Source of the DNA: Nitrospirota bacterium
GTDB taxonomy: Bacteria > Nitrospirota > Nitrospiria > Nitrospirales > Nitrospiraceae
NCBI GenBank assembly: GCA_040757595.1
Contig: JBFLWP010000007.1
Coordinates: forward strand, 8,203-72,202
Direction: 5' to 3'
Length of the DNA: 64,000 nucleotides
The position numbers and the translations under genes were made by a program. Shown here piece after piece: positions 1 through 64,000 of this stretch (position 1 is the stretch's first letter; every line of letters begins with the position of its first letter). The notes beneath the pieces were generated by a model. The model saw only the letters and a program-made list of their open reading frames with translations. It made no database searches and had not been told where the DNA came from.

Positions 1-147
1 GTAGAAGGTGGCCACCGCGACCACCGGCAGGTTGATCTCGGGGAAGATGTCCACCACCATGTTCTGGAAGGACACCACCCCCAAGATCACCACGATCAGG
101 CTGATCGCGACCACCGCATAGGGATTGCGCAGGGCAGCTTGAATCAC
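1..147 (-). CDS. RND efflux permease, N-terminal fragment (cut by window edge)
   Basis: Only the first 49 codons are present, read leftward from a GTG at 147; an in-frame TAA lies four codons upstream, so the start is well bounded. The product begins with a short amphipathic stretch (IQAALRNPYAVVA), then a hydrophobic helix and the sequence PEINLPVVAV. This is the usual N-terminus of AcrB/CusA-type resistance-nodulation-division permeases, whose first membrane helix leads into the periplasmic porter domain. The inner-membrane pump would use the proton gradient to export a substrate that cannot be told from this fragment. It follows a PG0541-family gene on the same strand with a 52-bp gap, an arrangement known for such exporters. 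Confidence 0.8.
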   Translation of the reverse strand, partial: MIQAALRNPYAVVAISLIVVILGVVSFQNMVVDIFPEINLPVVAVATFY

Positions 148-199
148 GGAGAGGCCTTACCGCATCTCTGTTATGTCTCTGTTACGGGCCCGTTAAGCT

Positions 200-505
200 T
201 CAGATCACCTGCTCACAGGGGAGGGTGAAGACGCGGAGTGGTACCTTGGCTCCATCCTGAAGGCCCTGCAGATGATCGCGAAACGACTTCAGCTCCGCCA
301 CGACGTGCTCCGCCTCTTCGTTCCGCATGGCCGACAGGATCATGACGTTGTGCCCCGGCCAAGCCAGCGAGTCGAAGGCGTGTCCCGCTTCGCCCATCCC
401 CAGCACCTTCGGCGCTTCCGTAAACGCCCGGACGTTGAGCCCCTTGAGCAAATGCCGGATGTCCTGATCGAGCGAGCGCCGATAGATGACCATGAGCATC
501 TTCAT
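200..505 (-). CDS. PG0541-family (PII-like) transporter-associated protein
   Basis: A 101-residue cytosolic protein of the small PII-like fold family found beside RND exporters (PG0541 family). Recognisable features are the N-terminal strand KMLMVIYRRS, the central WPGHNVMILSAM and the C-terminal PLRVFTLPCEQ. Members probably sense a ligand and tune the neighbouring pump, but this is family-level inference; no ligand residues can be named. The ATG at 505 has a strong GGAGGAG ribosome-binding site. It is transcribed toward the RND permease gene and has its own promoter at 574-602, so the two likely form a transcript separable from the outer-membrane gene upstream. Confidence 0.78.
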   Translation of the reverse strand: MKMLMVIYRRSLDQDIRHLLKGLNVRAFTEAPKVLGMGEAGHAFDSLAWPGHNVMILSAMRNEEAEHVVAELKSFRDHLQGLQDGAKVPLRVFTLPCEQVI

Positions 506-573
506 GGCTGGCTCCTCCTCTGGCTTGATCAGCGGGTGGCCGTTTGGACGTAGAACGTCAATATACTTTTAAT

Positions 574-602
574 TTTGTAATCTATCGTGAACATCGTGTC
601 AA
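574..602 (-). promoter_or_regulatory. sigma-70 promoter of the PG0541/RND transcript
   Basis: On the minus strand a perfect -35 TTGACA (597-602) is followed by a 17-bp spacer and TACAAA (574-579) in an AT-rich gap. The predicted start site lies about 60 bp before the ATG at 505. Confidence 0.55.
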
Positions 603-635
603 GCGTTCGTTCCTTCCTACCGATGGGCGAGGCGC

Positions 636-1688
636 TCACCGCATCAAGACCTTGCCGGACTTGCTCCAATAATAGAAGAGGGAAAAGTTCGGGTAAAACG
701 AGTTGGTGGCATTCTGGCCGGCGAGCGTGAACAGGACGCCGCCGGCGATCAAGAAGTTCGTATCCCCAATCCGATACTGGATGGAAGGTTCTACGCCGAT
801 CACTGAAAACCCGCTCTTCTGTCCAGAGTTGATGTTGTGCCCGTCGAGACGGCTCGTGAGTCCGTGGAGGGTGACGAACTCCAGATTGTATCCGAACCCG
901 TGCTTGTCGCTCAGAATGTGTTCGAAGATCAGACGGGTATTGATCAAGTCGCCGAAATAAGATGCCTCGCCCTGAGGATTCTTCAAGCCGGGAGTGGAGT
1001 AGGTGTAGTAGACCCCGCCGCTCCACCGGTACGGCTTCAGGTTCTTCCGGAAGGCGATCCCGGTGGTCATGCTGACCTCCCCGGAGCGAGTCGAGGGAAA
1101 CCGGCCGATGGGAGAAAACCCGCCGGGCGTCTTTTCCGTTCCAAACCATTTCCCCGTGGGGAGCGAGAGCTGATTGAACCAATTGATGCTCGGCACCCAG
1201 GAATCAGGGTCCTGCACAATCGGCCGGTACTTGAGGATAATCGAGGAATCGCCAACGCCAAAGTCGTTTTTCGACCGGCCGTTCTCGTTGGACCAGAACC
1301 CCCCTATTGACGTCTGCCCGACCAGTTCCAGGTGATCGGTGACGCCATAGGCGCTTTGGATGAAGGGGGACTGAACGCTGTACAGGTGAAGGGGGCCACG
1401 ATTGGGGTCCGTCGCAAGACGGAACTGGTTGCCGAAACTGCTCTCACCGATCTGCGAGAAGATCAAAGGGCGGATGTACCACTGGCCCTTGGGCTGAATG
1501 TCCGGGGATGAAATCAGCATCGGACCGTGCGACAGCGGATTCCAGCTCTTCCGGTACTTCTTGATCTCCTCTTCCGTGGGGACCCAGTGAACCGTCGCCG
1601 CCCAATCCAGCACGTCCTCAGCCGCGCCCGCCGCCGAAACGAGCGAGGCGACCGATACGATGGACAACAGCAGGACGCGCCACTTCAC
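636..1688 (-). CDS. Secreted outer-membrane beta-barrel (phenol-degradation MetA-like family)
   Basis: A 350-residue exported protein. A signal peptide (MKWRVLLLSIVSVASL...) ends near AGAAE. The mature part consists of alternating polar/aromatic strands and ends in an aromatic-rich segment (NFSLFYYWSKSGK), as in outer-membrane barrels of the 'putative MetA-pathway of phenol degradation' type. It could be a porin or channel partner for the adjacent RND exporter; that link is positional only. The GTG at 1688 is preferred to the one at 1697, because GAGGTGA sits at proper spacing before it. A separate promoter follows in the 130-bp gap before the PG0541-family gene. Confidence 0.72.
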   Translation of the reverse strand: MKWRVLLLSIVSVASLVSAAGAAEDVLDWAATVHWVPTEEEIKKYRKSWNPLSHGPMLISSPDIQPKGQWYIRPLIFSQIGESSFGNQFRLATDPNRGPLHLYSVQSPFIQSAYGVTDHLELVGQTSIGGFWSNENGRSKNDFGVGDSSIILKYRPIVQDPDSWVPSINWFNQLSLPTGKWFGTEKTPGGFSPIGRFPSTRSGEVSMTTGIAFRKNLKPYRWSGGVYYTYSTPGLKNPQGEASYFGDLINTRLIFEHILSDKHGFGYNLEFVTLHGLTSRLDGHNINSGQKSGFSVIGVEPSIQYRIGDTNFLIAGGVLFTLAGQNATNSFYPNFSLFYYWSKSGKVLMR

Positions 1689-1857
1689 GGTTCTCACCTC
1701 GAACGTGGCATCTCAGCGGAACGTCGCAAAGGATCGGCCCTAGGGTAGCACCTAGCGTACAATTAGGGAAGAGTCCTAAGATGCAACTTAAAAATACGCA
1801 CCTGGGGTTTCATTCTCTGGACAACGCGGAGCTAAAGAGAGAGAATGGAGGACAGCC

Positions 1858-3054
1858 ATGACTCCTCTCGTCGTTTTGCAAGGCCTGAACCGCCATCGTG
1901 AGCGCCAGATGAAAGTCGGCTTGTGGCTTTCCCCCGCCCTGGCCCTGTCTGCCTGTGTTGGAATTGCCCCCCCCGCGCACCTGTTGACCGACGTGGTGGA
2001 GATCAAGGCCGGCGAACGCCACACCTGCGCCCTGACCTCGGCCGGCGGCGTGAAGTGCTGGGGGTTCAACCACGACGGGCAGTTGGGCGATGGGCGGGGG
2101 GAGGACCGCAGCCTACCCGCTGATGTGGCGGGCCTGACCAGCGGCGCGAAGGCCATTACCGCTGGCTGGCGCCATAGCTGCGCCATCACGTCGGCGGGAG
2201 GGATCATGTGCTGGGGAAACAACCACGATGGTCAGGTCGGCGATGGGAGCCAGACTGACCGCAACACCCCGCAGGACGTGGTGGGACTCCTGACGCGGGT
2301 CACCGCGATCGTGGCCGGGGAACGGCACACCTGCGCCCTGACCACGAACGGAGGCGTGAAGTGCTGGGGAAACAACCACGACGGCCAGTTGGGCGATGGC
2401 ACCAGGACGGATCGGGTGACCCCGGTGGACGTGAAAGGGTTGACGAGCGGCGTCACGGCGATCACGGCCGCATGGCGGCACACCTGCGCCTTGACCACCG
2501 CGGGGGGCGTGAAGTGCTGGGGAAACAACCACGACGGGCAATTGGGCAACGGGACGCACAACGACAGCCCCGCTCCCGTGGATGTCGTAGGACTGACGAG
2601 CGGAGTCGCCGCGATTTCGGCTCGATGGCGGCACACCTGCGCCATCACGAGCGCGGGCGGCGTCAAGTGCTGGGGGGGCAATCACGACGGCGCGGTGGGC
2701 GACGGCACCAGGACGGATCGCCCCGCGCCGGTTGACGTTGCGGGGTTGGCGAGCGGCGCCAAGGCCATAGCGAGCGGGTGGCGGCACGTCTGCGTCCTGA
2801 TGACCGACGGCAACGCGAAATGCTGGGGGAGCAACCACGAAGGACAGTTAGGCGACGGGACGGGCACGGATCAGAAGCGCCCGGTTGACGTCTTGCAAGT
2901 CCCGGGCGAGATCGTCGCCATTACCGCCGGAGGGCAACACACCTGCGCGTTGACCCGCGGCTCCGTCACTTGCTGGGGAGAGAACGAGGACGGCCAGCTA
3001 GGCGATGGGACCTTCAAGAATACCCTCGCGGCCAAGGCGGAATCGGGCGGCTGA
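1858..3054 (+). CDS. RCC1-repeat beta-propeller lipoprotein
   Basis: A 398-residue protein with seven RCC1-type repeats of about 52 residues between roughly residues 50 and 395, each carrying a variant of HTCAL-x5-VKCWG-x-NHDGQLGDG. Seven repeats fit one complete seven-bladed propeller. Each blade has a Cys pair about 10 residues apart, suggesting disulfides outside the cytoplasm. The N-terminus has a basic region, a hydrophobic core and a lipobox (LSAC), so it is probably lipid-anchored. The ATG at 1858 has GGAGG six bases upstream; the ATG at 1909 would give a shorter signal peptide but lacks a good ribosome-binding site. Function is unknown; RCC1 propellers usually bind proteins. It is divergent from the outer-membrane barrel gene. 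Confidence 0.8.
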   Translation: MTPLVVLQGLNRHRERQMKVGLWLSPALALSACVGIAPPAHLLTDVVEIKAGERHTCALTSAGGVKCWGFNHDGQLGDGRGEDRSLPADVAGLTSGAKAITAGWRHSCAITSAGGIMCWGNNHDGQVGDGSQTDRNTPQDVVGLLTRVTAIVAGERHTCALTTNGGVKCWGNNHDGQLGDGTRTDRVTPVDVKGLTSGVTAITAAWRHTCALTTAGGVKCWGNNHDGQLGNGTHNDSPAPVDVVGLTSGVAAISARWRHTCAITSAGGVKCWGGNHDGAVGDGTRTDRPAPVDVAGLASGAKAIASGWRHVCVLMTDGNAKCWGSNHEGQLGDGTGTDQKRPVDVLQVPGEIVAITAGGQHTCALTRGSVTCWGENEDGQLGDGTFKNTLAAKAESGG

Positions 3055-3064
3055 CTGAGAGCGC

Positions 3065-3092
3065 GGGCGGAGCCGACCATGTGGATCCGCCC
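3065..3092. repeat. Hairpin between convergent genes
   Basis: Perfect 7-bp inverted repeat GGGCGGA/TCCGCCC with a 14-base loop, placed between the convergent ends of the RCC1 lipoprotein and DUF3365 genes. There is no U-tract, so a role as terminator is uncertain. Confidence 0.35.
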
Positions 3093-3112
3093 TGCGAATC
3101 CGCTCAAAGGGA

Positions 3113-3664
3113 TCATTTCGCGTTCAATCGGACCACGATCGCGCCCATCAAGTCGCCCTGCCGGAAATCCTTCTTTGGACTGCCCGGATGATGATTGTGG
3201 CAGTCCGCGCAGGCCTGGACGATGGCATAGTCCGCCGCCACGCCCTTAACCTGATTCCCGTCCATGAAAGTCAGGACTTTGATCTCGGGATTGGCCATCA
3301 TCTTCTGCAAGGCGTCGGCTTCCGCCTTGGTCTTCGGGAGGTTGGACTTGTAAATCGGCGTGAGACCGATGAGCCCAAGGTCGAAATTCTTGATCTCCGC
3401 GCCAGCCGCCTTCACGAATTGAGCGGGCAACATGATCCCGTGCGCCTCAGTCGCCCAGTTTTCGGTGGGCTTGACTCCGACCTTGTCGGCCTGCTCGACA
3501 ATGGTCTTGGAATAGACCGTGCGAAAGGCCTGCGCCGTCTCCAGTATATACTTGACCGTCGTCTCCTGGGGCGTGTCGGCCCCGGGAACGAGCGGCGCAG
3601 CGAGGCTCATGACCAGCAGTAGAACCGCAAAAAACATTCCTCCAACCCAACCCCGCCACTTCAT
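3113..3664 (-). CDS. DUF3365 (Tll0287-like) c-type haem protein
   Basis: A 183-residue exported protein with an N-terminal signal/anchor segment (residues 7-28) and one haem-binding motif C152-A-D-C155-H156 near the C-terminus, within ACADCHNHHPGSPK. The residues before it (NWATEAHGIMLPAQFVKAA, then LTPIYKSNLP) are typical of DUF3365, a PAS-like periplasmic haem sensor or redox domain. No histidine-kinase part is attached, so this is a stand-alone version that could sense redox state or carry electrons. The ATG at 3664 is chosen because GGGAGGT lies directly upstream; reading frames extend further 5' but have no initiation signal. Confidence 0.8.
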   Translation of the reverse strand: MKWRGWVGGMFFAVLLLVMSLAAPLVPGADTPQETTVKYILETAQAFRTVYSKTIVEQADKVGVKPTENWATEAHGIMLPAQFVKAAGAEIKNFDLGLIGLTPIYKSNLPKTKAEADALQKMMANPEIKVLTFMDGNQVKGVAADYAIVQACADCHNHHPGSPKKDFRQGDLMGAIVVRLNAK

Positions 3665-3713
3665 ACCGACCTCCCGGGTTGAGGTTTGATCAGATTGGGC
3701 GTCACGGACAATT

Positions 3714-3742
3714 TGGTTACTCTCCTCTTGGTGGATTGTCAA
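3714..3742 (-). promoter_or_regulatory. Possible promoter of the DUF3365 gene
   Basis: A perfect -35 TTGACA on the minus strand (3737-3742) with a poor -10 (TAACCA, 3714-3719) after 17 bp. The short palindrome TCACC-GA-GGTGA lies just upstream and could be an operator. Confidence 0.35.
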
Positions 3743-3828
3743 GGCACCTTCTTTCACCGAGGTGACAAGGAGCTGTAAACGGGAAGGCGGCGGATCGAAT
3801 GCGCCGCGCCGGTTGCAAGCTTGGGCCG

Positions 3829-6800
3829 CTACGCCTGCGCGACTGCTTCGTAAACCGGCCGCACGTCCGGCAGGGGTTCCCAGCGGAGGACGGCGAGGGA
3901 GTCCTCCACGTAGGCGGGGGTGCGCATCCCGTTCAGGACGCAACTGACGCCCGGCGTCGAGGTGAGGATCCAGAGATTCTTCCGGGACAGACTCTCACTC
4001 CGTCGGAGCTCGGGCAGGAGCGGGTCAATGAGCCGGGCCACCGCTTCGGTCTTCTCCCGGCTCTTGACCGTGGCCTCACGCCGTAACTCTCCGAGGAGCG
4101 CGAGCAGCTCGGGGAGGTACCGTTCCCGCCAGTCGTGCCACTTCTCTCCCGAATCGCCGCTGAAGTGCTGCGTCAGGGCGCGGAGGACCTGGTTGACGTG
4201 GGGGGCGATCATCTGGGCTTCAACCTGGTTCCAATGTTCCAGGCTTTGCACGAGCGGTCTGAGCCGGGGCAATTCCTCCGCCCAGGCGAAGTAATCGCGG
4301 GGCGGAAGGCCCTGGCCCGGGTGCGGGACCAGCGGGGCGATGTCATTGCGATACTCACGCTCCAAGGCCGCCACCTTGTCCCGCTGCACGTCGAAGGGGA
4401 CGACCTGCGGCTCGAGCGGCAGGTCCGCCAGGCGGACCATCATCCCCTGTCCGCCCCGCTTCGGCTGCATCGCATTGAGGGGCCGGTTCACGAGCACCGC
4501 CACCCCCTCCGACTTGGCCAGCTCCAACAGGGTCTGACTCTGATCCCGTCCCGTGTTGGGCGTCAGGCACGCGCCGGACTCGAACAGGTTCATCGGACAT
4601 TGCAGCACCGCGAAATGGTGGGTGTCGCTGCCGGCCGTGGCCGCCGCCCTCCGCGCCGCCTCGAGCATGAGCGACAGGGACGTGGCTTCCGGGTCGTGAG
4701 GCTCGGCCGTGCTGGTATTGGAGGAGACGCCGTACCAGCGGAGGCGGCCGGCTTGGACCTGGGACTCGAAGAAGACAAAGGCCGCTTCCAGCCTGGCGTA
4801 GAACTGGTCCCGCAGACGCGCCAGATCGCCGCCGCGCCGCTTGGCGTCCGAGAGGAAATATTCGGGATTGTGAAGGAGGCAGACATCCAGCGTCTGAAGA
4901 CCCAGCCGGTCCAATGAAAGGGCCAGTTGATCGGCCAGGAACTCCGGATGCACGCAGTGCCAGGCGCCCTCCGCATACTTCACCATCTCCGGGTAGGAAC
5001 GTCCCGCCTTCTCGCGCGCCTCGGCTTGCTTGAGATTCTGCCCCTGCACGTAGCCGATCTTGGAGACGACGATGACTTCCTCGCGCTTCAGCTCTCCGGA
5101 CCGGACAAGCTCCGCCAGCACGGCGCCGACCAGCCGCTCGCTGTCCCCGTCGCCATAGTTGGTGGAGGTGTCAATGAGGCTGCAGCCCTCGCGCAGGGCC
5201 TTGACCAACGCCTGCCTGTGCTCCGGCTCCTCCAGACCCACCCGGTAGCAACCGAAGCCGAGACGGCTGGTCGTGAGCCCGGTCGAGCCGAGCGGGCCAA
5301 ACCCCAAGGCTGCGCTCGGCGGCGCATCGGGCCGGTTGACGAAGCGAACCGCATAGGCGGCGGTCCCGCCGGTCGTGGCTTGACCGGAGAGACGGGAGCC
5401 TTGCAACGTCTTCGGCGTTCCCCCCTGATCCTTGGCCGATTCCTTGAGCCCTTCTGCCACCGCATTCGGATCGGTGATCGGGGCCTGGCAGGAAAAATTC
5501 CGGCAGACGTAGAGGGCCGGCGCTCCCTTGACGAGCTCCTTGCCGAGCAGCAGGGGATGGTCCGTCTTCGGACCGGCTGGATCGTGATGGGCGATGATCC
5601 GGTTCGGAAGGTACAGGCGGCCGACCGAGCGGCAGAGCGCCTCATAGCGCGGCTCGCCGGGCCTGCCGACGAAGGCCAGTTCCACCGGTCCGCGCAGGAG
5701 CAGGTCTACGACGATGAGGCTCTTGGTAAAAGCGCGGGGATATCTGGATATCTGCCGGCCGTAGGCCCGGACCGCCTTGGCCGACGCTTCCCGGAAATCC
5801 TCGCGGCCATAGTGGAACGAGAGCCGGGCGAGCACCGAGGCGGCCACCGCGTTGCCGCTCGGGGCGGCGCCGTCCGGTCCTTCCCGGCTGCGCAGGATGA
5901 GCGTCTCGTGGTCTGCGGCGGTGGTGAAAAACCCTCCGTTGGCCTCGTCGGCAAAATCCGCCGTGATCCGCTCCGCCAGACGGACGGCTTCGCGCAGATA
6001 GCGTTCCGAGCCTCCCGCCTCGTAGAGCTCCACCAGCCCCTCGGCGAGAAAGGCATAGTCCTCCAGACAGGCGAGGAGATGCGCCTTGCCGGCTCGATAG
6101 GTCCGGTAGAGCCCTCCGTCCGGACGACAGAGGGTGCACAGGAGGAAATCCGCCGCCCGTTCCGCCGCAAGCCGGTACCGAGGTTCTCCCAGGACCCTGG
6201 CTCCTTCCGCCATCGCCCGGATCATGAGGCCGTTCCAGCCGGTGAGGATCTTGTCGTCCAGCCCCGGCGGAACCCGCTTCCTTCTCGCTCCGTAGACCTT
6301 CAGTCGAGCCGACTCGATCGAGCGGTGGAGCTCCTCCGGCGCGACGCCCAGATCCTTGGCGACTTCTTCCAACGGACGGGGCGTGTTGGGGATGTTCTTG
6401 TGTTCCCAGTTGCCGCCCGGCGTGATGTCGTAGTAGGCACAGAAGCGCCGGGCCTCCTCCTCGTTCCCGAGCGCCTCGCCGATCTCCTCCGGCGTCCAGA
6501 CGAAGAATTTGCCTTCCACCCCTTCGGAGTCTGCGTCGGTGGCTGAGTAGAAGCCTCCCTCGGGGGAGGTCATCTCCCGCAGGATATAGTCGAGCGTCTC
6601 AACGGCGATCCGCCGGTAGGTGGTCTCGCCGGTGACCTGATAGGCCTCCAGATAGACGTGGGCCAGAAGCGCGTTGTCGTAGAGCATCTTCTCGAAGTGG
6701 GGAACCAGCCACCGGTCGTCCGTGGCATAGCGGGCGAAGCCTCCGCCGATCTGGTCATACATCCCGCCGGCCGCCATTCCGTCCAGGGTCTTCCGCACCA

Positions 6801-7503
6801 TCAGGAGGGTCTGCCCGTCCCCCGTCCGGGCATGGCGACGGAGAAGGAACGACAGGCCGGTCGCGGGCGGAAATTTTGGCGCCTGGCCGAACCCGCCGTA
6901 CCGGGAATCGAAGTCTTCAGCGAACTGGGCGACCGCTGCGTCCAGCTCCTCTTCGCCCACCGCCAGAGGCGAGCCGACCTGCATGGACTGGCGCAGACGG
7001 GCGGTCACGCTCGCCGCCTGCTGCCTGAGTCCGTCCTGATCCCTGCGCCACCACTCGGCGATCTGCTGGAGCACGGTGGGGAAGCCGGGCCGGCCCCACC
7101 GGTCGGTGGGGGGGAAGTAGGTGCCGGCGAAGATCGGCTCCTGTTCGGGCGTGAGAAAGACCGTCATGGGCCAGCCCCCCTGGCCGTGGTTGAGCTGGAG
7201 GGTGGCCTGCATGTAGATCTCGTCCAGGTCGGGCCGCTCCTCCCGGTCCACCTTGACGCAGACGAAGCGCGCGTTCATGAGCGAGGCGATCCGCTCGTCC
7301 TCGAAGGACTCGCGTTCCATGACGTGGCACCAGTGGCAGGCCGAATAGCCGATGGAGAGGAGGATCGGCCGGTTGAGTTCCTTGGCGCGGCGCAGCGCCT
7401 CCTCCCCCCAGGGATACCAGTCCACGGGGTTGTAGGCATGCTGCAAGAGGTAGGGGCTGGTCTCGTGAATCAGCCGGTTGGGCGCGCGCTGCTCGTTCGA
7501 CAT
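3829..7503 (-). CDS. DUF255 thioredoxin-like/glycosidase-fold protein fused to an aldo/keto reductase
   Basis: A 1224-residue fusion. Residues 1 to about 170 form the DUF255 thioredoxin-like domain with the redox motif C56-H-W-C59 ([14 protein letters not shown]). Residues of about 180-700 are the six-hairpin (alpha/alpha-barrel) part typical of YyaL/SPATA20 proteins, ending with [11 protein letters not shown]. From about residue 730 a full aldo/keto reductase begins ([19 protein letters not shown]) with all four catalytic positions visible: Asp and Tyr in [13 protein letters not shown], Lys in VVSKIGY and His in LLHNPEY. DUF255 proteins are normally about 600-700 residues and stand alone. 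No stop or frame break appears at the junction. The ATG at 7503 precedes the conserved [15 protein letters not shown]. Cytosolic; substrate unknown. A c-type cytochrome gene lies upstream on the same strand. Confidence 0.85.
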
Positions 7504-7550
7504 GCGGCCACCGTACCATCCGGTGAAAGGGCCGGTCAACCGCAGTCAGT

Positions 7551-7585
7551 TTCACGCTTCACGAGCGACGAGTGACGGGCGACGC
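7551..7585. repeat. Inverted heptad array R1
   Basis: Five contiguous 7-bp units: TTCACGC, TTCACGA, then, in inverted orientation, GCGACGA, GTGACGG, GCGACGC. It lies in the gap between the cytochrome c gene, whose stop is 6 bp away at 7592, and the DUF255 fusion gene. Confidence 0.7.
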
Positions 7586-7591
7586 CCCCGG

Positions 7592-8086
7592 TTACTGCGA
7601 ACTGCCCAGGCTTAACTCGTAGAGGAGGACCTTCCATCCATCCTCTTCGCTCAGGAACTGGCCGACGATGGGCAGCATGCCGGTCCCCGGCACCTTGCCG
7701 GACTGGCCCAGGCTGCCGTTCTTCAGCACCCACATGAGCTCGCCGGGAGTCCGTAGGGTCCTGAACTTCGGGTTCGTGAAGTTGCGGGGCTGGATCGGGA
7801 GCACCTTGGCGGCGCCTCCGTTGCCCTTGCCCTCCGGCCCGTGACATTGGAAGCAGGTCCCCCGGCCCAAGAAGATTGCCTTGCCCTCCGCGAGGATTTC
7901 CGGAGTCGGCTGGAACGGGGGCTTCAGCGCCTTGGCCTCGGCCAATTCGGCGGCCGGCACCCGCGGAACCCGGATGTCGAACTCACCGCCCGCCTGGCCG
8001 TAGCCGGACGGATCGGCCGCCAGGCACCAGCCGGCCGCCAGCGTGAGCGTCATTCCACAGACCGCCATGAGAACCTTCCGCGTCAT
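7592..8086 (-). CDS. Periplasmic cytochrome c (class I, mono-haem)
   Basis: A 164-residue exported protein with a signal peptide (residues 1-24, ending CLAAD), one haem site C78-F-Q-C81-H82 followed by GPEGKGNGGAA, and a probable distal ligand Met137 in GTGMLPI. This is the usual small class I layout, giving a soluble periplasmic electron carrier; partner and potential are not evident. The ATG at 8086 has GGAGGG seven bases upstream; an upstream extension of the frame has no initiation signal and would bury the signal peptide. It is followed by the DUF255 fusion gene, separated by heptad array R1. Confidence 0.85.
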   Translation of the reverse strand: MTRKVLMAVCGMTLTLAAGWCLAADPSGYGQAGGEFDIRVPRVPAAELAEAKALKPPFQPTPEILAEGKAIFLGRGTCFQCHGPEGKGNGGAAKVLPIQPRNFTNPKFRTLRTPGELMWVLKNGSLGQSGKVPGTGMLPIVGQFLSEEDGWKVLLYELSLGSSQ

Positions 8087-8192
8087 GATCCCTCCACAGA
8101 AAAGTCGTGAGCCTCGGCCGAAAAAACCGCTGGAGTCTAGCACAGGGCCGGCGGCCGGGCAACGGTGCATCTCCTGCCGGCGCGGGCGATTG

Positions 8193-8201
8193 TGTTACAA
8201 T
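8193..8201 (+). promoter_or_regulatory. Possible extended -10 promoter of the J-domain gene
   Basis: TGT directly precedes TACAAT (8196-8201), about 38 bp before the ATG at 8240. No good -35 is visible, as allowed for extended -10 promoters. Confidence 0.3.
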
Positions 8202-8239
8202 GCGCCCGCGCCTCGCAGAGCGGACGGCAAGGGAAGGGC

Positions 8240-8848
8240 ATGCCCTTTGATGCGAACAGGCTGGCGAAGTACCGGGCGGGGATGCGCCGCCGGATCGAAG
8301 ACCTCAGGCGACGCACCGAGGACAGCCTGGACTTCGCGATGGACCACATGATGCTGGAGCGGGTGGACTCCTATTTCCGGATCGAGGAAGGGCTGGGCGA
8401 GATCGACCGGATGCTCCCGCTGATCGAGGAGGAGCTGGTCGCCGTTCAGGACCAGTCCGGCGCCCTCCGGCTGGAGTCGCGTCTGGAGTTCATCGAGGAC
8501 CGGCTCGAGGAGTTCGACAGCGAGATCCGCCAGCGGCCCAGGCGCCGCCGCCGGCGGATCAACTTCTCCGACTTTTTCAAGGCCGCCGGCGGGGGAGGGA
8601 CGGGCGCCGACGGCCCCCGCGGCGAGATCACCAGCCCGACCGAGGCCTTCGCCGCCCTCGGGTTGGAGTACGGCAGCCCGATGCGGGCGGTCACGACCGC
8701 TTTCCGGCAGCGCGCCAAGGACCTCCATCCGGACGTCCGCAAGGGCGACCGGAGCGCCGAGCCGGAGCTGCGCCGCATCATCGAGGCCTATCAATACCTC
8801 AAGGAGTACTGGAGCGCCACCCTGACCGAGCCGCCCCGGGAGAGCTGA
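8240..8848 (+). CDS. J-domain (DnaJ-like) protein
   Basis: A 202-residue cytosolic protein. The N-terminal 100 residues are charged and probably alpha-helical/coiled-coil (RRRIEDLRRRTEDSLDFAMD), followed by a basic linker (RPRRRRRRINFSDFF). The C-terminal 70 residues form a J domain: EAFAALGLEYGSPMRAVTTAF, the diagnostic LHPDV and a final helix ending IIEAYQYLKEYW. J domains stimulate Hsp70 ATPase. Having the J domain at the C-terminus is unlike DnaJ itself and suggests a specialised co-chaperone with an unknown client. GGGAAGGG precedes the ATG at 8240. The gene is followed 22 bp later by rnd. Confidence 0.8.
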   Translation: MPFDANRLAKYRAGMRRRIEDLRRRTEDSLDFAMDHMMLERVDSYFRIEEGLGEIDRMLPLIEEELVAVQDQSGALRLESRLEFIEDRLEEFDSEIRQRPRRRRRRINFSDFFKAAGGGGTGADGPRGEITSPTEAFAALGLEYGSPMRAVTTAFRQRAKDLHPDVRKGDRSAEPELRRIIEAYQYLKEYWSATLTEPPRES

Positions 8849-8870
8849 ACTTGGCAGGCTCCAACCTCTC

Positions 8871-10055
8871 GTGAAGCCCCACACGCCACAGTACGTCACC
8901 GACCGGGACAGCCTGCGCGCCCTCTGCCGCCGGCTCCTGGAGCACGATCGGCTGGCCGTGGACACCGAGTTCGTGGGCGAGAGCAGCTTCGTGCCGCGCC
9001 TGGAATTGATCCAGGTCGCGGCGGGGGACCTCTGCGCCGTGCTCGACTTTCCCGCCATCGGCGCGCTCGACAGTTTCGCCGAGATCCTGGCCGAGCCCCG
9101 GATTGAGAAGGTCTTCCACGCGGGCCGCCAGGACCTGGAGCTCTTCTTCGCCCACATGGGGCAGGTGCCGACCCCCGTCTTCGACACCCAGGTCGCAGCC
9201 GCCATGGTCGGCTACGGCACGCAGGTGGCCTACGCCAGCCTGGTCGAGCGGATCACGGGAGCGAAGCTGGACAAGTCCCACACCCTGTCGAACTGGAGCC
9301 AGCGCCCGCTGACCCGCGAGCAGATCACCTACGCCCTGGAGGACGTCCAGTTCCTGCTGCCCATCCGGGAGCATCTTCAGACGCGACTCCTGTCCCTGGG
9401 CCGGCTGGATTGGGCGCGGGAGGAATTCGCCCGCCTGGGCACCCGGTTGAGCGACGGCTCGCAGGATCCCCGGCTGCGCTACCAACGGATCAAGGGATGG
9501 GAGGGACTGAAGCCCAGGGCGGCGGCCGTGTTGCGGGAGTTGGCGGCCTGGCGCGAAGAGGAAGCCCGTCGCCGGAACGTGCCGCGGGGGCGGATCGTCC
9601 GCGACGAGGGGCTCGTGGAGCTGGCCCGCCGTGCTCCTACGAGCCAGTCGGCCCTGCGGGCGATTCGGGGGCTCCATCCTTCGGAGGTCGAGCGGAACGG
9701 GGAGGCCATGCTGGCGGCGATCAAGGCCGGCTTGGCCGTTCCCCAGTCCGAATGGCCGGAGGTGCCGAAGACCGGCAGACCCGAACCGGAAGCGGCCGGG
9801 CTGGTGGATCTCCTGCAGGCGGCGCTCAAGGCCCTCGCCTCGAAAGAGCACATCGCGCCCAGCCTGCTGGCCAGTTCCGCCGATCTCCAAGCCCTGGTCG
9901 AGGCCAAGCACGAGAGGGAAACACTGGACCTTCCGATCCTGCAGGGTTGGCGGCGGGAGCTGGCCGGGGAGGCCCTGCTGGACATCCTCAGGGGCAGAAC
10001 GACCCTCAGCGTGGACCCCAAGACCGGGAAGCTCAGGCTGATGCAGCAAGGATGA
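8871..10055 (+). CDS. rnd: Ribonuclease D
   Basis: A 394-residue 3'-5' exoribonuclease that trims tRNA and other structured RNA 3' ends. The DEDDy catalytic motifs are visible: D31-T-E33 (LAVDTEFVGES), HAGRQDLELFF with the second Asp, and YALEDVQFLLPI with the Tyr and last Asp. C-terminal HRDC-type helical regions follow (about residues 200-290 and 300-380), as in E. coli RNase D (375 residues). The start is a GTG. The TGA stop lies inside the first unit of heptad array R2, which fills the gap to the convergent arsC gene. Confidence 0.88.
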   Translation: MKPHTPQYVTDRDSLRALCRRLLEHDRLAVDTEFVGESSFVPRLELIQVAAGDLCAVLDFPAIGALDSFAEILAEPRIEKVFHAGRQDLELFFAHMGQVPTPVFDTQVAAAMVGYGTQVAYASLVERITGAKLDKSHTLSNWSQRPLTREQITYALEDVQFLLPIREHLQTRLLSLGRLDWAREEFARLGTRLSDGSQDPRLRYQRIKGWEGLKPRAAAVLRELAAWREEEARRRNVPRGRIVRDEGLVELARRAPTSQSALRAIRGLHPSEVERNGEAMLAAIKAGLAVPQSEWPEVPKTGRPEPEAAGLVDLLQAALKALASKEHIAPSLLASSADLQALVEAKHERETLDLPILQGWRRELAGEALLDILRGRTTLSVDPKTGKLRLMQQG

Positions 10056-10148
10056 AGCGTGAAGTATGAATTATGAAGGATGAACGCGGAATGCTGAACG
10101 AAAGAGTTCCAGATGTTACCGTTCAGCATTCATCGTTCTGCATTCAGC
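10051..10148. repeat. Inverted heptad array R2
   Basis: The left arm has seven units (10051-10099): GATGAAG, CGTGAAG, TATGAAT, TATGAAG, GATGAAC, GCGGAAT, GCTGAAC. After a 21-base spacer the right arm has four inverted units (10121-10148): GTTCAGC, ATTCATC, GTTCTGC, ATTCAGC. The innermost units are exact reverse complements. The first unit contains the rnd stop codon, and the array ends 4 bp before the convergent arsC stop. It may act as a bidirectional 3'-end hairpin. Confidence 0.85.
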
Positions 10149-10152
10149 ATTG

Positions 10153-10506
10153 TTATCCGAGCAGGCGTTTGACCGTTTCCGCCGGCCTGGCCAGAATCGC
10201 CCGGTCCTCCCGTTCCACGATCGGCCGTTGGATCAGATCCGGGTGCTTGACCATCAGATCGAGCAACTCGTCCTCGGACAGGTCCTTCTTGGCCAGCCCG
10301 AGCTTCTTGTAGACCTCCTCCTTGGCCCGCAGGACCTCCCTCGCGCCGAGGCCCGCTTTCTTCAGCAGCTTCTTGAGCGACGCCTTCGTGAAGGGCGTCT
10401 CGTAATAGTTCACGGTTTCGTAGGGAGTGCCGCTGGCCTGCACCAGCTTGACGGCCTCCCGGCAGGTGCTGCACGTGGGTTTCTGATAGATCGTCAGCTT
10501 CGCCAT
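10153..10506 (-). CDS. ArsC/Spx-family arsenate reductase-like protein
   Basis: A 117-residue thioredoxin-fold protein of the ArsC family: N-terminal YQKPTCSTCREAVKLV with a CxxC-like Cys pair, the middle YYETPFTKASLKKLL, and the C-terminal HPDLIQRPIV where the Arg-Pro pair is the conserved oxyanion-binding element. Members reduce arsenate with glutathione or glutaredoxin, or act as Spx-like regulators. The CSTC pair and lack of ars neighbours leave the physiological substrate open. The ATG at 10506 has GGAGAAAG upstream. It converges on rnd across heptad array R2. Confidence 0.78.
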   Translation of the reverse strand: MAKLTIYQKPTCSTCREAVKLVQASGTPYETVNYYETPFTKASLKKLLKKAGLGAREVLRAKEEVYKKLGLAKKDLSEDELLDLMVKHPDLIQRPIVEREDRAILARPAETVKRLLG

Positions 10507-10541
10507 GGGCTTTCTCCTCATCCTCCCGAGTTTTCCAGAGC

Positions 10542-10570
10542 TTGAACTCGTTCCCGAGCGCATGTTAGAA
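10542..10570 (+). promoter_or_regulatory. sigma-70 promoter before the zinc-ribbon-like gene at 10605
   Basis: TTGAAC (10542-10547), a 17-bp spacer and TTAGAA (10565-10570). The predicted start site is about 25 bp before the ATG at 10605. Confidence 0.4.
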
Positions 10571-10604
10571 GCACTCAACAGCCTTGCTCGTCCTGTTCAG
10601 ACCT

Positions 10605-10973
10605 ATGCCGACAGCGGGAACCAGCTCCAGCGGAGAGTTCGCGACAGCCAGCGCCGCCCAGCGCACCCTGAAGGACCTGCGGACGAAGCGGAAAGGCCAG
10701 CCGGTCTTCGTCCTCGGTCATGATCCGGAACGCCGGGGACAGGAGGCGGTCTTCGAACTGTTCAACGTCCGGCTCGCCATCGTGAAGTTTTCGGACGAGA
10801 CGATGCTGGGTTACGATCCGGTGGAGCTGCTGCTCCCGACGGAAATCGACGAGAAGGGCGTAGCCTACTTCGAGATCCGCAAGTGCCGGACCTGCGACCA
10901 GTTGTTCCCCCTGACGTCCGAGGAGGCCAACGCGGAGCAGGAGCGGACCGATTGCCCCGAGTGCACGCCGTAA
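10605..10973 (+). CDS. Conserved-looking hypothetical protein with C-terminal zinc-ribbon-like cysteines
   Basis: I do not recognise the family. The 122-residue product has a basic middle (TLKDLRTKRKGQPVFVLG), an alpha/beta-looking core (VFELFNVRLAIVKFSDETM) and a C-terminal Cys set, CRTCDQLF with CPECTP, spaced as in a zinc ribbon. It is probably cytosolic. There is no strong ribosome-binding site; an upstream TTG at 10584 in the same frame is an alternative start. It is divergent from arsC and converges on the 11001 gene with only 27 bp between. Confidence 0.6.
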   Translation: MPTAGTSSSGEFATASAAQRTLKDLRTKRKGQPVFVLGHDPERRGQEAVFELFNVRLAIVKFSDETMLGYDPVELLLPTEIDEKGVAYFEIRKCRTCDQLFPLTSEEANAEQERTDCPECTP

Positions 10974-11000
10974 GGCGATTCCGAAAGGCGCGCCGCACCC

Positions 11001-11399
11001 CTAATCGATCTGTGGCGCAAACTCCAGCGCTTTTTTCAAGAGACAGTCGCCGGCGATCCCCTGCAGCGTCATCGGCAGCATCCCCGCGTCCAGCACCCTG
11101 ACCGAGACGACCCGGTAGCCATCGGGAGTTTTCCAGGCCTCGACCCGGAGCGCGTGGCAGATTTCGAGTTTTTTCCAGATGAGATTGTCCAGGATGGAGT
11201 CGGTGGCGATCAGAACCGCCTCACTCGGCGGCCCCCCTTCGGACACCTGCGCGGTCACTCGGCTCTTGTCCCTTGGAACTTTGGTCACCACCGCGAATAC
11301 GACCAGGGGATCCTGCTGGGCCAGCGCGATGGGCCAGGGGCCCGCTGCCAACAGCAGGATCAATCCGGCCATCAGTCCGCCCCTGCGCCGAACGTTCAT
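11001..11399 (-). CDS. Secreted hypothetical protein
   Basis: A 132-residue protein of unknown family. A clear signal peptide (MNVRRRGGLMAGLILLLAAG..., cleavage after IALA) precedes a beta-rich domain of about 105 residues with two Cys (EICHALRV and GDCLLKK) that may pair in the periplasm. The ATG overlaps the stop of the upstream 72-residue membrane protein gene as ATGA (11396-11399), so the two are translationally coupled and probably work together at the envelope. Confidence 0.62.
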   Translation of the reverse strand: MNVRRRGGLMAGLILLLAAGPWPIALAQQDPLVVFAVVTKVPRDKSRVTAQVSEGGPPSEAVLIATDSILDNLIWKKLEICHALRVEAWKTPDGYRVVSVRVLDAGMLPMTLQGIAGDCLLKKALEFAPQID

Positions 11400-11614
11400 C
11401 GCTCTTCGCCTTTCTGCTTGAGCCCCTCCCTCCCGGCTGCGGGGGAGGCCGAACGATCCGGGGCCGGCCCTCCGTGGCTCAGGACGCTCGTGCCGACCGG
11501 CCTGGACTGGGCTTCGGGCCGCTCGGAGGCGCCACGGTAGAGGAAGAACCAGCCGACGAGAAGGGCGACGACTCCCAGAGCCAAGAGAAGCTTCACGGCC
11601 CGTTCCACGTCCAT
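11396..11614 (-). CDS. Small single-span membrane protein
   Basis: A 72-residue protein with one N-terminal transmembrane helix (AVKLLLALGVVALLVGWFFL, residues 6-25) and a polar Pro/Ser/Gly-rich tail. The family is unknown. Its reality is supported by the ATGA overlap with the secreted-protein gene downstream and by a membrane helix at the expected place. Confidence 0.55.
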   Translation of the reverse strand: MDVERAVKLLLALGVVALLVGWFFLYRGASERPEAQSRPVGTSVLSHGGPAPDRSASPAAGREGLKQKGEER

Positions 11615-11696
11615 CCGTCCCGCCCGTTCGTCTCCGCACGGACCCCGACACGTAGTATGCCGAAGCCGCTTCGGTCATTTCAAGGGACGCGCTTCC

Positions 11697-11725
11697 TTGA
11701 CTCGCCGGAAGCCCCTCTCTAGAAT
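11697..11725 (+). promoter_or_regulatory. sigma-70 promoter of the aldo/keto reductase gene
   Basis: TTGACT (11697-11702), a 17-bp spacer and TAGAAT (11720-11725). The roughly 105-base leader that follows contains heptad array R12. Confidence 0.55.
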
Positions 11726-11740
11726 TCGCGGCAGAACGGA

Positions 11741-11822
11741 GCGAGCAGCGAACAGCGCCGAGCCAAGGCGGGACACTCTTTCCGGAAGTGAAGCTGTTCG
11801 CTGGTGGCTATTCGCTGTTTTC
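11741..11822. repeat. Inverted heptad array R12 in a 5' leader
   Basis: Left-arm units GCGAGCA, GCGAACA, GCGCCGA, GCCAAGG (11741-11768). Right-arm units TGTTCGC, TGGTGGC, TATTCGC, TGTTTTC (11795-11822), inverted relative to the left. It lies between the promoter and ribosome-binding site of the aldo/keto reductase gene, so it could fold in the mRNA leader. Confidence 0.65.
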
Positions 11823-11836
11823 CAAGCAGGAGGCCT

Positions 11837-12823
11837 ATGGAGTATCGCGAGCTCGGCGTCACCGGCCTCAAAGCCTCGGTCGTCGGCCTGGGGACCTGGG
11901 TGATCGGAGGGTGGATGTGGGGAGGCGCGGAAGACCGCGAGTCCCTGGCCGCGATCCGCCGGGCCATCGAGCTGGGTGTGAACCTGATTGACACGGCCCC
12001 GATCTACGGACACGGGCGGTCCGAGGAGCTGGTCGGGCGGGCCGTGGCCGAGTCCGGCCAACGGGACCGGCTCATCCTCGCCACCAAGGTGGGGCTGGAG
12101 TGGGACGAAGCACGCACCAGGGTCTGGCGGAACTCCGGCCGGGCCCGCATTCTCCGCGAAGTCGAAGAGAGCCTCAGGCGCCTGCGCACCGGCGTGATTG
12201 ACCTTTACCAGGTGCATTGGCCCAATCCCGCCACCCCCTTCGAAGAGACGATGGAAACGCTTGTCGCGGTACAGCGGCAGGGCAAAATCCGGTTCATCGG
12301 GCTCAGCAACTTCACCCAAGCCCAGGTCGAGCAATGTCGCGCCGTCGGACCGGTGCACGTCCTGCAGCCCCCCTTCAACCTGTTCGAGCGCGCTGCGCAG
12401 GAGACCGGCCTGCTCGACTTCTGTCAGACCCGCCGCATCGGCGCGCTCATTTATAGCCCCCTCTGCCGCGGGCTCCTCTCCGGGAAGTACCGGGGGACCG
12501 AGACCTTCACCGAGGGCGACGTGCGACGACTGGACCCCAAGTTCCAGGGCGAGCGGTTTCGGGACTACGTGGCTTGCACGGATCGGTTGGCGACGGTCGC
12601 AAAGCGGAGGGGCAAGACGGTCGGACAGTTGGCCGTCCGCTGGTGCCTTGACCAGCGGGGAGTCACCGTCGCTCTCTGCGGAGCCCGCCGGCCGGAGCAG
12701 ATCGAGGAGAACGTGGGCGCGGCAGACTGGCGCCTCACCGCCGAGGAGCAGCAGGAAATCAACCGGATCGTGGCCGAGGCTGTCCCGACGCCGGTCGGGC
12801 CGGAGTTCATGGGACCGCCGTAA
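11837..12823 (+). CDS. Aldo/keto reductase
   Basis: A 328-residue NADPH-dependent oxidoreductase of the AKR superfamily (TIM barrel). It has N-terminal MEYRELGVTGLKASVVG, the catalytic Asp and Tyr in NLIDTAPIYGHGRSEEL, Lys in LILATKVGLEW, His in LYQVHWPNP, and a C-terminal cofactor-binding region (VTVALCGARRPEQIEEN). It resembles YajO/Tas-type AKRs acting on small aldehydes or ketones; the substrate cannot be named. AGGAGG lies three bases before the ATG at 11837, a short spacing. It is followed by array R3 and citrate synthase. Confidence 0.85.
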   Translation: MEYRELGVTGLKASVVGLGTWVIGGWMWGGAEDRESLAAIRRAIELGVNLIDTAPIYGHGRSEELVGRAVAESGQRDRLILATKVGLEWDEARTRVWRNSGRARILREVEESLRRLRTGVIDLYQVHWPNPATPFEETMETLVAVQRQGKIRFIGLSNFTQAQVEQCRAVGPVHVLQPPFNLFERAAQETGLLDFCQTRRIGALIYSPLCRGLLSGKYRGTETFTEGDVRRLDPKFQGERFRDYVACTDRLATVAKRRGKTVGQLAVRWCLDQRGVTVALCGARRPEQIEENVGAADWRLTAEEQQEINRIVAEAVPTPVGPEFMGPP

Positions 12824-12828
12824 AAAGC

Positions 12829-12951
12829 CGTGACGGGTGATGGGTGAAGGGTGACCTGTGCAAGACGACGCGGGGACGCGGAGACACGGAGATCGCCGCG
12901 TCGCCCCCTCGCCGTGTCTCCGCGTCGATCTCGCAACGCGTCACGTGTCAC
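12829..12951. repeat. Nested inverted heptad array R3
   Basis: Outer left arm CGTGACG, GGTGATG, GGTGAAG, GGTGACC (12829-12856); outer right arm GCGTCAC, GTGTCAC (12938-12951). Nested inside is a perfect 15-bp inverted repeat, GACGCGGAGACACGG (12875-12889) with its complement at 12912-12926. It starts 5 bp after the reductase stop and ends next to the GAAGGAG ribosome-binding site of citrate synthase. Confidence 0.8.
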
Positions 12952-12966
12952 GAAGGAGTGTGAGGA

Positions 12967-14100
12967 ATGCCGCATGACTTCATGCCAGGATTAGCGGGCG
13001 TGCCGGCCGCCAAGTCCTCGGTCAGCGACGTGGACGGGGAGCGGGGCGTCCTGGAATACCGGGGCATCAGGATCGAGGAGCTCTGCGAAAAGTCTTCGTT
13101 CCTCGAGACGGCCTTTCTCCTGCTCTTCGGACGGCTTCCGTCCCGGTCCGAGCTCGACCGTTTCACCGGCGACATCACCGGCCATCGGCGGATCAAGTAC
13201 CGGCTCGTGGACCTCATCAAGTGCCTGCCTGAGCACGGGCACCCGATGGACGCTCTCCAGGCGGCCGTGGCAGCCCTGGGCATGTTCTACCCGGGCCGAA
13301 ACGTGAAGGACATGGAGAACAATTACTGGTCCGCCGTCCGGCTCGTCGCCAAACTGCCCACGATCGTCGCGGCCTGTGCGCGGCTGCGCCGGGGCGACGA
13401 TCAGATTCCGCCGCGGGACGACCTGGGCTTCTCGGAGAACTTCCTCTACATGCTGACCGAGAAAGCCCCGGAGCCGGTCGTCAGCCGGACGCTGGACGTC
13501 TGCCTGATCCTGCACGCGGAGCACACGATGAACGCCTCCACGTTCACGGGCTTGGTGACGGCCTCGACGCTGGCCGACCCCTACACGGTCGTGGCTTCCT
13601 CGATCGGGGCCTTGAAGGGCCCCCTGCACGGCGGGGCCAACGAGGAAGTGGTGCAGATGCTCAAGGAGATCGGTACGCCCGATCGCGTGCGCCCCTACCT
13701 GGAAGAAAAGCTCGGGAACAAGCAGAAGATCATGGGGCTGGGACACCGGGTCTACAAGGTCAAGGACCCGCGGGCCACGATCCTCCAGCGGCTCTGCGAG
13801 CGGCTGTTCAAGGCCTGCGGCACCTCTCCGCTCTATGAGGTCGCGCTGGAAGTGGAGCGGGTTTCCACGGAGCTGTTGAGGGAGAAGAAGACCTATCCGA
13901 ACGTGGACTTTTACTCGGGGATCGTCTACGAGAAGATGGGCATCGAGGTGGACTTCTTCACGCCGATCTTCGCGATGGCGCGGGTCGCCGGCTGGCTGGC
14001 CCACTGGTTCGAGCAACTGCGGGAGAACAAGCTCTACCGGCCCGAGCAGATCTACGCGGGCGAGCACAACCGCCCCTACGTGCCCATCGACCGCCGCTGA
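12967..14100 (+). CDS. gltA: Citrate synthase
   Basis: A 377-residue short (dimeric-type) citrate synthase condensing acetyl-CoA and oxaloacetate to citrate. Active-site elements are present: H186 in LHAEHTMNAST, H221 in GPLHGGANEEV and D314 in NVDFYSGIVY; GLGHRVYKVKDPRA is also typical. It enters the TCA cycle; whether an oxidative or reductive cycle dominates cannot be told from one gene. GAAGGAG precedes the ATG. It converges on the HtrA protease gene 17 bp downstream. Confidence 0.9.
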   Translation: MPHDFMPGLAGVPAAKSSVSDVDGERGVLEYRGIRIEELCEKSSFLETAFLLLFGRLPSRSELDRFTGDITGHRRIKYRLVDLIKCLPEHGHPMDALQAAVAALGMFYPGRNVKDMENNYWSAVRLVAKLPTIVAACARLRRGDDQIPPRDDLGFSENFLYMLTEKAPEPVVSRTLDVCLILHAEHTMNASTFTGLVTASTLADPYTVVASSIGALKGPLHGGANEEVVQMLKEIGTPDRVRPYLEEKLGNKQKIMGLGHRVYKVKDPRATILQRLCERLFKACGTSPLYEVALEVERVSTELLREKKTYPNVDFYSGIVYEKMGIEVDFFTPIFAMARVAGWLAHWFEQLRENKLYRPEQIYAGEHNRPYVPIDRR

Positions 14101-14117
14101 CGCTCGCCTTCCAGGCT

Positions 14118-15620
14118 CTATCCCGCCGGGTTGATCGAGAGAAAGATCGTGGCATTGCCGCGGCTGATGAGGAGCAGCACCGGGGCCTTGGGGGAGAGGC
14201 GCTCCGTCAGCCGCTCGAAGTCCTGCGCGGAGCGGACCGGCTTGCGGTTGATCTCCCGGATGATGTCCCCGGCCTGCAATCCGGCCCGTTCGGCCGGGCT
14301 GCCCGGCTCGATGTCCTTCACGACCGCGCCGGAGTCGCCGCGGGACCGGCCCTGCCGTCCGGGCCGGTCCGGGGCGTAGGTCTCCACGGTGACGCCGGCC
14401 AGGGCATGGTCACCCCGGCCGCCCTCGGAGCGGCCGCGCGAGGCCTTGGCCAGTTCCTTCGGCAGCTCGCCGATCGTGATCTTCACGTCGCGGACGGACT
14501 TCTCGCGCCACACCCGGAGCGTCACGGTCGCGCCGGGGGCGGTCTCCGCAATCAGTGAACGCAGGTGCGCCGGATCGTTGACCGCCGTCCCGTTGTAGGC
14601 GGTGATGATGTCCCCGCGCTCCAGTCCGGCCTTGGCCGCCGGACTGTCCTCCGTGACGTCGGCCACCAGCGCGCCCTTGGTGTCCGGCGCGCCGAACTCC
14701 TTGGCCAGATCCTGACTGACTTCCTGGATGGAGACCCCGATCCAGCCCCGCACGACCTTCCCGTGCTTGACGAGGCTGCTCATCACGTTCTTGACCATGT
14801 TGCTCGGGATGGCGAACCCGATCCCCATGTAGCCGCCGCTTCTGGTGAAGATCGCGGTGTTGATGCCGATGAGCTCCCCCCTGAGGTTCACCAGCGCTCC
14901 GCCGGAATTGCCGGGATTGATCGCGGCGTCGGTCTGGATGAAGTCCTCGTAATCGACGATACCCATGTTCGCGCGGCCCACCGCGCTGATGATGCCCATC
15001 GTGACCGTCTGGTTCAGGCCGAACGGGTTGCCGACCGCCAGCACCAATTCCCCGACCTGGAGTCGGGTGGAGTCGCCCCAGGCGAGGGTGGGGAGATCCG
15101 CGGCCTCGACTTTGATCACGGCCACGTCGGTCTTGGGATCGGTGCCCACCAGCTTCGCCTTGAGGCTCCGCTTGTCCGGCAGCAGCACCGTGATCTCGTC
15201 CGCCTGGTCCACGACGTGGTTGTTGGTCACGATGTAGCCGTCCGCGCTCACGATCACCCCGGAACCCATCCCCTGCTCCCGCCGCTCGCGCGGCGGCTGG
15301 AAGCGCCGCTCGAATTCCTCGCCGAAAAAGCGCCGGAAGAAGGGATCGTCGAAGAAGGGGCTGGGGATCGGCTCGGATTCAAGGCGGGTCTTGCGGACCG
15401 ACGAGATGTTGACGACCGACGCCCGGGCCAGCTTGGCGACGGAGACGAACGTCTCGTTGGACGGAACGCTGCCGGCCGGCTGGGCCGAAACCGCTGGAGG
15501 GGCGGCCAGGGCCGCAGGGATGGCATCGGACCCCGGACCCTCCGAGCAATGGACCATGCCGGCGAGCAGGAGCAGGAATCCCAGGCGCATGCTCACATGC
15601 AACGCTTTTACCATCATCAT
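14118..15620 (-). CDS. HtrA/DegP-type periplasmic serine protease
   Basis: A 500-residue trypsin-like protease with two PDZ domains. The catalytic triad is H135 (TNNHVV), D165 (KTDVAVIK) and S239 (PGNSGGAL). PDZ1 lies at about 290-370 (GWIGVSIQEV) and PDZ2 at about 430-490, ending ISRGNATIFL. The N-terminus has a hydrophobic export signal ending near MVHCSEG; the Cys there is not in a standard lipobox. The enzyme degrades or refolds damaged envelope proteins. Of three tandem ATGs the most upstream is used here; GGAGG lies ten bases before it. Length fits DegP/DegQ/MucD (about 450-500). Confidence 0.88.
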   Translation of the reverse strand: MMMVKALHVSMRLGFLLLLAGMVHCSEGPGSDAIPAALAAPPAVSAQPAGSVPSNETFVSVAKLARASVVNISSVRKTRLESEPIPSPFFDDPFFRRFFGEEFERRFQPPRERREQGMGSGVIVSADGYIVTNNHVVDQADEITVLLPDKRSLKAKLVGTDPKTDVAVIKVEAADLPTLAWGDSTRLQVGELVLAVGNPFGLNQTVTMGIISAVGRANMGIVDYEDFIQTDAAINPGNSGGALVNLRGELIGINTAIFTRSGGYMGIGFAIPSNMVKNVMSSLVKHGKVVRGWIGVSIQEVSQDLAKEFGAPDTKGALVADVTEDSPAAKAGLERGDIITAYNGTAVNDPAHLRSLIAETAPGATVTLRVWREKSVRDVKITIGELPKELAKASRGRSEGGRGDHALAGVTVETYAPDRPGRQGRSRGDSGAVVKDIEPGSPAERAGLQAGDIIREINRKPVRSAQDFERLTERLSPKAPVLLLISRGNATIFLSINPAG

Positions 15621-15779
15621 TATTCAAGTTCCTCCGTTCGCAACCCAGGTTCTCACGGCGCGGGCGAACCGTCGCGGGCAGGACGCTCGGCCTCCGGCGG
15701 CATCTCAGGTAATTTCTTCCGGTCGAGAGTCAAGTGAGACGGAAGGCGGGAAGGAAAACTCCGGCGCGAAGGGGAACCG

Positions 15780-16058
15780 TCAACGCGGACGACGCATCTC
15801 TTCCCGCATCACGAGCTCCCAGACCAACTCGTCCGGGTCATGGCGCAGCACGTAGCGGTGCTCGTCGTCGGCCAGGACCTTGAAGACGCTGTGGCGCTCT
15901 GTGTACCAGCGCGCCACGACCGCCCGCACCCCGTATCGGACCCCCTCGTAGAGGAAGGAGCGTGGCGTCTCCTCGCCCTTGTACCCGGCATAGGCCTCGA
16001 CGACCACGTTCCCCCCGCCGGACGCTCCTGCTGCCGAGCCGATGGACTGCCTCGTCAT
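15780..16058 (-). CDS. Small hypothetical protein
   Basis: A 92-residue cytosolic protein with no recognised domain. The core (VVVEAYAGYKGEETPRSFLY, then ARWYTERHSVFKVLADDEH) is rich in aromatic and charged residues and looks like a small beta-barrel; the C-terminus RHDPDELVWELVM suits a compact fold. The start at 16058 follows the onset of composition typical of coding sequence, but no ribosome-binding site is clear. It is divergent from the GYD-domain gene. Confidence 0.55.
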   Translation of the reverse strand: MTRQSIGSAAGASGGGNVVVEAYAGYKGEETPRSFLYEGVRYGVRAVVARWYTERHSVFKVLADDEHRYVLRHDPDELVWELVMREEMRRPR

Positions 16059-16120
16059 GAGCGAACGATATCGCGAGCCGGCAGGCCTGTCAACGGCCGG
16101 ACGGGGCAAGATCGGGAGAC

Positions 16121-16149
16121 TTGTCCGGCACCGGGCAAAGGGCTAAGAT
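16121..16149 (+). promoter_or_regulatory. sigma-70 promoter of the GYD-domain gene
   Basis: TTGTCC (16121-16126), a 17-bp spacer and TAAGAT (16144-16149), about 50 bp before the ATG at 16202. Confidence 0.45.
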
Positions 16150-16201
16150 CGAGCCGGCGGTCAAGGCGGTCATCCCACCGAGTCGCCGAAAGGAGGCCCC
16201 C

Positions 16202-16519
16202 ATGCCCATCTATGTCAGTCTGGTCAAATTCACCGAGCACGGCATTTCGACGATGAAGCAGCAGGGGATCGCCCGGTCGGAGGGGGTCCAGAAGAACATC
16301 GAATCACTCGGGGGCCGACTGTTGGACGCCTACTACTGCCTCGGCGACTACGACGTCGTGGCCATCCTGGAATTTCCCAACAACCGGGCGGCCATGAAAG
16401 CGGCCGTGCTGAACTCGGCGATGGGCCACATCAGAATCACCACGATGCCGGCCGTCTCGCGCGGCGAGTGGCGCGAATTGCTCCGGGAAGTCTGGTCCGG
16501 CAAGTCGAAACGGACCTGA
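16202..16519 (+). CDS. GYD-domain protein
   Basis: A 105-residue cytosolic protein of the GYD family (alpha/beta, ferredoxin-like fold). It has MPIYVSLVKFTEHGIS at the N-terminus, the motif CLGDYDVVAILEFPN that corresponds to the family's Gly-Tyr-Asp signature, and MGHIRITTMPAVSRGEW. The biochemical role of the family is unknown. A strong AAAGGAGG precedes the ATG, and a promoter is recognisable upstream, suggesting a monocistronic gene. Confidence 0.8.
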   Translation: MPIYVSLVKFTEHGISTMKQQGIARSEGVQKNIESLGGRLLDAYYCLGDYDVVAILEFPNNRAAMKAAVLNSAMGHIRITTMPAVSRGEWRELLREVWSGKSKRT

Positions 16520-16614
16520 CCGCCCCCGATCGGCCCTCGTCCGGCCGTTCAGTCTCACCGGCAGAGCGGGCTCCAGACTTGAAGGTCCGCGCGCCGGCCG
16601 GCCAGTCAATCCTT

Positions 16615-16644
16615 TTGACAATCCAACGAGTTGTATGCTAGATT
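16615..16644 (+). promoter_or_regulatory. sigma-70 promoter of the FprA-like reductase gene
   Basis: Perfect TTGACA (16615-16620), an 18-bp spacer and TAGATT (16639-16644), about 60 bp before the ATG at 16713. Confidence 0.5.
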
Positions 16645-16712
16645 CGCCGGACTTTTGGGCCGCCAACGGCTCACAATTGGCGCGGTGGCAGCGCCTATCA
16701 CGGAGTGGCGGA

Positions 16713-18104
16713 ATGGCCTCATCGGGCAGTCAGCGGTCTCATGTCGTCCTCGTCGTCGGGTCCGGCCCGGCCGGGATGTCCGTCGCCAACCTCATGTCCA
16801 AAGCCGGCCACGAGGTGATCATCCTGAACCGGGACATCAAATTCGGCGGGCTGGCGGAATACGGCATCTTCCCGAACAAGCTGAAGCTGCGCGGCGGGCT
16901 GCGGAAGACTTACTGGGAAATCATCGAGCGGCCCAACGTCCATTATTTCGGGAACGTCTCGGTCGGTCGGGGCAAGGACCTGACCCTGGACGACCTTCGA
17001 AGCCTCGGGGCGAGCGCGCTGGTGTTCGCCACCGGCGCCCAGGGCACCAAGACCATCGGCGTGGAGGGAGACACGGCCGTCGGGGTCTACCATGCCAAGG
17101 ACCTGGTCTATCACTTCAACCGCCTGCCCGGATTCGCCCAGCGTCCGTTCGACATGGGCGAGCGGGTGGCCATCATCGGCGTCGGCGACGTCATGGTGGA
17201 CATCGCCCATTGGCTCATCCGCTACAAGCAGGTGGGGGAGGTCACGGCGATCGCCAGGCGCGGACCGGCGGAGCGGAAGTACAACCCGAAGGAGATCCGC
17301 GCCGTCTGCGCGAACATTGACCGGGACGCCCTGGCCAAGGAGTTGGCCCGCATCCGGCCCAGGCTGGAAGCAATCGGGCAGAACCCGGACGAGATCCTCA
17401 AGGCCATGCTCGACGAGTTCACGAAGTGCGAGCCGCTGCAGAGCCGGACCAGGATGGGCTTCCGGTTCCTGGCCTCTCCGCGGCGCGTGCTGACCGACGG
17501 CCACAACCGGGTGCGCGCCCTGGAGATCGAGGAGAACGGGCTGGAACCGAAGGGCCAGGACTTCTCCGCGGTCGGGCTCAAGCAGTTCTACGAGTTCCCG
17601 TGCGACAGCGTGGTGTTTGCGGTCGGAGACAAGGTGGACGAATCGCTGGGGCTCCCATACAAGAACGGCTCGTTCCTGACGAACCCCGCACGCACGACCA
17701 ACGAGCCGGACGACGCCCTGTTCCAGGCCTACGACGAGGCCTCGGGCAAGATCGTCGAGGGCGTCTTCCTCGCCGGCTGGGCGCGGAAGGCCAGCGAGGG
17801 GCTCGTGGGCGTGGCCAAGCGGGACGGGGAATGGTGCGCCGAGGTCGTGAGCCGCCATCTGGAAACCCAGACGCCCAGAGACCGGTCGGCGATCGACGGC
17901 CTCCTGCACCGGCTCCGCCGGACGCTGGAGGAGCGCGGCGTCCAGGTCATCGACGCCGGAGGGCTCCGGGCCCTGGAGGAAGCGGAAAAGGCCTACGGGC
18001 CGACGGCCGACTGCATCGGCGAGTTCAAGTTCGCCTCCAACCAGGAGATGCTCGCCCAGATCCAGCGGCGGCGCGAGACGTCCAAAGCCACGGCGGCGCG
18101 CTAG
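16713..18104 (+). CDS. FAD/NAD(P)-binding ferredoxin reductase-like oxidoreductase (FprA/adrenodoxin-reductase type)
   Basis: A 463-residue flavoprotein. The FAD-binding Rossmann motif VVGSGPAGMSVAN lies near residue 15, and a second nucleotide site (VAIIGVGDVMVDIAHWL) near 150 matches the FprA-type NADP site. The ending FLAGWARKASEGLVGVAKRDG is typical of adrenodoxin reductase/FprA proteins that pass electrons between NADPH and ferredoxin. GltD-like oxidoreductases are related, so the electron partner is inferred. The residues after about 400 form an extra C-terminal tail. The start is supported by GGAGTGG before the ATG. Cytosolic, monocistronic from the promoter at 16615-16644. Confidence 0.75.
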   Translation: MASSGSQRSHVVLVVGSGPAGMSVANLMSKAGHEVIILNRDIKFGGLAEYGIFPNKLKLRGGLRKTYWEIIERPNVHYFGNVSVGRGKDLTLDDLRSLGASALVFATGAQGTKTIGVEGDTAVGVYHAKDLVYHFNRLPGFAQRPFDMGERVAIIGVGDVMVDIAHWLIRYKQVGEVTAIARRGPAERKYNPKEIRAVCANIDRDALAKELARIRPRLEAIGQNPDEILKAMLDEFTKCEPLQSRTRMGFRFLASPRRVLTDGHNRVRALEIEENGLEPKGQDFSAVGLKQFYEFPCDSVVFAVGDKVDESLGLPYKNGSFLTNPARTTNEPDDALFQAYDEASGKIVEGVFLAGWARKASEGLVGVAKRDGEWCAEVVSRHLETQTPRDRSAIDGLLHRLRRTLEERGVQVIDAGGLRALEEAEKAYGPTADCIGEFKFASNQEMLAQIQRRRETSKATAAR

Positions 18105-18113
18105 CCCCGTGCC

Positions 18114-18968
18114 TCAGCCGTCCCCCCACTTCAGCTTCCGCCGCAGGACTTCGTAGTAGGTCCGGTCCGGGAATCGGATGAGGCGGGTCCGGTGCTCGGA
18201 GACCCGGATCGTCACCGTATCGCCCTGCGTCATGGCGACCCCCACCTGCCCGTCGAACGTCGTCATCGCCCCTTCGTCCTCGCTCAACAGCGTCACCTCC
18301 AGCGACGCGCCGCTCGGGATCAACAGGGGACGGTGGGTCAGGGTGTGCGGGCAGATCGGAGTCAGGATCAGGGCCTGGATCGACGGAGCCGCGATGGGAC
18401 CGCCGGCCGACAGCGAATAGGCCGTTGAGCCGGTCGGCGTCGAAACGATCAGTCCGTCCCCCCGCAGTCTGGTGACGAGCTGCCCGTCGATCGCGATTTG
18501 AACCTCGATCATCCGCGCCAACGTCCCCTTGCTGATCACCACGTCGTTGAGGACCGTCGCCTGGGCGACGTGTTCCCCGTGACGGTGCAGCTGGGACCGG
18601 AGCATCAGCCGGTCGTCGAGCAAGAACTCCTGCGCGAAGACCTTCTCGAGCGCCGGGTAGAGCTGCTCGACGCTGGCCTCGGTCAAAAACCCCAACCCCC
18701 CCATGTTCACGCCCAGAATCGGCACCCCCCGCTCTTCGACCAGCCGCGCGGCGTTCAGCATGGTCCCGTCGCCTCCCAGCACCACGACCATGTCGGCCAG
18801 CGTGGCGATCTGGGTCTTCTTGAAGGTCGCAGGCTCTCCGATGAGCGCGGCGGTGGATCCGTCGAGCACGACCTCCTTGCGTCGCTCCCGCAGCCACGCC
18901 ACGAGGTCTTTCAGGATGTGCTTGACGTCCGGGAACTTGGGTTTGGTCAGGATCCCGATCGTTTTCAT
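18114..18968 (-). CDS. nadK: NAD kinase
   Basis: A 284-residue ATP-NAD kinase making NADP. Diagnostic GGDGTML (about residues 64-70) and NMGGLGFLTE, the NDVVISKG segment, TPTGSTAYSLSAGGPI and the C-terminal HTLTHRPLLIP are all present. Length is close to E. coli NadK (292). The ATG at 18968 is used; an in-frame TTG at 18995 is possible, but neither has a strong ribosome-binding site. Its own promoter lies at 19052-19081. It converges on the FprA-like reductase, an NADP-linked enzyme, with 9 bp between stops. Confidence 0.93.
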   Translation of the reverse strand: MKTIGILTKPKFPDVKHILKDLVAWLRERRKEVVLDGSTAALIGEPATFKKTQIATLADMVVVLGGDGTMLNAARLVEERGVPILGVNMGGLGFLTEASVEQLYPALEKVFAQEFLLDDRLMLRSQLHRHGEHVAQATVLNDVVISKGTLARMIEVQIAIDGQLVTRLRGDGLIVSTPTGSTAYSLSAGGPIAAPSIQALILTPICPHTLTHRPLLIPSGASLEVTLLSEDEGAMTTFDGQVGVAMTQGDTVTIRVSEHRTRLIRFPDRTYYEVLRRKLKWGDG

Positions 18969-19051
18969 GGACGACGACGCATGGGGGCCGCGCAAGCTCC
19001 GATGAACGACGGTGCGAGGCGGGAACAGCGACGAGAGAAAAACGGTGGCGG

Positions 19052-19081
19052 ATTGTATCGGGAGGCCCCGGCCCTTGTCAA
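19052..19081 (-). promoter_or_regulatory. sigma-70 promoter of nadK
   Basis: On the minus strand, TTGACA (19076-19081), an 18-bp spacer and TACAAT (19052-19057), about 85 bp before the nadK start. Confidence 0.6.
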
Positions 19082-19193
19082 CGAACGGCGCCTAACGGCG
19101 CGCATTGGGAGCGGTCGGGCACCATGTCCCCGCTCGTCCGAAAAAACCGTCCGGGCAGAGACGGTTGGACGCCATCCGCGTTCCTTCCAGGTC

Positions 19194-19222
19194 TTGACAG
19201 CGAAAGTACCCCCCTATAGAAT
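19194..19222 (+). promoter_or_regulatory. Strong sigma-70 promoter of clpC
   Basis: TTGACA (19194-19199), an exact 17-bp spacer and TAGAAT (19217-19222), about 80 bp before the ATG. No CtsR-type heptamer operator repeat was seen in the leader. Confidence 0.65.
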
Positions 19223-19270
19223 TACGACAGTTTTTCCGACAGTTCTCTTGGATTCCGAGCGAGCCGGACC

Positions 19271-19284
19271 TCTCACGCGTCACG
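19271..19284. repeat. Single-armed heptad pair R10
   Basis: Two units, TCTCACG and CGTCACG, of the same type as the other heptad arrays, in the clpC leader just before its AAAAGGAGGAGG ribosome-binding site. No partner arm is seen. Confidence 0.4.
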
Positions 19285-19300
19285 AGCAAAAGGAGGAGGG

Positions 19301-21727
19301 ATGTTCGAACGATTCACGGACAAGGGTCGCAAGATCATCATCCTGGCCAGAGAGGAGGCGGAACGCCACCAGAACGACTATCTGGGCACGGAGCACTTGG
19401 TCTTGGCGATTCTCCGCGAAACGGACGGGATCGCCCTGATGATCCTCAAGAAGATGGGGCTGTCCACCGAGCAGATCCGGCTCGAGATCGAGCGGAACCT
19501 GCCGAGCGGCGGCACCACGATGACGTTCGGAGAGATTCCGTTCAGCCCGCGCGTGAAAAAAGTCATCGAGTACGGCGTCGAGGAGGCGCGCCTGCTCGGT
19601 CACAACCATATCGGCAGCGAGCACCTGCTGCTCGGTCTGCTGCGGGAAGAGGAGGGAATCGGCGGGAAGATCCTGCGGAGCCTGGGGGCCAACCTGCTGA
19701 CGGCCCGCCAGCTGACCGTGACCTTCCTGCGCAAATCCGCGCCGCGCGAGCGCGACCGCAAGAGCAACACGCCGGCGCTCGACGAATTCGGCCGGGACCT
19801 CACGCAGCTCGCCCAGGACGGCCAGCTCGATCCGGTGATCGGACGCACCGACGAGATCGAGCGGGTCCTCCAGATATTGAGCCGGCGGACCAAGAACAAC
19901 CCGGTGCTGATCGGCGAATCGGGCGTGGGGAAGACCGCCATCGTCGAAGGCCTGGCCCAGCGGATCGTCCAATCCGAAGTGCCGGACAATCTCCTCAACC
20001 GCCGCGTCATTGCGCTGGACCTCGGCTCCCTGGTGGCGGGCACCAAGTACCGCGGCCAGTTCGAGGAGCGGCTCAAAGTCGTCATGAAGGAGATCGTCCA
20101 GGCGGGAAACATCATCATCTTCATCGACGAGCTGCACACGCTCGTCGGCGCCGGCGCGGCGGAGGGCTCGATCGACGCCTCCAACATGCTCAAGCCGGCC
20201 CTGTCCCGCGGCGAGATTCAGTGCATCGGAGCCACGACGCTGGACGAGTACCGGAAGCACATCGAGAAAGACGGGGCGCTCAAGCGGCGCTTCCAGCCCA
20301 TCTACGTCCAGCCGCCGAACATCGAGGAGACGATTCGGATCATCCAGGGCCTTCGGGACCGGTACGAGGAGCACCACGGGGTCGAGATCACGGAGGAAGC
20401 CATCGCGGAGGCGGTCAAGCTCTCCGACCGGTACATCACCGACCGGTTCCTGCCCGACAAGGCCATCGACCTGATCGACGAGACCGGGTCGCGGGCCAAG
20501 CTGCAGACCTACGCACTGCCGCCGGAGCTGAAGGCGCTGGAGCAGGAGCTCAAGAAGGTCGCCCGCGAGAAGGAGATGGCCATTTCGCTCCAAAACTTCG
20601 AGGAGGCCGTCAAATACCGGGAGGAAGAAGAGCGGCTGCGGAAGCTTCTGGAGGAGTCCAAGCGCGAGTGGAAAAAGAGCCAGGAAAAGCGCCGGCCGAT
20701 CATCTCCAAGGAAGACGTGGCCTACGTCGTGTCCAAGATGACGGGCATCCCGCTCTTCAAACTGGAAGAGGAGGAGTCCCACAAGCTCCTGCACATGGAA
20801 GAGTTCCTCCACAAGCGGATCGTGGGGCAGGAAGAGGCGATCTCGGCGGTCTGCCGCGCCATCCGGCGGTCCCGGGCCGGGCTCAAGGAGACCAAGAAGC
20901 CGATCGGCTCGTTCATCTTCCTGGGGCCCACCGGCGTGGGCAAGACCGAGTTGGCCCGAGCGCTGGCGGAGTTCCTTTTCAACTCCGAGGATGCGCTCGT
21001 GCGGATCGACATGTCCGAGTACCAGGAAAAGTTCACGAGCTCGCGCCTGTTCGGAGCCCCTCCCGGCTACGTGGGCTACGAGGAGGGCGGCCAGCTGACC
21101 GAGAAGGTGCGCCGGCGCCCCTACTCCGTGGTGCTGTTCGACGAGATCGAGAAGGCCCATCCGGACATCTTCAACGTCCTGTTGCAGGTCCTGGACGACG
21201 GGGTCCTGACCGACAGCCTGGGCCGGAAGGTGGACTTCAAGAACACGGTCGTGATCATGACCTCGAACCTGGGCACGAAGCTGATCCAGAAGGGCGTCTC
21301 GCTCGGCTTCCAGCAAGCCGAGGCCGAGCAGAACCGCCGGATCAAGGACGAGGTCCTGGCGGAGCTGCGCCGGTCTTTCAGCCCGGAGTTCCTGAACCGG
21401 ATCGACGAGGTCGTGGTCTTCCACCAGTTGGAGAAGGATCACATCCTTCGCATCATCGACATCCTGGTCAAGGAATTGAACGACCGTCTGCTGGAGCGCG
21501 GCGTCCAGTTGGAGATCGGCGAGGACGTCAAGCACTGGCTGATCAAGGAAGGGTATCAGCCGCTGTACGGGGCCAGGCCGATGCGCCGGGCGATCCAGAA
21601 GAACATCGGCGACCCGCTCTCGGAAGAGTTGATCAAGGGCCGCTTCAAAGACATCCGGAAGGTCCGCGTCGTGTTGCGGGACGACCAGCCGGCCTTCGTG
21701 GAAGAGGAGGCGCTGGCGGAGGTTTGA
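19301..21727 (+). CDS. clpC: AAA+ protease ATPase ClpC
   Basis: An 808-residue Hsp100 unfoldase that feeds ClpP. The N-domain has two Clp repeats (about 1-145: [34 protein letters not shown]). AAA1 has Walker A GESGVGKT near 206 and Walker [18 protein letters not shown]-type middle segment lies near 430-465 ([18 protein letters not shown]). AAA2 has GPTGVGKT near 544. The middle segment and length mark it as ClpC rather than ClpA or ClpB. A strong ribosome-binding site and promoter precede it and a terminator follows at 21795-21848, so it is probably monocistronic. Confidence 0.95.
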
Positions 21728-21794
21728 GGACGGGGCACCACTCGGACCGCCCGCGCATGCCCGGACACGGTCGATCACGGTCTGCCGCAGTCGA

Positions 21795-21848
21795 ACGACC
21801 CTCGCGGGGCCCTGCCTGCGAGGGTCGTCCTGTCTCTGCAGGATTTTT
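21795..21848 (+). terminator. Rho-independent terminator of clpC
   Basis: Perfect 11-bp stem ACGACCCTCGC/GCGAGGGTCGT with a 12-base loop, followed by a second small hairpin CCTG/CAGG and ATTTTT at 21843-21848. Confidence 0.65.
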
Positions 21849-21877
21849 CCGTGCCATCAATTGAAGGGGGCACGCCG

Positions 21878-22942
21878 ATGAGCCTGCCCGGCCCGACAGT
21901 CCTGGGGCTCGAGACCTCGTGCGACGAAACCGCCGCCGCCGTCGTGCTCGGGGACGGCCGGATCGCCGCCAGCGTCCTCGCTTCGCAGCACGACGTGCAC
22001 GGACGGTACGGAGGCATCGTGCCGGAGCTGGCGGCCCGCCGGCACGTTGAGACGGTCGAGGCCATCGCAGCCGAAGCCATGAGGCGGGCCGGGGCCGGGT
22101 GGACGGACCTGCAGGCGGTGGCCGTCACCAGCGGCCCCGGTCTGGCCGGGGCGCTGCTGGTGGGCGTGAGCTTCGGCAAGGCTCTGGCCTACGCGCTCAA
22201 GGTTCCGCTCGTGGCCGTCAACCATCTGGAGGGGCACGTCGCCTCGGCCTGGATCGAGCAGCCGGATTTCCCGACTCCCGCCGTCGTGCTGATCGCGTCG
22301 GGCGGGCATACGCACCTGTATCTGGTCCGGCCGGACCACTCGCTCGAGCTGCTCGGGCGCACGCTGGACGACGCGGCCGGCGAGGCGTTCGACAAGGCCG
22401 CCAAGATGTTGGGATTGGGCTATCCGGGAGGGCCGGCCATTGATCGAGTAGCTCAATCCGGCGATCCCGGTGCGATCCGGTTCCCGCGCCCCTACTTGAC
22501 GCCCGGATCCTTGGACTTCAGCTTCAGCGGGCTCAAGACCTCGCTCCTGTACCGCCTCAGAGACCTGGACCGGGCTGGCCGTCCCAGGCCGGTGGCGGAC
22601 CTGGCGGCCGGATTCCAGGAAGCCATCGTGGACGTGCTGGTGGAAAAGGCGTTCCGCGCGGTGCGGCGCCTGCGGATCAAGGCCCTGGCCGTGGTCGGTG
22701 GGGTTTCCGCCAACTCCAGGCTCCGCGCGCGACTCGAAGACCGGGCCGCAGCATGGGGAGTCACGCTGGCGCTCCCGCCCTTGGCCTACTGCACCGACAA
22801 CGCCGCCATGATCGCCGCCGCCGGACGAAGGGCCTGCCTGCAAGGCCGGTTTGCCCCGTGGGACCTGGAAGCCGCTCCCGAGCTTCCCTTGTCCGAGACT
22901 CCGGCGGCCAAGCCGCGAGGGACCATCGCAACGGTTTGCTGA
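21878..22942 (+). CDS. tsaD: tRNA N6-threonylcarbamoyladenosine transferase TsaD
   Basis: A 354-residue ASKHA-fold enzyme that installs t6A37 on tRNAs reading ANN codons, acting with TsaB, TsaC and TsaE. Visible are the N-terminal VLGLETSCDETAAAVV, the metal-binding HxxxH in VNHLEGHVAS, LIASGGHTHL, DDAAGEAFDKAAKMLGLGYPGG cut here to GEAFDKAAKMLGL, and the C-terminal YCTDNAAMIAAAG. An in-frame GTG lies at 21851, but AAGGGGG sits nine bases before the ATG at 21878. It heads the housekeeping operon that continues through hflX to coaBC. Confidence 0.94.
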   Translation: MSLPGPTVLGLETSCDETAAAVVLGDGRIAASVLASQHDVHGRYGGIVPELAARRHVETVEAIAAEAMRRAGAGWTDLQAVAVTSGPGLAGALLVGVSFGKALAYALKVPLVAVNHLEGHVASAWIEQPDFPTPAVVLIASGGHTHLYLVRPDHSLELLGRTLDDAAGEAFDKAAKMLGLGYPGGPAIDRVAQSGDPGAIRFPRPYLTPGSLDFSFSGLKTSLLYRLRDLDRAGRPRPVADLAAGFQEAIVDVLVEKAFRAVRRLRIKALAVVGGVSANSRLRARLEDRAAAWGVTLALPPLAYCTDNAAMIAAAGRRACLQGRFAPWDLEAAPELPLSETPAAKPRGTIATVC

Positions 22943-22964
22943 CCGAGCGAAAGGGGACCGTCAG

Positions 22965-24661
<1,697 letters not shown>

Positions 24662-24665
<4 letters not shown>

Positions 24666-25342
24666 GCCGGCGTGCGAGCGGCAACCCCGCGAGCCAACCG
24701 GACGCCGCGGCCAAGCGCCGGGCCGGCCGCATTCTCGCGGCCCTGGCACGGTCGATCCCGACGCCGCGAGTCGAGCTGAACCACCGGAGCCCCCTCGAGA
24801 TGCTGATCGCCACGATCCTCTCGGCCCAGTGCACGGACCAGCGCGTGAACCAGGTCACCCCGGCCCTGTTCCGCCGCTACAGACTCGCGGCCGATTACGC
24901 CTCGGCCGACCAGGCCGAGCTGGAGGCCTTGATCCGGACGACGGGCTTTTACAAGAGCAAGGCCCGGAGCATCCTCGGATGCTGCCGGGCGCTGGTCGAG
25001 CGGTTCGGCGGCGAGGTCCCGCGCACCATGGAAGAGCTCGTGACGCTGCCCGGCGTGGGACGCAAGACCGCCAACGTCATTTTGGGCGCCTGCTTCGGCC
25101 AGCCGGCCGTCGTCGTGGACACCCACGTCAAGCGGGTGGCGCAGAGGCTGGGGTTCACCGCCAATGAGGATCCTGACAAGATCGAAGAGGACCTGCAGCG
25201 GCTGGTCCCGCGCGGCTCGTGGACGAACGGATCGCAGCGGCTGCTGCTGCACGGCCGGTACGTGTGCTTGGCCAGGAAGCCGCAGTGCGACGCGTGCGCC
25301 GTGTACCGGGACTGCGATTGGGAGGGGAAGCGCCGACGATGA
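24662..25342 (+). CDS. nth: Endonuclease III
   Basis: A 226-residue bifunctional DNA glycosylase/AP lyase of base-excision repair acting on oxidised pyrimidines. It has the helix-hairpin-helix LPGVGRKTANVIL with the catalytic Lys, the following catalytic Asp in VVDTHVKRVAQRLG, and the C-terminal [4Fe-4S] site C-x6-C-x2-C-x5-C (CLARKPQCDACAVYRDC). The start ATG overlaps the hflX stop, and its TGA overlaps the yicC start as ATGA, showing tight translational coupling. Confidence 0.94.
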
Positions 25343-26217
25343 TCAGGAGCATGACGGGATACGGGCGACGCGAGGCCGCCTGGGCCGGCGGATCGGTGAT
25401 CGTGGAACTGCGGGCGGTGAACCATCGTTTTTGCGAGGTCGTGGCCCGCCTGCCGAAGTCGTTGGTCCCTCTGGAGGACGAGTTCAAGCGCGAGATTCAG
25501 AAGCACTGTCAGCGCGGACGGATCGAGCTGACCGTCTCGCTCGGCGGCGGCAGGGAAGGGGAAAAGGCGCCGAGTCTTGACCAGCCTCTCGCAAGGCAGT
25601 ACTATCGTCTCCTCCGCGAGTTGCAGAAGGAACTGCGCCTCCCCGGCGTCATCGATGTCGGCCTGCTGGCTGGCTTCCGAGACATCGTGAGCGTTTCCGA
25701 CCTGCCGACCCGGGACCGGACGCTGTACCGAACCGCGAAGCGCCTCCTGGCCGGCGCGTTGAAGGACCTTGGCGCCATGCGGCGGCGGGAAGGGGAGGCC
25801 CTGGCTCGGGACTTGAAAGGGCGCCTCGGGTCGGTTCGGGACCTGGTCGCACTCATCGAGGCGCGGGCTCCGGCGGTCGTGCAGGAGCACTTCGATCGGA
25901 TGAAGGCCAGGGTCGAGAAGCTGATCGAACCGGGGCAGGTGGATCAGGGTCGGCTCCATCAGGAGCTCGCCCTGTTTGCCGACCGGTGCGACGTGTCCGA
26001 GGAGCTCGCCCGGTTGGGCTCGCACTTCGCCCAATTCGGCTCGGCGATCGGGAGTCGGGAGCCGGTCGGGCGGACTCTGGATTTTCTTCTCCAGGAGATG
26101 GGCCGCGAGATCAATACGATCGGCTCCAAAGCCAACGACGCCGAGATTTCGTCCCAGGTGGTGCGCCTGAAGAGCGAGATGGAGAAGCTCAAGGAACAGG
26201 TGCAAAACGTCGAATAA
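25339..26217 (+). CDS. yicC: YicC-family endoribonuclease
   Basis: A 292-residue YicC protein, a family recently linked to endoribonuclease activity and small-RNA turnover. It has the N-terminal signature MIRSMTGYGRRE, ELRAVNHRFCEVVARLP, a central helical region, and the C-terminal GRTLDFLLQEMGREINTIG with SKANDAEISSQVV. Length matches E. coli YicC (287). The ATGA overlap with nth fixes the start. The gene lies directly before gmk, the common bacterial neighbour. Confidence 0.92.
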   Translation: MIRSMTGYGRREAAWAGGSVIVELRAVNHRFCEVVARLPKSLVPLEDEFKREIQKHCQRGRIELTVSLGGGREGEKAPSLDQPLARQYYRLLRELQKELRLPGVIDVGLLAGFRDIVSVSDLPTRDRTLYRTAKRLLAGALKDLGAMRRREGEALARDLKGRLGSVRDLVALIEARAPAVVQEHFDRMKARVEKLIEPGQVDQGRLHQELALFADRCDVSEELARLGSHFAQFGSAIGSREPVGRTLDFLLQEMGREINTIGSKANDAEISSQVVRLKSEMEKLKEQVQNVE

Positions 26218-26239
26218 CCTCTTGACGGATCATTCTTTC

Positions 26240-26935
26240 ATGCCTAAAGAACCTTTGGATCGTCGCGGTCTCCTCTTCGTCGTCTCGGCGCCCTCCGGCG
26301 CCGGCAAGACGACGCTCTGCAAGGAGCTGGTTTCGCAGGTGCCCGGCCTCCGCCATTCGATTTCCTGCACCACGAGAAAGCCCCGGCCCGGCGAGGTGCA
26401 CGGGCGCGAGTACTTCTTCGTCGAGGAACGGGTGTTTCAAGAGATGATCCAGCGGAACGAGTTCGCCGAATGGGCGCCCGTGTACGGCCACCTGTACGGC
26501 ACCCCCAGGCAGGCGCTCGCCGACATGATGGAGCAAGGCCTCGACGTGCTGCTGGAGATCGACGCCCAAGGGGCGATGCAGATCAAGAAGCGGTTCGAGG
26601 ACGCGGTCTACATCTACATCCTGCCGCCGTCGATCGAGGTCCTGCGGGCCAGGCTCCAGCAGCGCGGCGGCGACTCGCCGGAGGAGATCCAGCGCCGGCT
26701 CCAGAAGGTCCGCGAGGAGGTGTGGAACTATCGGGAGTACGCCTACATCGTCAGGAACGACGACCTCAAGCGGGCCCTGAAGGAGCTCGAGTCCATCGTC
26801 ACCGCGGAGCGCATCCGGACCAAGCGTCTCAACATCGCCTGGCTGGAGGAGAACTTCCTCCTGGACCGGGGCCAGGCGTCCCAGGAGCCACCGGAATCCG
26901 TCACCACGCAAAGGAGAGCAGGCGCCCATGATTGA
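26240..26935 (+). CDS. gmk: Guanylate kinase
   Basis: A 231-residue enzyme phosphorylating GMP to GDP. The P-loop SAPSGAGKTTL lies near residue 17. The GMP-binding segments SCTTRKPRPGEVHGREYFFV and YGTPRQAL are followed by LLEIDAQGAMQIK. A roughly 25-residue tail beyond the core makes it slightly longer than E. coli Gmk (207). An in-frame TTG at 26222 is an alternative start; neither has a good ribosome-binding site, in line with coupling to yicC 22 bp upstream. Its 3' end overlaps the rpoZ start by 8 bp. Confidence 0.92.
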   Translation: MPKEPLDRRGLLFVVSAPSGAGKTTLCKELVSQVPGLRHSISCTTRKPRPGEVHGREYFFVEERVFQEMIQRNEFAEWAPVYGHLYGTPRQALADMMEQGLDVLLEIDAQGAMQIKKRFEDAVYIYILPPSIEVLRARLQQRGGDSPEEIQRRLQKVREEVWNYREYAYIVRNDDLKRALKELESIVTAERIRTKRLNIAWLEENFLLDRGQASQEPPESVTTQRRAGAHD

Positions 26936-27290
26936 CATGCTGTCGCTGTTGCCAGAAAACATTCACGAGCGGTTCGATTCACGCCACCGACTGGTGCTCG
27001 CCGCCTCGCAGCGGGCCAAGCACCTGATGCAGGGCGCCAAGCCGGTCGCGCCGGCCCGGTTCACGAAGGCCACCACCATCGCCCTCGAGGAGGTCCTGCA
27101 CGGTCACATCGAGTTCCTGATCGGCAAGGAAGCCAGACAGGCGCTGAAGGAAGCCAAACGGAGCAAGGAAGGTGAAGTCGAACGGGCGACCATAACGGAA
27201 TCCAGCGAGGACGCCCGCGAGATCAAGAAGGAGCTGAGCGTCTACGTGGACGACTCAGCCAAGGCCGAGGAGCCGGAGAGCGAAGAGTAA
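26928..27290 (+). CDS. rpoZ: RNA polymerase omega subunit
   Basis: A 120-residue omega subunit, which stabilises the beta' subunit in RNA polymerase. It has the N-terminal region SRHRLVLAASQRAKHLMQGA and the conserved KATTIALEEVLHGHIEF. An acidic, charged tail after about residue 75 is longer than in E. coli omega (91). AAAGGAG lies upstream of the ATG, which overlaps the gmk end. The gmk-rpoZ order is widely conserved. Confidence 0.9.
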   Translation: MIDMLSLLPENIHERFDSRHRLVLAASQRAKHLMQGAKPVAPARFTKATTIALEEVLHGHIEFLIGKEARQALKEAKRSKEGEVERATITESSEDAREIKKELSVYVDDSAKAEEPESEE

Positions 27291-27292
27291 AC

Positions 27293-28534
27293 GTGCCTTC
27301 CGTCCCGACACCGCGGTTCACGGGAAAACGGGTGCTGCTCGGCGTCTGCGGCAGCATCGCGGCCTACAAGGGCGTGGGACTGCTCCGGACGCTCGTGCAG
27401 GAGGGGGCGGACGTCTCCGTGGTCATGACCGAGGCGGCCACGAAGTTCGTGACCCCGCTCACCTTCGAGGTCCTGTCCGGGCGTCCCGTCGCCACCGATC
27501 TGTTCGGCGCCCATCAGGAGATGCTCCACCTGACCCTGCCGGAGCAGGCCGACGCCGTGCTCGTCGCACCGGCGACGGCCAACCTGCTGGCCAAATGCGC
27601 CCTCGGGCTGGCGGACGATCTGCTGAGCACCGCTCTGCTGAACGCTCCCGGCCCGCTGATCCTGGCGCCGGCCATGGACGGGGACATGTGGCGGCATCCG
27701 GCGGTCCAGGCCCACGTACGCACGCTGCGGGAGAGGGGCGTGACCGTGTTGGAGCCGGAGGAGGGGCCGCTCGCTTCCGGGCGGATCGGACAAGGCCGGC
27801 TGCCGGAGGAGCCGGTCATCCTCTCGGCGCTGGAACGGGTCCTCAGACCGTCGTTCGACTGGATCGGCCAGAGAGTCCTGGTTTCGGCCGGCCCGACGCA
27901 GGAGGCGCTCGATCCCGTCCGGTTCATCTCCAACCGCTCCTCCGGCAAGATGGGCTACGCGATCGCCCAGGCGGCCCGTGAGCGGGGTGCAGAGGTCGTG
28001 CTCGTCAGCGGCCCCACGGCGCTTCAGACTCCACGCGGCGCGGAGCTCGTCTCCGTCACGACGGCCGAGGAAATGGAAAAGGCCTTGACCGCCAGGCTGG
28101 GCTGGGCCACCGTCGTCGTCATGGCCGCGGCGGTGGCGGACTTTCGGCCCAAGCGGCCGGCGCCCCACAAGCTCAAGAAGGACAGCCTGGCCTGGCAACG
28201 ATTCGAGTTGGAGCAGACTCCCGACATCCTGGAGGTCCTGGCCCGTCGCCGGACCGGCCAGATCCTGGTCGGATTCGCCGCCGAGACCGGTGACGTGCTG
28301 GCTCATGCGAAGGGCAAGCTCGCGCGCAAGGGTCTGGATCTGATCGTCGGCAACGACGTCTCGGCCGAAGGGTCTGGATTCGGCGCCGACACGAACGCCG
28401 CCGTGCTGATCGACCGGCACGGCCGCGTCACGGAGCTGCCCCTCATGCCCAAGCGCGCCCTGGCCGATCGCATCCTGGACGCCGTCCGCGCCCTGAGCCT
28501 TCTCCCTAGGGGCAAGACCCCGAACGCCGGGTGA
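27293..28534 (+). CDS. coaBC: CoaBC: phosphopantothenoylcysteine decarboxylase/synthetase
   Basis: A 413-residue bifunctional enzyme of coenzyme A synthesis: FMN-dependent decarboxylase (CoaC, residues 1-185) and CTP-dependent phosphopantothenate-cysteine ligase (CoaB, 190-413). Seen are [19 protein letters not shown], the substrate-binding APAMDGDMW, the flap [13 protein letters not shown], and the CoaB signature [21 protein letters not shown] shortened here to [12 protein letters not shown]. Two positions differ from the E. coli enzyme: Asp in place of Asn in the PxMNxxMW motif, and Ser in place of Cys in the ACG flap motif. The start is a GTG two bases after the rpoZ stop. Confidence 0.93.
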
Positions 28535-28553
28535 CCGAACGTCCTGTCCAGTA

Positions 28554-28582
28554 TTTACTCCCTATCAGGAGCCTGTTAGAAT
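28554..28582 (+). promoter_or_regulatory. sigma-70 promoter of the aroQ-efp-accBC-thiE operon
   Basis: TTTACT (28554-28559), a 17-bp spacer and TAGAAT (28577-28582), about 40 bp before aroQ, in the only clear gap after coaBC. Confidence 0.5.
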
Positions 28583-28622
28583 AGCCGCTCATTTCGGGCT
28601 GACGGTTCCCACGAAAGGCGTG

Positions 28623-29081
28623 ATGCACCGCATCCTCGTCCTCCACGGGCCCAACTTGAACCTGCTCGGCCAGCGCGAGCAGGCGATCTACGGCAACACG
28701 TCGTTGAAGGCCATCAACGCCGCGCTCGAAAAGCTGGCCGAGGAGGAGAAGGTCCGGGTCGAGATCCACCAATCCAACCAGGAGGGAGAGCTGGTCACCT
28801 GGATCCAGGAGGCCCGGAACCGGTTCGACGCCATCCTGATCAACCCGGCGGGCTTCACTCACACGAGCGTCGCCATCCGGGACGCGATCGCCGCGGTCGG
28901 GCTTCCGACCGTGGAAGTGCACCTGAGCAACATCTACAAACGAGAGGAATTCCGGCATCATTCGTACATCGCCGGAGTCGCGCTGGGGCAAATTTCGGGA
29001 TTCGGTCCGACCGGGTACCTGCTGGGCCTGAGAGCCGCGATCGAGCACGTACGATCCACCAAGGCCGCCGGCATCCGGTAG
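28623..29081 (+). CDS. aroQ: Type II 3-dehydroquinate dehydratase
   Basis: A 152-residue dodecameric-type dehydroquinase of the shikimate pathway. It has the N-terminal [16 protein letters not shown] with the catalytic Tyr and Arg region, [30 protein letters not shown] and the substrate-binding [18 protein letters not shown]. The ATG at 28623 is preferred to the GTG directly before it because GAAAGG is then better spaced. It is first in an operon leading to efp and the biotin-dependent carboxylase subunits. Confidence 0.94.
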
Positions 29082-29116
29082 CCTCTTGTATCACCGAAAC
29101 GGAAGGAGAAGAACCA

Positions 29117-29683
29117 GTGTCCGTAATTTCGACGGCGGATTTTCGCAACGGGGTCCGGCTGAAGATCGACGGGGCTCCCTATTACATCGTCGAGTTCCAG
29201 CACGTGAAGCCCGGGAAGGGCGGGGCGTTCGTCCGCACCAAGCTCAAGAACTATAAGACCGGCAACGTCATCGACAAGACGTTCCGTTCCGGGGAGAAGT
29301 TCGACGAGCCGGATCTGGAAGAGCGTGAGATGCAGTTCTTGTACGCGTCCGGCGATTCCTACACGTTCATGGACACCGAGACCTTCGAGCAGTTCACGTA
29401 CGACAAGAAGCAGCTCGGCGAGAACGCGGACCTCTTGAAAGAGAACATGGTGGCCAAGATCCTGATTTACGAGCACCAGCCGATCGCGGTGGAGCTGCCG
29501 ATCTTCATCGAGCTGAAGGTCGTCGACGCGGAGCCGGGCGTGCGCGGCGACACGGCGTCCGGCGGGACCAAGCCGGCCGTGGTCGAGACCGGCGCGGTCA
29601 TCAAGGTTCCGCTCTACCTGGAAGTCGGCGAGACCATCAAGATCGACACCAGGACCCGGGAATACGTGGAGCGCGTGCGGTGA
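29117..29683 (+). CDS. efp: Translation elongation factor P
   Basis: A 188-residue EF-P, which rescues ribosomes stalled at polyproline stretches. The N-terminal KOW-like domain carries the loop [16 protein letters not shown], whose Lys is the usual position for beta-lysylation; modifying enzymes are not in this window. Two OB-like domains follow, ending [16 protein letters not shown]. The start is a GTG preceded by AAGGAG. Its TGA overlaps the accB start (GTGA). Confidence 0.95.
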
Positions 29684-30246
29684 AGCGACCCCGGAATCGT
29701 CCACGAAACGGAGCCAGCCGTCCGGCCGTGAAGCCCGCCTCCGTCCCCAAGCCGCCGGGCGCCGGCACCGACGGCCTGACCGGCCGGGAGCGCACGGACA
29801 TCCTCGAGCTGGTCGAGTTGCTGAAGCAGCACGACCTGGCGGAGCTGGAGTTCGAGCGGGGAGGGTTCCGCGTCCGCCTGAGGCGGGACGCCGGCCACGT
29901 TCCCCATGCGCCCCAGCCCCGGGAGATCACCGTCTCGGTCGGGCCGGAGGTCCAGCCCGAGAACCCGGCCCTGCCGGCCGCCGGCCACCAGGCCGGATTG
30001 GTCACCGTCACTTCTCCCATCGTAGGCACCTTCTACCGATCCCCGTCTCCGGACGCCGATCCCTACGTCGAGGAAGGGGACCTGGTGAAGAAGGGGCAGG
30101 TGCTGTGCATCGTGGAGGCGATGAAGCTGATGAACGAGATCGAGTCCGAGGCGGACGGCCGGATCGTCAAGATCCTGGCCGAGAGCACCAAGCCCGTCGA
30201 GTACGGGCAGCCGCTGTTCCTCATCGATCCCGCCCACGCCTCCTGA
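29680..30246 (+). CDS. accB: Biotin carboxyl carrier protein of acetyl-CoA carboxylase
   Basis: A 188-residue carrier. A Pro/Ala-rich basic N-terminus is followed by a helical segment ([20 protein letters not shown]) that binds biotin carboxylase. The C-terminal biotinyl domain (about 108-188) has [20 protein letters not shown] and the biotinylation site EAMKLMNEI. It carries carboxybiotin for the first step of fatty-acid synthesis. The GTG start overlaps the efp stop. Placement directly before accC is the classical order. Confidence 0.94.
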
Positions 30247-30267
30247 CGGAACCCCCTGGAACCGCCC

Positions 30268-31629
30268 GTGTTCAAAAAGATTCTCATTGCCAATCGTGGG
30301 GAGATCGCGTTACGGATCATCCGGGCCTGCAAGGAGCTCGGGATCAAGACCGTCGCGATCCACTCCGACGTGGACGCCAACGCCCTGCACGTCCGCGCCG
30401 CGGACGAGCATGTCTGCGTGGGGCCGGCCGACGCCGCGCTCAGCTACCGGAACATCCCCAACGTCCTCAGCGCCGCCGAGGTCACCGGCGCCGACGCCAT
30501 CCACCCCGGCTACGGGTTCCTGGCCGAGAACGCCCACTTCGCGGAGGTCTGCGAATCCATCGGGATCAAGTTCGTCGGCCCGACCTCCGAGAACATCGCG
30601 GCGGTGGGGGACAAGGCGAAAGCCCGGGAGATCATGGCCAGCCGGGGGCTGCCCGTGCTGCCCGGCAGCCCGGGAGAGCTGCGGAACGAGAACGACGCGC
30701 TCGAGGCGGCCCGCAAGATCGGCTTCCCCGTCATCATCAAGGCCTCGGCCGGCGGGGGAGGACGGGGGATGCGGGTGGTCAACAAGGAGGAGGAGCTGGT
30801 CCGGGCGTTCCAGACCGCCCAGGCGGAGGCCAAGGCCACCTTCGGCCACGAGGGGGTCTACCTGGAGCGGTACTTCCTGGAGCCGCGCCACATCGAAGTC
30901 CAGGTGCTGGCCGACGAGAAGGGCCGGGCGGTTTTCCTCGGCGAGCGGGACTGTTCGATCCAGCGCCGCTACCAGAAACTGGTCGAGGAGACCCCCTCGC
31001 CGGTCGTGGACGAACGGTTGCGGCGGGAGATGGGGCGGGTGGCGGTGGACGCGGTCCGCGCCACCCATTACCGCAACGCCGGAACGGTGGAGTTCTTGCT
31101 GGACAAGGACCACAACTTCTACTTCATGGAGGTCAACGCCCGGATCCAGGTCGAGCATCCGGTCACGGAAATGGTCACGGGGATCGACCTGATCAAGGAG
31201 CAGATCCGGATCGCCGCCGGACAGTCCCTGTCCTTCCGGCAGCAGGACATCCGCATGACGGGTCACAGTTTCGAATGCCGGATCAACGCGGAATGTCCGG
31301 AGAGGTTCACCCCCTGTCCTGGGCAGGTGACCCGCTATCATCCGCCAGGCGGGTTCGGCGTGCGGGTCGACTCGGCAGTCGAATCCAACTTCCAGGTGGT
31401 GCCCCATTACGACTCGATGATCGCCAAGCTGATCACCCACGGACAGACCAGGGAGGAGGCACTGGCCCGGATGCGGCGCGCCCTCGACGAATTCGTCATC
31501 GAGGGGATCAAGACGACGATCCCGCTCCACCGACGCATCTTCAACGATCCCGAGTTCCAAAAGGGCCGGATCTCGACCGGTTTCCTCGAGCGGTTCATCG
31601 CCAACCATTCGGCCGGCAGCCAGGGTTGA
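30268..31629 (+). CDS. accC: Biotin carboxylase
   Basis: A 453-residue ATP-grasp enzyme carboxylating biotin on AccB. N-terminal [20 protein letters not shown], the glycine-rich ATP lid [14 protein letters not shown], and [18 protein letters not shown] are all typical; length matches E. coli AccC (449). The start is a GTG at the conserved N-terminus, 21 bp after accB. The carboxyltransferase genes accA and accD are not in this window. Confidence 0.96.
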
Positions 31630-31634
31630 GGCCG

Positions 31635-33806
<2,172 letters not shown>

Positions 33807-33926
33807 TATCGGAATTCCGCTCGGTAAAGACAAGCCTGAGGCGGCGACTTGGTGAGGCTTCCTCCCTTGCCGGCCTTCGAGTCGTTGTGTTACGGTGGCG
33901 CGGACATCGCGAGCAGGAAGGGGGAT

Positions 33927-34943
33927 ATGCGGCATCATCGGGTTTGGCTTCACGTCTGGCTCACGCTGGGGGGAATTCTGGTTCCCCTGGCGGCGACGGC
34001 CTTCCCGGCCGGAGCCCAGCCCCAACCGGAGACGATCTCGCAGGCCGAGGCCTACTTTCCCGACACGATCGGCAGCCGGTGGAAGTACCGGGGACAGGTC
34101 ACCGAAGGCCCGCTCCAAAAGATCGAGACCAAGGGCTTCGTGAACGTGTCCACCGTCAAGAGGGTCGAGACCTTCAAGGGCGTGACGGTCAAGGTCTTCC
34201 ACGACACGAATCCGGGCAACCACGGCCCCTCCGACAGCTACTACCGGCGGGATGCGGTCGGCATCGTCTATTACGGCTCCCAGCCGGGTACGCCGCTCGA
34301 GAAGCAGCTCGTGCCGTACCAGATCGTCCGATTCCCCCTGGTAATCCCCTCCTCCTTCCAGCAGTTCGACCGGAAGGGCTTGAACCTGGGCTCCGATCTG
34401 GACGGCGACGACAAGGACGAGTTGGTGGACGTGGACGCCTCGGTGAGCGTCATCGGGAAAGAGAGCCTCACCGTGCCGGCCGGCGCCTACCAGGACGCGG
34501 TCCGGATCGAAGCCAGGATGCAGATGCGCATCCGCCTGACCGGCAGCCAGCGGACGGTGCTGGGCACGGACGTGATGACGGCCTGGTTCGCCCGAGGCGT
34601 GGGGCTCGTCAAATACGTCGAGCGGCAGGAAATTCCGGCTGTGCGGGTGGACCGAGGCCTGGTGACGGAGATCGCCGAGGAGCTCGAAGAGGTCGAGATC
34701 AAGGCCGAGACGGCCTCACTCGATCGGGGCGAACCCCCGGCGCAGGGTGTTCTCGCTGACCACGCGCGCCACCATGAACTGGGGCAGGTAATCTTCCCCG
34801 CCGGCCTTCGTGCCCAAGCCGGACAGCCGGTGCCCCCCGAAGGGCTGTCGGCCGACGAGGGCCCCGGTGATCGGCCGGTTGATGTACAGGTTGCCCACGT
34901 CGAACGACTCGCGCGCCCGGCCGATGTTGACCGGGCTCCGTGA
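33927..34943 (+). CDS. Exported hypothetical protein with anomalous 3' extension
   Basis: A 338-residue protein of unknown family. A signal peptide (LHVWLTLGGILVPLAATAFP, cleavage near AGAQP) is followed by a beta-rich domain: YFPDTIGSRWKYRG, SDSYYRRDAVGIVYYG, VPAGAYQDAVRIEA and WFARGVGLVKYVER. This looks like a lipoprotein-style periplasmic domain that ends near IKAETASL at about 34720. The remaining 75 codons are low-complexity sequence antisense to putA, as if the native stop were lost. GGAAGGGGG precedes the ATG. Confidence 0.68.
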   Translation: MRHHRVWLHVWLTLGGILVPLAATAFPAGAQPQPETISQAEAYFPDTIGSRWKYRGQVTEGPLQKIETKGFVNVSTVKRVETFKGVTVKVFHDTNPGNHGPSDSYYRRDAVGIVYYGSQPGTPLEKQLVPYQIVRFPLVIPSSFQQFDRKGLNLGSDLDGDDKDELVDVDASVSVIGKESLTVPAGAYQDAVRIEARMQMRIRLTGSQRTVLGTDVMTAWFARGVGLVKYVERQEIPAVRVDRGLVTEIAEELEEVEIKAETASLDRGEPPAQGVLADHARHHELGQVIFPAGLRAQAGQPVPPEGLSADEGPGDRPVDVQVAHVERLARPADVDRAP

Positions 34944-37703
34944 ATAGACTCCGCCGGTCAGCGCATAGCAGGAGGCGTTGGCGAGCGCGAGCGCCTCGCT
35001 GAAATCCCTGGCCCGCATCACCGCCAAGACCGGCCCGAAGACTTCCTCCTGGGCCAGCCGATGGTGGGGCTGGATCTCCGCCACGATGGCCGGACCGATG
35101 AAATAGCCCTCCCCCGGCACCTCACGCTCCAGCACGAGACGTCCCTCCTTGCGGCCGATCTCGATGTAGGCCCGGACCTTGTCGCGGGCCCGCTCGTCGA
35201 TCATGGGTCCCAGACGGTTGCCCGGATCCTCCGGAGGCCCGATCCTCAGGCTCGCCACCGCGTCGGCCAGCCGCTGCAGGAACTGGTCGTGGACCGGTTC
35301 CAGAACGATGGCCCGGGAGCAAGCCGAGCACTTCTGGCCCTGGTATCCGGTGAAAGACGCGAGCGTCCCCAACACCGCCTCGTCCAGGTCCGCCGTGTCG
35401 TCCACGATGATCGCGTTCTTTCCTCCCATCTCCGCGATGACCCGCGGGACGGACCGCTGGCCCGGTTTGACCTGAACCGTCCGAGCCAGAATCTGCAGGC
35501 CCACGTCCTTGGAGCCGGTGAAGGCGACCACCTGGACCTCCGGCCGCGCCACGAGGGCCTGGCCGAGGTCCGGTCCGCCGGGCAGAAATTGCAGCACCCC
35601 TTCCGGGATCCCCGCCTCTCTGAACAGCTCCACCAGCAGGTGTCCCAGGACCGGCGCCCGCTCCGATGGCTTGAACAGCACGACGTTCCCGGTGACCAGC
35701 GAGGCCGACACCAGTCCGGCGGGGATGGCGAGGGGGAAGTTCCATGGCGCAATCACGGCGGCCAGGCCCCTGGGCGCAAACGTGAGGTGGTTCAACTCTC
35801 CCGGCTCGTGCCCCAGCCGGCGCGGCTGTCTCAGCCGGACCATGTCCCTGGCGTAGAACTCCAGAAAATCAATCGCCTCCGCCACGTCCGCGTCGGCTTC
35901 ATGCCATGGTTTTCCCGTCTCGAAGATCTCCCAGACGGCCAACTCAAACCGCCGCCGCCGCATGGCGGCCGCCGCGGCGAGCAGCAACTCGGCCCGGCGG
36001 GCCGGCGCCGTCCCGCTCCAGTCGGGAAAGCTGGTCAGGGCCCGCTTGACCGCCGGATCGAGGTCGGCTGGGGAGAGGCTCCGCACCCGTCCGATGACCT
36101 CGTGAGGCCGGCTGGGATTCAGGGAGACCAGATCCGGACCGGTCGGGGAGGACCCTTCAGAGCCGGCCGGCTGGATGGTCCGGCCCAGTTGCATCCGGAC
36201 CAGGGCAATCGCCTCGGCCATGCGCTCCCGAGCCCCGGCTCGTGAAAAGTCCGTGTGGGGCTCGTTGACGAACGGCGCGTCGAGGGGCTTCGTACCCGAA
36301 GCCTGCCCCTCGCGGCCGTCCCGATCTGGACCGCCGCGTGCGACCGGAGCCTCCGGGGGAGCCAATAGCCGGTCCAGCGGCTCCGATTCGGCGTATTCCT
36401 TCCGCAGAAACGATTCGTTCGAGGTGTTTTCCAGCAGACGGCGCACCAGGTAGGCCATGCCCGGGATCAATTGCCCGACCGGCGCGTAGAGCCGGAGACG
36501 GCGGCGACTCTCGACGACCGCGGCCTGCAGCGGCTCCGCCATGCCGAAGATCATCTGGAACTCATAGGCGGAGGAGGGGAGGCCGGCGGTCTGCGCGGCG
36601 GCTTCCGCATGGGCCAGGCTGCGCAAGTTGTGGGTGCCGAACGCCGGCCGGACCAACTCGGCATGCGCGATCAGGGTCCGGCTCATGGTTTCATAGTTGG
36701 CGTCGGTCTCCACCTTGGTCCGGAAGACGGGCACCGGCCAGCCACGCTGCTGGTAGCGAACCATCTCGGAATCCCAATAGGCACCCTTGACCAGCCTGAC
36801 GGCGATCGGGACGCCGCGCTGCCGGACCCAGCGCAGCAAGGTTTCCAGATCGCCAGCCGATTCCCGGAGGTAGGCCTGCAGGGCGATCCCCCCGAACTGG
36901 TACCGGCGGTAAGGCTCCTCGGAGAGCAGGCGGGTGAAAATCAACAGGGTCAGGTCCTTCAGCTCGGCCTGTTCCATGTCGAACGTGACGGCGGCCGGCA
37001 GGGACTGGGCAAGGTCCAGGATCGGGCGGAGGCGGGCCGAAACGGCCCGATACCCCCCTTCGGGATCGACGGGATCCAGTTGCGAATACAGGGCCGACAG
37101 CTTGACGGAAAGGTGCACGCGTGGGACCGGCCCCAGGCGATCCCGCTCCAGATCGGGAGCCGACGGCCAGTCGAGCGCGGCCTTGCCGAGCGTGGCCAAC
37201 GCCTCCAGGCACCGGTCCCGATACTGGTCGGCTTCCTTCTCGCTCACCGTGGCTTCGCCCAGCAGGTCGACCGTGAAGCCCCGGCCCTCCCGCCAGAGGC
37301 GCGCGAGCACCGGAACCGCTTCTTCGACGGACGCGCCGGCGATGAACGTCCGGGCCATCTGGGTGATCTGTTGACGGAGGGTCCTGGCGCTCAGCCGGGA
37401 GCCGAGCCTGGTCGCCGAGAGGGCGCGCAGGCCCATCTGAAGAGGGTTCGCCGCCGTCTTCAACCCACCGAAATATTCCTCGGCCAGCCGCGCGACCTGC
37501 TCGTCGGTGCGGAGCGACGGGAGCAGATCAATGAAGCGGAAGAGCTGCACCTTGAACGCCTCGTCCTTCATGCACCAGGCGAGCAGGGTGCTGGACCACC
37601 AGCGGGAGTCGAAGAGGGTCGGCGCGAGCCCGGCTGACCGCTCAGCCAAGGCCTGCCCGATCCGGCGAACCGCCGGCTCCAGTTCTGGGTCGAAACCGGT
37701 CAT
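34716..37703 (-). CDS. putA: PutA: bifunctional proline dehydrogenase/P5C dehydrogenase
   Basis: A 995-residue enzyme oxidising proline to glutamate. The N-terminal half (about 60-440) is the FAD-binding proline dehydrogenase barrel (RLVKGAYWDSEMVRYQQRGW region, EFQMIFGMAEPLQ, YAPVGQLIPGMAYLVRRLLEN region). The C-terminal half (about 500-990) is an aldehyde dehydrogenase with VIAPWNFPLAIPAG, EMGGKNAIIVDD and the catalytic Cys in GYQGQKCSACSRAIV near residue 790. The DNA-binding ribbon-helix-helix of E. coli PutA is absent, so it is not self-regulating. GAAGGTCC precedes the ATG. Its 3' 228 bp overlap the convergent gene at 33927. Confidence 0.93.
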   Translation of the reverse strand: MTGFDPELEPAVRRIGQALAERSAGLAPTLFDSRWWSSTLLAWCMKDEAFKVQLFRFIDLLPSLRTDEQVARLAEEYFGGLKTAANPLQMGLRALSATRLGSRLSARTLRQQITQMARTFIAGASVEEAVPVLARLWREGRGFTVDLLGEATVSEKEADQYRDRCLEALATLGKAALDWPSAPDLERDRLGPVPRVHLSVKLSALYSQLDPVDPEGGYRAVSARLRPILDLAQSLPAAVTFDMEQAELKDLTLLIFTRLLSEEPYRRYQFGGIALQAYLRESAGDLETLLRWVRQRGVPIAVRLVKGAYWDSEMVRYQQRGWPVPVFRTKVETDANYETMSRTLIAHAELVRPAFGTHNLRSLAHAEAAAQTAGLPSSAYEFQMIFGMAEPLQAAVVESRRRLRLYAPVGQLIPGMAYLVRRLLENTSNESFLRKEYAESEPLDRLLAPPEAPVARGGPDRDGREGQASGTKPLDAPFVNEPHTDFSRAGARERMAEAIALVRMQLGRTIQPAGSEGSSPTGPDLVSLNPSRPHEVIGRVRSLSPADLDPAVKRALTSFPDWSGTAPARRAELLLAAAAAMRRRRFELAVWEIFETGKPWHEADADVAEAIDFLEFYARDMVRLRQPRRLGHEPGELNHLTFAPRGLAAVIAPWNFPLAIPAGLVSASLVTGNVVLFKPSERAPVLGHLLVELFREAGIPEGVLQFLPGGPDLGQALVARPEVQVVAFTGSKDVGLQILARTVQVKPGQRSVPRVIAEMGGKNAIIVDDTADLDEAVLGTLASFTGYQGQKCSACSRAIVLEPVHDQFLQRLADAVASLRIGPPEDPGNRLGPMIDERARDKVRAYIEIGRKEGRLVLEREVPGEGYFIGPAIVAEIQPHHRLAQEEVFGPVLAVMRARDFSEALALANASCYALTGGVYSRSPVNIGRARESFDVGNLYINRPITGALVGRQPFGGHRLSGLGTKAGGEDYLPQFMVARVVSENTLRRGFAPIE

Positions 37704-37778
37704 TGGACCTTCGCCCCTCAGAGGATCGTCCGGCTCGTACACGGACGCTTCAAGTATACACCGACTAGAAAGATTTGC

Positions 37779-37807
37779 TTGAAAATTGCGGATCGGTCCG
37801 TTATCAT
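37779..37807 (+). promoter_or_regulatory. sigma-70 promoter of the desaturase gene
   Basis: TTGAAA (37779-37784), a 17-bp spacer and TATCAT (37802-37807), about 60 bp before the GTG start. Confidence 0.55.
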
Positions 37808-37868
37808 GACGCGGTTTTTTTGGCCGTAACCCGCCGGGCGACAGCAACCCGAACCAGGAGGGGGAAGA

Positions 37869-38696
37869 GTGGCAAAACCGGTCCCGCAGAAGGATTACCC
37901 TACGATCGCGCTGTTCACCATCATCACGCTGGCGACGCTCGTCGGCGTGCCCGTCGTGGCCGCGACGGTCGGGTTCAGCACGCTGGACTGGATCATGTTT
38001 GCGATCCTGTACATCGTCACGGGATTGGGCATCACGGTCGGCTACCATCGCCTCATCTCTCACCGGAGCTTCGAGTGCCCGGCATGGGTCAGGGCCTGCT
38101 TCCTGATCGCGGGCGGCTGGGCGTTGGAGAACTCGGCGCTCCGCTGGTGCTCCGATCACATCCGGCACCACGCGCGCTGCGACCAGGAGGAGGACCCCTA
38201 CAACGCGTTGAAGGGGTTCTGGTACAGTCACTGCGGCTGGATCTTCTACAAGTCCCCCTATCGCGACGAGAAGTACGAGTCGCGTCTGCGCAAGGACCCG
38301 CTCATCATGTGGCAGCACCGGTACTACGTGCCGATCGTCCTGTCCGGTCTGGCCCTGCCGTTCGTCGTCGGCCTGCTGTACGGCGGCTGGATGGGCGGGT
38401 TGAGCTGCTTCGTGCTCGCCGGAGTCTGCCGGACCTTCCTGGTCCTGAACTCCACCTTCTGCATCAACTCCATCTGCCACCTCTGGGGCTCCCAGCCGCA
38501 CAGCACCCAGGACAGCAGTCGGGACAGTTGGTGGATCTCGCTGATCACTTTCGGTGAGGGCTACCACAATTACCACCACACCCACCTGCGCGACTATCGG
38601 AACGGCCCCAAGTGGTATAACTACGATCCGTCCAAGTGGCTGATTTTCGCCATGTCGAAGGTGGGGCTCGCGTTCAACCTCCAGCGAAGCTCCTAG
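37869..38696 (+). CDS. Membrane fatty-acid desaturase (delta-9 acyl desaturase family)
   Basis: A 275-residue integral-membrane di-iron desaturase introducing a double bond into acyl chains. All three histidine boxes are present: HRLISHRSFE, HIRHHARCD and HNYHHTHLRDYRNGP. About four transmembrane helices lie between residues 13-60 and 150-195. Its role would be membrane fluidity control. The start is a GTG with AGGAGGGGG upstream. A promoter precedes it; no terminator lies directly after the stop, and the next recognisable one is at 38886-38910. Confidence 0.9.
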   Translation: MAKPVPQKDYPTIALFTIITLATLVGVPVVAATVGFSTLDWIMFAILYIVTGLGITVGYHRLISHRSFECPAWVRACFLIAGGWALENSALRWCSDHIRHHARCDQEEDPYNALKGFWYSHCGWIFYKSPYRDEKYESRLRKDPLIMWQHRYYVPIVLSGLALPFVVGLLYGGWMGGLSCFVLAGVCRTFLVLNSTFCINSICHLWGSQPHSTQDSSRDSWWISLITFGEGYHNYHHTHLRDYRNGPKWYNYDPSKWLIFAMSKVGLAFNLQRSS

Positions 38697-38885
38697 CCGG
38701 GTAGCCGCCCCCTTCCTTCCCCCGAATCAGCTCGCGCCCCATCGGAGCATCCTCCCTCGCGCCATGTCGGCCGTGCGCCATGGTCCGTAATGGACTCCCG
38801 GTCATCTTCAGCAGACGGCCAAACTTCTACTCGTCTTGTATTGCTTGAAAATATGTTAAGCATTGGATTTATTGAGAAAATAAGT

Positions 38886-38910
38886 CGGACCGATTTGGTC
38901 TGGTTTTTTT
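38886..38910 (+). terminator. Rho-independent terminator
   Basis: Six-bp stem CGGACC/GGTCTG (one G-U pair), loop GATTT, then G and seven T. It would end transcripts from the desaturase gene, 190 bp upstream, or a small RNA from the AT-rich island. Confidence 0.6.
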
Positions 38911-38923
38911 CATGACCTCAGCA

Positions 38924-38929
38924 TATAAT
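38924..38929 (+). promoter_or_regulatory. -10 element of the zinc-ribbon gene
   Basis: Consensus TATAAT directly after the terminator, about 70 bp before the ATG at 39001. The expected -35 position has only TGGTTT, so an activator or another sigma factor may be needed. Confidence 0.45.
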
Positions 38930-39000
38930 GTGGCTTTCAGCGGAGGTTGATCCCATTCATCCAATTCTATCCATTCATTTCTACAAAAGGAGAGAGGCGT

Positions 39001-39204
39001 ATGCATTGTCCACGGTGCAAAGGCGTCATGGTCCAAGACGTCTTTGAAGATATGCAGGACGATACAGGATCGCTCCACTTCCAGGGATGGCGCTGCATCC
39101 TCTGTGGAGAGATCCTTGATCCGGTCATCGCTGCCAATCGAGAATCCCGTCCCTCGCCGCTCCTGGGCCGTGCGCGAAAGAAGTTCGCCACGCAATTGAG
39201 CTAG
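39001..39204 (+). CDS. Small zinc-ribbon protein
   Basis: A 67-residue protein with two Cys pairs, MHCPRCKG and RCILCGEIL, about 26 residues apart, forming a likely zinc ribbon, followed by a basic tail (RARKKFATQL). AAAGGAGAGAGG precedes the ATG. The acidic stretch DVFEDMQDD lies between the Cys pairs. The function is unknown; small proteins of this shape may bind nucleic acid or act in ribosome or transcription control. It has its own -10 element and is followed by a strong hairpin at 39232. Confidence 0.75.
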   Translation: MHCPRCKGVMVQDVFEDMQDDTGSLHFQGWRCILCGEILDPVIAANRESRPSPLLGRARKKFATQLS

Positions 39205-39231
39205 CCAGATGGCCCAGACGCCCCGGACAGG

Positions 39232-39266
39232 CCGCGAACCGCGCACAGCCGAGTTGCGCTTCGCGG
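39232..39266. repeat. Strong hairpin between the zinc-ribbon gene and mrp
   Basis: Stem CCGCGAA-(CC bulge)-GCGCA pairing with TGCGC-TTCGCGG, 12 bp with a 9-base loop. There is no U-tract; it may be a weak terminator or RNA-stability element. Confidence 0.4.
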
Positions 39267-39330
39267 TCGTCGCCCTGCGGCATGCGCGCCATCCCACGAT
39301 ACCCCGACTCAACCCCGAGGAGACCACTGC

Positions 39331-40221
39331 ATGGCCGAGGTGAACGAATCGTCCCGCCAGGGTTCCGGGCAGGGCAAATCGGACCTGATTCCCGGCGTCA
39401 GGCACGTGATCGCGATCAGCAGCGGAAAGGGCGGGGTCGGAAAGTCCACCGTCGCCGCGAATCTGGCGGTCGCCCTCCGGCTGTCCGGAGCGAGGGTCGG
39501 CTTGATGGATGCGGACGTCTACGGGCCGAACATCCCGATGATGATGGGCGCGCCCAAGCCCCCCGAGCAGCAGGACGGGAAGATCAAGCCGGCCGAAAGC
39601 CACGGCGTCAAGCTGATCTCGATGGGCTATTTCGTGCCGGAAGAGACCGCAATCGTCTGGCGCGGGCCGATGATCCACACGGCGATCCAGCAGTTCTTTC
39701 GGGACGTGCTGTGGGGCGAGCTCGACTACCTATTGATTGACCTGCCGCCCGGAACCGGCGACGCGCAGTTGACCATCTCCCAACTGATCCCCCTGACCGG
39801 AGCCGTGGCCGTGACCACCCCGCAGGAGGTCGCACTGCACGACGTGCGGAAAGGGCTCATGATGTTCCAGAAGGTCAACGTGCCGTTGCTGGGCATCATC
39901 GAGAACATGAGCTATTTCGTCTGCGGCCACTGCGGTCACCGGACCGAGATCTTCTCCCACGGGGGAGGGGAACGGGCTGCCGAAAAGCTGGGGATTCCCT
40001 TTCTCGGCACGATCCCGATCGATCCGGAAATCAGAGCCGGAGGAGACGCGGGCCTGCCGATCGTCGTCTCCCGCCCGGATTCCCCCCAGGCCAAGGCCTT
40101 CGCGAAAATCGCCGCGAAGCTGATCGAAAGGATCACGGCCGACGTCGAAGCCGAGGGCAAGGGCGCCTCACCCATTGACAGCCTGTTGAAAAAGCTCAAG
40201 CGCCCCCTTAGCGCCGGGTGA
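39331..40221 (+). CDS. mrp: Mrp/NBP35-family Fe-S cluster carrier ATPase
   Basis: A 296-residue P-loop ATPase (ParA/MinD superfamily) that carries and delivers [4Fe-4S] clusters to target proteins. It has the deviant Walker A SSGKGGVGKSTVAAN near residues 31-40, DADVYGPNIPMMMG, LIDLPPGTGDAQLT, and the cluster-binding CxxC in YFVCGHCGHRTEIF. GAGGAG lies 12 bases before the ATG. The neighbouring Rieske and lipA products are Fe-S proteins and plausible clients. Confidence 0.92.
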   Translation: MAEVNESSRQGSGQGKSDLIPGVRHVIAISSGKGGVGKSTVAANLAVALRLSGARVGLMDADVYGPNIPMMMGAPKPPEQQDGKIKPAESHGVKLISMGYFVPEETAIVWRGPMIHTAIQQFFRDVLWGELDYLLIDLPPGTGDAQLTISQLIPLTGAVAVTTPQEVALHDVRKGLMMFQKVNVPLLGIIENMSYFVCGHCGHRTEIFSHGGGERAAEKLGIPFLGTIPIDPEIRAGGDAGLPIVVSRPDSPQAKAFAKIAAKLIERITADVEAEGKGASPIDSLLKKLKRPLSAG

Positions 40222-40247
40222 CGGTCGAATTGGGAGCGGTTCGACCG
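40222..40247. repeat. Hairpin between mrp and the Rieske gene
   Basis: Perfect 8-bp inverted repeat CGGTCGAA/TTCGACCG with a 10-base loop, beginning just after the mrp stop. No U-tract. Confidence 0.35.
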
Positions 40248-40281
40248 CGGCCCTTGTCGAGAACCGAGAAAGGAGAATCCG

Positions 40282-40587
40282 ATGGGTGAATTCGTGAGAA
40301 TCGCCGGCACCGGAGACGTGTCGCCTGGCTCCGGGATCGTGAAGGAAGTGAACGGCCAGTCCATCGCGGTTTTCAACGTCGGCGGCACCTTCTATGCGAT
40401 CGACAACACCTGCGTCCACCGCGGAGGCCCGCTGGGGGAAGGAGAACTGGACGGCGACACGGTGACCTGCCCCTGGCACGGATGGGCGTACGACGTGAAA
40501 ACCGGCAAATCGCTGACCAACCCCTCGGCCTGCGTCAAGTCCTACCAGGTCAAGGTCGAAGGAACGGACGTGAAGGTGCTCCTGTAG
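40282..40587 (+). CDS. Rieske-type [2Fe-2S] ferredoxin
   Basis: A 101-residue soluble Rieske protein. The cluster ligands are C-x-H in TCVHRGGPLGEG and C-x2-H in CPWHGWAYDV, giving two Cys and two His. No signal peptide or membrane anchor is present, so it is a cytosolic ferredoxin of the oxygenase/nitrite-reductase small-subunit type, not part of a bc1 complex. Its partner reductase or oxygenase is not evident nearby. AAAGGAG precedes the ATG. Confidence 0.88.
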   Translation: MGEFVRIAGTGDVSPGSGIVKEVNGQSIAVFNVGGTFYAIDNTCVHRGGPLGEGELDGDTVTCPWHGWAYDVKTGKSLTNPSACVKSYQVKVEGTDVKVLL

Positions 40588-40709
40588 CTGCCCTTTTCCT
40601 TCCTCGCCCCTTGAGTCATTTCCGGCAGCCCTGCATAATGGGGCTTGCTGAAGGGAGAGGGCTTCTCCCTTTCCGTCTTGTCCGCGAACCCTCACGGAGG
40701 AGCGACGGA

Positions 40710-41078
40710 ATGGCCGCGCAGGTGTCGGTGTCCGGCCTCATCGAAATCACGGAAACGCTCGTACGGCTCTACGTCTTTCTGGCTCAGTATTTGGACCGGT
40801 GCCGCGACGAGGGCCTCCGCAGGTCGTTCCCCGAGCAGGAGCTCCAGCACCACCTCTCAACGACCAAGACCAAACTGCTCGCGATCCTGTCCGTCAACCG
40901 GATCGTCAAGGGCAAAGTGGAGTACGAGTGCGAACGGATCCTGTCCCTGGGCGCCGCCTGTCTGAAGGACGGAGCCAGGAGCGCCGCCCTGCTGGGCGAC
41001 GTGGAGGACGCGCGCGCCGTGCTTCAGAACAAGACCATCGCGCTGAGCGATCTGCTGGCGGTCTTTCGCGCCTTGTAG
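40710..41078 (+). CDS. Hypothetical helical protein
   Basis: A 122-residue cytosolic protein with no recognised domain. It is predicted mostly alpha-helical with heptad-like leucines (LIEITETLVRLYVFLAQYLD; VLQNKTIALSDLLAVFRAL). GGAGGAG before the ATG at 40710 marks the start. It lies 17 bp before the next hypothetical gene and may share an operon with it and lipA. Confidence 0.6.
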   Translation: MAAQVSVSGLIEITETLVRLYVFLAQYLDRCRDEGLRRSFPEQELQHHLSTTKTKLLAILSVNRIVKGKVEYECERILSLGAACLKDGARSAALLGDVEDARAVLQNKTIALSDLLAVFRAL

Positions 41079-41095
41079 GTCACTTCGAGGTCGCC

Positions 41096-41479
41096 GTGGA
41101 ACCAGCCCCGTTCGACGAGATCATCGAGAAACATCACGTGTCCGGGCTGGACGAGCGGCAGCGCGGCTTCAACCGGACGGCGGAGATCAACGGATCTGGC
41201 GAGGCCTGCCGGGCCACGTTCCGGTACGAGACGACCAGGATCGTCACCGACTGGCTCCCCACGCGGGCCGACGCGCTCAACGAGCTGATCCGAACCCTGC
41301 AGGCGCGCGGCTATTCCCAATTGAGGAGCCGCCTCAGCTTCCAAGGGCCGCGGTACGTCGGCGGTCAGGACTTCTGGATCGACTACCCGGACCCCGATCG
41401 TCCCCCTGAGCCAATCGGGAAATCCGTTGCAGGGTCTGCCGGGTGGCTGCGGCACCTCAGCCGGATCTTTCGACGATGA
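41096..41479 (+). CDS. Hypothetical protein coupled to lipA
   Basis: A 127-residue cytosolic protein of unknown family, probably alpha/beta: [20 protein letters not shown], then [20 protein letters not shown] and [13 protein letters not shown]. The GTG start at 41096 has CGAGG six bases upstream; no ATG exists in the usable part of the frame. The stop overlaps the lipA start as ATGA, so expression is coupled to lipoate synthesis; no functional link is known. Confidence 0.6.
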
Positions 41480-42387
41480 CCTTCATCCCGACACACGAGA
41501 TCGCCCGGAGCGGCTCCGCTTCCCCCGATCCGGGACCCCGCCGGCTTCCCTCCTGGTTCAAAGTCCGGCTCACCCAGGGGCCCGACTATCGGGACATCCG
41601 GCGGATCATGGACAGCCTCGAACTCCACACGATCTGCGAGGAAGCCCGCTGCCCGAACATCTGGGAATGCTGGAACAACCGGACCGCGACGTTCTTGATC
41701 CTCGGCGACATCTGCACCCGTCGCTGCCACTACTGCTCCGTGACCACCGGCCGGCCGACGGAGCTGGACCGGAGCGAACCCCTGAGGGTCGCGGAGGCCG
41801 TCCAGGCACTCGGGCTCCGGCACGCGGTCATCACCTCCGTGAACCGGGACGAATTGGCGGACGGCGGCGCGTCGGTCTTCGTCGAGACGATCAGACAGAT
41901 CCGGCGGCTGATCCCGACCTGCGCGGTGGAGGTCTTGATCCCGGACTTCGAAGGGAACGAGGCGGCCCTGGCCTCCGTCACGGCGGCACGTCCGGACATC
42001 CTCAACCACAACATCGAGACCGTCCCTCGGCTGTTCCCTTCGATCAGGCCGCAAGGCCGGTACGCACGCTCGATCGAGTTGCTCGGCCGCGCGAAGCGGC
42101 GAGGGGCTCGGACCAAGTCGGGCCTGATCGTCGGGATGGGCGAATCCCTCGACGAGGTACGAGAGGTCATGGGGGACCTGCGCGCCGTCAATTGCGACAT
42201 CCTGACGATCGGCCAATATCTCCAGCCCACCAGGCAGCACCTGCCGGTGGCCCGCTTCTACCATCCGGACGAATTTGCCCGCCTCAGGGAAGAAGGACTC
42301 GCGCTGGGCTTCAGCCACGTGGAGTCGGGGCCGCTGGTGCGGAGCTCCTACCACGCCGAACGGCAGGCCGCCGGGCCAGCCGGTTGA
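41476..42387 (+). CDS. lipA: Lipoyl synthase
   Basis: A 303-residue radical-SAM enzyme inserting two sulfurs into octanoyl-lysine. The auxiliary cluster motif is C54-x4-C59-x5-C65 ([12 protein letters not shown]), the SAM cluster motif C80-x3-C84-x2-C87 (CTRRCHYC), and the C-terminal RSSY Ser ligand is present in [18 protein letters not shown] is also typical. LipB is not in the window. The ATG overlaps the upstream stop. Lipoate would serve 2-oxoacid dehydrogenases or the glycine cleavage system. Confidence 0.95.
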
Positions 42388-42409
42388 GGCAACCGCATCT
42401 CTTTCAAAG

Positions 42410-42438
42410 TTGACGGAGCCCCCGGCCTCCGTTACTAT
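42410..42438 (+). promoter_or_regulatory. Strong sigma-70 promoter of the GlmL operon
   Basis: TTGACG (42410-42415), an exact 17-bp spacer and TACTAT (42433-42438), about 25 bp before the first gene. It separates lipA from the eight-gene operon. Confidence 0.6.
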
Positions 42439-42464
42439 TGAGCGGCAATTCTCGCTAAGAACTC

Positions 42465-42818
42465 ATGGAATTTTCCAAACACTTTCAGCGGGTTAAAGCA
42501 GCGGCCCGGGTCGCGTTCGCGGTCGGGCCAACAGCGGACCCGTTGACAGCCGAAGACCTGGCACTTTTGGAGAAGGTCGCCGCGACCGTTGTGGCCCGCG
42601 GCATGGCCGGTCCGGCGGTCCTGTTCCTGGAATCCGCCGGCCCCATGAATTTCCTGGGCAGCCAGGCTTTGCACTTCCTGACCCCCATCCTCGACCTCGC
42701 CTGCGAGTCCGGCCAGATCGAACGGGCGGCCCGTCTGCTCGAACGGCGCGACGCGATTCCGCGGCTCATCGCGCTCATCGAGGCCAAGTCCGATCAGGGA
42801 AAGACGCCCGCTCGATGA
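42465..42818 (+). CDS. Hypothetical protein, first gene of the GlmL operon
   Basis: A 117-residue cytosolic helical protein of unknown family. The segment VLFLESAGPMNFLGSQALHF is hydrophobic but interrupted by polar residues; it is followed by charged helices (SGQIERAARLLERRDAIPRL). It could be an amphipathic membrane-associated adaptor. The stop overlaps the glmL-like start as ATGA, so it is translationally coupled to the ATPase and probably a partner of it. No good ribosome-binding site precedes the ATG, which lies 27 bp after the -10. Confidence 0.65.
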   Translation: MEFSKHFQRVKAAARVAFAVGPTADPLTAEDLALLEKVAATVVARGMAGPAVLFLESAGPMNFLGSQALHFLTPILDLACESGQIERAARLLERRDAIPRLIALIEAKSDQGKTPAR

Positions 42819-44659
42819 TGGACTCGTCCCCGGACGTCGGACAGAAGCCGCCAGACCCTCCCCTTTCGGTGATCATCGCCACGGACTGCGGGAGCACGAC
42901 GACCAAGGCCATCCTGATCGAGAAGGTCGGGCAGGAGTACCGGCAGACCCACCGGGGCGAAGCGCCGACCACCGTGGAAGCTCCCTTCGAGGACGTCACG
43001 CGCGGGGTGCTGAACGCGTTCGCGGAGGTGGAAGAGCTGTCCGGCCGCAAAATCCTAGAGGGGGAGCGGATCATCACGCCGGCACGGGAGGAAGACGGGA
43101 AGAAGGTCGGCGTGGACATCTACGTGTCCACGAGCAGCGCGGGCGGCGGGCTGCAGATGATGGTGGCCGGCGTCGTCCAAAACATCAGCGTCGAAAGCGC
43201 GCAGCGGTGCGCGCTGGGCGCCGGCGCGATCGTCATGGACGTGCTCGCCGCCAACGACGGCCGGCTGCCCCACGAGAAAATCGAGCGCATCCGGACCCTG
43301 CGCCCGGACATGATCCTGCTGTCGGGCGGGACCGACGGCGGCACCGTCACGCACGTGATCGAGATGGCCGAGTACATCGCCGCCGCCGAGCCCCGCCCCC
43401 GCCTGGGCATGAGCTACCGGCTTCCCCTGATTTATGCCGGCAACAAGGACGCGCGCGACCGGGTGCAGGAGGTCCTGGGGGAAAAAACCGCGCTGGTCGT
43501 CACGGAGAACCTGCGCCCCGTCCCGGAGCGGGAAAACCTGGCGCCGGCGAGGACCAAGATCCACGACCTGTTCCTGGAGCACGTCATGGCCCAGGCGCCG
43601 GGGTACAAGAAGCTGATCGGCTGGGCCGGCGCGCCGATCATGCCGACCCCCGCGGCCGTGGGACTCATCATGCAGGCCATCGCGAAGCGCGACGGCCTGA
43701 ACCTGATCGGCGTGGACATCGGCGGGGCCACCACCGATGTCTTCTCCGTGTTCGACGGCCTGTTCAACCGCACCGTCAGCGCCAACCTGGGGCTGTCCTA
43801 CAGCGTCTCGAACGTGCTGGCGGAAGCCGGCCTCGCGAACATCATGCGCTGGGTGCCCTTCACGATCGAGGAGCAGGTCCTGCGCAACCGGATCAAGAAC
43901 AAGATGATCCGTCCCACGACCATCCCCCAGACGCTGGACGAGCTCCAGATCGAGCAGGCGATCGCGCGGGAAGCCCTGCGTCTGGCCCTGATCCACCACA
44001 AGTCGCTGGCGACCGGCCTCAAGGGCGTGCAGCAGGAGCGGACGATCTCGGACATCTTCGAGCAGCAGGCCACAGGCCGCACGCTGATCGACATGCTCAA
44101 GCTGGACCTCATCGTGGGCAGCGGCGGCATCCTCTCCCACGCTCCGAGACGGGTCCAGGCCATGCTCATGATGGTGGACGCCTACGAGCCGCTGGGCTTC
44201 ACCGTGATGTCCGTGGACAGCATCTTCATGATGCCGCACCTGGGCGTCCTGTCCACGGTCAGCGAGCGGGCCGCCACCGACGTGTTCGAGCGGGACTGCA
44301 TGGTGTACCTCGGCACCTGCGTCGCGCCGATCGGGCAGGGGAAGGAGGGGGACCGGTGCGCGGACTATACGATCACCTTCCAGGGTGGCCGCCCGTCGGA
44401 AACAGGCACGTTGACCTTCGGCGACTTGAAGCTTATCACCCTCGGATTGGAGGAGCGGGCCACGGTCGAGCTGAAGCCGGCCAAGCAGGTGGACCTGGGG
44501 CAGGGGAAGGGCCAGCCGGCGACCAGAGAGGTCCGGGGCGGGGTCGTGGGGCTCCTGCTGGACGGGCGGGGACGTCCGCTCCAACTGCCGGCCGACCCGC
44601 AGGCCCGCGTGAGAGCCCTGACCCGCTGGCACGAAGCGGTGAATCTCTATCCAGCGTGA
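42815..44659 (+). CDS. GlmL/MutL-family ASKHA ATPase (no mutase nearby)
   Basis: A 614-residue ATPase of the glutamate mutase L family (not DNA-repair MutL). ASKHA-fold motifs: phosphate-1 ATDCGSTTTKAILIEK near residue 25, phosphate-2 GVDIGGATTDVFSVF near 305, and the adenosine-type motif LIVGSGGILSHAP near 430. Characterised relatives reactivate coenzyme-B12 glutamate mutase. No mutase subunit or B12 gene is in this window and all following genes encode envelope proteins, so the client is probably different. Stop codon TGA lies inside the first heptad of array R4. It overlaps the upstream gene by 4 bp. Confidence 0.85.
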   Translation: MMDSSPDVGQKPPDPPLSVIIATDCGSTTTKAILIEKVGQEYRQTHRGEAPTTVEAPFEDVTRGVLNAFAEVEELSGRKILEGERIITPAREEDGKKVGVDIYVSTSSAGGGLQMMVAGVVQNISVESAQRCALGAGAIVMDVLAANDGRLPHEKIERIRTLRPDMILLSGGTDGGTVTHVIEMAEYIAAAEPRPRLGMSYRLPLIYAGNKDARDRVQEVLGEKTALVVTENLRPVPERENLAPARTKIHDLFLEHVMAQAPGYKKLIGWAGAPIMPTPAAVGLIMQAIAKRDGLNLIGVDIGGATTDVFSVFDGLFNRTVSANLGLSYSVSNVLAEAGLANIMRWVPFTIEEQVLRNRIKNKMIRPTTIPQTLDELQIEQAIAREALRLALIHHKSLATGLKGVQQERTISDIFEQQATGRTLIDMLKLDLIVGSGGILSHAPRRVQAMLMMVDAYEPLGFTVMSVDSIFMMPHLGVLSTVSERAATDVFERDCMVYLGTCVAPIGQGKEGDRCADYTITFQGGRPSETGTLTFGDLKLITLGLEERATVELKPAKQVDLGQGKGQPATREVRGGVVGLLLDGRGRPLQLPADPQARVRALTRWHEAVNLYPA

Positions 44660-44755
44660 CGGGTGACGCGTGACGGGTGACGAGTTATGAAGAGACCGTC
44701 TCAGGCTGTCGGCTTTGCGGTTTTTGCGCGTCACGCATCACGCTTCACGCATCAC
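44655..44755. repeat. Inverted heptad array R4
   Basis: Left arm CGTGACG, GGTGACG, CGTGACG, GGTGACG plus a decayed AGTTATG (44655-44689). Right arm GCGTCAC, GCATCAC, GCTTCAC, GCATCAC (44728-44755). The first unit supplies the stop codon of the GlmL-like gene; the array ends 13 bp before the next ATG. Confidence 0.85.
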
Positions 44756-44768
44756 GGTCGTTGAAGAG

Positions 44769-45902
44769 ATGGCGCATTCGTACACTCCCGGCCTCACGGT
44801 CACCGAGACGACGGTCCTGCGGAAGAAGCGGCTGCTGCCGATTCCCGGCACCGTGACGGCCCAGGTCGGGCAGGACGTGTCGTCCGAGACGGTCGTGGCC
44901 AGAACCGAGCTGGCCGGCAAGGTCCACGTCGTCAACGTGGCCAACCTGTTGGGCGCCGCGCCGGACGAGATTCGCGACTATCTCGTCAAGCGGGAAGGGG
45001 ACCGGGTCGGACGGGACGAGGTCATTGCCGAAAACAAGCCCTTCATCAAATGGTTCAAGACGGAGGTGCGCTCGCCGATCGAGGGCACGCTCGAATCCGT
45101 CTCCACGATCACCGGACAGGTGTTGCTGCGGGAGCCGCCACGCCCGTTGGAGCTCCTGTCCTACGTGGACGGAAGAGTGGTGGAGGCCCTGCCGGATCAA
45201 GGTGTCACGGTCGAGACGGCCTGCAGCCTGGTGCAGGGCATCTTCGGAATCGGCGGCGAAACCTGGGGCGAACTCGTCATGGCGGTCCAGGCCCCGGACG
45301 AGCCGCTGACGCAAGCCCATCTGAAGCCGGAGATGCGGGGCAAGATCGTGGTGGGCGGCTCGTTCCTCGGCGCCGACGCCATGTCCCGCGCCAAGGCCGT
45401 GGGCGCGGCCGCCCTGGTCGTCGGCGGCATCCACGACAAGGACCTGCGGGAGTTGCTCGGCTACGACCTGGGCGTCGCCATCACCGGCACCGAACGGGTC
45501 GGGTTCACCCTCGTCATCACGGAAGGGTTCGGGAAGATTCCCATGGCCGCCAAGGCCTTCGCGCTCCTGTCACGGCACGCCGGCCAGAAGGCCTCGGTGT
45601 CCGGCGCCACGCAGATTCGGGCCGGGGTCATCCGTCCGGAGATCATCATCCCGTCACCCGTCACCCGTCACCCATCTCCGGACTTTGGGAAGGGCGAGGG
45701 GGAACGCGGGGGCCTTCGCATCGGCGACCAGGTTCGCGTCATCCGCGACCCCCTCTTCGGCAGGATCGGACAGGTCAAGGCGCTTCCCCATGACCTCAAG
45801 CAGATCGAGACCGAGAGCCACGTGCGCGTCCTCGAAGTCGAGTTCGCCGACCGCACGACCGCGGTCATCCCGCGAGCCAACGTCGAGCTCATCGAAGGCT
45901 GA
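44769..45902 (+). CDS. Hypothetical protein with barrel-sandwich-like and KOW-like regions
   Basis: A 377-residue cytosolic protein. The N-terminal ~110 residues (TVTAQVGQDVSSETVVAR, then EVRSPIEGTLESVSTITGQ) look like two lipoyl/RnfC-type barrel-sandwich halves, but without a modifiable lysine motif. The middle (GKIVVGGSFLGADAMSRA, LGYDLGVAITGTERVGFT) is Gly-rich alpha/beta. The C-terminus (about 320-377, GDQVRVIRDPLFGRIGQV) resembles a KOW/SH3-like barrel. Codons for PSPVTRHPSP just before it come from heptad array R5. The domain assignments are by eye. GAAGAG lies close to the ATG. It is third in the operon and absent from pathways I recognise. Confidence 0.72.
   Translation: MAHSYTPGLTVTETTVLRKKRLLPIPGTVTAQVGQDVSSETVVARTELAGKVHVVNVANLLGAAPDEIRDYLVKREGDRVGRDEVIAENKPFIKWFKTEVRSPIEGTLESVSTITGQVLLREPPRPLELLSYVDGRVVEALPDQGVTVETACSLVQGIFGIGGETWGELVMAVQAPDEPLTQAHLKPEMRGKIVVGGSFLGADAMSRAKAVGAAALVVGGIHDKDLRELLGYDLGVAITGTERVGFTLVITEGFGKIPMAAKAFALLSRHAGQKASVSGATQIRAGVIRPEIIIPSPVTRHPSPDFGKGEGERGGLRIGDQVRVIRDPLFGRIGQVKALPHDLKQIETESHVRVLEVEFADRTTAVIPRANVELIEG
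45651..45678. repeat. Single-armed heptad array R5 inside a coding sequence
   Basis: Four units, CCGTCAC three times then CCATCTC, within the 44769 gene. They are read in frame and encode a Pro/Ser/Thr-rich linker between the middle and KOW-like regions. No clear inverted partner arm is seen. Confidence 0.7.
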
Positions 45903-45906
45903 CTGG

Positions 45907-47175
45907 ATGGAACCGGCGACCCTGCGAATCTTGGCGAAACGGACTTCCGCCTGGACCGGCCTTCTGTTTCTGTTGGCGAGTCTGGCCGGGCCGGCCTGGG
46001 CCCAGCCGGGCCCGCCCCAGCCGAGCCGGGTCCGCCTCCTCGACACGCCCAGCGACGGGGGAGGGAGCCTCACGGTGGTCTGGGCGCCAAGCGAAGGAGA
46101 GGACGCGACGCTCCGGTACGAGATCCGGGTCGCCGAGGGAGGCGGCTCCATGGAGGCGGCCCCCGCCAAGGTCGTCGCGGAATTTCCGGCCAACTCCCAC
46201 TATGTCCGCGATCTCAAGGGGCCCTGGTGGACGAGACCGGCCAGACCGGACTTCCACCTCTACCAGATCAGGTCCGGGAAGGGGCTGACCCTCGAAGACG
46301 GGACCGTCTACGCGGTCACGGTGACCGCCGTCAGAGACGAGGAGCGGGCGTCAACTACGGTCCAGGCCTCGCCCGAACCCAACTGGTTCAACTGGAACCA
46401 GTCGAACAACCTCCTCCTGGCCCTCCTGTTCGGCGCGGTGGTCCTGGCCTCGATCCGGTCGGCCAAGCGGAAGGAGATCTTTCTGCGCCGCATCCCGGGC
46501 CTGGACGCGGTGGACGAAGCGATCGGGCGGGCGACCGAGCTGGGGAAGCCCATCCTCTACCTCACGGGGGCGGGCGACATGAGCGAGCCCTCCACGCTGG
46601 CGGCCGCCGTGATCCTGGGTCGGGTCGCCAAGCGGGTCGCGTCCTACGAGACCGACCTGCTCGTGCCCCACCGCGATCCGGTCGTGATGGCCGTCTGCCA
46701 GGAGATCACCAAACAGGCTTACCTGGAGGCGGGCAAGCCGGACGTGTTCAAGGAGGACTCCAACTTCTTCATCACCACGGACCAGTTCAGCTACACGGCC
46801 GCGGTGGACGGGATCATGCTCCGGCGCAAGCCGGCCGCGAATTTCTTCATGGGGTCCTATTTCGCCGAGTCCCTGCTCCTGACCGAGACCGGCGCCAGCA
46901 CCGGCGCGATCCAGATCGCCGGCACCGACTCCGACCACCAGCTCCCGTTTTTCGTCACCACCTGCGACTACACCCTGATCGGCGAGGAGCTCTACGCGGC
47001 CAGCGCGTACCTGTCGCGCGAACCGATCCAAGTGGGCACGCTGCGCGGTCAGGACATCGGCAAGGCCTTCCTGCTCGGCGTCCTGGTCCTGGGCACGGTC
47101 GCGGCGACGGTCGGGGTGCTGACCGGGAGCGACGTCTCCCTGTACCTGTTGGACCTGTTCAAGGACTCGAAATGA
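45907..47175 (+). CDS. DUF6754-like membrane protein with fibronectin-III-like domain
   Basis: A 422-residue envelope protein. A signal peptide (residues 1-32, ending AWAQ) is followed by an Fn3-like domain (about 38-165: SRVRLLDTPSDGGGSLTVVW, YEIRVAEGG, VYAVTVTAVRDEE). A transmembrane helix (about 172-190, NLLLALLFGAVVLASI) leads to a conserved alpha/beta domain (RKEIFLRRIPGLDAVDEAIG, KPILYLTGAGDMSEPSTLA, TDLLVPHRDPVVMAVCQ), and a final helix near 395-415. The Fn3-like part is external and the alpha/beta part probably cytoplasmic. DUF6754 is assigned from memory of such proteins beside glutamate mutase L. GAAGG precedes the ATG. Confidence 0.7.
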   Translation: MEPATLRILAKRTSAWTGLLFLLASLAGPAWAQPGPPQPSRVRLLDTPSDGGGSLTVVWAPSEGEDATLRYEIRVAEGGGSMEAAPAKVVAEFPANSHYVRDLKGPWWTRPARPDFHLYQIRSGKGLTLEDGTVYAVTVTAVRDEERASTTVQASPEPNWFNWNQSNNLLLALLFGAVVLASIRSAKRKEIFLRRIPGLDAVDEAIGRATELGKPILYLTGAGDMSEPSTLAAAVILGRVAKRVASYETDLLVPHRDPVVMAVCQEITKQAYLEAGKPDVFKEDSNFFITTDQFSYTAAVDGIMLRRKPAANFFMGSYFAESLLLTETGASTGAIQIAGTDSDHQLPFFVTTCDYTLIGEELYAASAYLSREPIQVGTLRGQDIGKAFLLGVLVLGTVAATVGVLTGSDVSLYLLDLFKDSK

Positions 47176-47822
47176 TCTTCCTGCGCCGCCAGTTGCCGCT
47201 GCTCATCACGTTCGTGACCGGGTTGGCCTTCGCCGCCCAGTACTACGTCCCGCACCCGGCCTCCGAGCAGATGCTCACCTCGGTCACCAAGTGGCTGCAG
47301 ATCATCGGCGGCTTCGCGCTCGTGCTGGGCGTCACCAGCCTCTTTCACATCCACGCGGTCAAGATCCGGCGCAAGGAGCCGGGCTGGGGCTACAGCTTCG
47401 TCCTCTACGCCGGCATCCTCGGCACGATCGCGGTCGGCCTGTGGCTGGAAGGCAAGGAGACGGTCAACGGCACGATGACCGCGTTCGGCTGGATCTATAA
47501 CTTCATGATGGTGCCCCTCCAGGGAACGATGTTCGCGCTGCTGGCCTTCTTCATCGCCTCGGCCGCCTACCGGTCCTTCCGGGCCAGGAGCCGCGAGGCG
47601 GCGGTGCTGCTGGTCGCGGCGGTCATCGTCATGATGGGGCGGGTCCCGCTCGGCGAGTACCTGCTCCCGGTCAGCGGGGATGTCACCCAGTGGATCCTGA
47701 ACGTGCTCAACGCCTCGGTCCGGCGGGCGATCCTGATCGGAATCAGCCTCGGCGCCGTGGCCCTCTCGCTCAAGATCATCTTCGGGATCGAGCGGGCGTA
47801 CCTGGGCGGGGGGAAGGAATAG
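47172..47822 (+). CDS. Polytopic membrane protein of the GlmL operon
   Basis: A 216-residue integral-membrane protein with about six helices (for example LPLLITFVTGLAFAAQYYV, IIGGFALVLGVTSLFHI, SFVLYAGILGTIAVGLWL, AAVLLVAAVIVMMG, ILIGISLGAVALSLKIIFG). No family is recognised. The start overlaps the DUF6754-like gene as ATGA, implying stoichiometric production and probably a membrane complex. The TAG stop is followed after one base by heptad array R6. Confidence 0.72.
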   Translation: MIFLRRQLPLLITFVTGLAFAAQYYVPHPASEQMLTSVTKWLQIIGGFALVLGVTSLFHIHAVKIRRKEPGWGYSFVLYAGILGTIAVGLWLEGKETVNGTMTAFGWIYNFMMVPLQGTMFALLAFFIASAAYRSFRARSREAAVLLVAAVIVMMGRVPLGEYLLPVSGDVTQWILNVLNASVRRAILIGISLGAVALSLKIIFGIERAYLGGGKE

Positions 47823-47823
47823 C

Positions 47824-47908
47824 GTGAGACGCGAGACGTTAGACGTCAGACGAGGGAACAAAGGGTCGAGATCCGTCACGTTTCACGCCTCACGCTTCAC
47901 GTCTCACG
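47824..47908. repeat. Inverted heptad array R6
   Basis: Left arm GTGAGAC, GCGAGAC, GTTAGAC, GTCAGAC (47824-47851). Right arm CGTCACG, TTTCACG, CCTCACG, CTTCACG, TCTCACG (47874-47908). It starts one base after a stop codon and ends 10 bp before the next ATG, filling the gap within the operon. Confidence 0.85.
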
Positions 47909-47918
47909 TGGCTTCGCG

Positions 47919-48767
47919 ATGACGTTCGCCGAGCGCATGCTGAAGATCGACCGCCGGATCATCTTCCTGATCATCGGGATCTGCACCCTTCTGCCCTTGC
48001 TCTACCCGGTCGGGCTGGCGATCCGGATCTCGCCCGAGGTCCGCGCCGTGTACGACTACGTCGAGCAACTGCCGGAAGGCTCCGTCTTTCTCCTGTCGCT
48101 GGACTTCGACCCAGCCTCCAAGCCGGAGCTCTACCCCCAGGCCGTGGCCCTACTCCGGCACGCCTTCAAGAAAAAGCTCCGGGTGATCGGCATGACCCTC
48201 TGGCTGCCCGGCACCGGCATGGCCAACGAGGTCTTCACCAAGATCGCCGCGGAGCAGGGCAAGGTCCCGGGTCAGGACTACGTCTTCCTGGGCTGGAGCC
48301 CCGGCGGCAGCTCCGTGATCATCAACATGGGACAGGACCTCTACAAGGCCTTCCCGACCGATTACAACAACCAGCCGACCAGGGAGCTGCCGGTCCTCCA
48401 GGGGATCCAGAACCTGCGGGACGTGAGTTACGTGATCAGCCTCGCGGCCGGCACCACGGGCATCGAGACCTGGTACGTGTTCGGGAAGGACAAGTACAAG
48501 TTCGAGCTGGGCGGGGGCTGCACGGGCGTCATCGCGCCCGGCCTGTACCCGCTGCTGCGCAGCGGACAGATCAACGGGCTCATCGGCGGCCTGCGCGGAG
48601 CGGCCGAGTACGAAGTGCTGATCGGGCAGAAGGGGCGGGCCGTGGCGGGCATGGACGCCCAGTCCGCCACGCACTTCGCGATCATCGTGCTGGTCATCCT
48701 CTGCAACGTCTTCTACCTCTCGATCCGGAAGGAGCGGGGCCGGCAGGGGCAGCCGCCCACGTCATGA
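47919..48767 (+). CDS. Bitopic membrane protein of the GlmL operon
   Basis: A 282-residue protein with helices at both ends (IIFLIIGICTLLPLLYPVGL, residues 14-33; FAIIVLVILCNVFYLSI, about 252-268) and a soluble domain between them, probably outside the cytoplasmic membrane. The domain has alpha/beta features: GSVFLLSLDFDPASKPELYP, KKLRVIGMTLWLPGTGMA, and the Gly-rich FELGGGCTGVIAPGLYPLL. No family is recognised. No ribosome-binding site is clear; the leader is heptad array R6, which may influence initiation. Confidence 0.7.
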   Translation: MTFAERMLKIDRRIIFLIIGICTLLPLLYPVGLAIRISPEVRAVYDYVEQLPEGSVFLLSLDFDPASKPELYPQAVALLRHAFKKKLRVIGMTLWLPGTGMANEVFTKIAAEQGKVPGQDYVFLGWSPGGSSVIINMGQDLYKAFPTDYNNQPTRELPVLQGIQNLRDVSYVISLAAGTTGIETWYVFGKDKYKFELGGGCTGVIAPGLYPLLRSGQINGLIGGLRGAAEYEVLIGQKGRAVAGMDAQSATHFAIIVLVILCNVFYLSIRKERGRQGQPPTS

Positions 48768-48785
48768 GGGCACGCCGGGGGAACC

Positions 48786-49541
48786 ATGCCGTTTGAAACG
48801 CTGCTGGGAGCGTGGGTGGCCGCCGGGCTGACCCTCTTCATCCTGACCTTCCTCTACGAGGACAACCCGCTCTTCAAGTTGGCGGAACACCTCTACGTGG
48901 GCGTCTCGGTCGGCTACGCGATCGTCAAGACCTACGACACGGTCCTCCTCCGCCTGATCTACGAGCCGATGGTCAAGCAGGGGGACTGGTCGCTGCTGAT
49001 TCCGCTCGGCATCGGCGCCCTGATGCTCGCCCGCTACGTCCCCAAGATCGCCTGGCTGTCGCGGATCGCCTTCGCTTTCATCGTCGGGGTGGGCTCGGGG
49101 CTCGCCATCCCGCGCGTCATCTCCTCGTTCATCCTCAAGCAGGTGGAGGACACGGTGCGCCCGCTGGCCTCGCTGGCGGACGGGGGCCTGACGTTCACCT
49201 ACAGCCTGGCCGACCCGGCGAGCAACCTGAACAGCATCGTGCTGCTGATCGGCGTCGTCTCGGTCCTCTTCTATTTCTTCTTCTCGCTCGAGCACAGCGG
49301 CCCGGTCCGGATCGCCGCCAGGACCGGCATCCTGTTCCTGATGATCGCCTTCGGCGCGGCTTTCGGCTATACGGTCATGGCCCGCATGTCGCTCCTGATC
49401 GGACGCTTGACGGACCTGATCGAGTTCGCGGACGCCCGCTACGGCTGGGCCTCCCTCTGGCTCGTCGTGGTGACCGCGGTCTCCCTCGCGGTGTGGAACG
49501 CCCGCCGGTCCGACCGCGGGGAGCCGCCGCCCGGCCCGTGA
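48786..49541 (+). CDS. Polytopic membrane protein of the GlmL operon
   Basis: A 251-residue integral-membrane protein with about seven helices (TLLGAWVAAGLTLFILTFLY; LLIPLGIGALMLARYV; IAFAFIVGVGSGLAIP; SIVLLIGVVSVLFYFFFSL; TGILFLMIAFGAAFGYTVM; WLVVVTAVSLAVW). A loop near residues 23-60 contains NPLFKLAEHLYVGVSVG. The family is unknown. It starts 18 bp after the preceding gene and is followed by the Memo-like gene after 74 bp. Together with the three preceding membrane proteins it would form the core of an inner-membrane assembly. Confidence 0.7.
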   Translation: MPFETLLGAWVAAGLTLFILTFLYEDNPLFKLAEHLYVGVSVGYAIVKTYDTVLLRLIYEPMVKQGDWSLLIPLGIGALMLARYVPKIAWLSRIAFAFIVGVGSGLAIPRVISSFILKQVEDTVRPLASLADGGLTFTYSLADPASNLNSIVLLIGVVSVLFYFFFSLEHSGPVRIAARTGILFLMIAFGAAFGYTVMARMSLLIGRLTDLIEFADARYGWASLWLVVVTAVSLAVWNARRSDRGEPPPGP

Positions 49542-49615
49542 AGGCACAAGGTTGCGCCGGCGGCGGTCCGGCGGGTATGGTGGAGCGCGAGCCGGCGGCC
49601 GATGAGGAACCCTGA

Positions 49616-50875
49616 GTGAGCGGTGACGTGACGACGACGAAAGACCTGAAACAGTATCCGGTGCTGCGGAACCTCCAGTTCTCGCCGATCAAGCAGGACG
49701 AGGAGCAGTACATGGTGCTCTGGGACCCCACGGGCCTGAGCCAGGAAAAACTCGTGCTCCCGCTGAACTATTTCTTCCTAGTCCAGCACCTCGACGGGGA
49801 GCATTCCCTGGAGCAGATCGGAGTCGCCTACCTCAAGCGGTTCGGCGAGTTCCTCCTGCCGGACCGGCTCGCCAGGCTGGTGGCCGACCTGGACGCCAAG
49901 CTGTTCCTGGAAGGGGAGCGGGTCGAGGCAGCCAGGCGCGACGCGCTGGCCGCGTACCGACGGGAGCCGGTCCGGCGGGCCGCGTTCGCCGGCAAGAGCT
50001 ACGAGGCGGACGGGGACAAGCTGAAGGCGCAGCTTGCGGGATTTTTCAGCTCGAAAGAAGGCCCGCCGCTGAAGCCCTCCGCCAATCGAGGCAAGAAGAT
50101 CAGGGCGATCGTCGCGCCCCACTATGAGCTGCGCGAGGCCGGCCCGGTCTGCGCCTGGGCCTACAAGGAGCTGCAGGAGGCCGACCTGCCCGACCTGTTC
50201 CTGCTCCTCGGGACCAGCTACGTCGCGCTGAGCAATCTCTTCGCGGTGACGGACAAGGACTTCGAGACCCCGCTCGGCCTGGTGTCCGCCGACCGGAAGA
50301 TCCTGGACCGGTTCAGGCAGAGCGGAGGGGAGCGCTTCTTCGAGGAGGAGCTCTGCCACAAGACCGAGCACGCGCTCGAGTTCCAACTGCCCTTTCTCCA
50401 GCACACGGTCGGCGGCCGCAAACCCTTCACGATCCTGCCGGTCCTCTGCTCCTTCACGCCGGCGCAGGTCCTCGAGCCGCAATCGCGCGACAAGGCGGAG
50501 CTGATCGAACAGTTCGTCGCGGGGATCGGGAACGCCGTCGCCGGGTCCGGCAAGGAGTGCTGCGTGGTGGCCAGCTCGAACTTGGCCCACATCGGCCTGC
50601 GGTACGGGGACAGTGCGCCGCCCACCGATTTCTCTTTCCACCGGTGCATGCAGACCGACCTGGAAATGCTCAAGCCGGTGGAGGAGCTGAACCCGGAGGC
50701 CTTCGCACGGTTCATCCACAAGGAGCACGACAGCCGGCGCATCGCCGGCTTCGCGCCCATCTACACGATGCTGCGGCTGATCCAGGCGGGGAAGGGGGAG
50801 GTTTTGCGCTACGACCGGGGGATTACGGACCAGTACAATTCGACGATCACGTATGCCAGCATGGCCTTCTTCTAG
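49616..50875 (+). CDS. Memo-family protein (AmmeMemoRadiSam B-like) with altered metal site
   Basis: A 419-residue protein. An N-terminal region of about 130 residues (PVLRNLQFSPIKQDEEQYMV, PLNYFFLVQHLDGEHSLEQI) looks like a winged-helix/PqqD-like domain. The Memo domain follows from about 160: VAPHYELREAGPVCAWAY, LLLGTSYVALSNLF, KTEHALEFQLPFLQ, ASSNLAHIGLRYG and RRIAGFAPIYTML. Compared with MEMO1, the first His is kept, but the His of GPSHH is Tyr, the Asp of SSDF is Asn, and the Cys of ICG is Ala, so iron/copper binding is probably lost. AMMECR1 and radical-SAM partners are absent. GTG start with GAGGAA upstream. Confidence 0.82.
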   Translation: MSGDVTTTKDLKQYPVLRNLQFSPIKQDEEQYMVLWDPTGLSQEKLVLPLNYFFLVQHLDGEHSLEQIGVAYLKRFGEFLLPDRLARLVADLDAKLFLEGERVEAARRDALAAYRREPVRRAAFAGKSYEADGDKLKAQLAGFFSSKEGPPLKPSANRGKKIRAIVAPHYELREAGPVCAWAYKELQEADLPDLFLLLGTSYVALSNLFAVTDKDFETPLGLVSADRKILDRFRQSGGERFFEEELCHKTEHALEFQLPFLQHTVGGRKPFTILPVLCSFTPAQVLEPQSRDKAELIEQFVAGIGNAVAGSGKECCVVASSNLAHIGLRYGDSAPPTDFSFHRCMQTDLEMLKPVEELNPEAFARFIHKEHDSRRIAGFAPIYTMLRLIQAGKGEVLRYDRGITDQYNSTITYASMAFF

Positions 50876-50883
50876 GACCAAGA

Positions 50884-50973
50884 GCGTATAGCATATGGCT
50901 TATGGCATGAAAGGCTCGGACATGCTCTCCCAGCCCCCGCCATACGCGATAGGCCATTCGCCACAAGCTCTAC
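50884..50973. repeat. Inverted heptad array R7
   Basis: Left arm GCGTATA, GCATATG, GCTTATG, GCATGAA (50884-50911). Right arm GCCATAC, GCGATAG, GCCATTC, GCCACAA, GCTCTAC (50939-50973). The last unit contains the stop of the convergent cyclophilin gene. It fills the gap between the two 3' ends. Confidence 0.8.
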
Positions 50974-51491
50974 TCCTTCACCGTGATCCTCATCTCGACC
51001 GGCGCGATCGGGTTGTCGCGCTCGTCCCGCTGCACCGCCACGATCTTGTCGATCACGTCCAGCCCCCGGAACACCTCGCCGAAGACCGTGTACATTCGAT
51101 CCAGCCCGCTCGAGTCCTTGACGCAGATGAAGAACTGCGAGCCGCTGTCGTTGAAGTCGCGGGTGCTGTTGCTCTCGCGCGGCACCTTGGCCATGGACAG
51201 GGCCCCGCGCTTGTGCGGCCGGTCGTTCGGCTCCGGACTGAGCCAGTAGCCCGGCCCGCCGGTGCCGTGCAGGCTCCGGTCCGGATTCTTGCTCAACGGG
51301 TCCCCGCCCTGGATGATGAAACCCGGCACCACGCGATGAAACGCCAAGCCGTCGTAGAAGCCCATCTTGGCCAGGTTGAGGAAATTGTCCACGTGCCGGG
51401 GGGCGTCCTCGGGGTAGAACCGGATCAGCATCTCGCCGAACTTGGTCGAGATGACCACGCGGGGGTTCTTCTTCTGGAACTGCATCGTCAT
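50970..51491 (-). CDS. Cyclophilin-type peptidyl-prolyl isomerase
   Basis: A 173-residue cytosolic proline isomerase. The core motifs are VVISTKFGEMLIRFYPEDAP, FYDGLAFHRVVPGFIIQGGD with the catalytic Arg, and SGSQFFICVKDSSGLDRMYTVFG cut here to SGSQFFIC and YTVFGEV. No signal peptide is present. The ATG at 51491 is chosen; TTG 51500 or ATG 51485 are possible. The gene follows the MFS transporter gene on the same strand across array R8. Confidence 0.92.
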   Translation of the reverse strand: MTMQFQKKNPRVVISTKFGEMLIRFYPEDAPRHVDNFLNLAKMGFYDGLAFHRVVPGFIIQGGDPLSKNPDRSLHGTGGPGYWLSPEPNDRPHKRGALSMAKVPRESNSTRDFNDSGSQFFICVKDSSGLDRMYTVFGEVFRGLDVIDKIVAVQRDERDNPIAPVEMRITVKE

Positions 51492-51539
51492 GCGGGCCAA
51501 TCTATCAGCCCAGATCGGGCTAGCGCAAGAACCACCCTC

Positions 51540-51626
51540 GGGCTAGGGGCACGGGGCTAGAGGCTAGAGATGACGAATTTGCCGGTCTTTTCTCCGCCCC
51601 CTAGCCCCTAACCTCTAGCCCCTTGC
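51540..51626. repeat. Inverted heptad array R8
   Basis: Left arm GGGCTAG, GGGCACG, GGGCTAG, AGGCTAG (51540-51567). Right arm CCCTAGC, CCCTAAC, CTCTAGC, CCCTTGC (51599-51626). The right arm covers the last codons and the TAG stop of the MFS gene, so the array reaches into its coding sequence. Confidence 0.85.
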
Positions 51627-52907
51627 CTTCAGGCACAGCCCGTCCCCCGGCTTGATCCTGAGCCACATGAGCCCCCCGAGGAGCGCGACCGACGCAGCCA
51701 CGCCCAGCGCCGCGGCCCAGCCCACCTGCTCGGCCAGCCACGGGGTCAACATCGGGGAGAGGCTGCCTCCGAGATTGGCGCCGGTGTTCATCAGCCCCGA
51801 GAGGGTGCCGGCGTGGGGCTGGGAGAGGTCCACGGTGGAGGACCAGTAGGCCCCGGCCGCGAAGTAGAGCCAGCCGGCCCCAAGCGAGAGGAGCGTAATC
51901 GCGAAGGAGGGGGATTCGAGGAACGCCCCGAACAGGATGGACAGGGAGGAGAGCAGCATCCCGGCCGCCCCTACGAGCGCGCGGCCCCGGTTCACGCCCC
52001 ACGTGGCCGCCAGCCGGTCCGTCGCCCAACCGCCCAGCGGGCAGAAGAGCGTGATCGCCGCGAAAGGAGCTGCGGCGAACCAGGCGCCTCGGAGCACCCC
52101 GAACCCGCGGACGTTGACCAGGTAGAGGTAGAACCAGGACAGGTAGACGTAGGCCACGTACCCCAGACAGGTGTAACTCAGCACCAGCCACCAGACCGTC
52201 GGGGTTCGCGCGAACGTCCTCCACGGCACGGCCTGTCCAGGCCGGTCCTGAGCCGGACCCGCCTCGATCAGCGCCGCCTCGGCTCGATTGACGCGGGGAT
52301 GATCCCCGGGCCGATCCCTGGCGTAGAAGAACCACAGAGCCGCCACCAGCGCGCCGACGCCTCCGGCGAGATAAAACGCCATCCGCCATCCGAAGTTCAC
52401 CATGATCCAGGCCGTGAGCGGCGGAGTCAGGGCCGAGCCGACACCCAGCCCGCCGATGGCGATCCCGATCCCCAGCCCCCGCTCGCCCGGCGCCAGCCAG
52501 TTGGCCACGGCCCGGTTGAAGTTGGGGAGCGCCGCCGCCTCGCCAGCGCCCATGAGGAACCGGACCAGCACCAGTGCTCCAAGCCCCCCCACCAGCCCGG
52601 CGATCGGCAGCGTGGCCGCCACGGCGGTGAGCGCGGTGAACAGGGACCACCAGAGCATCGCGAGCGTCAAGACAAGCCGCGGGCCCCATCGGTCCCCGAG
52701 CCATCCCCCCGGAATCTGGAAGAGGGCATAGCCCAACACGAAGGCCGAAAACGCCTGGCCCATCTCCAGCTCGGTCAAGCCCAAGGCCGGCATCATCTGC
52801 CTGGCCGTCACGGAGATGTTCACCCGGTCGACGTAGGTGACGACGCTGATGGCCAGCAGGAGGGCCAGGATCGTCCAGCGGGTATGAGACGGTCGAAGAG
52901 CATCCAT
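51615..52907 (-). CDS. MFS transporter, anion:cation symporter (ACS)-like
   Basis: A 430-residue transporter with about 12 helices. It has the early signature VVTYVDRVNISVTARQM, the MFS loop GGWLGDRWGPRLVL, FLMGAGEAAALPNFNRA and GWRMAFYLAGG, all typical of ACS-type carriers for organic anions such as hexuronates or tartrate; the substrate is not known. The ATG at 52907 has no ribosome-binding site and lies only about 6 bases from the predicted transcript start, so a leaderless mRNA is possible; a GTG at 52964 is the alternative. The last codons lie in heptad array R8. Confidence 0.88.
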   Translation of the reverse strand: MDALRPSHTRWTILALLLAISVVTYVDRVNISVTARQMMPALGLTELEMGQAFSAFVLGYALFQIPGGWLGDRWGPRLVLTLAMLWWSLFTALTAVAATLPIAGLVGGLGALVLVRFLMGAGEAAALPNFNRAVANWLAPGERGLGIGIAIGGLGVGSALTPPLTAWIMVNFGWRMAFYLAGGVGALVAALWFFYARDRPGDHPRVNRAEAALIEAGPAQDRPGQAVPWRTFARTPTVWWLVLSYTCLGYVAYVYLSWFYLYLVNVRGFGVLRGAWFAAAPFAAITLFCPLGGWATDRLAATWGVNRGRALVGAAGMLLSSLSILFGAFLESPSFAITLLSLGAGWLYFAAGAYWSSTVDLSQPHAGTLSGLMNTGANLGGSLSPMLTPWLAEQVGWAAALGVAASVALLGGLMWLRIKPGDGLCLKARG

Positions 52908-52919
52908 TGAGGCGGACGG

Positions 52920-52925
52920 ATTATA
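52920..52925 (-). promoter_or_regulatory. -10 element of the MFS gene
   Basis: Consensus TATAAT on the minus strand. The -35 position holds only TGGCTC. It lies between the divergent MFS and AsmA-like genes; the start site would fall about 6 bases before the MFS ATG. Confidence 0.4.
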
Positions 52926-53053
52926 GCCGTTCAGCGAGGGGGGAGCCAGCGTTCTGGATTTCACCGGAGCGATTCGCTAAGATACGACGCATCAGTCGAA
53001 GTTTTCCGCAAGTCCACCGGCGGCGATTCACGGTGACCTGGTTCGGAGGAGGG

Positions 53054-56000
53054 GTGACGGTCCGCTTCAGACCTGTCCTGCTCGGGTTCCTCGCCGCTCT
53101 GCTCGCCGCAGCCGCCGTCGTTGCCCTGTTCTTCTACAACCCCGACTCCTTGAAGGACCTGCTGCTCCCGCAGGTCGAAGCCCAGATCGGCCGGAAGATC
53201 GAGGTCGGCGAGGCCCGGTTCGCCATCTTCCCTCGAATCCACCTGGACCTGTCGGACGTCGTCGTTCGGGACGTCGACCCTTCCCGTCCATTCTTCAAAG
53301 CCAAGCGCCTGGATCTGGTCCTGCGCTCCACGCCGCTGATGCGCCTGCGAGTGGTCGTCAAGCGCTTGCTCATCGACCAGCCGGAAATCACCCTGCGCCG
53401 GGACGAGACCGGCCGCTGGAATTTCATGGCGCCCCCGACTTCGGGCCCGGGAGGAGCCCAGCCGGCCACTTCGCCGTTCGGACTCGCCATGGCGGTCCAG
53501 GAAACCTCCATCACCAACGGGGCCCTCACCCTCCACGACGAGTTCCGCCCCGACGGGATACGGTCGCTCCACCTGCGCACGATCGACGTCCACATGACCA
53601 CCGGGTCACGCGAGGCGCTGGCCCAGGTTCGCTTCTCCGGGACGCTGCCGTCGGAGCACGGCACTTCTTCCCTGTCCCTCAGCGGCAAACTCCGCCAAGC
53701 CAAGACGCCGATGAGGATCGAGCAGGCAGATGGGCCGCCGGCCTCTCCGTCCGTCCAGTTCGAGGGGGCCGTCGAGGCGCTGAACCTGGACATCCGCCAG
53801 ATGGCGGACCTCTTCGGCCCCAGACCGGTGCCGGCCCAACTGCACGGTGCCGCCAACCTCCGCGGTTCTCTCACGGTGACGCCGGGCGTAGCCGGATACG
53901 ACCTCGTGCTGTCGGAGATGAGAGCCGAACTGGCCCATTTGGCCATCGCCGGACAGGGGGGCATCTCCGGACTCATGACGCAGCACCCGACCTTCTCGGC
54001 GACCGTCGCCTCCTCGCCGGTGGACCTCGACCGGCTGTTCGAGTGGTTCCCGGCTCAATGGCTCGGTCCGAAGCTGCCGGAGATCCTCGAGCGGCAGCGG
54101 ATCGGAGGGATCGTCCAGATCGTCCAGGCCACGGTGACCGGCACCTCCGTGCCGGATCCGCAGATCTCGATGAGCGGGGAATTCCGCGTGCAGGAAGGTC
54201 GGGCCAGGATCGGCAAGGACGCCGCACCGGTGCAACATCTCAACGCCACCGTGCTGGTCGAGCCGGGGCGGGTTCGGATCGCCGACATCACCGGAGAATA
54301 CGACCGCATCGCCGTCCGGCGCGGCAGCGCGACCGTCACGCTTGCGGATGCGGCTCCCTGGCTCGAATTGGCCATCGGGGGCGACATGGCCGCGGCCGAC
54401 CTGATCCCGACCCTGACCGGGTCGGTCGGCTCAAGCGGACTCGGGAAGACCCTGGCCGGGCTGCGGGACATTCAGGGCAGGACCGAGATCGCGTTCCAAC
54501 TGGCCGGCCCCTTGAGCGAGGAGGGCGAACTGGCGTTCACCGGCGGCGAGTTCGCACCCCAGCACGTGTCGTTCCGAAGCGCCGACCTGCCGGAGCCGGT
54601 GACCGGACTCACCGGCCGCATCCGCTATTCCCCCAAACGCGTGGAGTTCGACGACGTGAAGGCCCGCATCGGAAAGGGGCAGGTGGAGGTCCGCGGGGCC
54701 ATCGCGCTGCAGGGCGCGGCGACGTTCCAGAGCTTCACGGTGCAGGCGAAGGCGGAACCGGCTCTGATCGTCCGCCTGTTCCCCGCCGCTTCCAAGGCCC
54801 TGTCGTCCCTGCACGGGACCATCGTCGGCAGCGCCATCCTGTCCGGCCCCACGGCGGCCCCGTCGTTCAAGGGCGCCATAGACCTCAAAGAAGCAAGCTG
54901 GAATCTTCCCGGTACGGTGCAAAAACCGGCCGGCACACCGGCCTCGATCGAGTTCGAAGCGGCCCTGTCCCGCAAGCGGGAGCTGGCGGTCAACCGGCTG
55001 GACTTCCTGTTCCCTCCCGTCCGGTTGACCAGCAACGGCAAGATCCGGCTCGGGAGCAAGTTCGCGATCAATGCGGCCTTTCTCTCCGGCCCGATCGCCG
55101 TGGACGCGCTGCCGGCGGGCTTGTCCCTTGGAGGACTGGAAGCGGGAATCCTGGAAGTGGCCCTGGACGTCAAGGGCAGGGGCACGAACTGGAAAAACTG
55201 GCAATACCACGGATGGGTGGCGGTGACGAACGGCCGGATCGCCGCCAAGGGACTCGACGCGCCCCTGTCCAACCTCTACCTGCGCCTCAAGCTGCTCCGC
55301 AACGGGGCGGACGTCAAGATGCTGTCGTTCACGATGAAGGACAGCGACGTGCGCCTGTCCGGCACGATTCGCGATTGGAACAAGGTGCCGACTTATGCGC
55401 TTCAACTGAACTCGTCCCAGTTCGATCTCGATCTCCTGATTCCGAAAGGAGAGCGGTCGCCGGTCCGGGACGCTCTGGAGGAGCTTGCGGCCACCAGCCG
55501 GCTGGCTGCGGACATCTCGATTGAGCGCGGCCTGTACCGGACGCTGGCCCTCACGAACCTGTCCTGGCGGCTCGCGATTCAGGAGGGCACCCTCGACGTC
55601 GACCGGATCAGCGGCCAGTCCGAGGGCAGCCAAATCAGCGGCCGCCTGCTCGTGCACCTGCCGAAGCGGCGGCCCGCCGAGGCATCGGTCTGGCTCAAGA
55701 CGACGGACCTGCCCTATGCGAAGGTTCTGGAACTCCTCGGCGACCAGGACCGTCAGGTCAGTGGAACCTTGACGCTGGCCGCCCAGGTCACCGGCTCCGG
55801 CAAGGACCCCAAGGGTCCCGCCCACAGCCTGAACGGAAAAATCGACCTGTCCCTCCGGCAGGGTCGCATCCTGCGCGGAACCGTGATCCCGAAGATCATC
55901 AAGATCCTCAACCTGCCCGCGCTCCTTCAGGGGAAGGTGGATCTGACAAATGACGGCCTTTCGTTCGAGGCCGTCACCGGCACCCTGACCATCCAGAACG

Positions 56001-56419
56001 GGCAGTTCGCGACCCAGAACCTTGTGATGGACAGCCCGGTCGTCAAGATGAGCGCGGCTGGAAACTACGACCTGCCGACCGACCGCCTGGACGGCGTCGT
56101 CGTCGTCAGTCCCCTCGGCTCCTATTCCAACCTCGTCGAGAGCATCCCGCTCTTCGGGAAGCTGTTCGCCGGCGAGCGCAGGGGAATCCTCACCGCCCTG
56201 TTCGAAGTGAAGGGCCCGCTCAAGGACCCGGAGGTCAAGTACCTCCCTCTGCAATCCTTGACGACCGGGCTGACCGGCGTGGCCCACCTGGCCTTCGACG
56301 TGCTCAAGAACACGTTGCTCCTGCCCAAGAATCTGCTCGCGCCGGACGAAGAAGGGGCGGCCGCGCCCCAGGCCGGGCCCAAGGACGGGGACCAGGCGAG
56401 CCCGCCGACCAACCAGTGA
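53054..56419 (+). CDS. AsmA-family envelope protein
   Basis: A 1121-residue AsmA/TamB-superfamily protein with one N-terminal anchor (VLLGFLAALLAAAAVVALFF, about residues 7-26), then VEAQIGRKIEVGEARFAIFP typical of AsmA N-domains, a long beta-rich periplasmic part, and an AsmA_2-type C-terminus (YDLPTDRLDGVVVVSPLG, SIPLFGKLFAGERRG). Such proteins form long grooves thought to carry phospholipids between the membranes. The GTG at 53054 has GGAGGAGG just upstream; a GTG at 53033 is possible. It is divergent from the MFS gene. Confidence 0.85.
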   Translation: MTVRFRPVLLGFLAALLAAAAVVALFFYNPDSLKDLLLPQVEAQIGRKIEVGEARFAIFPRIHLDLSDVVVRDVDPSRPFFKAKRLDLVLRSTPLMRLRVVVKRLLIDQPEITLRRDETGRWNFMAPPTSGPGGAQPATSPFGLAMAVQETSITNGALTLHDEFRPDGIRSLHLRTIDVHMTTGSREALAQVRFSGTLPSEHGTSSLSLSGKLRQAKTPMRIEQADGPPASPSVQFEGAVEALNLDIRQMADLFGPRPVPAQLHGAANLRGSLTVTPGVAGYDLVLSEMRAELAHLAIAGQGGISGLMTQHPTFSATVASSPVDLDRLFEWFPAQWLGPKLPEILERQRIGGIVQIVQATVTGTSVPDPQISMSGEFRVQEGRARIGKDAAPVQHLNATVLVEPGRVRIADITGEYDRIAVRRGSATVTLADAAPWLELAIGGDMAAADLIPTLTGSVGSSGLGKTLAGLRDIQGRTEIAFQLAGPLSEEGELAFTGGEFAPQHVSFRSADLPEPVTGLTGRIRYSPKRVEFDDVKARIGKGQVEVRGAIALQGAATFQSFTVQAKAEPALIVRLFPAASKALSSLHGTIVGSAILSGPTAAPSFKGAIDLKEASWNLPGTVQKPAGTPASIEFEAALSRKRELAVNRLDFLFPPVRLTSNGKIRLGSKFAINAAFLSGPIAVDALPAGLSLGGLEAGILEVALDVKGRGTNWKNWQYHGWVAVTNGRIAAKGLDAPLSNLYLRLKLLRNGADVKMLSFTMKDSDVRLSGTIRDWNKVPTYALQLNSSQFDLDLLIPKGERSPVRDALEELAATSRLAADISIERGLYRTLALTNLSWRLAIQEGTLDVDRISGQSEGSQISGRLLVHLPKRRPAEASVWLKTTDLPYAKVLELLGDQDRQVSGTLTLAAQVTGSGKDPKGPAHSLNGKIDLSLRQGRILRGTVIPKIIKILNLPALLQGKVDLTNDGLSFEAVTGTLTIQNGQFATQNLVMDSPVVKMSAAGNYDLPTDRLDGVVVVSPLGSYSNLVESIPLFGKLFAGERRGILTALFEVKGPLKDPEVKYLPLQSLTTGLTGVAHLAFDVLKNTLLLPKNLLAPDEEGAAAPQAGPKDGDQASPPTNQ

Positions 56420-56429
56420 TCCGGCCGCC

Positions 56430-56458
56430 TTGACCCCCGCGGCATCGCGTGATAGCAT
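56430..56458 (+). promoter_or_regulatory. sigma-70 promoter of the M24 peptidase gene
   Basis: TTGACC (56430-56435), a 17-bp spacer and TAGCAT (56453-56458), about 65 bp before the ATG at 56524. Confidence 0.5.
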
Positions 56459-56523
56459 CGGTTCGCCTACGGGTTTCTCTTCATTCTTTCCCGAAACCAG
56501 CCGTTGAATCCAGGGGCTCCGTC

Positions 56524-57663
56524 ATGACCGTGGAACGAGCGACGCTCATGATCGCGGCCAGCGAGGCCGATTCCAACCTCTACTACGCGACCAAGTTCGT
56601 GGCCCCCGACCCTTTCATTTTCCTGGAGATCAAAGGGGAGCGGCTCCTGGTCATGAGCGATCTGGAGCTGGACCGGGCGCGCAGCCAGGCCTCCGTGGAC
56701 CGGGTCCTCTCTTACACCGAGATCGAGCGGAAGCTGCGCGCGCAAGGTGTGGCCGAGCCCACTTCCGCGGACGTCGCCCACGCCGTGTTGCAGGAGCACG
56801 GGATCGCCTGCTTGATGGTCCCGGGCAGCTTCCCGTACCTGCACGCCACGAGACTGCAGGCCCTGGGCTATCGTCTCGAAACCAAGAAGGAGCCTTTCTT
56901 CGAGCGGCGCGTCATCAAGACCGAGGAGGAAGTCCGACACATCGAAGCGGCCCAGCGGGCCACGGAGGAGGCGGTCGCCGCCGCCCACGCCGCGCTCCGG
57001 TCCGCCACGGTGCGGGACGGCTCGCTCTGGCTCGACGGGGAGCCGCTGACCTCCGAGCGCGTCAAGAAGTTGATCAACGTAAAGCTCATGGAGCGGGACT
57101 GCGTGGCCCAGCACACGATCGTCGCGGGCGGGGAGCAGGCTTGCGATCCCCACCATGAGGGGAGCGGGCCGCTGCCGGCTCACCGCAGCATCATCTTCGA
57201 CGTGTTTCCCCGGTCCAGCGTCAGCCGCTACTTCGCCGACATGTCCCGGACCGTGATCCGCGGGAAGCCGTCCCCCGAGCTCGCGCGACTGTATCGGACC
57301 GTCAAGGACGCCCAGGAAGAGGCCATCGCCCAGATCCGGGACGGTGCCGACGGAGCCAGAATCCATCAGCGGATTTGCGAGCGCTTCGACGAGGCCGGTT
57401 ACAAAACCGGCCTCGTGAACGGCCGCATGCAAGGCTATTTTCACGGGACCGGGCACGGGGTCGGTCTGGACATCCACGAGCCGCCTCGGATCAGTCGGAC
57501 CGGCTCCGCGCTGCAGGAGGGGCACGTCGTCACCGTGGAGCCAGGACTCTACTACCCGGGCCTGGGGGCGGTCCGCATCGAGGACATGGTGTTGGTGACC
57601 GGGGACGGCTGCCGGAACCTCACGAACTTTCCGAAGACGTTCGAACTAGATGACTCTGGCTAG
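56524..57663 (+). CDS. M24-family metallopeptidase (Xaa-Pro aminopeptidase-like)
   Basis: A 379-residue cytosolic peptidase of the pita-bread fold. The N-terminal domain (1-150) precedes the catalytic domain. All five metal ligands can be placed: two Asp in IIFDVFPRSSVSRYFADMSR, His in FHGTGHGVGLDIHE, Glu in VTVEPGLYYPG and Glu in GAVRIEDMV. It probably removes N-terminal residues before proline. The start follows the promoter at 56430-56458 and AGGGG. Its TAG stop lies inside the first unit of array R9. Confidence 0.88.
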   Translation: MTVERATLMIAASEADSNLYYATKFVAPDPFIFLEIKGERLLVMSDLELDRARSQASVDRVLSYTEIERKLRAQGVAEPTSADVAHAVLQEHGIACLMVPGSFPYLHATRLQALGYRLETKKEPFFERRVIKTEEEVRHIEAAQRATEEAVAAAHAALRSATVRDGSLWLDGEPLTSERVKKLINVKLMERDCVAQHTIVAGGEQACDPHHEGSGPLPAHRSIIFDVFPRSSVSRYFADMSRTVIRGKPSPELARLYRTVKDAQEEAIAQIRDGADGARIHQRICERFDEAGYKTGLVNGRMQGYFHGTGHGVGLDIHEPPRISRTGSALQEGHVVTVEPGLYYPGLGAVRIEDMVLVTGDGCRNLTNFPKTFELDDSG

Positions 57664-57732
57664 AGGCATGGGGCAAAAGGCAACGGGGGGAGAACCCTCT
57701 CGCCTCGAGCCCCTCGCCACGTGCCTAGCGAT
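57658..57732. repeat. Inverted heptad array R9
   Basis: Left arm GGCTAGA, GGCATGG, GGCAAAA, GGCAACG (57658-57685). Right arm TCTCGCC, TCGAGCC, CCTCGCC, ACGTGCC, TAGCGAT (57698-57732). The first unit supplies the peptidase stop; the array ends 5 bp before the SdhB start. Confidence 0.75.
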
Positions 57733-57737
57733 AGCCC

Positions 57738-58721
57738 ATGCGCCTGACCTTCACGATCGCGCGGTTCAATCCGGAAACGGACAGCCGTCCGCACGAGGAG
57801 GAGTATCGCCTCGAAGTCAGCCGGGGCATGACCGTTCTGGAAGCCCTCATCCGCATCAAGAACGAGCAGGACGGCTCTCTGGCCCTGCGCTATTCCTGCC
57901 GGTCGGCGATCTGCGGCTCTTGCGCCATGGAGATCAACGGATCGGAGAAGCTGGCCTGCAAGACTTCCGTCCGGCGCGAATTGGAACGCCACGAGCGGCT
58001 GCGGATCGCCCCGCTCAAGAACCTGCCGGTCATCAAGGACCTGATCGTGGACATGACCTCCTTCTGGGGCAAGATCCGCGAGGTGACGCCGTGGCTCATG
58101 CCGGCGTCGCAGCCCGGAACGGAGCCGCCGGCCGGCCAGATGGCGCTTCCGCCGGCCAGCTATCAATTCCACAACGTGGACGCTTGCATCATGTGCGGAG
58201 CCTGCGTGGCGTCCTGCACGTCCCACGAAGTCTCCCGGCGATTCCTGGGTCCGGCCGCCCTGGCCAAGGCGGAGCGGTTCCTGGCCGATCCCCGCGAGTC
58301 GCCGGCTTCCAAGCGACAGCGGCTGGCGGAGATGGAGGAGGAGCACGGGATCTGGGACTGTACCCGCTGCAACTTCTGCGTGCAGGTGTGTCCCAAGGAC
58401 GTCAAGCCGATGGAGGCGATCGTTCGGCTGCGCCGTGCCGCCATCGAAGCGGGATTCGATTCGACCGGCGGGGCCCGTCACATCACGGGCTTTCTGGACA
58501 TCGTGCGGCGGGAAGGCCGCCTGAACGAGGCCCGGATGCCGCTCAAGGTGGTCGGCTTCAGCTTCAGGCGCCTGCTCCACGTTGTGCCGCTGGGGCTCAG
58601 GATGTGGCTCAAGGGAAAGGTGCCCAATCCTCTGTCTCCTCCGATCGCCGGCATCGCCCAGGTGCGCACGATCTTCCGCGGCCTGCGCCGCTCCGCGAAC
58701 CCGGCCAACCCGGCGGCATGA
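57738..58721 (+). CDS. sdhB: Succinate dehydrogenase/fumarate reductase Fe-S subunit, type-E-like
   Basis: A 327-residue Fe-S subunit of complex II. The plant-type [2Fe-2S] ligands are C54, C59, C62 and C74 (YSCRSAICGSCAME...LAC). Two further sites follow: CIMCGACVASC and CTRCNFCVQVCP. The second has four cysteines in CxxCxxCxxxCP order, where classical SdhB has a three-Cys [3Fe-4S] site; this is the pattern of non-classical type-E enzymes. The C-terminus is about 80 residues longer than E. coli SdhB (238). No SdhA or membrane anchor is adjacent; a CCG-domain protein lies at 63049. Heptad array R9 precedes the ATG. Confidence 0.87.
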   Translation: MRLTFTIARFNPETDSRPHEEEYRLEVSRGMTVLEALIRIKNEQDGSLALRYSCRSAICGSCAMEINGSEKLACKTSVRRELERHERLRIAPLKNLPVIKDLIVDMTSFWGKIREVTPWLMPASQPGTEPPAGQMALPPASYQFHNVDACIMCGACVASCTSHEVSRRFLGPAALAKAERFLADPRESPASKRQRLAEMEEEHGIWDCTRCNFCVQVCPKDVKPMEAIVRLRRAAIEAGFDSTGGARHITGFLDIVRREGRLNEARMPLKVVGFSFRRLLHVVPLGLRMWLKGKVPNPLSPPIAGIAQVRTIFRGLRRSANPANPAA

Positions 58722-58734
58722 AAGCCGTGCGCCC

Positions 58735-59172
58735 GTGACCAGTCGGTTTCGGTTCCTCGATGACGTCGCGCTGGCCGACTCGGCCTTCGAGGCCAGCGGG
58801 GATTCGCCTTCCGAGCTCTTTCAGGCGGCCGCACGCGCGGTGATCGAGACCATGGTGAACCCGCTCACGGTCACTCCCGCCTGGCGCCGCGCGATCGAGC
58901 GTCAGGCACCGGACCCGGCCTCTCTGCTGTTCGACTGGCTCTCCGACCTCGTCTATCTCAAGGATGCGGAAGGGATCGCGTTTCACGATGTGGACGTCGC
59001 CGTCGTCCAGGGTCCCGGAGGCGACTGGCGGCTCCGGGGGACGGTGACCGGCGAGCCGATCGACCAGGGTCGCCACGAGCTGCGCGCCGACGTGAAGGCG
59101 GTCACCAAGCACCTGTACGAGGTCCGGCAGGAAGGCACCCGGTGGACCGCGCGGGTGGTCTTGGACATCTGA
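58735..59172 (+). CDS. Archease (RtcB activator)
   Basis: A 145-residue archease, which helps RtcB form its GMP-histidine intermediate. Family features: N-terminal FRFLDDVALADSAFEASGDS, where the Asp corresponds to the metal-binding Asp of the usual HTAD motif (the HT pair is replaced), LLFDWLSDLVYLKDAEG, and the C-terminal RADVKAVTKHLYEVRQEG with WTARVVLDI. The start is a GTG 14 bp after sdhB. The rtcB gene follows at once, the classical pairing. Confidence 0.85.
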   Translation: MTSRFRFLDDVALADSAFEASGDSPSELFQAAARAVIETMVNPLTVTPAWRRAIERQAPDPASLLFDWLSDLVYLKDAEGIAFHDVDVAVVQGPGGDWRLRGTVTGEPIDQGRHELRADVKAVTKHLYEVRQEGTRWTARVVLDI

Positions 59173-59193
59173 CGTTCTGGAGAAACCTGGGAA

Positions 59194-60645
59194 ATGAAAT
59201 TGAACACGGCCATGGCGGTCAACCGGGTCACGGACGAGATCTGGGAGATCCCGCCGTCCGAAAAGCCCGGCATGCTCGTACCGGCCAGGATCTATGCGAC
59301 CGAGGCGATCCTGTCCAGCATGGACAGCGGGGTGTTCGACCAGGTGACGAACGTCGCCTGCCTCCCGGGCATCCGCCGCTACGCCCTCTGCATGCCGGAC
59401 GGCCACTGGGGCTACGGATTCCCCATCGGCGGCGTGGCCGCCATGGACGTGCGCGACGGGGTCATCTCGCCGGGCGGGATCGGCTTCGACGTGAACTGCG
59501 GGATGAGGCTGATCCGGACCGACCTGACCCTCTCCGACGTTCAACCCCGCCTGGACCAGCTCATGACCGAGCTCTTCCGCAAGGTGCCGGCCGGGGTCGG
59601 CTCACGGGGGTTCGTGCGGCTGAACCGCCAGGAGTTCGAGAACGTCATGACCGACGGAGCCCGCTGGTGCATCGCCCGCGGCTACGGCTGGCACGAGGAC
59701 CTGGCCCGCATCGAAGAGCAAGGCTGCATCCCCGGCGCCGACCCGTCCAAGGTGAGCGACCATGCGGTCGAGCGAGGCATCAGCCAACTGGGCACCCTGG
59801 GATCGGGCAACCACTATCTGGAAGTGCAGGTCGCCTCCAGCGATCGGATCTTCGACCCGGCCACCGCCTCCGCCCTGGGAATCACCGGACACGACCAGAT
59901 CGTCGTCATGGTCCATTGCGGCTCCCGCGGCTTCGGGCACCAGGTGGCAACCGACTACTTGAAGACCTTCGAGAAGGCCATGCGCCGCTACGGCATCACG
60001 GTCAAGGACCAGCAGCTCGCCTGCGCGCCCTTCCACTCGCCGGAGGGTCAGGACTATTTCGCCGCGATGAACTGCGCCGCCAACAGCGCCTTCGCCAACC
60101 GCCAGATCATCACGCACCAGATTCGGGAGGCCTTTCGCACCGTCTTCGGCAAGTCCGCCGAGGAGATGGGCCTGCAGATCGTGTACGACGTGGCCCACAA
60201 CATCGCCAAGGTCGAGCGGTACGAGGAGGGCGAACTGGTGGTCCACCGAAAGGGGGCCACTCGGGCGTTCGGCCCGGGCCGGCCCGAGCTGCCGGACCTG
60301 TACCGGCAGATCGGCCAGCCGGTGATCTGCGGCGGTTCCATGGAAACCGGCTCCTACCTCCTGGTCGGCACCGACCGGGCCATGCAGGAGACCTTCGGCT
60401 CCACCATGCACGGCTCCGGGCGGACCATGTCGCGCGCTCAGGCCAAGCGGTCGGTCCGCGGCGAACAGCTCAAGCAGCAGATGCAGAAGCGGGGCATCAT
60501 CGTGAAGGCCGTCTCCATGTCCGGTCTGGCCGAGGAGGCGGGCTTCGCCTACAAGAACATCTCGGATGTGGTGGAAACCGTCCACCAGGCCGGCATCACC
60601 AGGAAGGTGGCCGAGCTGCGGCCAATCGGAAACATCAAAGGGTAG
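59194..60645 (+). CDS. rtcB: RNA-splicing ligase RtcB
   Basis: A 483-residue GTP- and Mn-dependent ligase joining 2',3'-cyclic phosphate or 3'-phosphate RNA ends to 5'-OH ends. Metal and catalytic elements: GFDVNCGMRL, LGSGNHYLEVQ, VHCGSRGFGHQ, VYDVAHNIAKVE, and the guanylylated His in STMHGSGRTMSRAQAK. GGSMETGSYLLVG carries Glu where SMGT is usual. With archease it forms an RNA-repair pair; no RtcA or RtcR regulator is present, so sigma-54 control as in E. coli is not suggested. Confidence 0.94.
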   Translation: MKLNTAMAVNRVTDEIWEIPPSEKPGMLVPARIYATEAILSSMDSGVFDQVTNVACLPGIRRYALCMPDGHWGYGFPIGGVAAMDVRDGVISPGGIGFDVNCGMRLIRTDLTLSDVQPRLDQLMTELFRKVPAGVGSRGFVRLNRQEFENVMTDGARWCIARGYGWHEDLARIEEQGCIPGADPSKVSDHAVERGISQLGTLGSGNHYLEVQVASSDRIFDPATASALGITGHDQIVVMVHCGSRGFGHQVATDYLKTFEKAMRRYGITVKDQQLACAPFHSPEGQDYFAAMNCAANSAFANRQIITHQIREAFRTVFGKSAEEMGLQIVYDVAHNIAKVERYEEGELVVHRKGATRAFGPGRPELPDLYRQIGQPVICGGSMETGSYLLVGTDRAMQETFGSTMHGSGRTMSRAQAKRSVRGEQLKQQMQKRGIIVKAVSMSGLAEEAGFAYKNISDVVETVHQAGITRKVAELRPIGNIKG

Positions 60646-60690
60646 GCCGGGCGCTGGCGCTAGGTCGCGCGCTCACTGCTCGGAGCGGAG

Positions 60691-61665
60691 ATGCTGCGGC
60701 TGTTCTTCCAAAGCCTGGAGCAGAACCTGGGACCGGCCTTCGCACAGGCTTCCTGGACGCTCTACGGCGCAGGCTTCGTGCTCCTGATCGTGACGATTCT
60801 GGCCCCAGCCTGGCGGGTATGGATGGAGTCGGCCACGGTCCGCGTCGGACTCGAGCAGCGTTGGGTGATGACCTGTCCCCGCTGCAGCAACTTGGTCATC
60901 GTCGCCGGTCCCACTTGCAGCCGCTGCCAGGCGGACCTCGGGATTCCCTGGGCCGTCCGCCTCTGGGCCTCCGCCACTCGCACCGATCGGAGCCCATGGG
61001 CCAGGCGGCTCCGCTGGACCTGGCACTTGCTCGGCGTCCTCCTGCTGATCGTGCTCGCGCTCTGGTTCGTCGCCGCCACGGATGCCCTGACCCCGCAGGG
61101 AGCCCTCCACCGGCTCCTGCTCGGCCTGGCCCTGATCGCCCTGGCAGTCTTCGGTTGGCTGAGCGGTCGGGCTCTCGGCCTGTCCTCGCGGGGGATCGTG
61201 AATCGCCTACGCGACGGAGTCCTGGCCGTGGCATCGGTCGGGCTCCTCGCCGGCACCCTGTTTCTGGCCGATGCAGCCAGGGCATCCAACGACCGATCCC
61301 TGGCCTACTTCACTGCGACCGACGGCGCCGTCCGTTTCGCCGACCGCATCATCCCCCTGTCGGCGGGGGAAATCGGCATCGAATACCTCCAGCTCGATCA
61401 CGAGAGCCTGGGTTACCATCGCATCGTGCCATTGTCCTTCGTCGGCGCCGACCGGGTCCCGTTCCCCAGAAGCGTCGTCGGCCGGTGGTGCATCAACCAC
61501 CTCCGCGACCAGGCGGAGGCGCTCGCCGGTTACGGGCTCTCGGTCCGGCTGCGCACCGACCGGACGCGGATAGCTCCTGGCCAGGCCTACGAAGTCGTCC
61601 AGCGGGGCGGGCAGGTCATGATCAAGAGGGCGGAGGAGGCCCACCCTTCGGCGGTGCACAGCTAA
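60691..61665 (+). CDS. Membrane protein with a zinc-ribbon loop
   Basis: A 324-residue protein of unknown family. TM1 lies at about 24-42 (LYGAGFVLLIVTILAPAW). A zinc ribbon (TCPRCSNLVIVAGPTCSRCQ, about 61-80) follows, then TM helices near 110-128, 143-160 and 178-196, and a C-terminal domain of about 120 residues (ATDGAVRFADRIIPLSAGEI, RTRIAPGQAYEVVQRGGQV). GGAGCGGAG precedes the ATG. It lies 45 bp after rtcB and may be co-transcribed; no functional link is known. Confidence 0.68.
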   Translation: MLRLFFQSLEQNLGPAFAQASWTLYGAGFVLLIVTILAPAWRVWMESATVRVGLEQRWVMTCPRCSNLVIVAGPTCSRCQADLGIPWAVRLWASATRTDRSPWARRLRWTWHLLGVLLLIVLALWFVAATDALTPQGALHRLLLGLALIALAVFGWLSGRALGLSSRGIVNRLRDGVLAVASVGLLAGTLFLADAARASNDRSLAYFTATDGAVRFADRIIPLSAGEIGIEYLQLDHESLGYHRIVPLSFVGADRVPFPRSVVGRWCINHLRDQAEALAGYGLSVRLRTDRTRIAPGQAYEVVQRGGQVMIKRAEEAHPSAVHS

Positions 61666-61680
61666 CCCAAGGAGAATCCC

Positions 61681-61938
61681 ATGATGGCGTCCGTCTTGAA
61701 CTGGCTCTATTTCCTGCTGATCGGACTCCTGGCCGGCTGGATTGCCGGCAAGCTGATGAAGGGGAAAGGCTTCGGATTGGTCGGGAACCTCGTTGTCGGC
61801 GCACTCGGCGCGCTGGTGGGAGGCTTTCTCTTCGACGTGCTCGGGTTCACCGCCTATGGCTTCGCTGCGTCGTTGGTCATGGCCGTCGTGGGCGCCATCG
61901 TGCTCCTGGTCCTGGTCGGATTCATTAAACGGGCGTGA
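61681..61938 (+). CDS. GlsB/YeaQ/YmgE-family small membrane protein
   Basis: An 85-residue protein with three Gly-rich transmembrane helices: WLYFLLIGLLAGWIAGKLM, FGLVGNLVVGALGALVGGFL and FAASLVMAVVGAIVLLVLVG. It belongs to the transglycosylase-associated/GlsB-YeaQ-YmgE family linked to general stress. AAGGAG precedes two tandem ATGs. It lies 15 bp after the zinc-ribbon membrane protein gene. Confidence 0.85.
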   Translation: MMASVLNWLYFLLIGLLAGWIAGKLMKGKGFGLVGNLVVGALGALVGGFLFDVLGFTAYGFAASLVMAVVGAIVLLVLVGFIKRA

Positions 61939-62030
61939 GGAACGGTGTTCGCGTCATCCGCTGCCTCTGTTCTCGTACCGGAGCCTCATGGTAAACATGC
62001 CCCGGCGGCGAAGTCACGGGCCTGAGTCGC

Positions 62031-62687
62031 ATGAGTCACTGGATCGTCATCCTCGCCATTTCGGTCGGCCTCCTGGTCGTCTACGCGCTGGTGTTCTACC
62101 TCTCCAGCCTGCTCGCGCGCGGCTCCCTGTTTCGGATCAAGCTTTCGTATTTCTTCGAGTCCGTCTTGCCCCAACCTAAAGCCGGACCGGCCAGGTCGAA
62201 GAGCGACGCGGCCCCCGCTCCTCCCGCCCCGAGCAACCGGCGCAAGGCCGAGTCGGCCAGGCCCGCTCCTCGCCCCGAAGCTGCGGCTCCGTCCCCCAGC
62301 GAGCCTCAGGCCCCTGCGCCCCCGCCGCCGAAGAAACAGGGCATCGTCATGCGAAGAATGCCCAAGCCGAGCGCGGCGCCGTTCACGCTTCGCGACGCCC
62401 GGGAGGCAGCCGCCTCCCAGCAGCGGGTCTGGGTGAAGTTCACGAACGATTTCAACCGGGATGACGAGGACAAACTCGAAATCTACCGAGCCACGCGCGG
62501 CGGAAGCCTGTTCGTCTGGTTCTGCTACGAACGGAAGCGAGGCACGCTCCGGCGGAATCGCATCACGGCCTGGCAGCTTCTCGAGGAGCGGTTCGATCGG
62601 TCCGCGCACCTGGCGGAATGGGCCCGCTGGCAAGGGCTGAAGGGGTTGCCGCATCGGATGGCGGCATTGCTGCGGCGGCAGCCCTAG
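62031..62687 (+). CDS. Membrane-anchored protein with Pro/Ala-rich linker and WYL-like C-terminus
   Basis: A 218-residue protein. One N-terminal helix (WIVILAISVGLLVVYALVFY, residues 4-23) is followed by a long Pro/Ala-rich disordered linker (about 48-105). The C-terminal domain (about 118-215) includes VWVKFTNDFNRDDEDKLEIY and GSLFVWFCYERKRGTLRRNR followed by ITAWQLLEERFD, similar in outline to the last strands of WYL ligand-sensing domains. It lacks the helix-turn-helix usual in WYL regulators. The WYL link is by eye and tentative. Confidence 0.6.
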   Translation: MSHWIVILAISVGLLVVYALVFYLSSLLARGSLFRIKLSYFFESVLPQPKAGPARSKSDAAPAPPAPSNRRKAESARPAPRPEAAAPSPSEPQAPAPPPPKKQGIVMRRMPKPSAAPFTLRDAREAAASQQRVWVKFTNDFNRDDEDKLEIYRATRGGSLFVWFCYERKRGTLRRNRITAWQLLEERFDRSAHLAEWARWQGLKGLPHRMAALLRRQP

Positions 62688-62739
62688 CCCACCTTTGCGG
62701 AGATGCGCGGGCGGGGAGTAAGGGGGGGGAGGTGACCCC

Positions 62740-62991
62740 ATGGCGATGGGTGAGTCGCGCAGAGGCAGGTTTCGGCTGGCGCCGGAGGGAGAACCGCCCA
62801 TGCGGCAGGTTCTGGAAGGGGCGTTGAAAGAATTCCGACAGGCCCTCGTGGATCGCGGCGTCTACAGAAAAGACCACCAGAACCTGGAACGGGCGTTCAA
62901 CGGAGCCAGGGACTTCGTGGACTTCCTGCTGGAAGGACCCTGGGCCCTGGAGCGAGGACGGCGTCGCCCGAAGATCCGATGCCCCCCATGA
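62740..62991 (+). CDS. Small charged hypothetical protein
   Basis: An 83-residue basic protein without recognised domain. It has amphipathic helices (MRQVLEGALKEFRQALVDRG; NLERAFNGARDFVDFLLEG) and an Arg-rich C-terminus. GGGGGGGAGG lies seven bases before the ATG; an internal ATG two codons on is also possible. Its reality rests on the ribosome-binding site and helix pattern only. Confidence 0.45.
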   Translation: MAMGESRRGRFRLAPEGEPPMRQVLEGALKEFRQALVDRGVYRKDHQNLERAFNGARDFVDFLLEGPWALERGRRRPKIRCPP

Positions 62992-63016
62992 CTTCTCCCC
63001 AGCCTCCCGCTATACT
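62988..63016 (+). promoter_or_regulatory. sigma-70 promoter of the CCG-domain gene
   Basis: ATGACT (62988-62993), a 17-bp spacer and TATACT (63011-63016), about 33 bp before the GTG at 63049. Confidence 0.45.
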
Positions 63017-63048
63017 GCGAGCCAGCGACCGGACGTGACGGAGGAACC

Positions 63049-63972
63049 GTGCCGTTGAAGTACGCGCTCTATCCGGGCTGTGCCGCCAAGGGGGCGACTC
63101 CGGAGCTCTACCAGTCCACCATGGCCATCGTCGGCCGGCTAGGGATAGACGTGGTCGAGCTGACCGCCTCGTCCTGCTGCGGGGCCGGCGTGATCGGAGA
63201 GGGGGAGCCGGAAGTCGCCCTGGCCTTGAGCGCCAGGACCTTCGCCCAGGCGGAGCAGCTCGGCCTGGACATCATGACGATCTGCGGCACTTGCCAGGGC
63301 GTCATGGGTTCGGCGAACAAACGACTCAAGGGCGACAGGGCATTGCTGGACCGGATCAACCAAGTGCTGGAGCGGGACGGGCTCCGTTACAGCGGGAAGG
63401 TCCAGGTCAAGCACCTGCTCTGGATCGTCGTACGGGAAGTCGGGCTCGCCAAGCTGGCCGCGGAGGTCAGGACCCCGATGGACCAGTTCCGGATCGCCCC
63501 CTTCTACGGGTGCTACATCCTGCGGCCCTCCTGGGATGTCGGGTTCGACGATCCGGAAAACCCCACGTCGCTGGAGAAGGTCATTCGGACCGTGAAGGGC
63601 GAGCCGGTGGCCTACGCAGGCCGGACCAAATGTTGCGGGTTCCCGATCATCCTCGAAAAGGAAGCCATTGCGGTGGCGATGGCCGGGCAGAACATGAAGG
63701 AGGCCAAGGACGGAGGAGCGGACTTCATGGTCACCCCCTGTCCGCTCTGCCACATGAGCCTGGACATCTATCAGGACCGGGCGGGACGGGCGGTCAACGC
63801 CAGGCTCAGCCTGCCGATCCTGCACCTGCCGCAACTGCTCGGGCTGGCCATGGGAATCCCGGCCAAGGATCTGGGGGTCTCCCGACACCTTGTCCCGGCA
63901 GACTCCATCATCCACACGATCGAGCGGCACCAGGCCGACCAGAAGCCATCCTCGAGGAGCCTGATACGATGA
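63049..63972 (+). CDS. CCG-domain subunit (HdrB/SdhE-like)
   Basis: A 307-residue protein with two cysteine-rich CCG domains, as in heterodisulfide reductase subunit B and the type-E succinate dehydrogenase subunit. Domain 1 has C10 (YPGCAAK), CC in ASSCCGAGV and CxxC in CGTCQG; domain 2 has YGCYILRPS, TKCCGFP and TPCPLCHM. Such sites can bind a non-cubane [4Fe-4S] pair. In HdrB it reduces disulfides; in type-E complex II it serves as membrane-bound redox subunit. The SdhB at 57738 has the matching type-E motif, making the latter role likely. GTG start with GGAGG upstream; its stop overlaps the next gene. Confidence 0.85.
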   Translation: MPLKYALYPGCAAKGATPELYQSTMAIVGRLGIDVVELTASSCCGAGVIGEGEPEVALALSARTFAQAEQLGLDIMTICGTCQGVMGSANKRLKGDRALLDRINQVLERDGLRYSGKVQVKHLLWIVVREVGLAKLAAEVRTPMDQFRIAPFYGCYILRPSWDVGFDDPENPTSLEKVIRTVKGEPVAYAGRTKCCGFPIILEKEAIAVAMAGQNMKEAKDGGADFMVTPCPLCHMSLDIYQDRAGRAVNARLSLPILHLPQLLGLAMGIPAKDLGVSRHLVPADSIIHTIERHQADQKPSSRSLIR

Positions 63973-64000
63973 AAATCGTGAAACTCTCAGATTATCATCA
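63969..64000 (+). CDS. Start of an unidentified gene (cut by window edge)
   Basis: Ten codons (MKIVKLSDYH) begin at an ATG overlapping the preceding stop as ATGA, so this is the coupled next gene of the CCG-domain operon. Too little is present to name a product; an Fe-S or flavoprotein partner of the CCG protein would fit the context. Confidence 0.5.
   Translation, partial: MKIVKLSDYH

Follow-up and report, generated by a model that had tools for sequence, protein, structure and literature searches.

An in-frame heptanucleotide array in the variable linker of a KOW-like gene from a Nitrospirota bacterium, and related arrays in the linkers of other proteins

The window, by which is meant the whole 64,000-nt stretch of DNA analysed here, contains a gene for a protein of 377 residues that carries a short tandem array of 7-nt units (heptads) within its coding sequence. 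The gene is preceded by a two-armed heptad element, and further inverted pairs of heptad arms are present elsewhere in the window. The features that are relevant to the analysis are given below.

42815-44659, + strand: MutL/GlmL-like gene (PF13941), the upstream neighbour, whose TGA stop falls within unit one of the element that follows
44656-44682, - strand: left arm of the neighbouring element (GTGA on the + strand)
44727-44756, + strand: right arm of the neighbouring element (TCAC), ending just before the ATG at 44769
44769-45902, + strand: array-holding gene, 377 aa, with a KOW-like C-terminal region
45651-45678, + strand: in-gene heptad array, three CCGTCAC units and one CCATCTC, residues 295-304
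45679-45718, + strand: remainder of the hypervariable linker, Gly/Glu-rich, end approximate
47823-47909, no strand assigned: inverted heptad pair (GTGAGAC-type arm and TCACGYC-type arm), two genes downstream
12830-12951, no strand assigned: inverted pair of TCAC type
10048-10151, no strand assigned: inverted arms of another unit type (ATGAAGG / TTCAGCA)
51540-51627, no strand assigned: inverted arms of CTAGRGG / CCTAGCC type

As described in the original prediction, three exact CCGTCAC units (45651-45671) and one variant unit, CCATCTC, which ends at 45678, lie inside the gene that starts at 44769; Tandem Repeats Finder reports 45650-45673 as a repeat of period 7 with 3.4 copies and a 100% match. 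The array is read in frame, with residues 295-304 being PSPVTRHPSP, followed by DFGKGEGERGG. The claim that the array precedes a KOW-like domain was also borne out, with a match to KOW (PF00467) at residues 319-337 that scores 15.0 bits against a Pfam cut-off of 22.3, so that 'KOW-like' is a fair label and nothing stronger. An alternative TTG start of the gene is possible at 44715, from which the frame would run through the neighbouring arm. In the AlphaFold2 model of the 377-aa protein (29 sequences, mean pLDDT 80), the array sits where a strand ends (residues 291-295) and where model confidence is very low (pLDDT below 50 at residues 299-312). The next strands start at residue 321, and the low-confidence stretch beside the array falls between two better-modelled regions. 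The linker that holds the array is hypervariable and, in the model, of low predicted order. In the genome of the window, CCGTCACCCGTCACC is present at two loci only, namely the array described here and C3:46822-46836. On the template (minus) strand, window positions 45650-45673 read GGGTGACGGGTGACGGGTGACGGG, which is a canonical G-quadruplex motif (G3N4).

The element between the upstream neighbour and the array gene (44656-44756) has a predicted RNA fold of -52.3 kcal/mol, with a z-score of -2.82 that was equalled by one of 200 shuffles. The loop of the 12830-12951 element contains a second inverted repeat, GCGGGGACGCGGAGACACGG ... CCGTGTCTCCGCGTC, at window positions 12866-12927. Window positions 2007-2756 are occupied by tandem repeats, about 153 and 306 bp long, the sequence of which we take to resemble RCC1-like repeats. 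Neither a known RNA family at the gathering threshold nor a tRNA was found in the window.

The heptads are far more frequent than would be expected by chance. The window has 29 matches to CCGTCAC by itself, compared with 14.4 expected and with 25 as the highest value in 100 shuffles, and TCACNNNTCAC is found in it 20 times compared with 1.8 expected. In the genome to which the window belongs, TCACNNNTCACNNNTCAC has 440 matches (overlapping), in comparison with two for a reversed-pattern control. Shuffling the codons of 935 called genes 200 times yielded a triplet of units on no occasion, whereas the real genes hold nine triplets in the TCAC sense and five in the GTGA sense. A chance origin of the array was rejected, since the codon shuffles never produced a triplet.

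The organisation of the family was surveyed in 924 kb of sequence (the window and 860 kb from three contigs), with genes called by a simple home-made codon-model caller, the boundaries of which are approximate. Arrays of at least three units numbered 59, of which 31 were intergenic and a total of 52 were either outside genes or over a called gene edge. Their orientation is biased. All 15 arrays that span the 3' end of a gene do so in the GTGA sense, and a further six span a called 5' end, also in the GTGA sense; in each of these six cases the called start is the GTG of a unit, and these starts are therefore possibly wrong. Six arrays lie inside genes in the TCAC sense, three of them within 23-43 nt of the called start and three well inside, the latter being those of the present gene, an Lhr-like helicase gene and an RqcH/NFACT gene. 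The single in-gene array in the GTGA sense (one of 59) ends exactly at the stop codon.

The arrays have, in addition, a paired architecture. Where neighbouring arrays are less than 150 nt apart, 31 of 32 cases consist of a GTGA arm, a loop and a TCAC arm, with loops of 26-115 nt. No 9-mer is present in more than two of these 31 loops, and a mobile element with a conserved core is thus unsupported. In the 22 of 31 pairs with the left gene on the + strand, the start of the left arm falls within a range from 17 nt before to 21 nt after the last base of that gene. In the 18 pairs with the right gene on the + strand, the right arm ends 8-16 nt before the called start in nine, and a called gene overlaps the right arm in four. 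Moreover, at a threshold of 17 of 21 matches, the same 924 kb contains 75 regions with a periodicity at lag 7 (14 of them wholly in genes) and 30 at lag 14, compared with between none and five at lags 4, 5, 8, 10, 11 and 13, and 7, 10, 8 and 6 at the codon lags 6, 9, 12 and 15, respectively. TCACNNN is one unit family among many, others being TATGGCG, TTTTGAG, TCAGTTT and CTCTCGCC. At three sites in G000 (C1:17627-17705, C1:217241-217325 and C2:89972-90061) there are facing arms with wholly different units, of the TTTTGAG, TATGGCG and TGAACGC types, mostly outside called genes.

The TCAC triplet was found in 42 of 61 genomes, and the named relatives are mostly Nitrospira and Nitrospirota assemblies. 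Triplets are well above the control in many, albeit not all, genomes of the same family, the exceptions being G001, G003 and G032, which are without the triplet, and G011, which has fewer than its control. There are almost no triplets in other families of the order, except in G044, a genome of the same order and another family, with 80 matches to the TCAC triplet and none for the control; triplets are nearly absent from the other members of the G044 family. Across the phylum, the four-unit pattern is present in 74 of 198 genomes, with its maximum in the window's genome (188 versus 0 for the control). Outside the family, several genomes have counts close to those of their controls (for example G084, 49 versus a control of 63), and the four-unit pattern is above the control in G044 (51 versus 0), G173 (14 versus 0), G162 (11 versus 0) and G226 (18 versus 4). 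Three consecutive TCAGNNN units form a second pattern that is also widespread in the family.

Homologues of the array gene were collected from 110 loci, comprising 30 of 45 matches from one search and 80 of 228 relatives from another, and these gave 100 distinct homologues including the window's own; the 60 relative genomes examined contained none of the same genus. The original prediction had suggested checking whether relatives lack the linker; this was not so, as all 100 distinct homologues have a linker at the place of the array, with a length of 23-34 residues between fixed anchors (28 residues here). A TCAC pair occurs, among these 100, in the linker of the window only. A linker with period 7 is absent in 98 of the 100, and the one further homologue that has such a linker, L048, is G-rich in this region. 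Linker residues differ between the homologues, and distant homologues do not conserve the residues encoded here; the aligned homologues share an open, conserved reading frame to either side of the linker. Two array-less homologues among the nearest relatives, L035 and L038, have linkers of 28 residues as here, and consequently a net insertion is not visible in this gene. Mean conservation at the single array of the KOW gene is 0.35, in comparison with 0.78 for random windows. The heptads are special to the lineage of the window; the linker itself is not new.

The Gly/Glu stretch that follows the array might, at a guess, be a second repeat, G-rich and now decayed, of the kind seen in the L037 and L048 linkers. 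The G-rich repeat of these two linkers (at most two mismatches) has 27 matches versus 16 for the control in the L037 genome, 19 versus 4 in the L048 genome, 59 versus 16 in G002 and 7 versus 3 in the window's own genome. A dispersed G-rich repeat behind the L037 and L048 linkers is weakly indicated.

The recurrence of arrays within genes was followed in RqcH/NFACT, the name of which is supported by Pfam, and in a second gene that, as read from its sequence, appears to encode an Lhr-like helicase. The RqcH sample consisted of 30 loci and seven new ones (37 in total, of which L213 is partial with a run of N). The Lhr-like sample consisted of 37 loci, some of them gene fragments, from which L268 (a repeat of L264) and L270 (a repeat of L260) were dropped to leave 35; this set is without L242, L243 and the weak or short matches L244-L247, L265-L267 and L271-L274. 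Conservation figures were obtained without L213 (skipped) and L242 (length mismatch).

Arrays are present in nine of the 37 RqcH loci, and all nine lie in a single linker before the NFACT-R domain. Their units include TCACCCR (own genome, L189 and L190), CAGCACY (L191), TTCAGCR (L192), TCACGCC (L213) and CCGTCAG (L249), in addition to others. Three unit families are thus accommodated in one linker length in L188 (the window's own genome), L189, L191 and L192, and the array-less L194 and L198 match this length, which means that a simple insertion is not visible. In genus g8, L190 carries the RqcH array and its congener L248 an eroded version, and in genus g22 the array is present in L250, with none in L194 at the threshold used. 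L191 and L213 belong to the same genus and have different RqcH units; their flanks are 81 and 88% identical and their linkers 68%.

In the Lhr-like helicase, 17 of 35 loci carry arrays, 41 in total, and these are confined to five places, which are near residues 227-243, 615-629, 970-990, 1086-1111 and 1370 of the window's own genome's protein. Four arrays are present in this genome's own helicase gene and four at matching sites in G016 (L219), with different units at three sites and units of the TCAC type in both genes at the fourth. The first of the five places has 50 residues here, in comparison with 30-31 in 10 of 22 relatives and 37-78 in the others; this is the only helicase site with a clear difference in linker length. 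Two inverted heptad arms lie within the Lhr-like coding sequence of L223 (773-887), L224 (3098-3175) and L225 (3296-3383), with L224 being the weakest case. Lags other than 7 and 14 gave no loci for RqcH and between none and one region for the helicase. Mean conservation at the arrays is 0.24 for RqcH (six arrays) and 0.20 for Lhr (25 arrays), compared with 0.64 for random windows in both, and 1-9% of random windows in the same genes are as poorly conserved as the array sites. RqcH and the Lhr-like helicase provide strong support for the general claim of heptad entry into genes at variable linkers. The more specific suggestion that they enter at linkers between domains was sustained in part: the recurrence in RqcH and Lhr and the poorly conserved columns speak for it, but no net insertion is seen in the present gene.

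The strand on which an array is read appears to be constrained by its stop codons. RqcH and Lhr together contribute 50 distinct arrays inside genes. All three sense frames are free of stops in 43 of these arrays, and the other seven have at least one closed sense frame; on the antisense strand, every frame is closed in 29 arrays and every frame is open in 13. Openness in the frame that is used is given by construction, and the informative part is the contrast between the strands. Of the intergenic arrays, 40 were examined likewise, with closure on the + strand in 14 and on the - strand in 19. Because seven is not a multiple of three, a TGA-bearing (GTGA) arm closes three frames within three units, and this three-frame closure, as opposed to the open complement, leads to stop-bearing arms at the ends of genes and stop-free arms inside them. 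Nevertheless, with 13 of 50 arrays open in all antisense frames, the stop rule is not general to every unit family, and an all-frame stop function for every heptad family was rejected.

Heptad arrays, including those within genes, are already known from other bacteria. Surveys of long simple-sequence repeats exist, and STRR repeats are known in cyanobacteria. Here, period 7 is over-represented and concentrated outside genes, as in heptanucleotide simple-sequence repeats. In marine Beggiatoaceae, TAACTGA repeats are tandem 7-nt units that are mostly intergenic; the orientation that provides stops in three frames is described only at the ends of ORFs, and the other orientation is also found inside ORFs, mostly at the periphery of the protein (PMC4679880, available sections). 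The arrays described here are similar in that they are mostly intergenic, with six of seven inside arrays in the TCAC sense and 15 of 15 3'-end arrays in the GTGA sense. They differ in that the TAACTGA unit is invariant and, in the sections available, repeated directly with one indirect exception, whereas here there are many unit families and inverted pairs. Furthermore, the same internal linkers are hit here in different genera, and the TAACTGA unit itself is absent, the units being TCACNNN and many others. In Geobacter metallireducens, heptads occur within genes, sometimes several per gene, and there are paired inverted arrays, with other classes paired on opposite strands at variable distance (PMC2700814, in the portion available). 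The units of Geobacter metallireducens are different from those described here and are read as regulatory, and the available portion of that paper does not compare a single gene site between genera.

The GGGNATC and GGGGAYT heptads of Xanthomonas and Nostoc prefer four units and lie near stop codons on one strand, some of them overlapping the stop (PMC4692102, available text). These units form G-quadruplexes, whereas a motif of four G3 tracts is present here in three of the 59 arrays of at least three units, the present array among them, and the G-quadruplex was rejected as a family-defining property. Rickettsia palindromic elements and bacterial MITEs are found between genes and in frame inside conserved proteins, and the 155-bp form of the Correia element, which has stops in all frames, is almost wholly outside ORFs (PMC2229807, available text). 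The present arrays are like the Rickettsia elements in being in frame inside conserved proteins and absent from relatives. However, the Rickettsia elements have a fixed sequence, whereas the loops here show no relationship to one another and the elements have just period, symmetry and site in common, and a fixed, alignable element of about 100-150 nt, as in coding MITEs, was not found. Nematomorph mitochondria contain long coding palindromes which, in the available text, are not restricted to variable regions (PMC6649704). Among the literature matches listed, there was no report of heptads in Nitrospira-type genomes, which is no proof of absence, and no report of the same protein linkers rewritten with different heptads.

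The array in the KOW-like gene is probably a stop-free arm, or the remnant of one, of the mainly intergenic heptad elements of this lineage, which was captured in a tolerant linker. These elements often have two inverted arms, with about two to five 7-nt units each, on either side of an unconserved loop, and are placed close behind the stop of one gene and often close before the next start. A TGA-bearing arm can be tolerated at the 3' end of a gene, to which it provides the stop, and the opposite strand can be read through. Block arrival from another copy, by ectopic conversion or template switching, would be likelier than stepwise growth, because a single 7-nt step shifts the frame. Captured arrays would persist where the protein tolerates many sequences, would decay by point substitution and could later be replaced by another heptad family, with the array being near-neutral for the protein. 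An unsystematic look revealed neither a donor copy nor an insertion mark nor a transposase.

An alternative that we consider unlikely, albeit deserving of weight, is slippage in place, whereby a chance stretch resembling CCGTCAC grew by 21-nt steps or by compensating indels, with no donor. The identity of the array units is as expected from recent slippage, the equal linker lengths fit small changes in place, and many bacteria have heptads as their most common long repeats, with slippage having been proposed for them (PMC4679880, available sections). On the other hand, single 7-nt steps would shift the frame, the five helicase places and the one RqcH linker hold several unit families across genera, and the presence of both inverted arms inside some helicase genes is not a product of plain slippage. 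A functional site, at which heptads would bind a protein or form a structure such as a template-strand G-quadruplex and thereby regulate the gene, appears improbable. The G3N4 quadruplex motif on the template strand and the interpretation of Geobacter heptad elements in and between genes as regulatory (PMC2700814, in the portion available) are in its favour, but few arrays carry the motif, the array is in none of the other 99 distinct homologues and the in-gene array folds as RNA no better than shuffles (z-score -0.31). It is very improbable that selection favoured a Pro/Ser/Thr/Arg linker and that the repeat arose incidentally from codon usage: the place is indeed a variable linker of low predicted order, but this explanation was rejected because the period of 7 nt is not a multiple of three, codon shuffles never give a triplet, and the linker residues of other homologues differ, with the peptide kept in none of them. 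That the array is an artefact, either intergenic or misassembled, is hardly credible even for a draft assembly in 36 contigs, since the flanks to either side of the array share an open, conserved frame and arrays of this kind are found again in assemblies made independently.

It is possible, and is put forward tentatively, that an ongoing process in these bacteria generates period-7 DNA as such, with inverted pairs placed between genes and one arm or a pair of arms placed inside genes, and that the same linkers are rewritten with the current heptad family of the lineage; period, symmetry and site would then be inherited, and not sequence. If this is true, fossil heptad arrays would account for a sizeable share of the flexible linkers that these proteomes contain. 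The linkers of RqcH/NFACT and the Lhr-like helicase are natural traps, with heptads that differ between genera at the same site and alignable protein on both sides, which makes origin, spread and decay testable by comparison of close strains. Taken at this strength, the arrays suggest a possible route from non-coding repeat DNA to protein linker.
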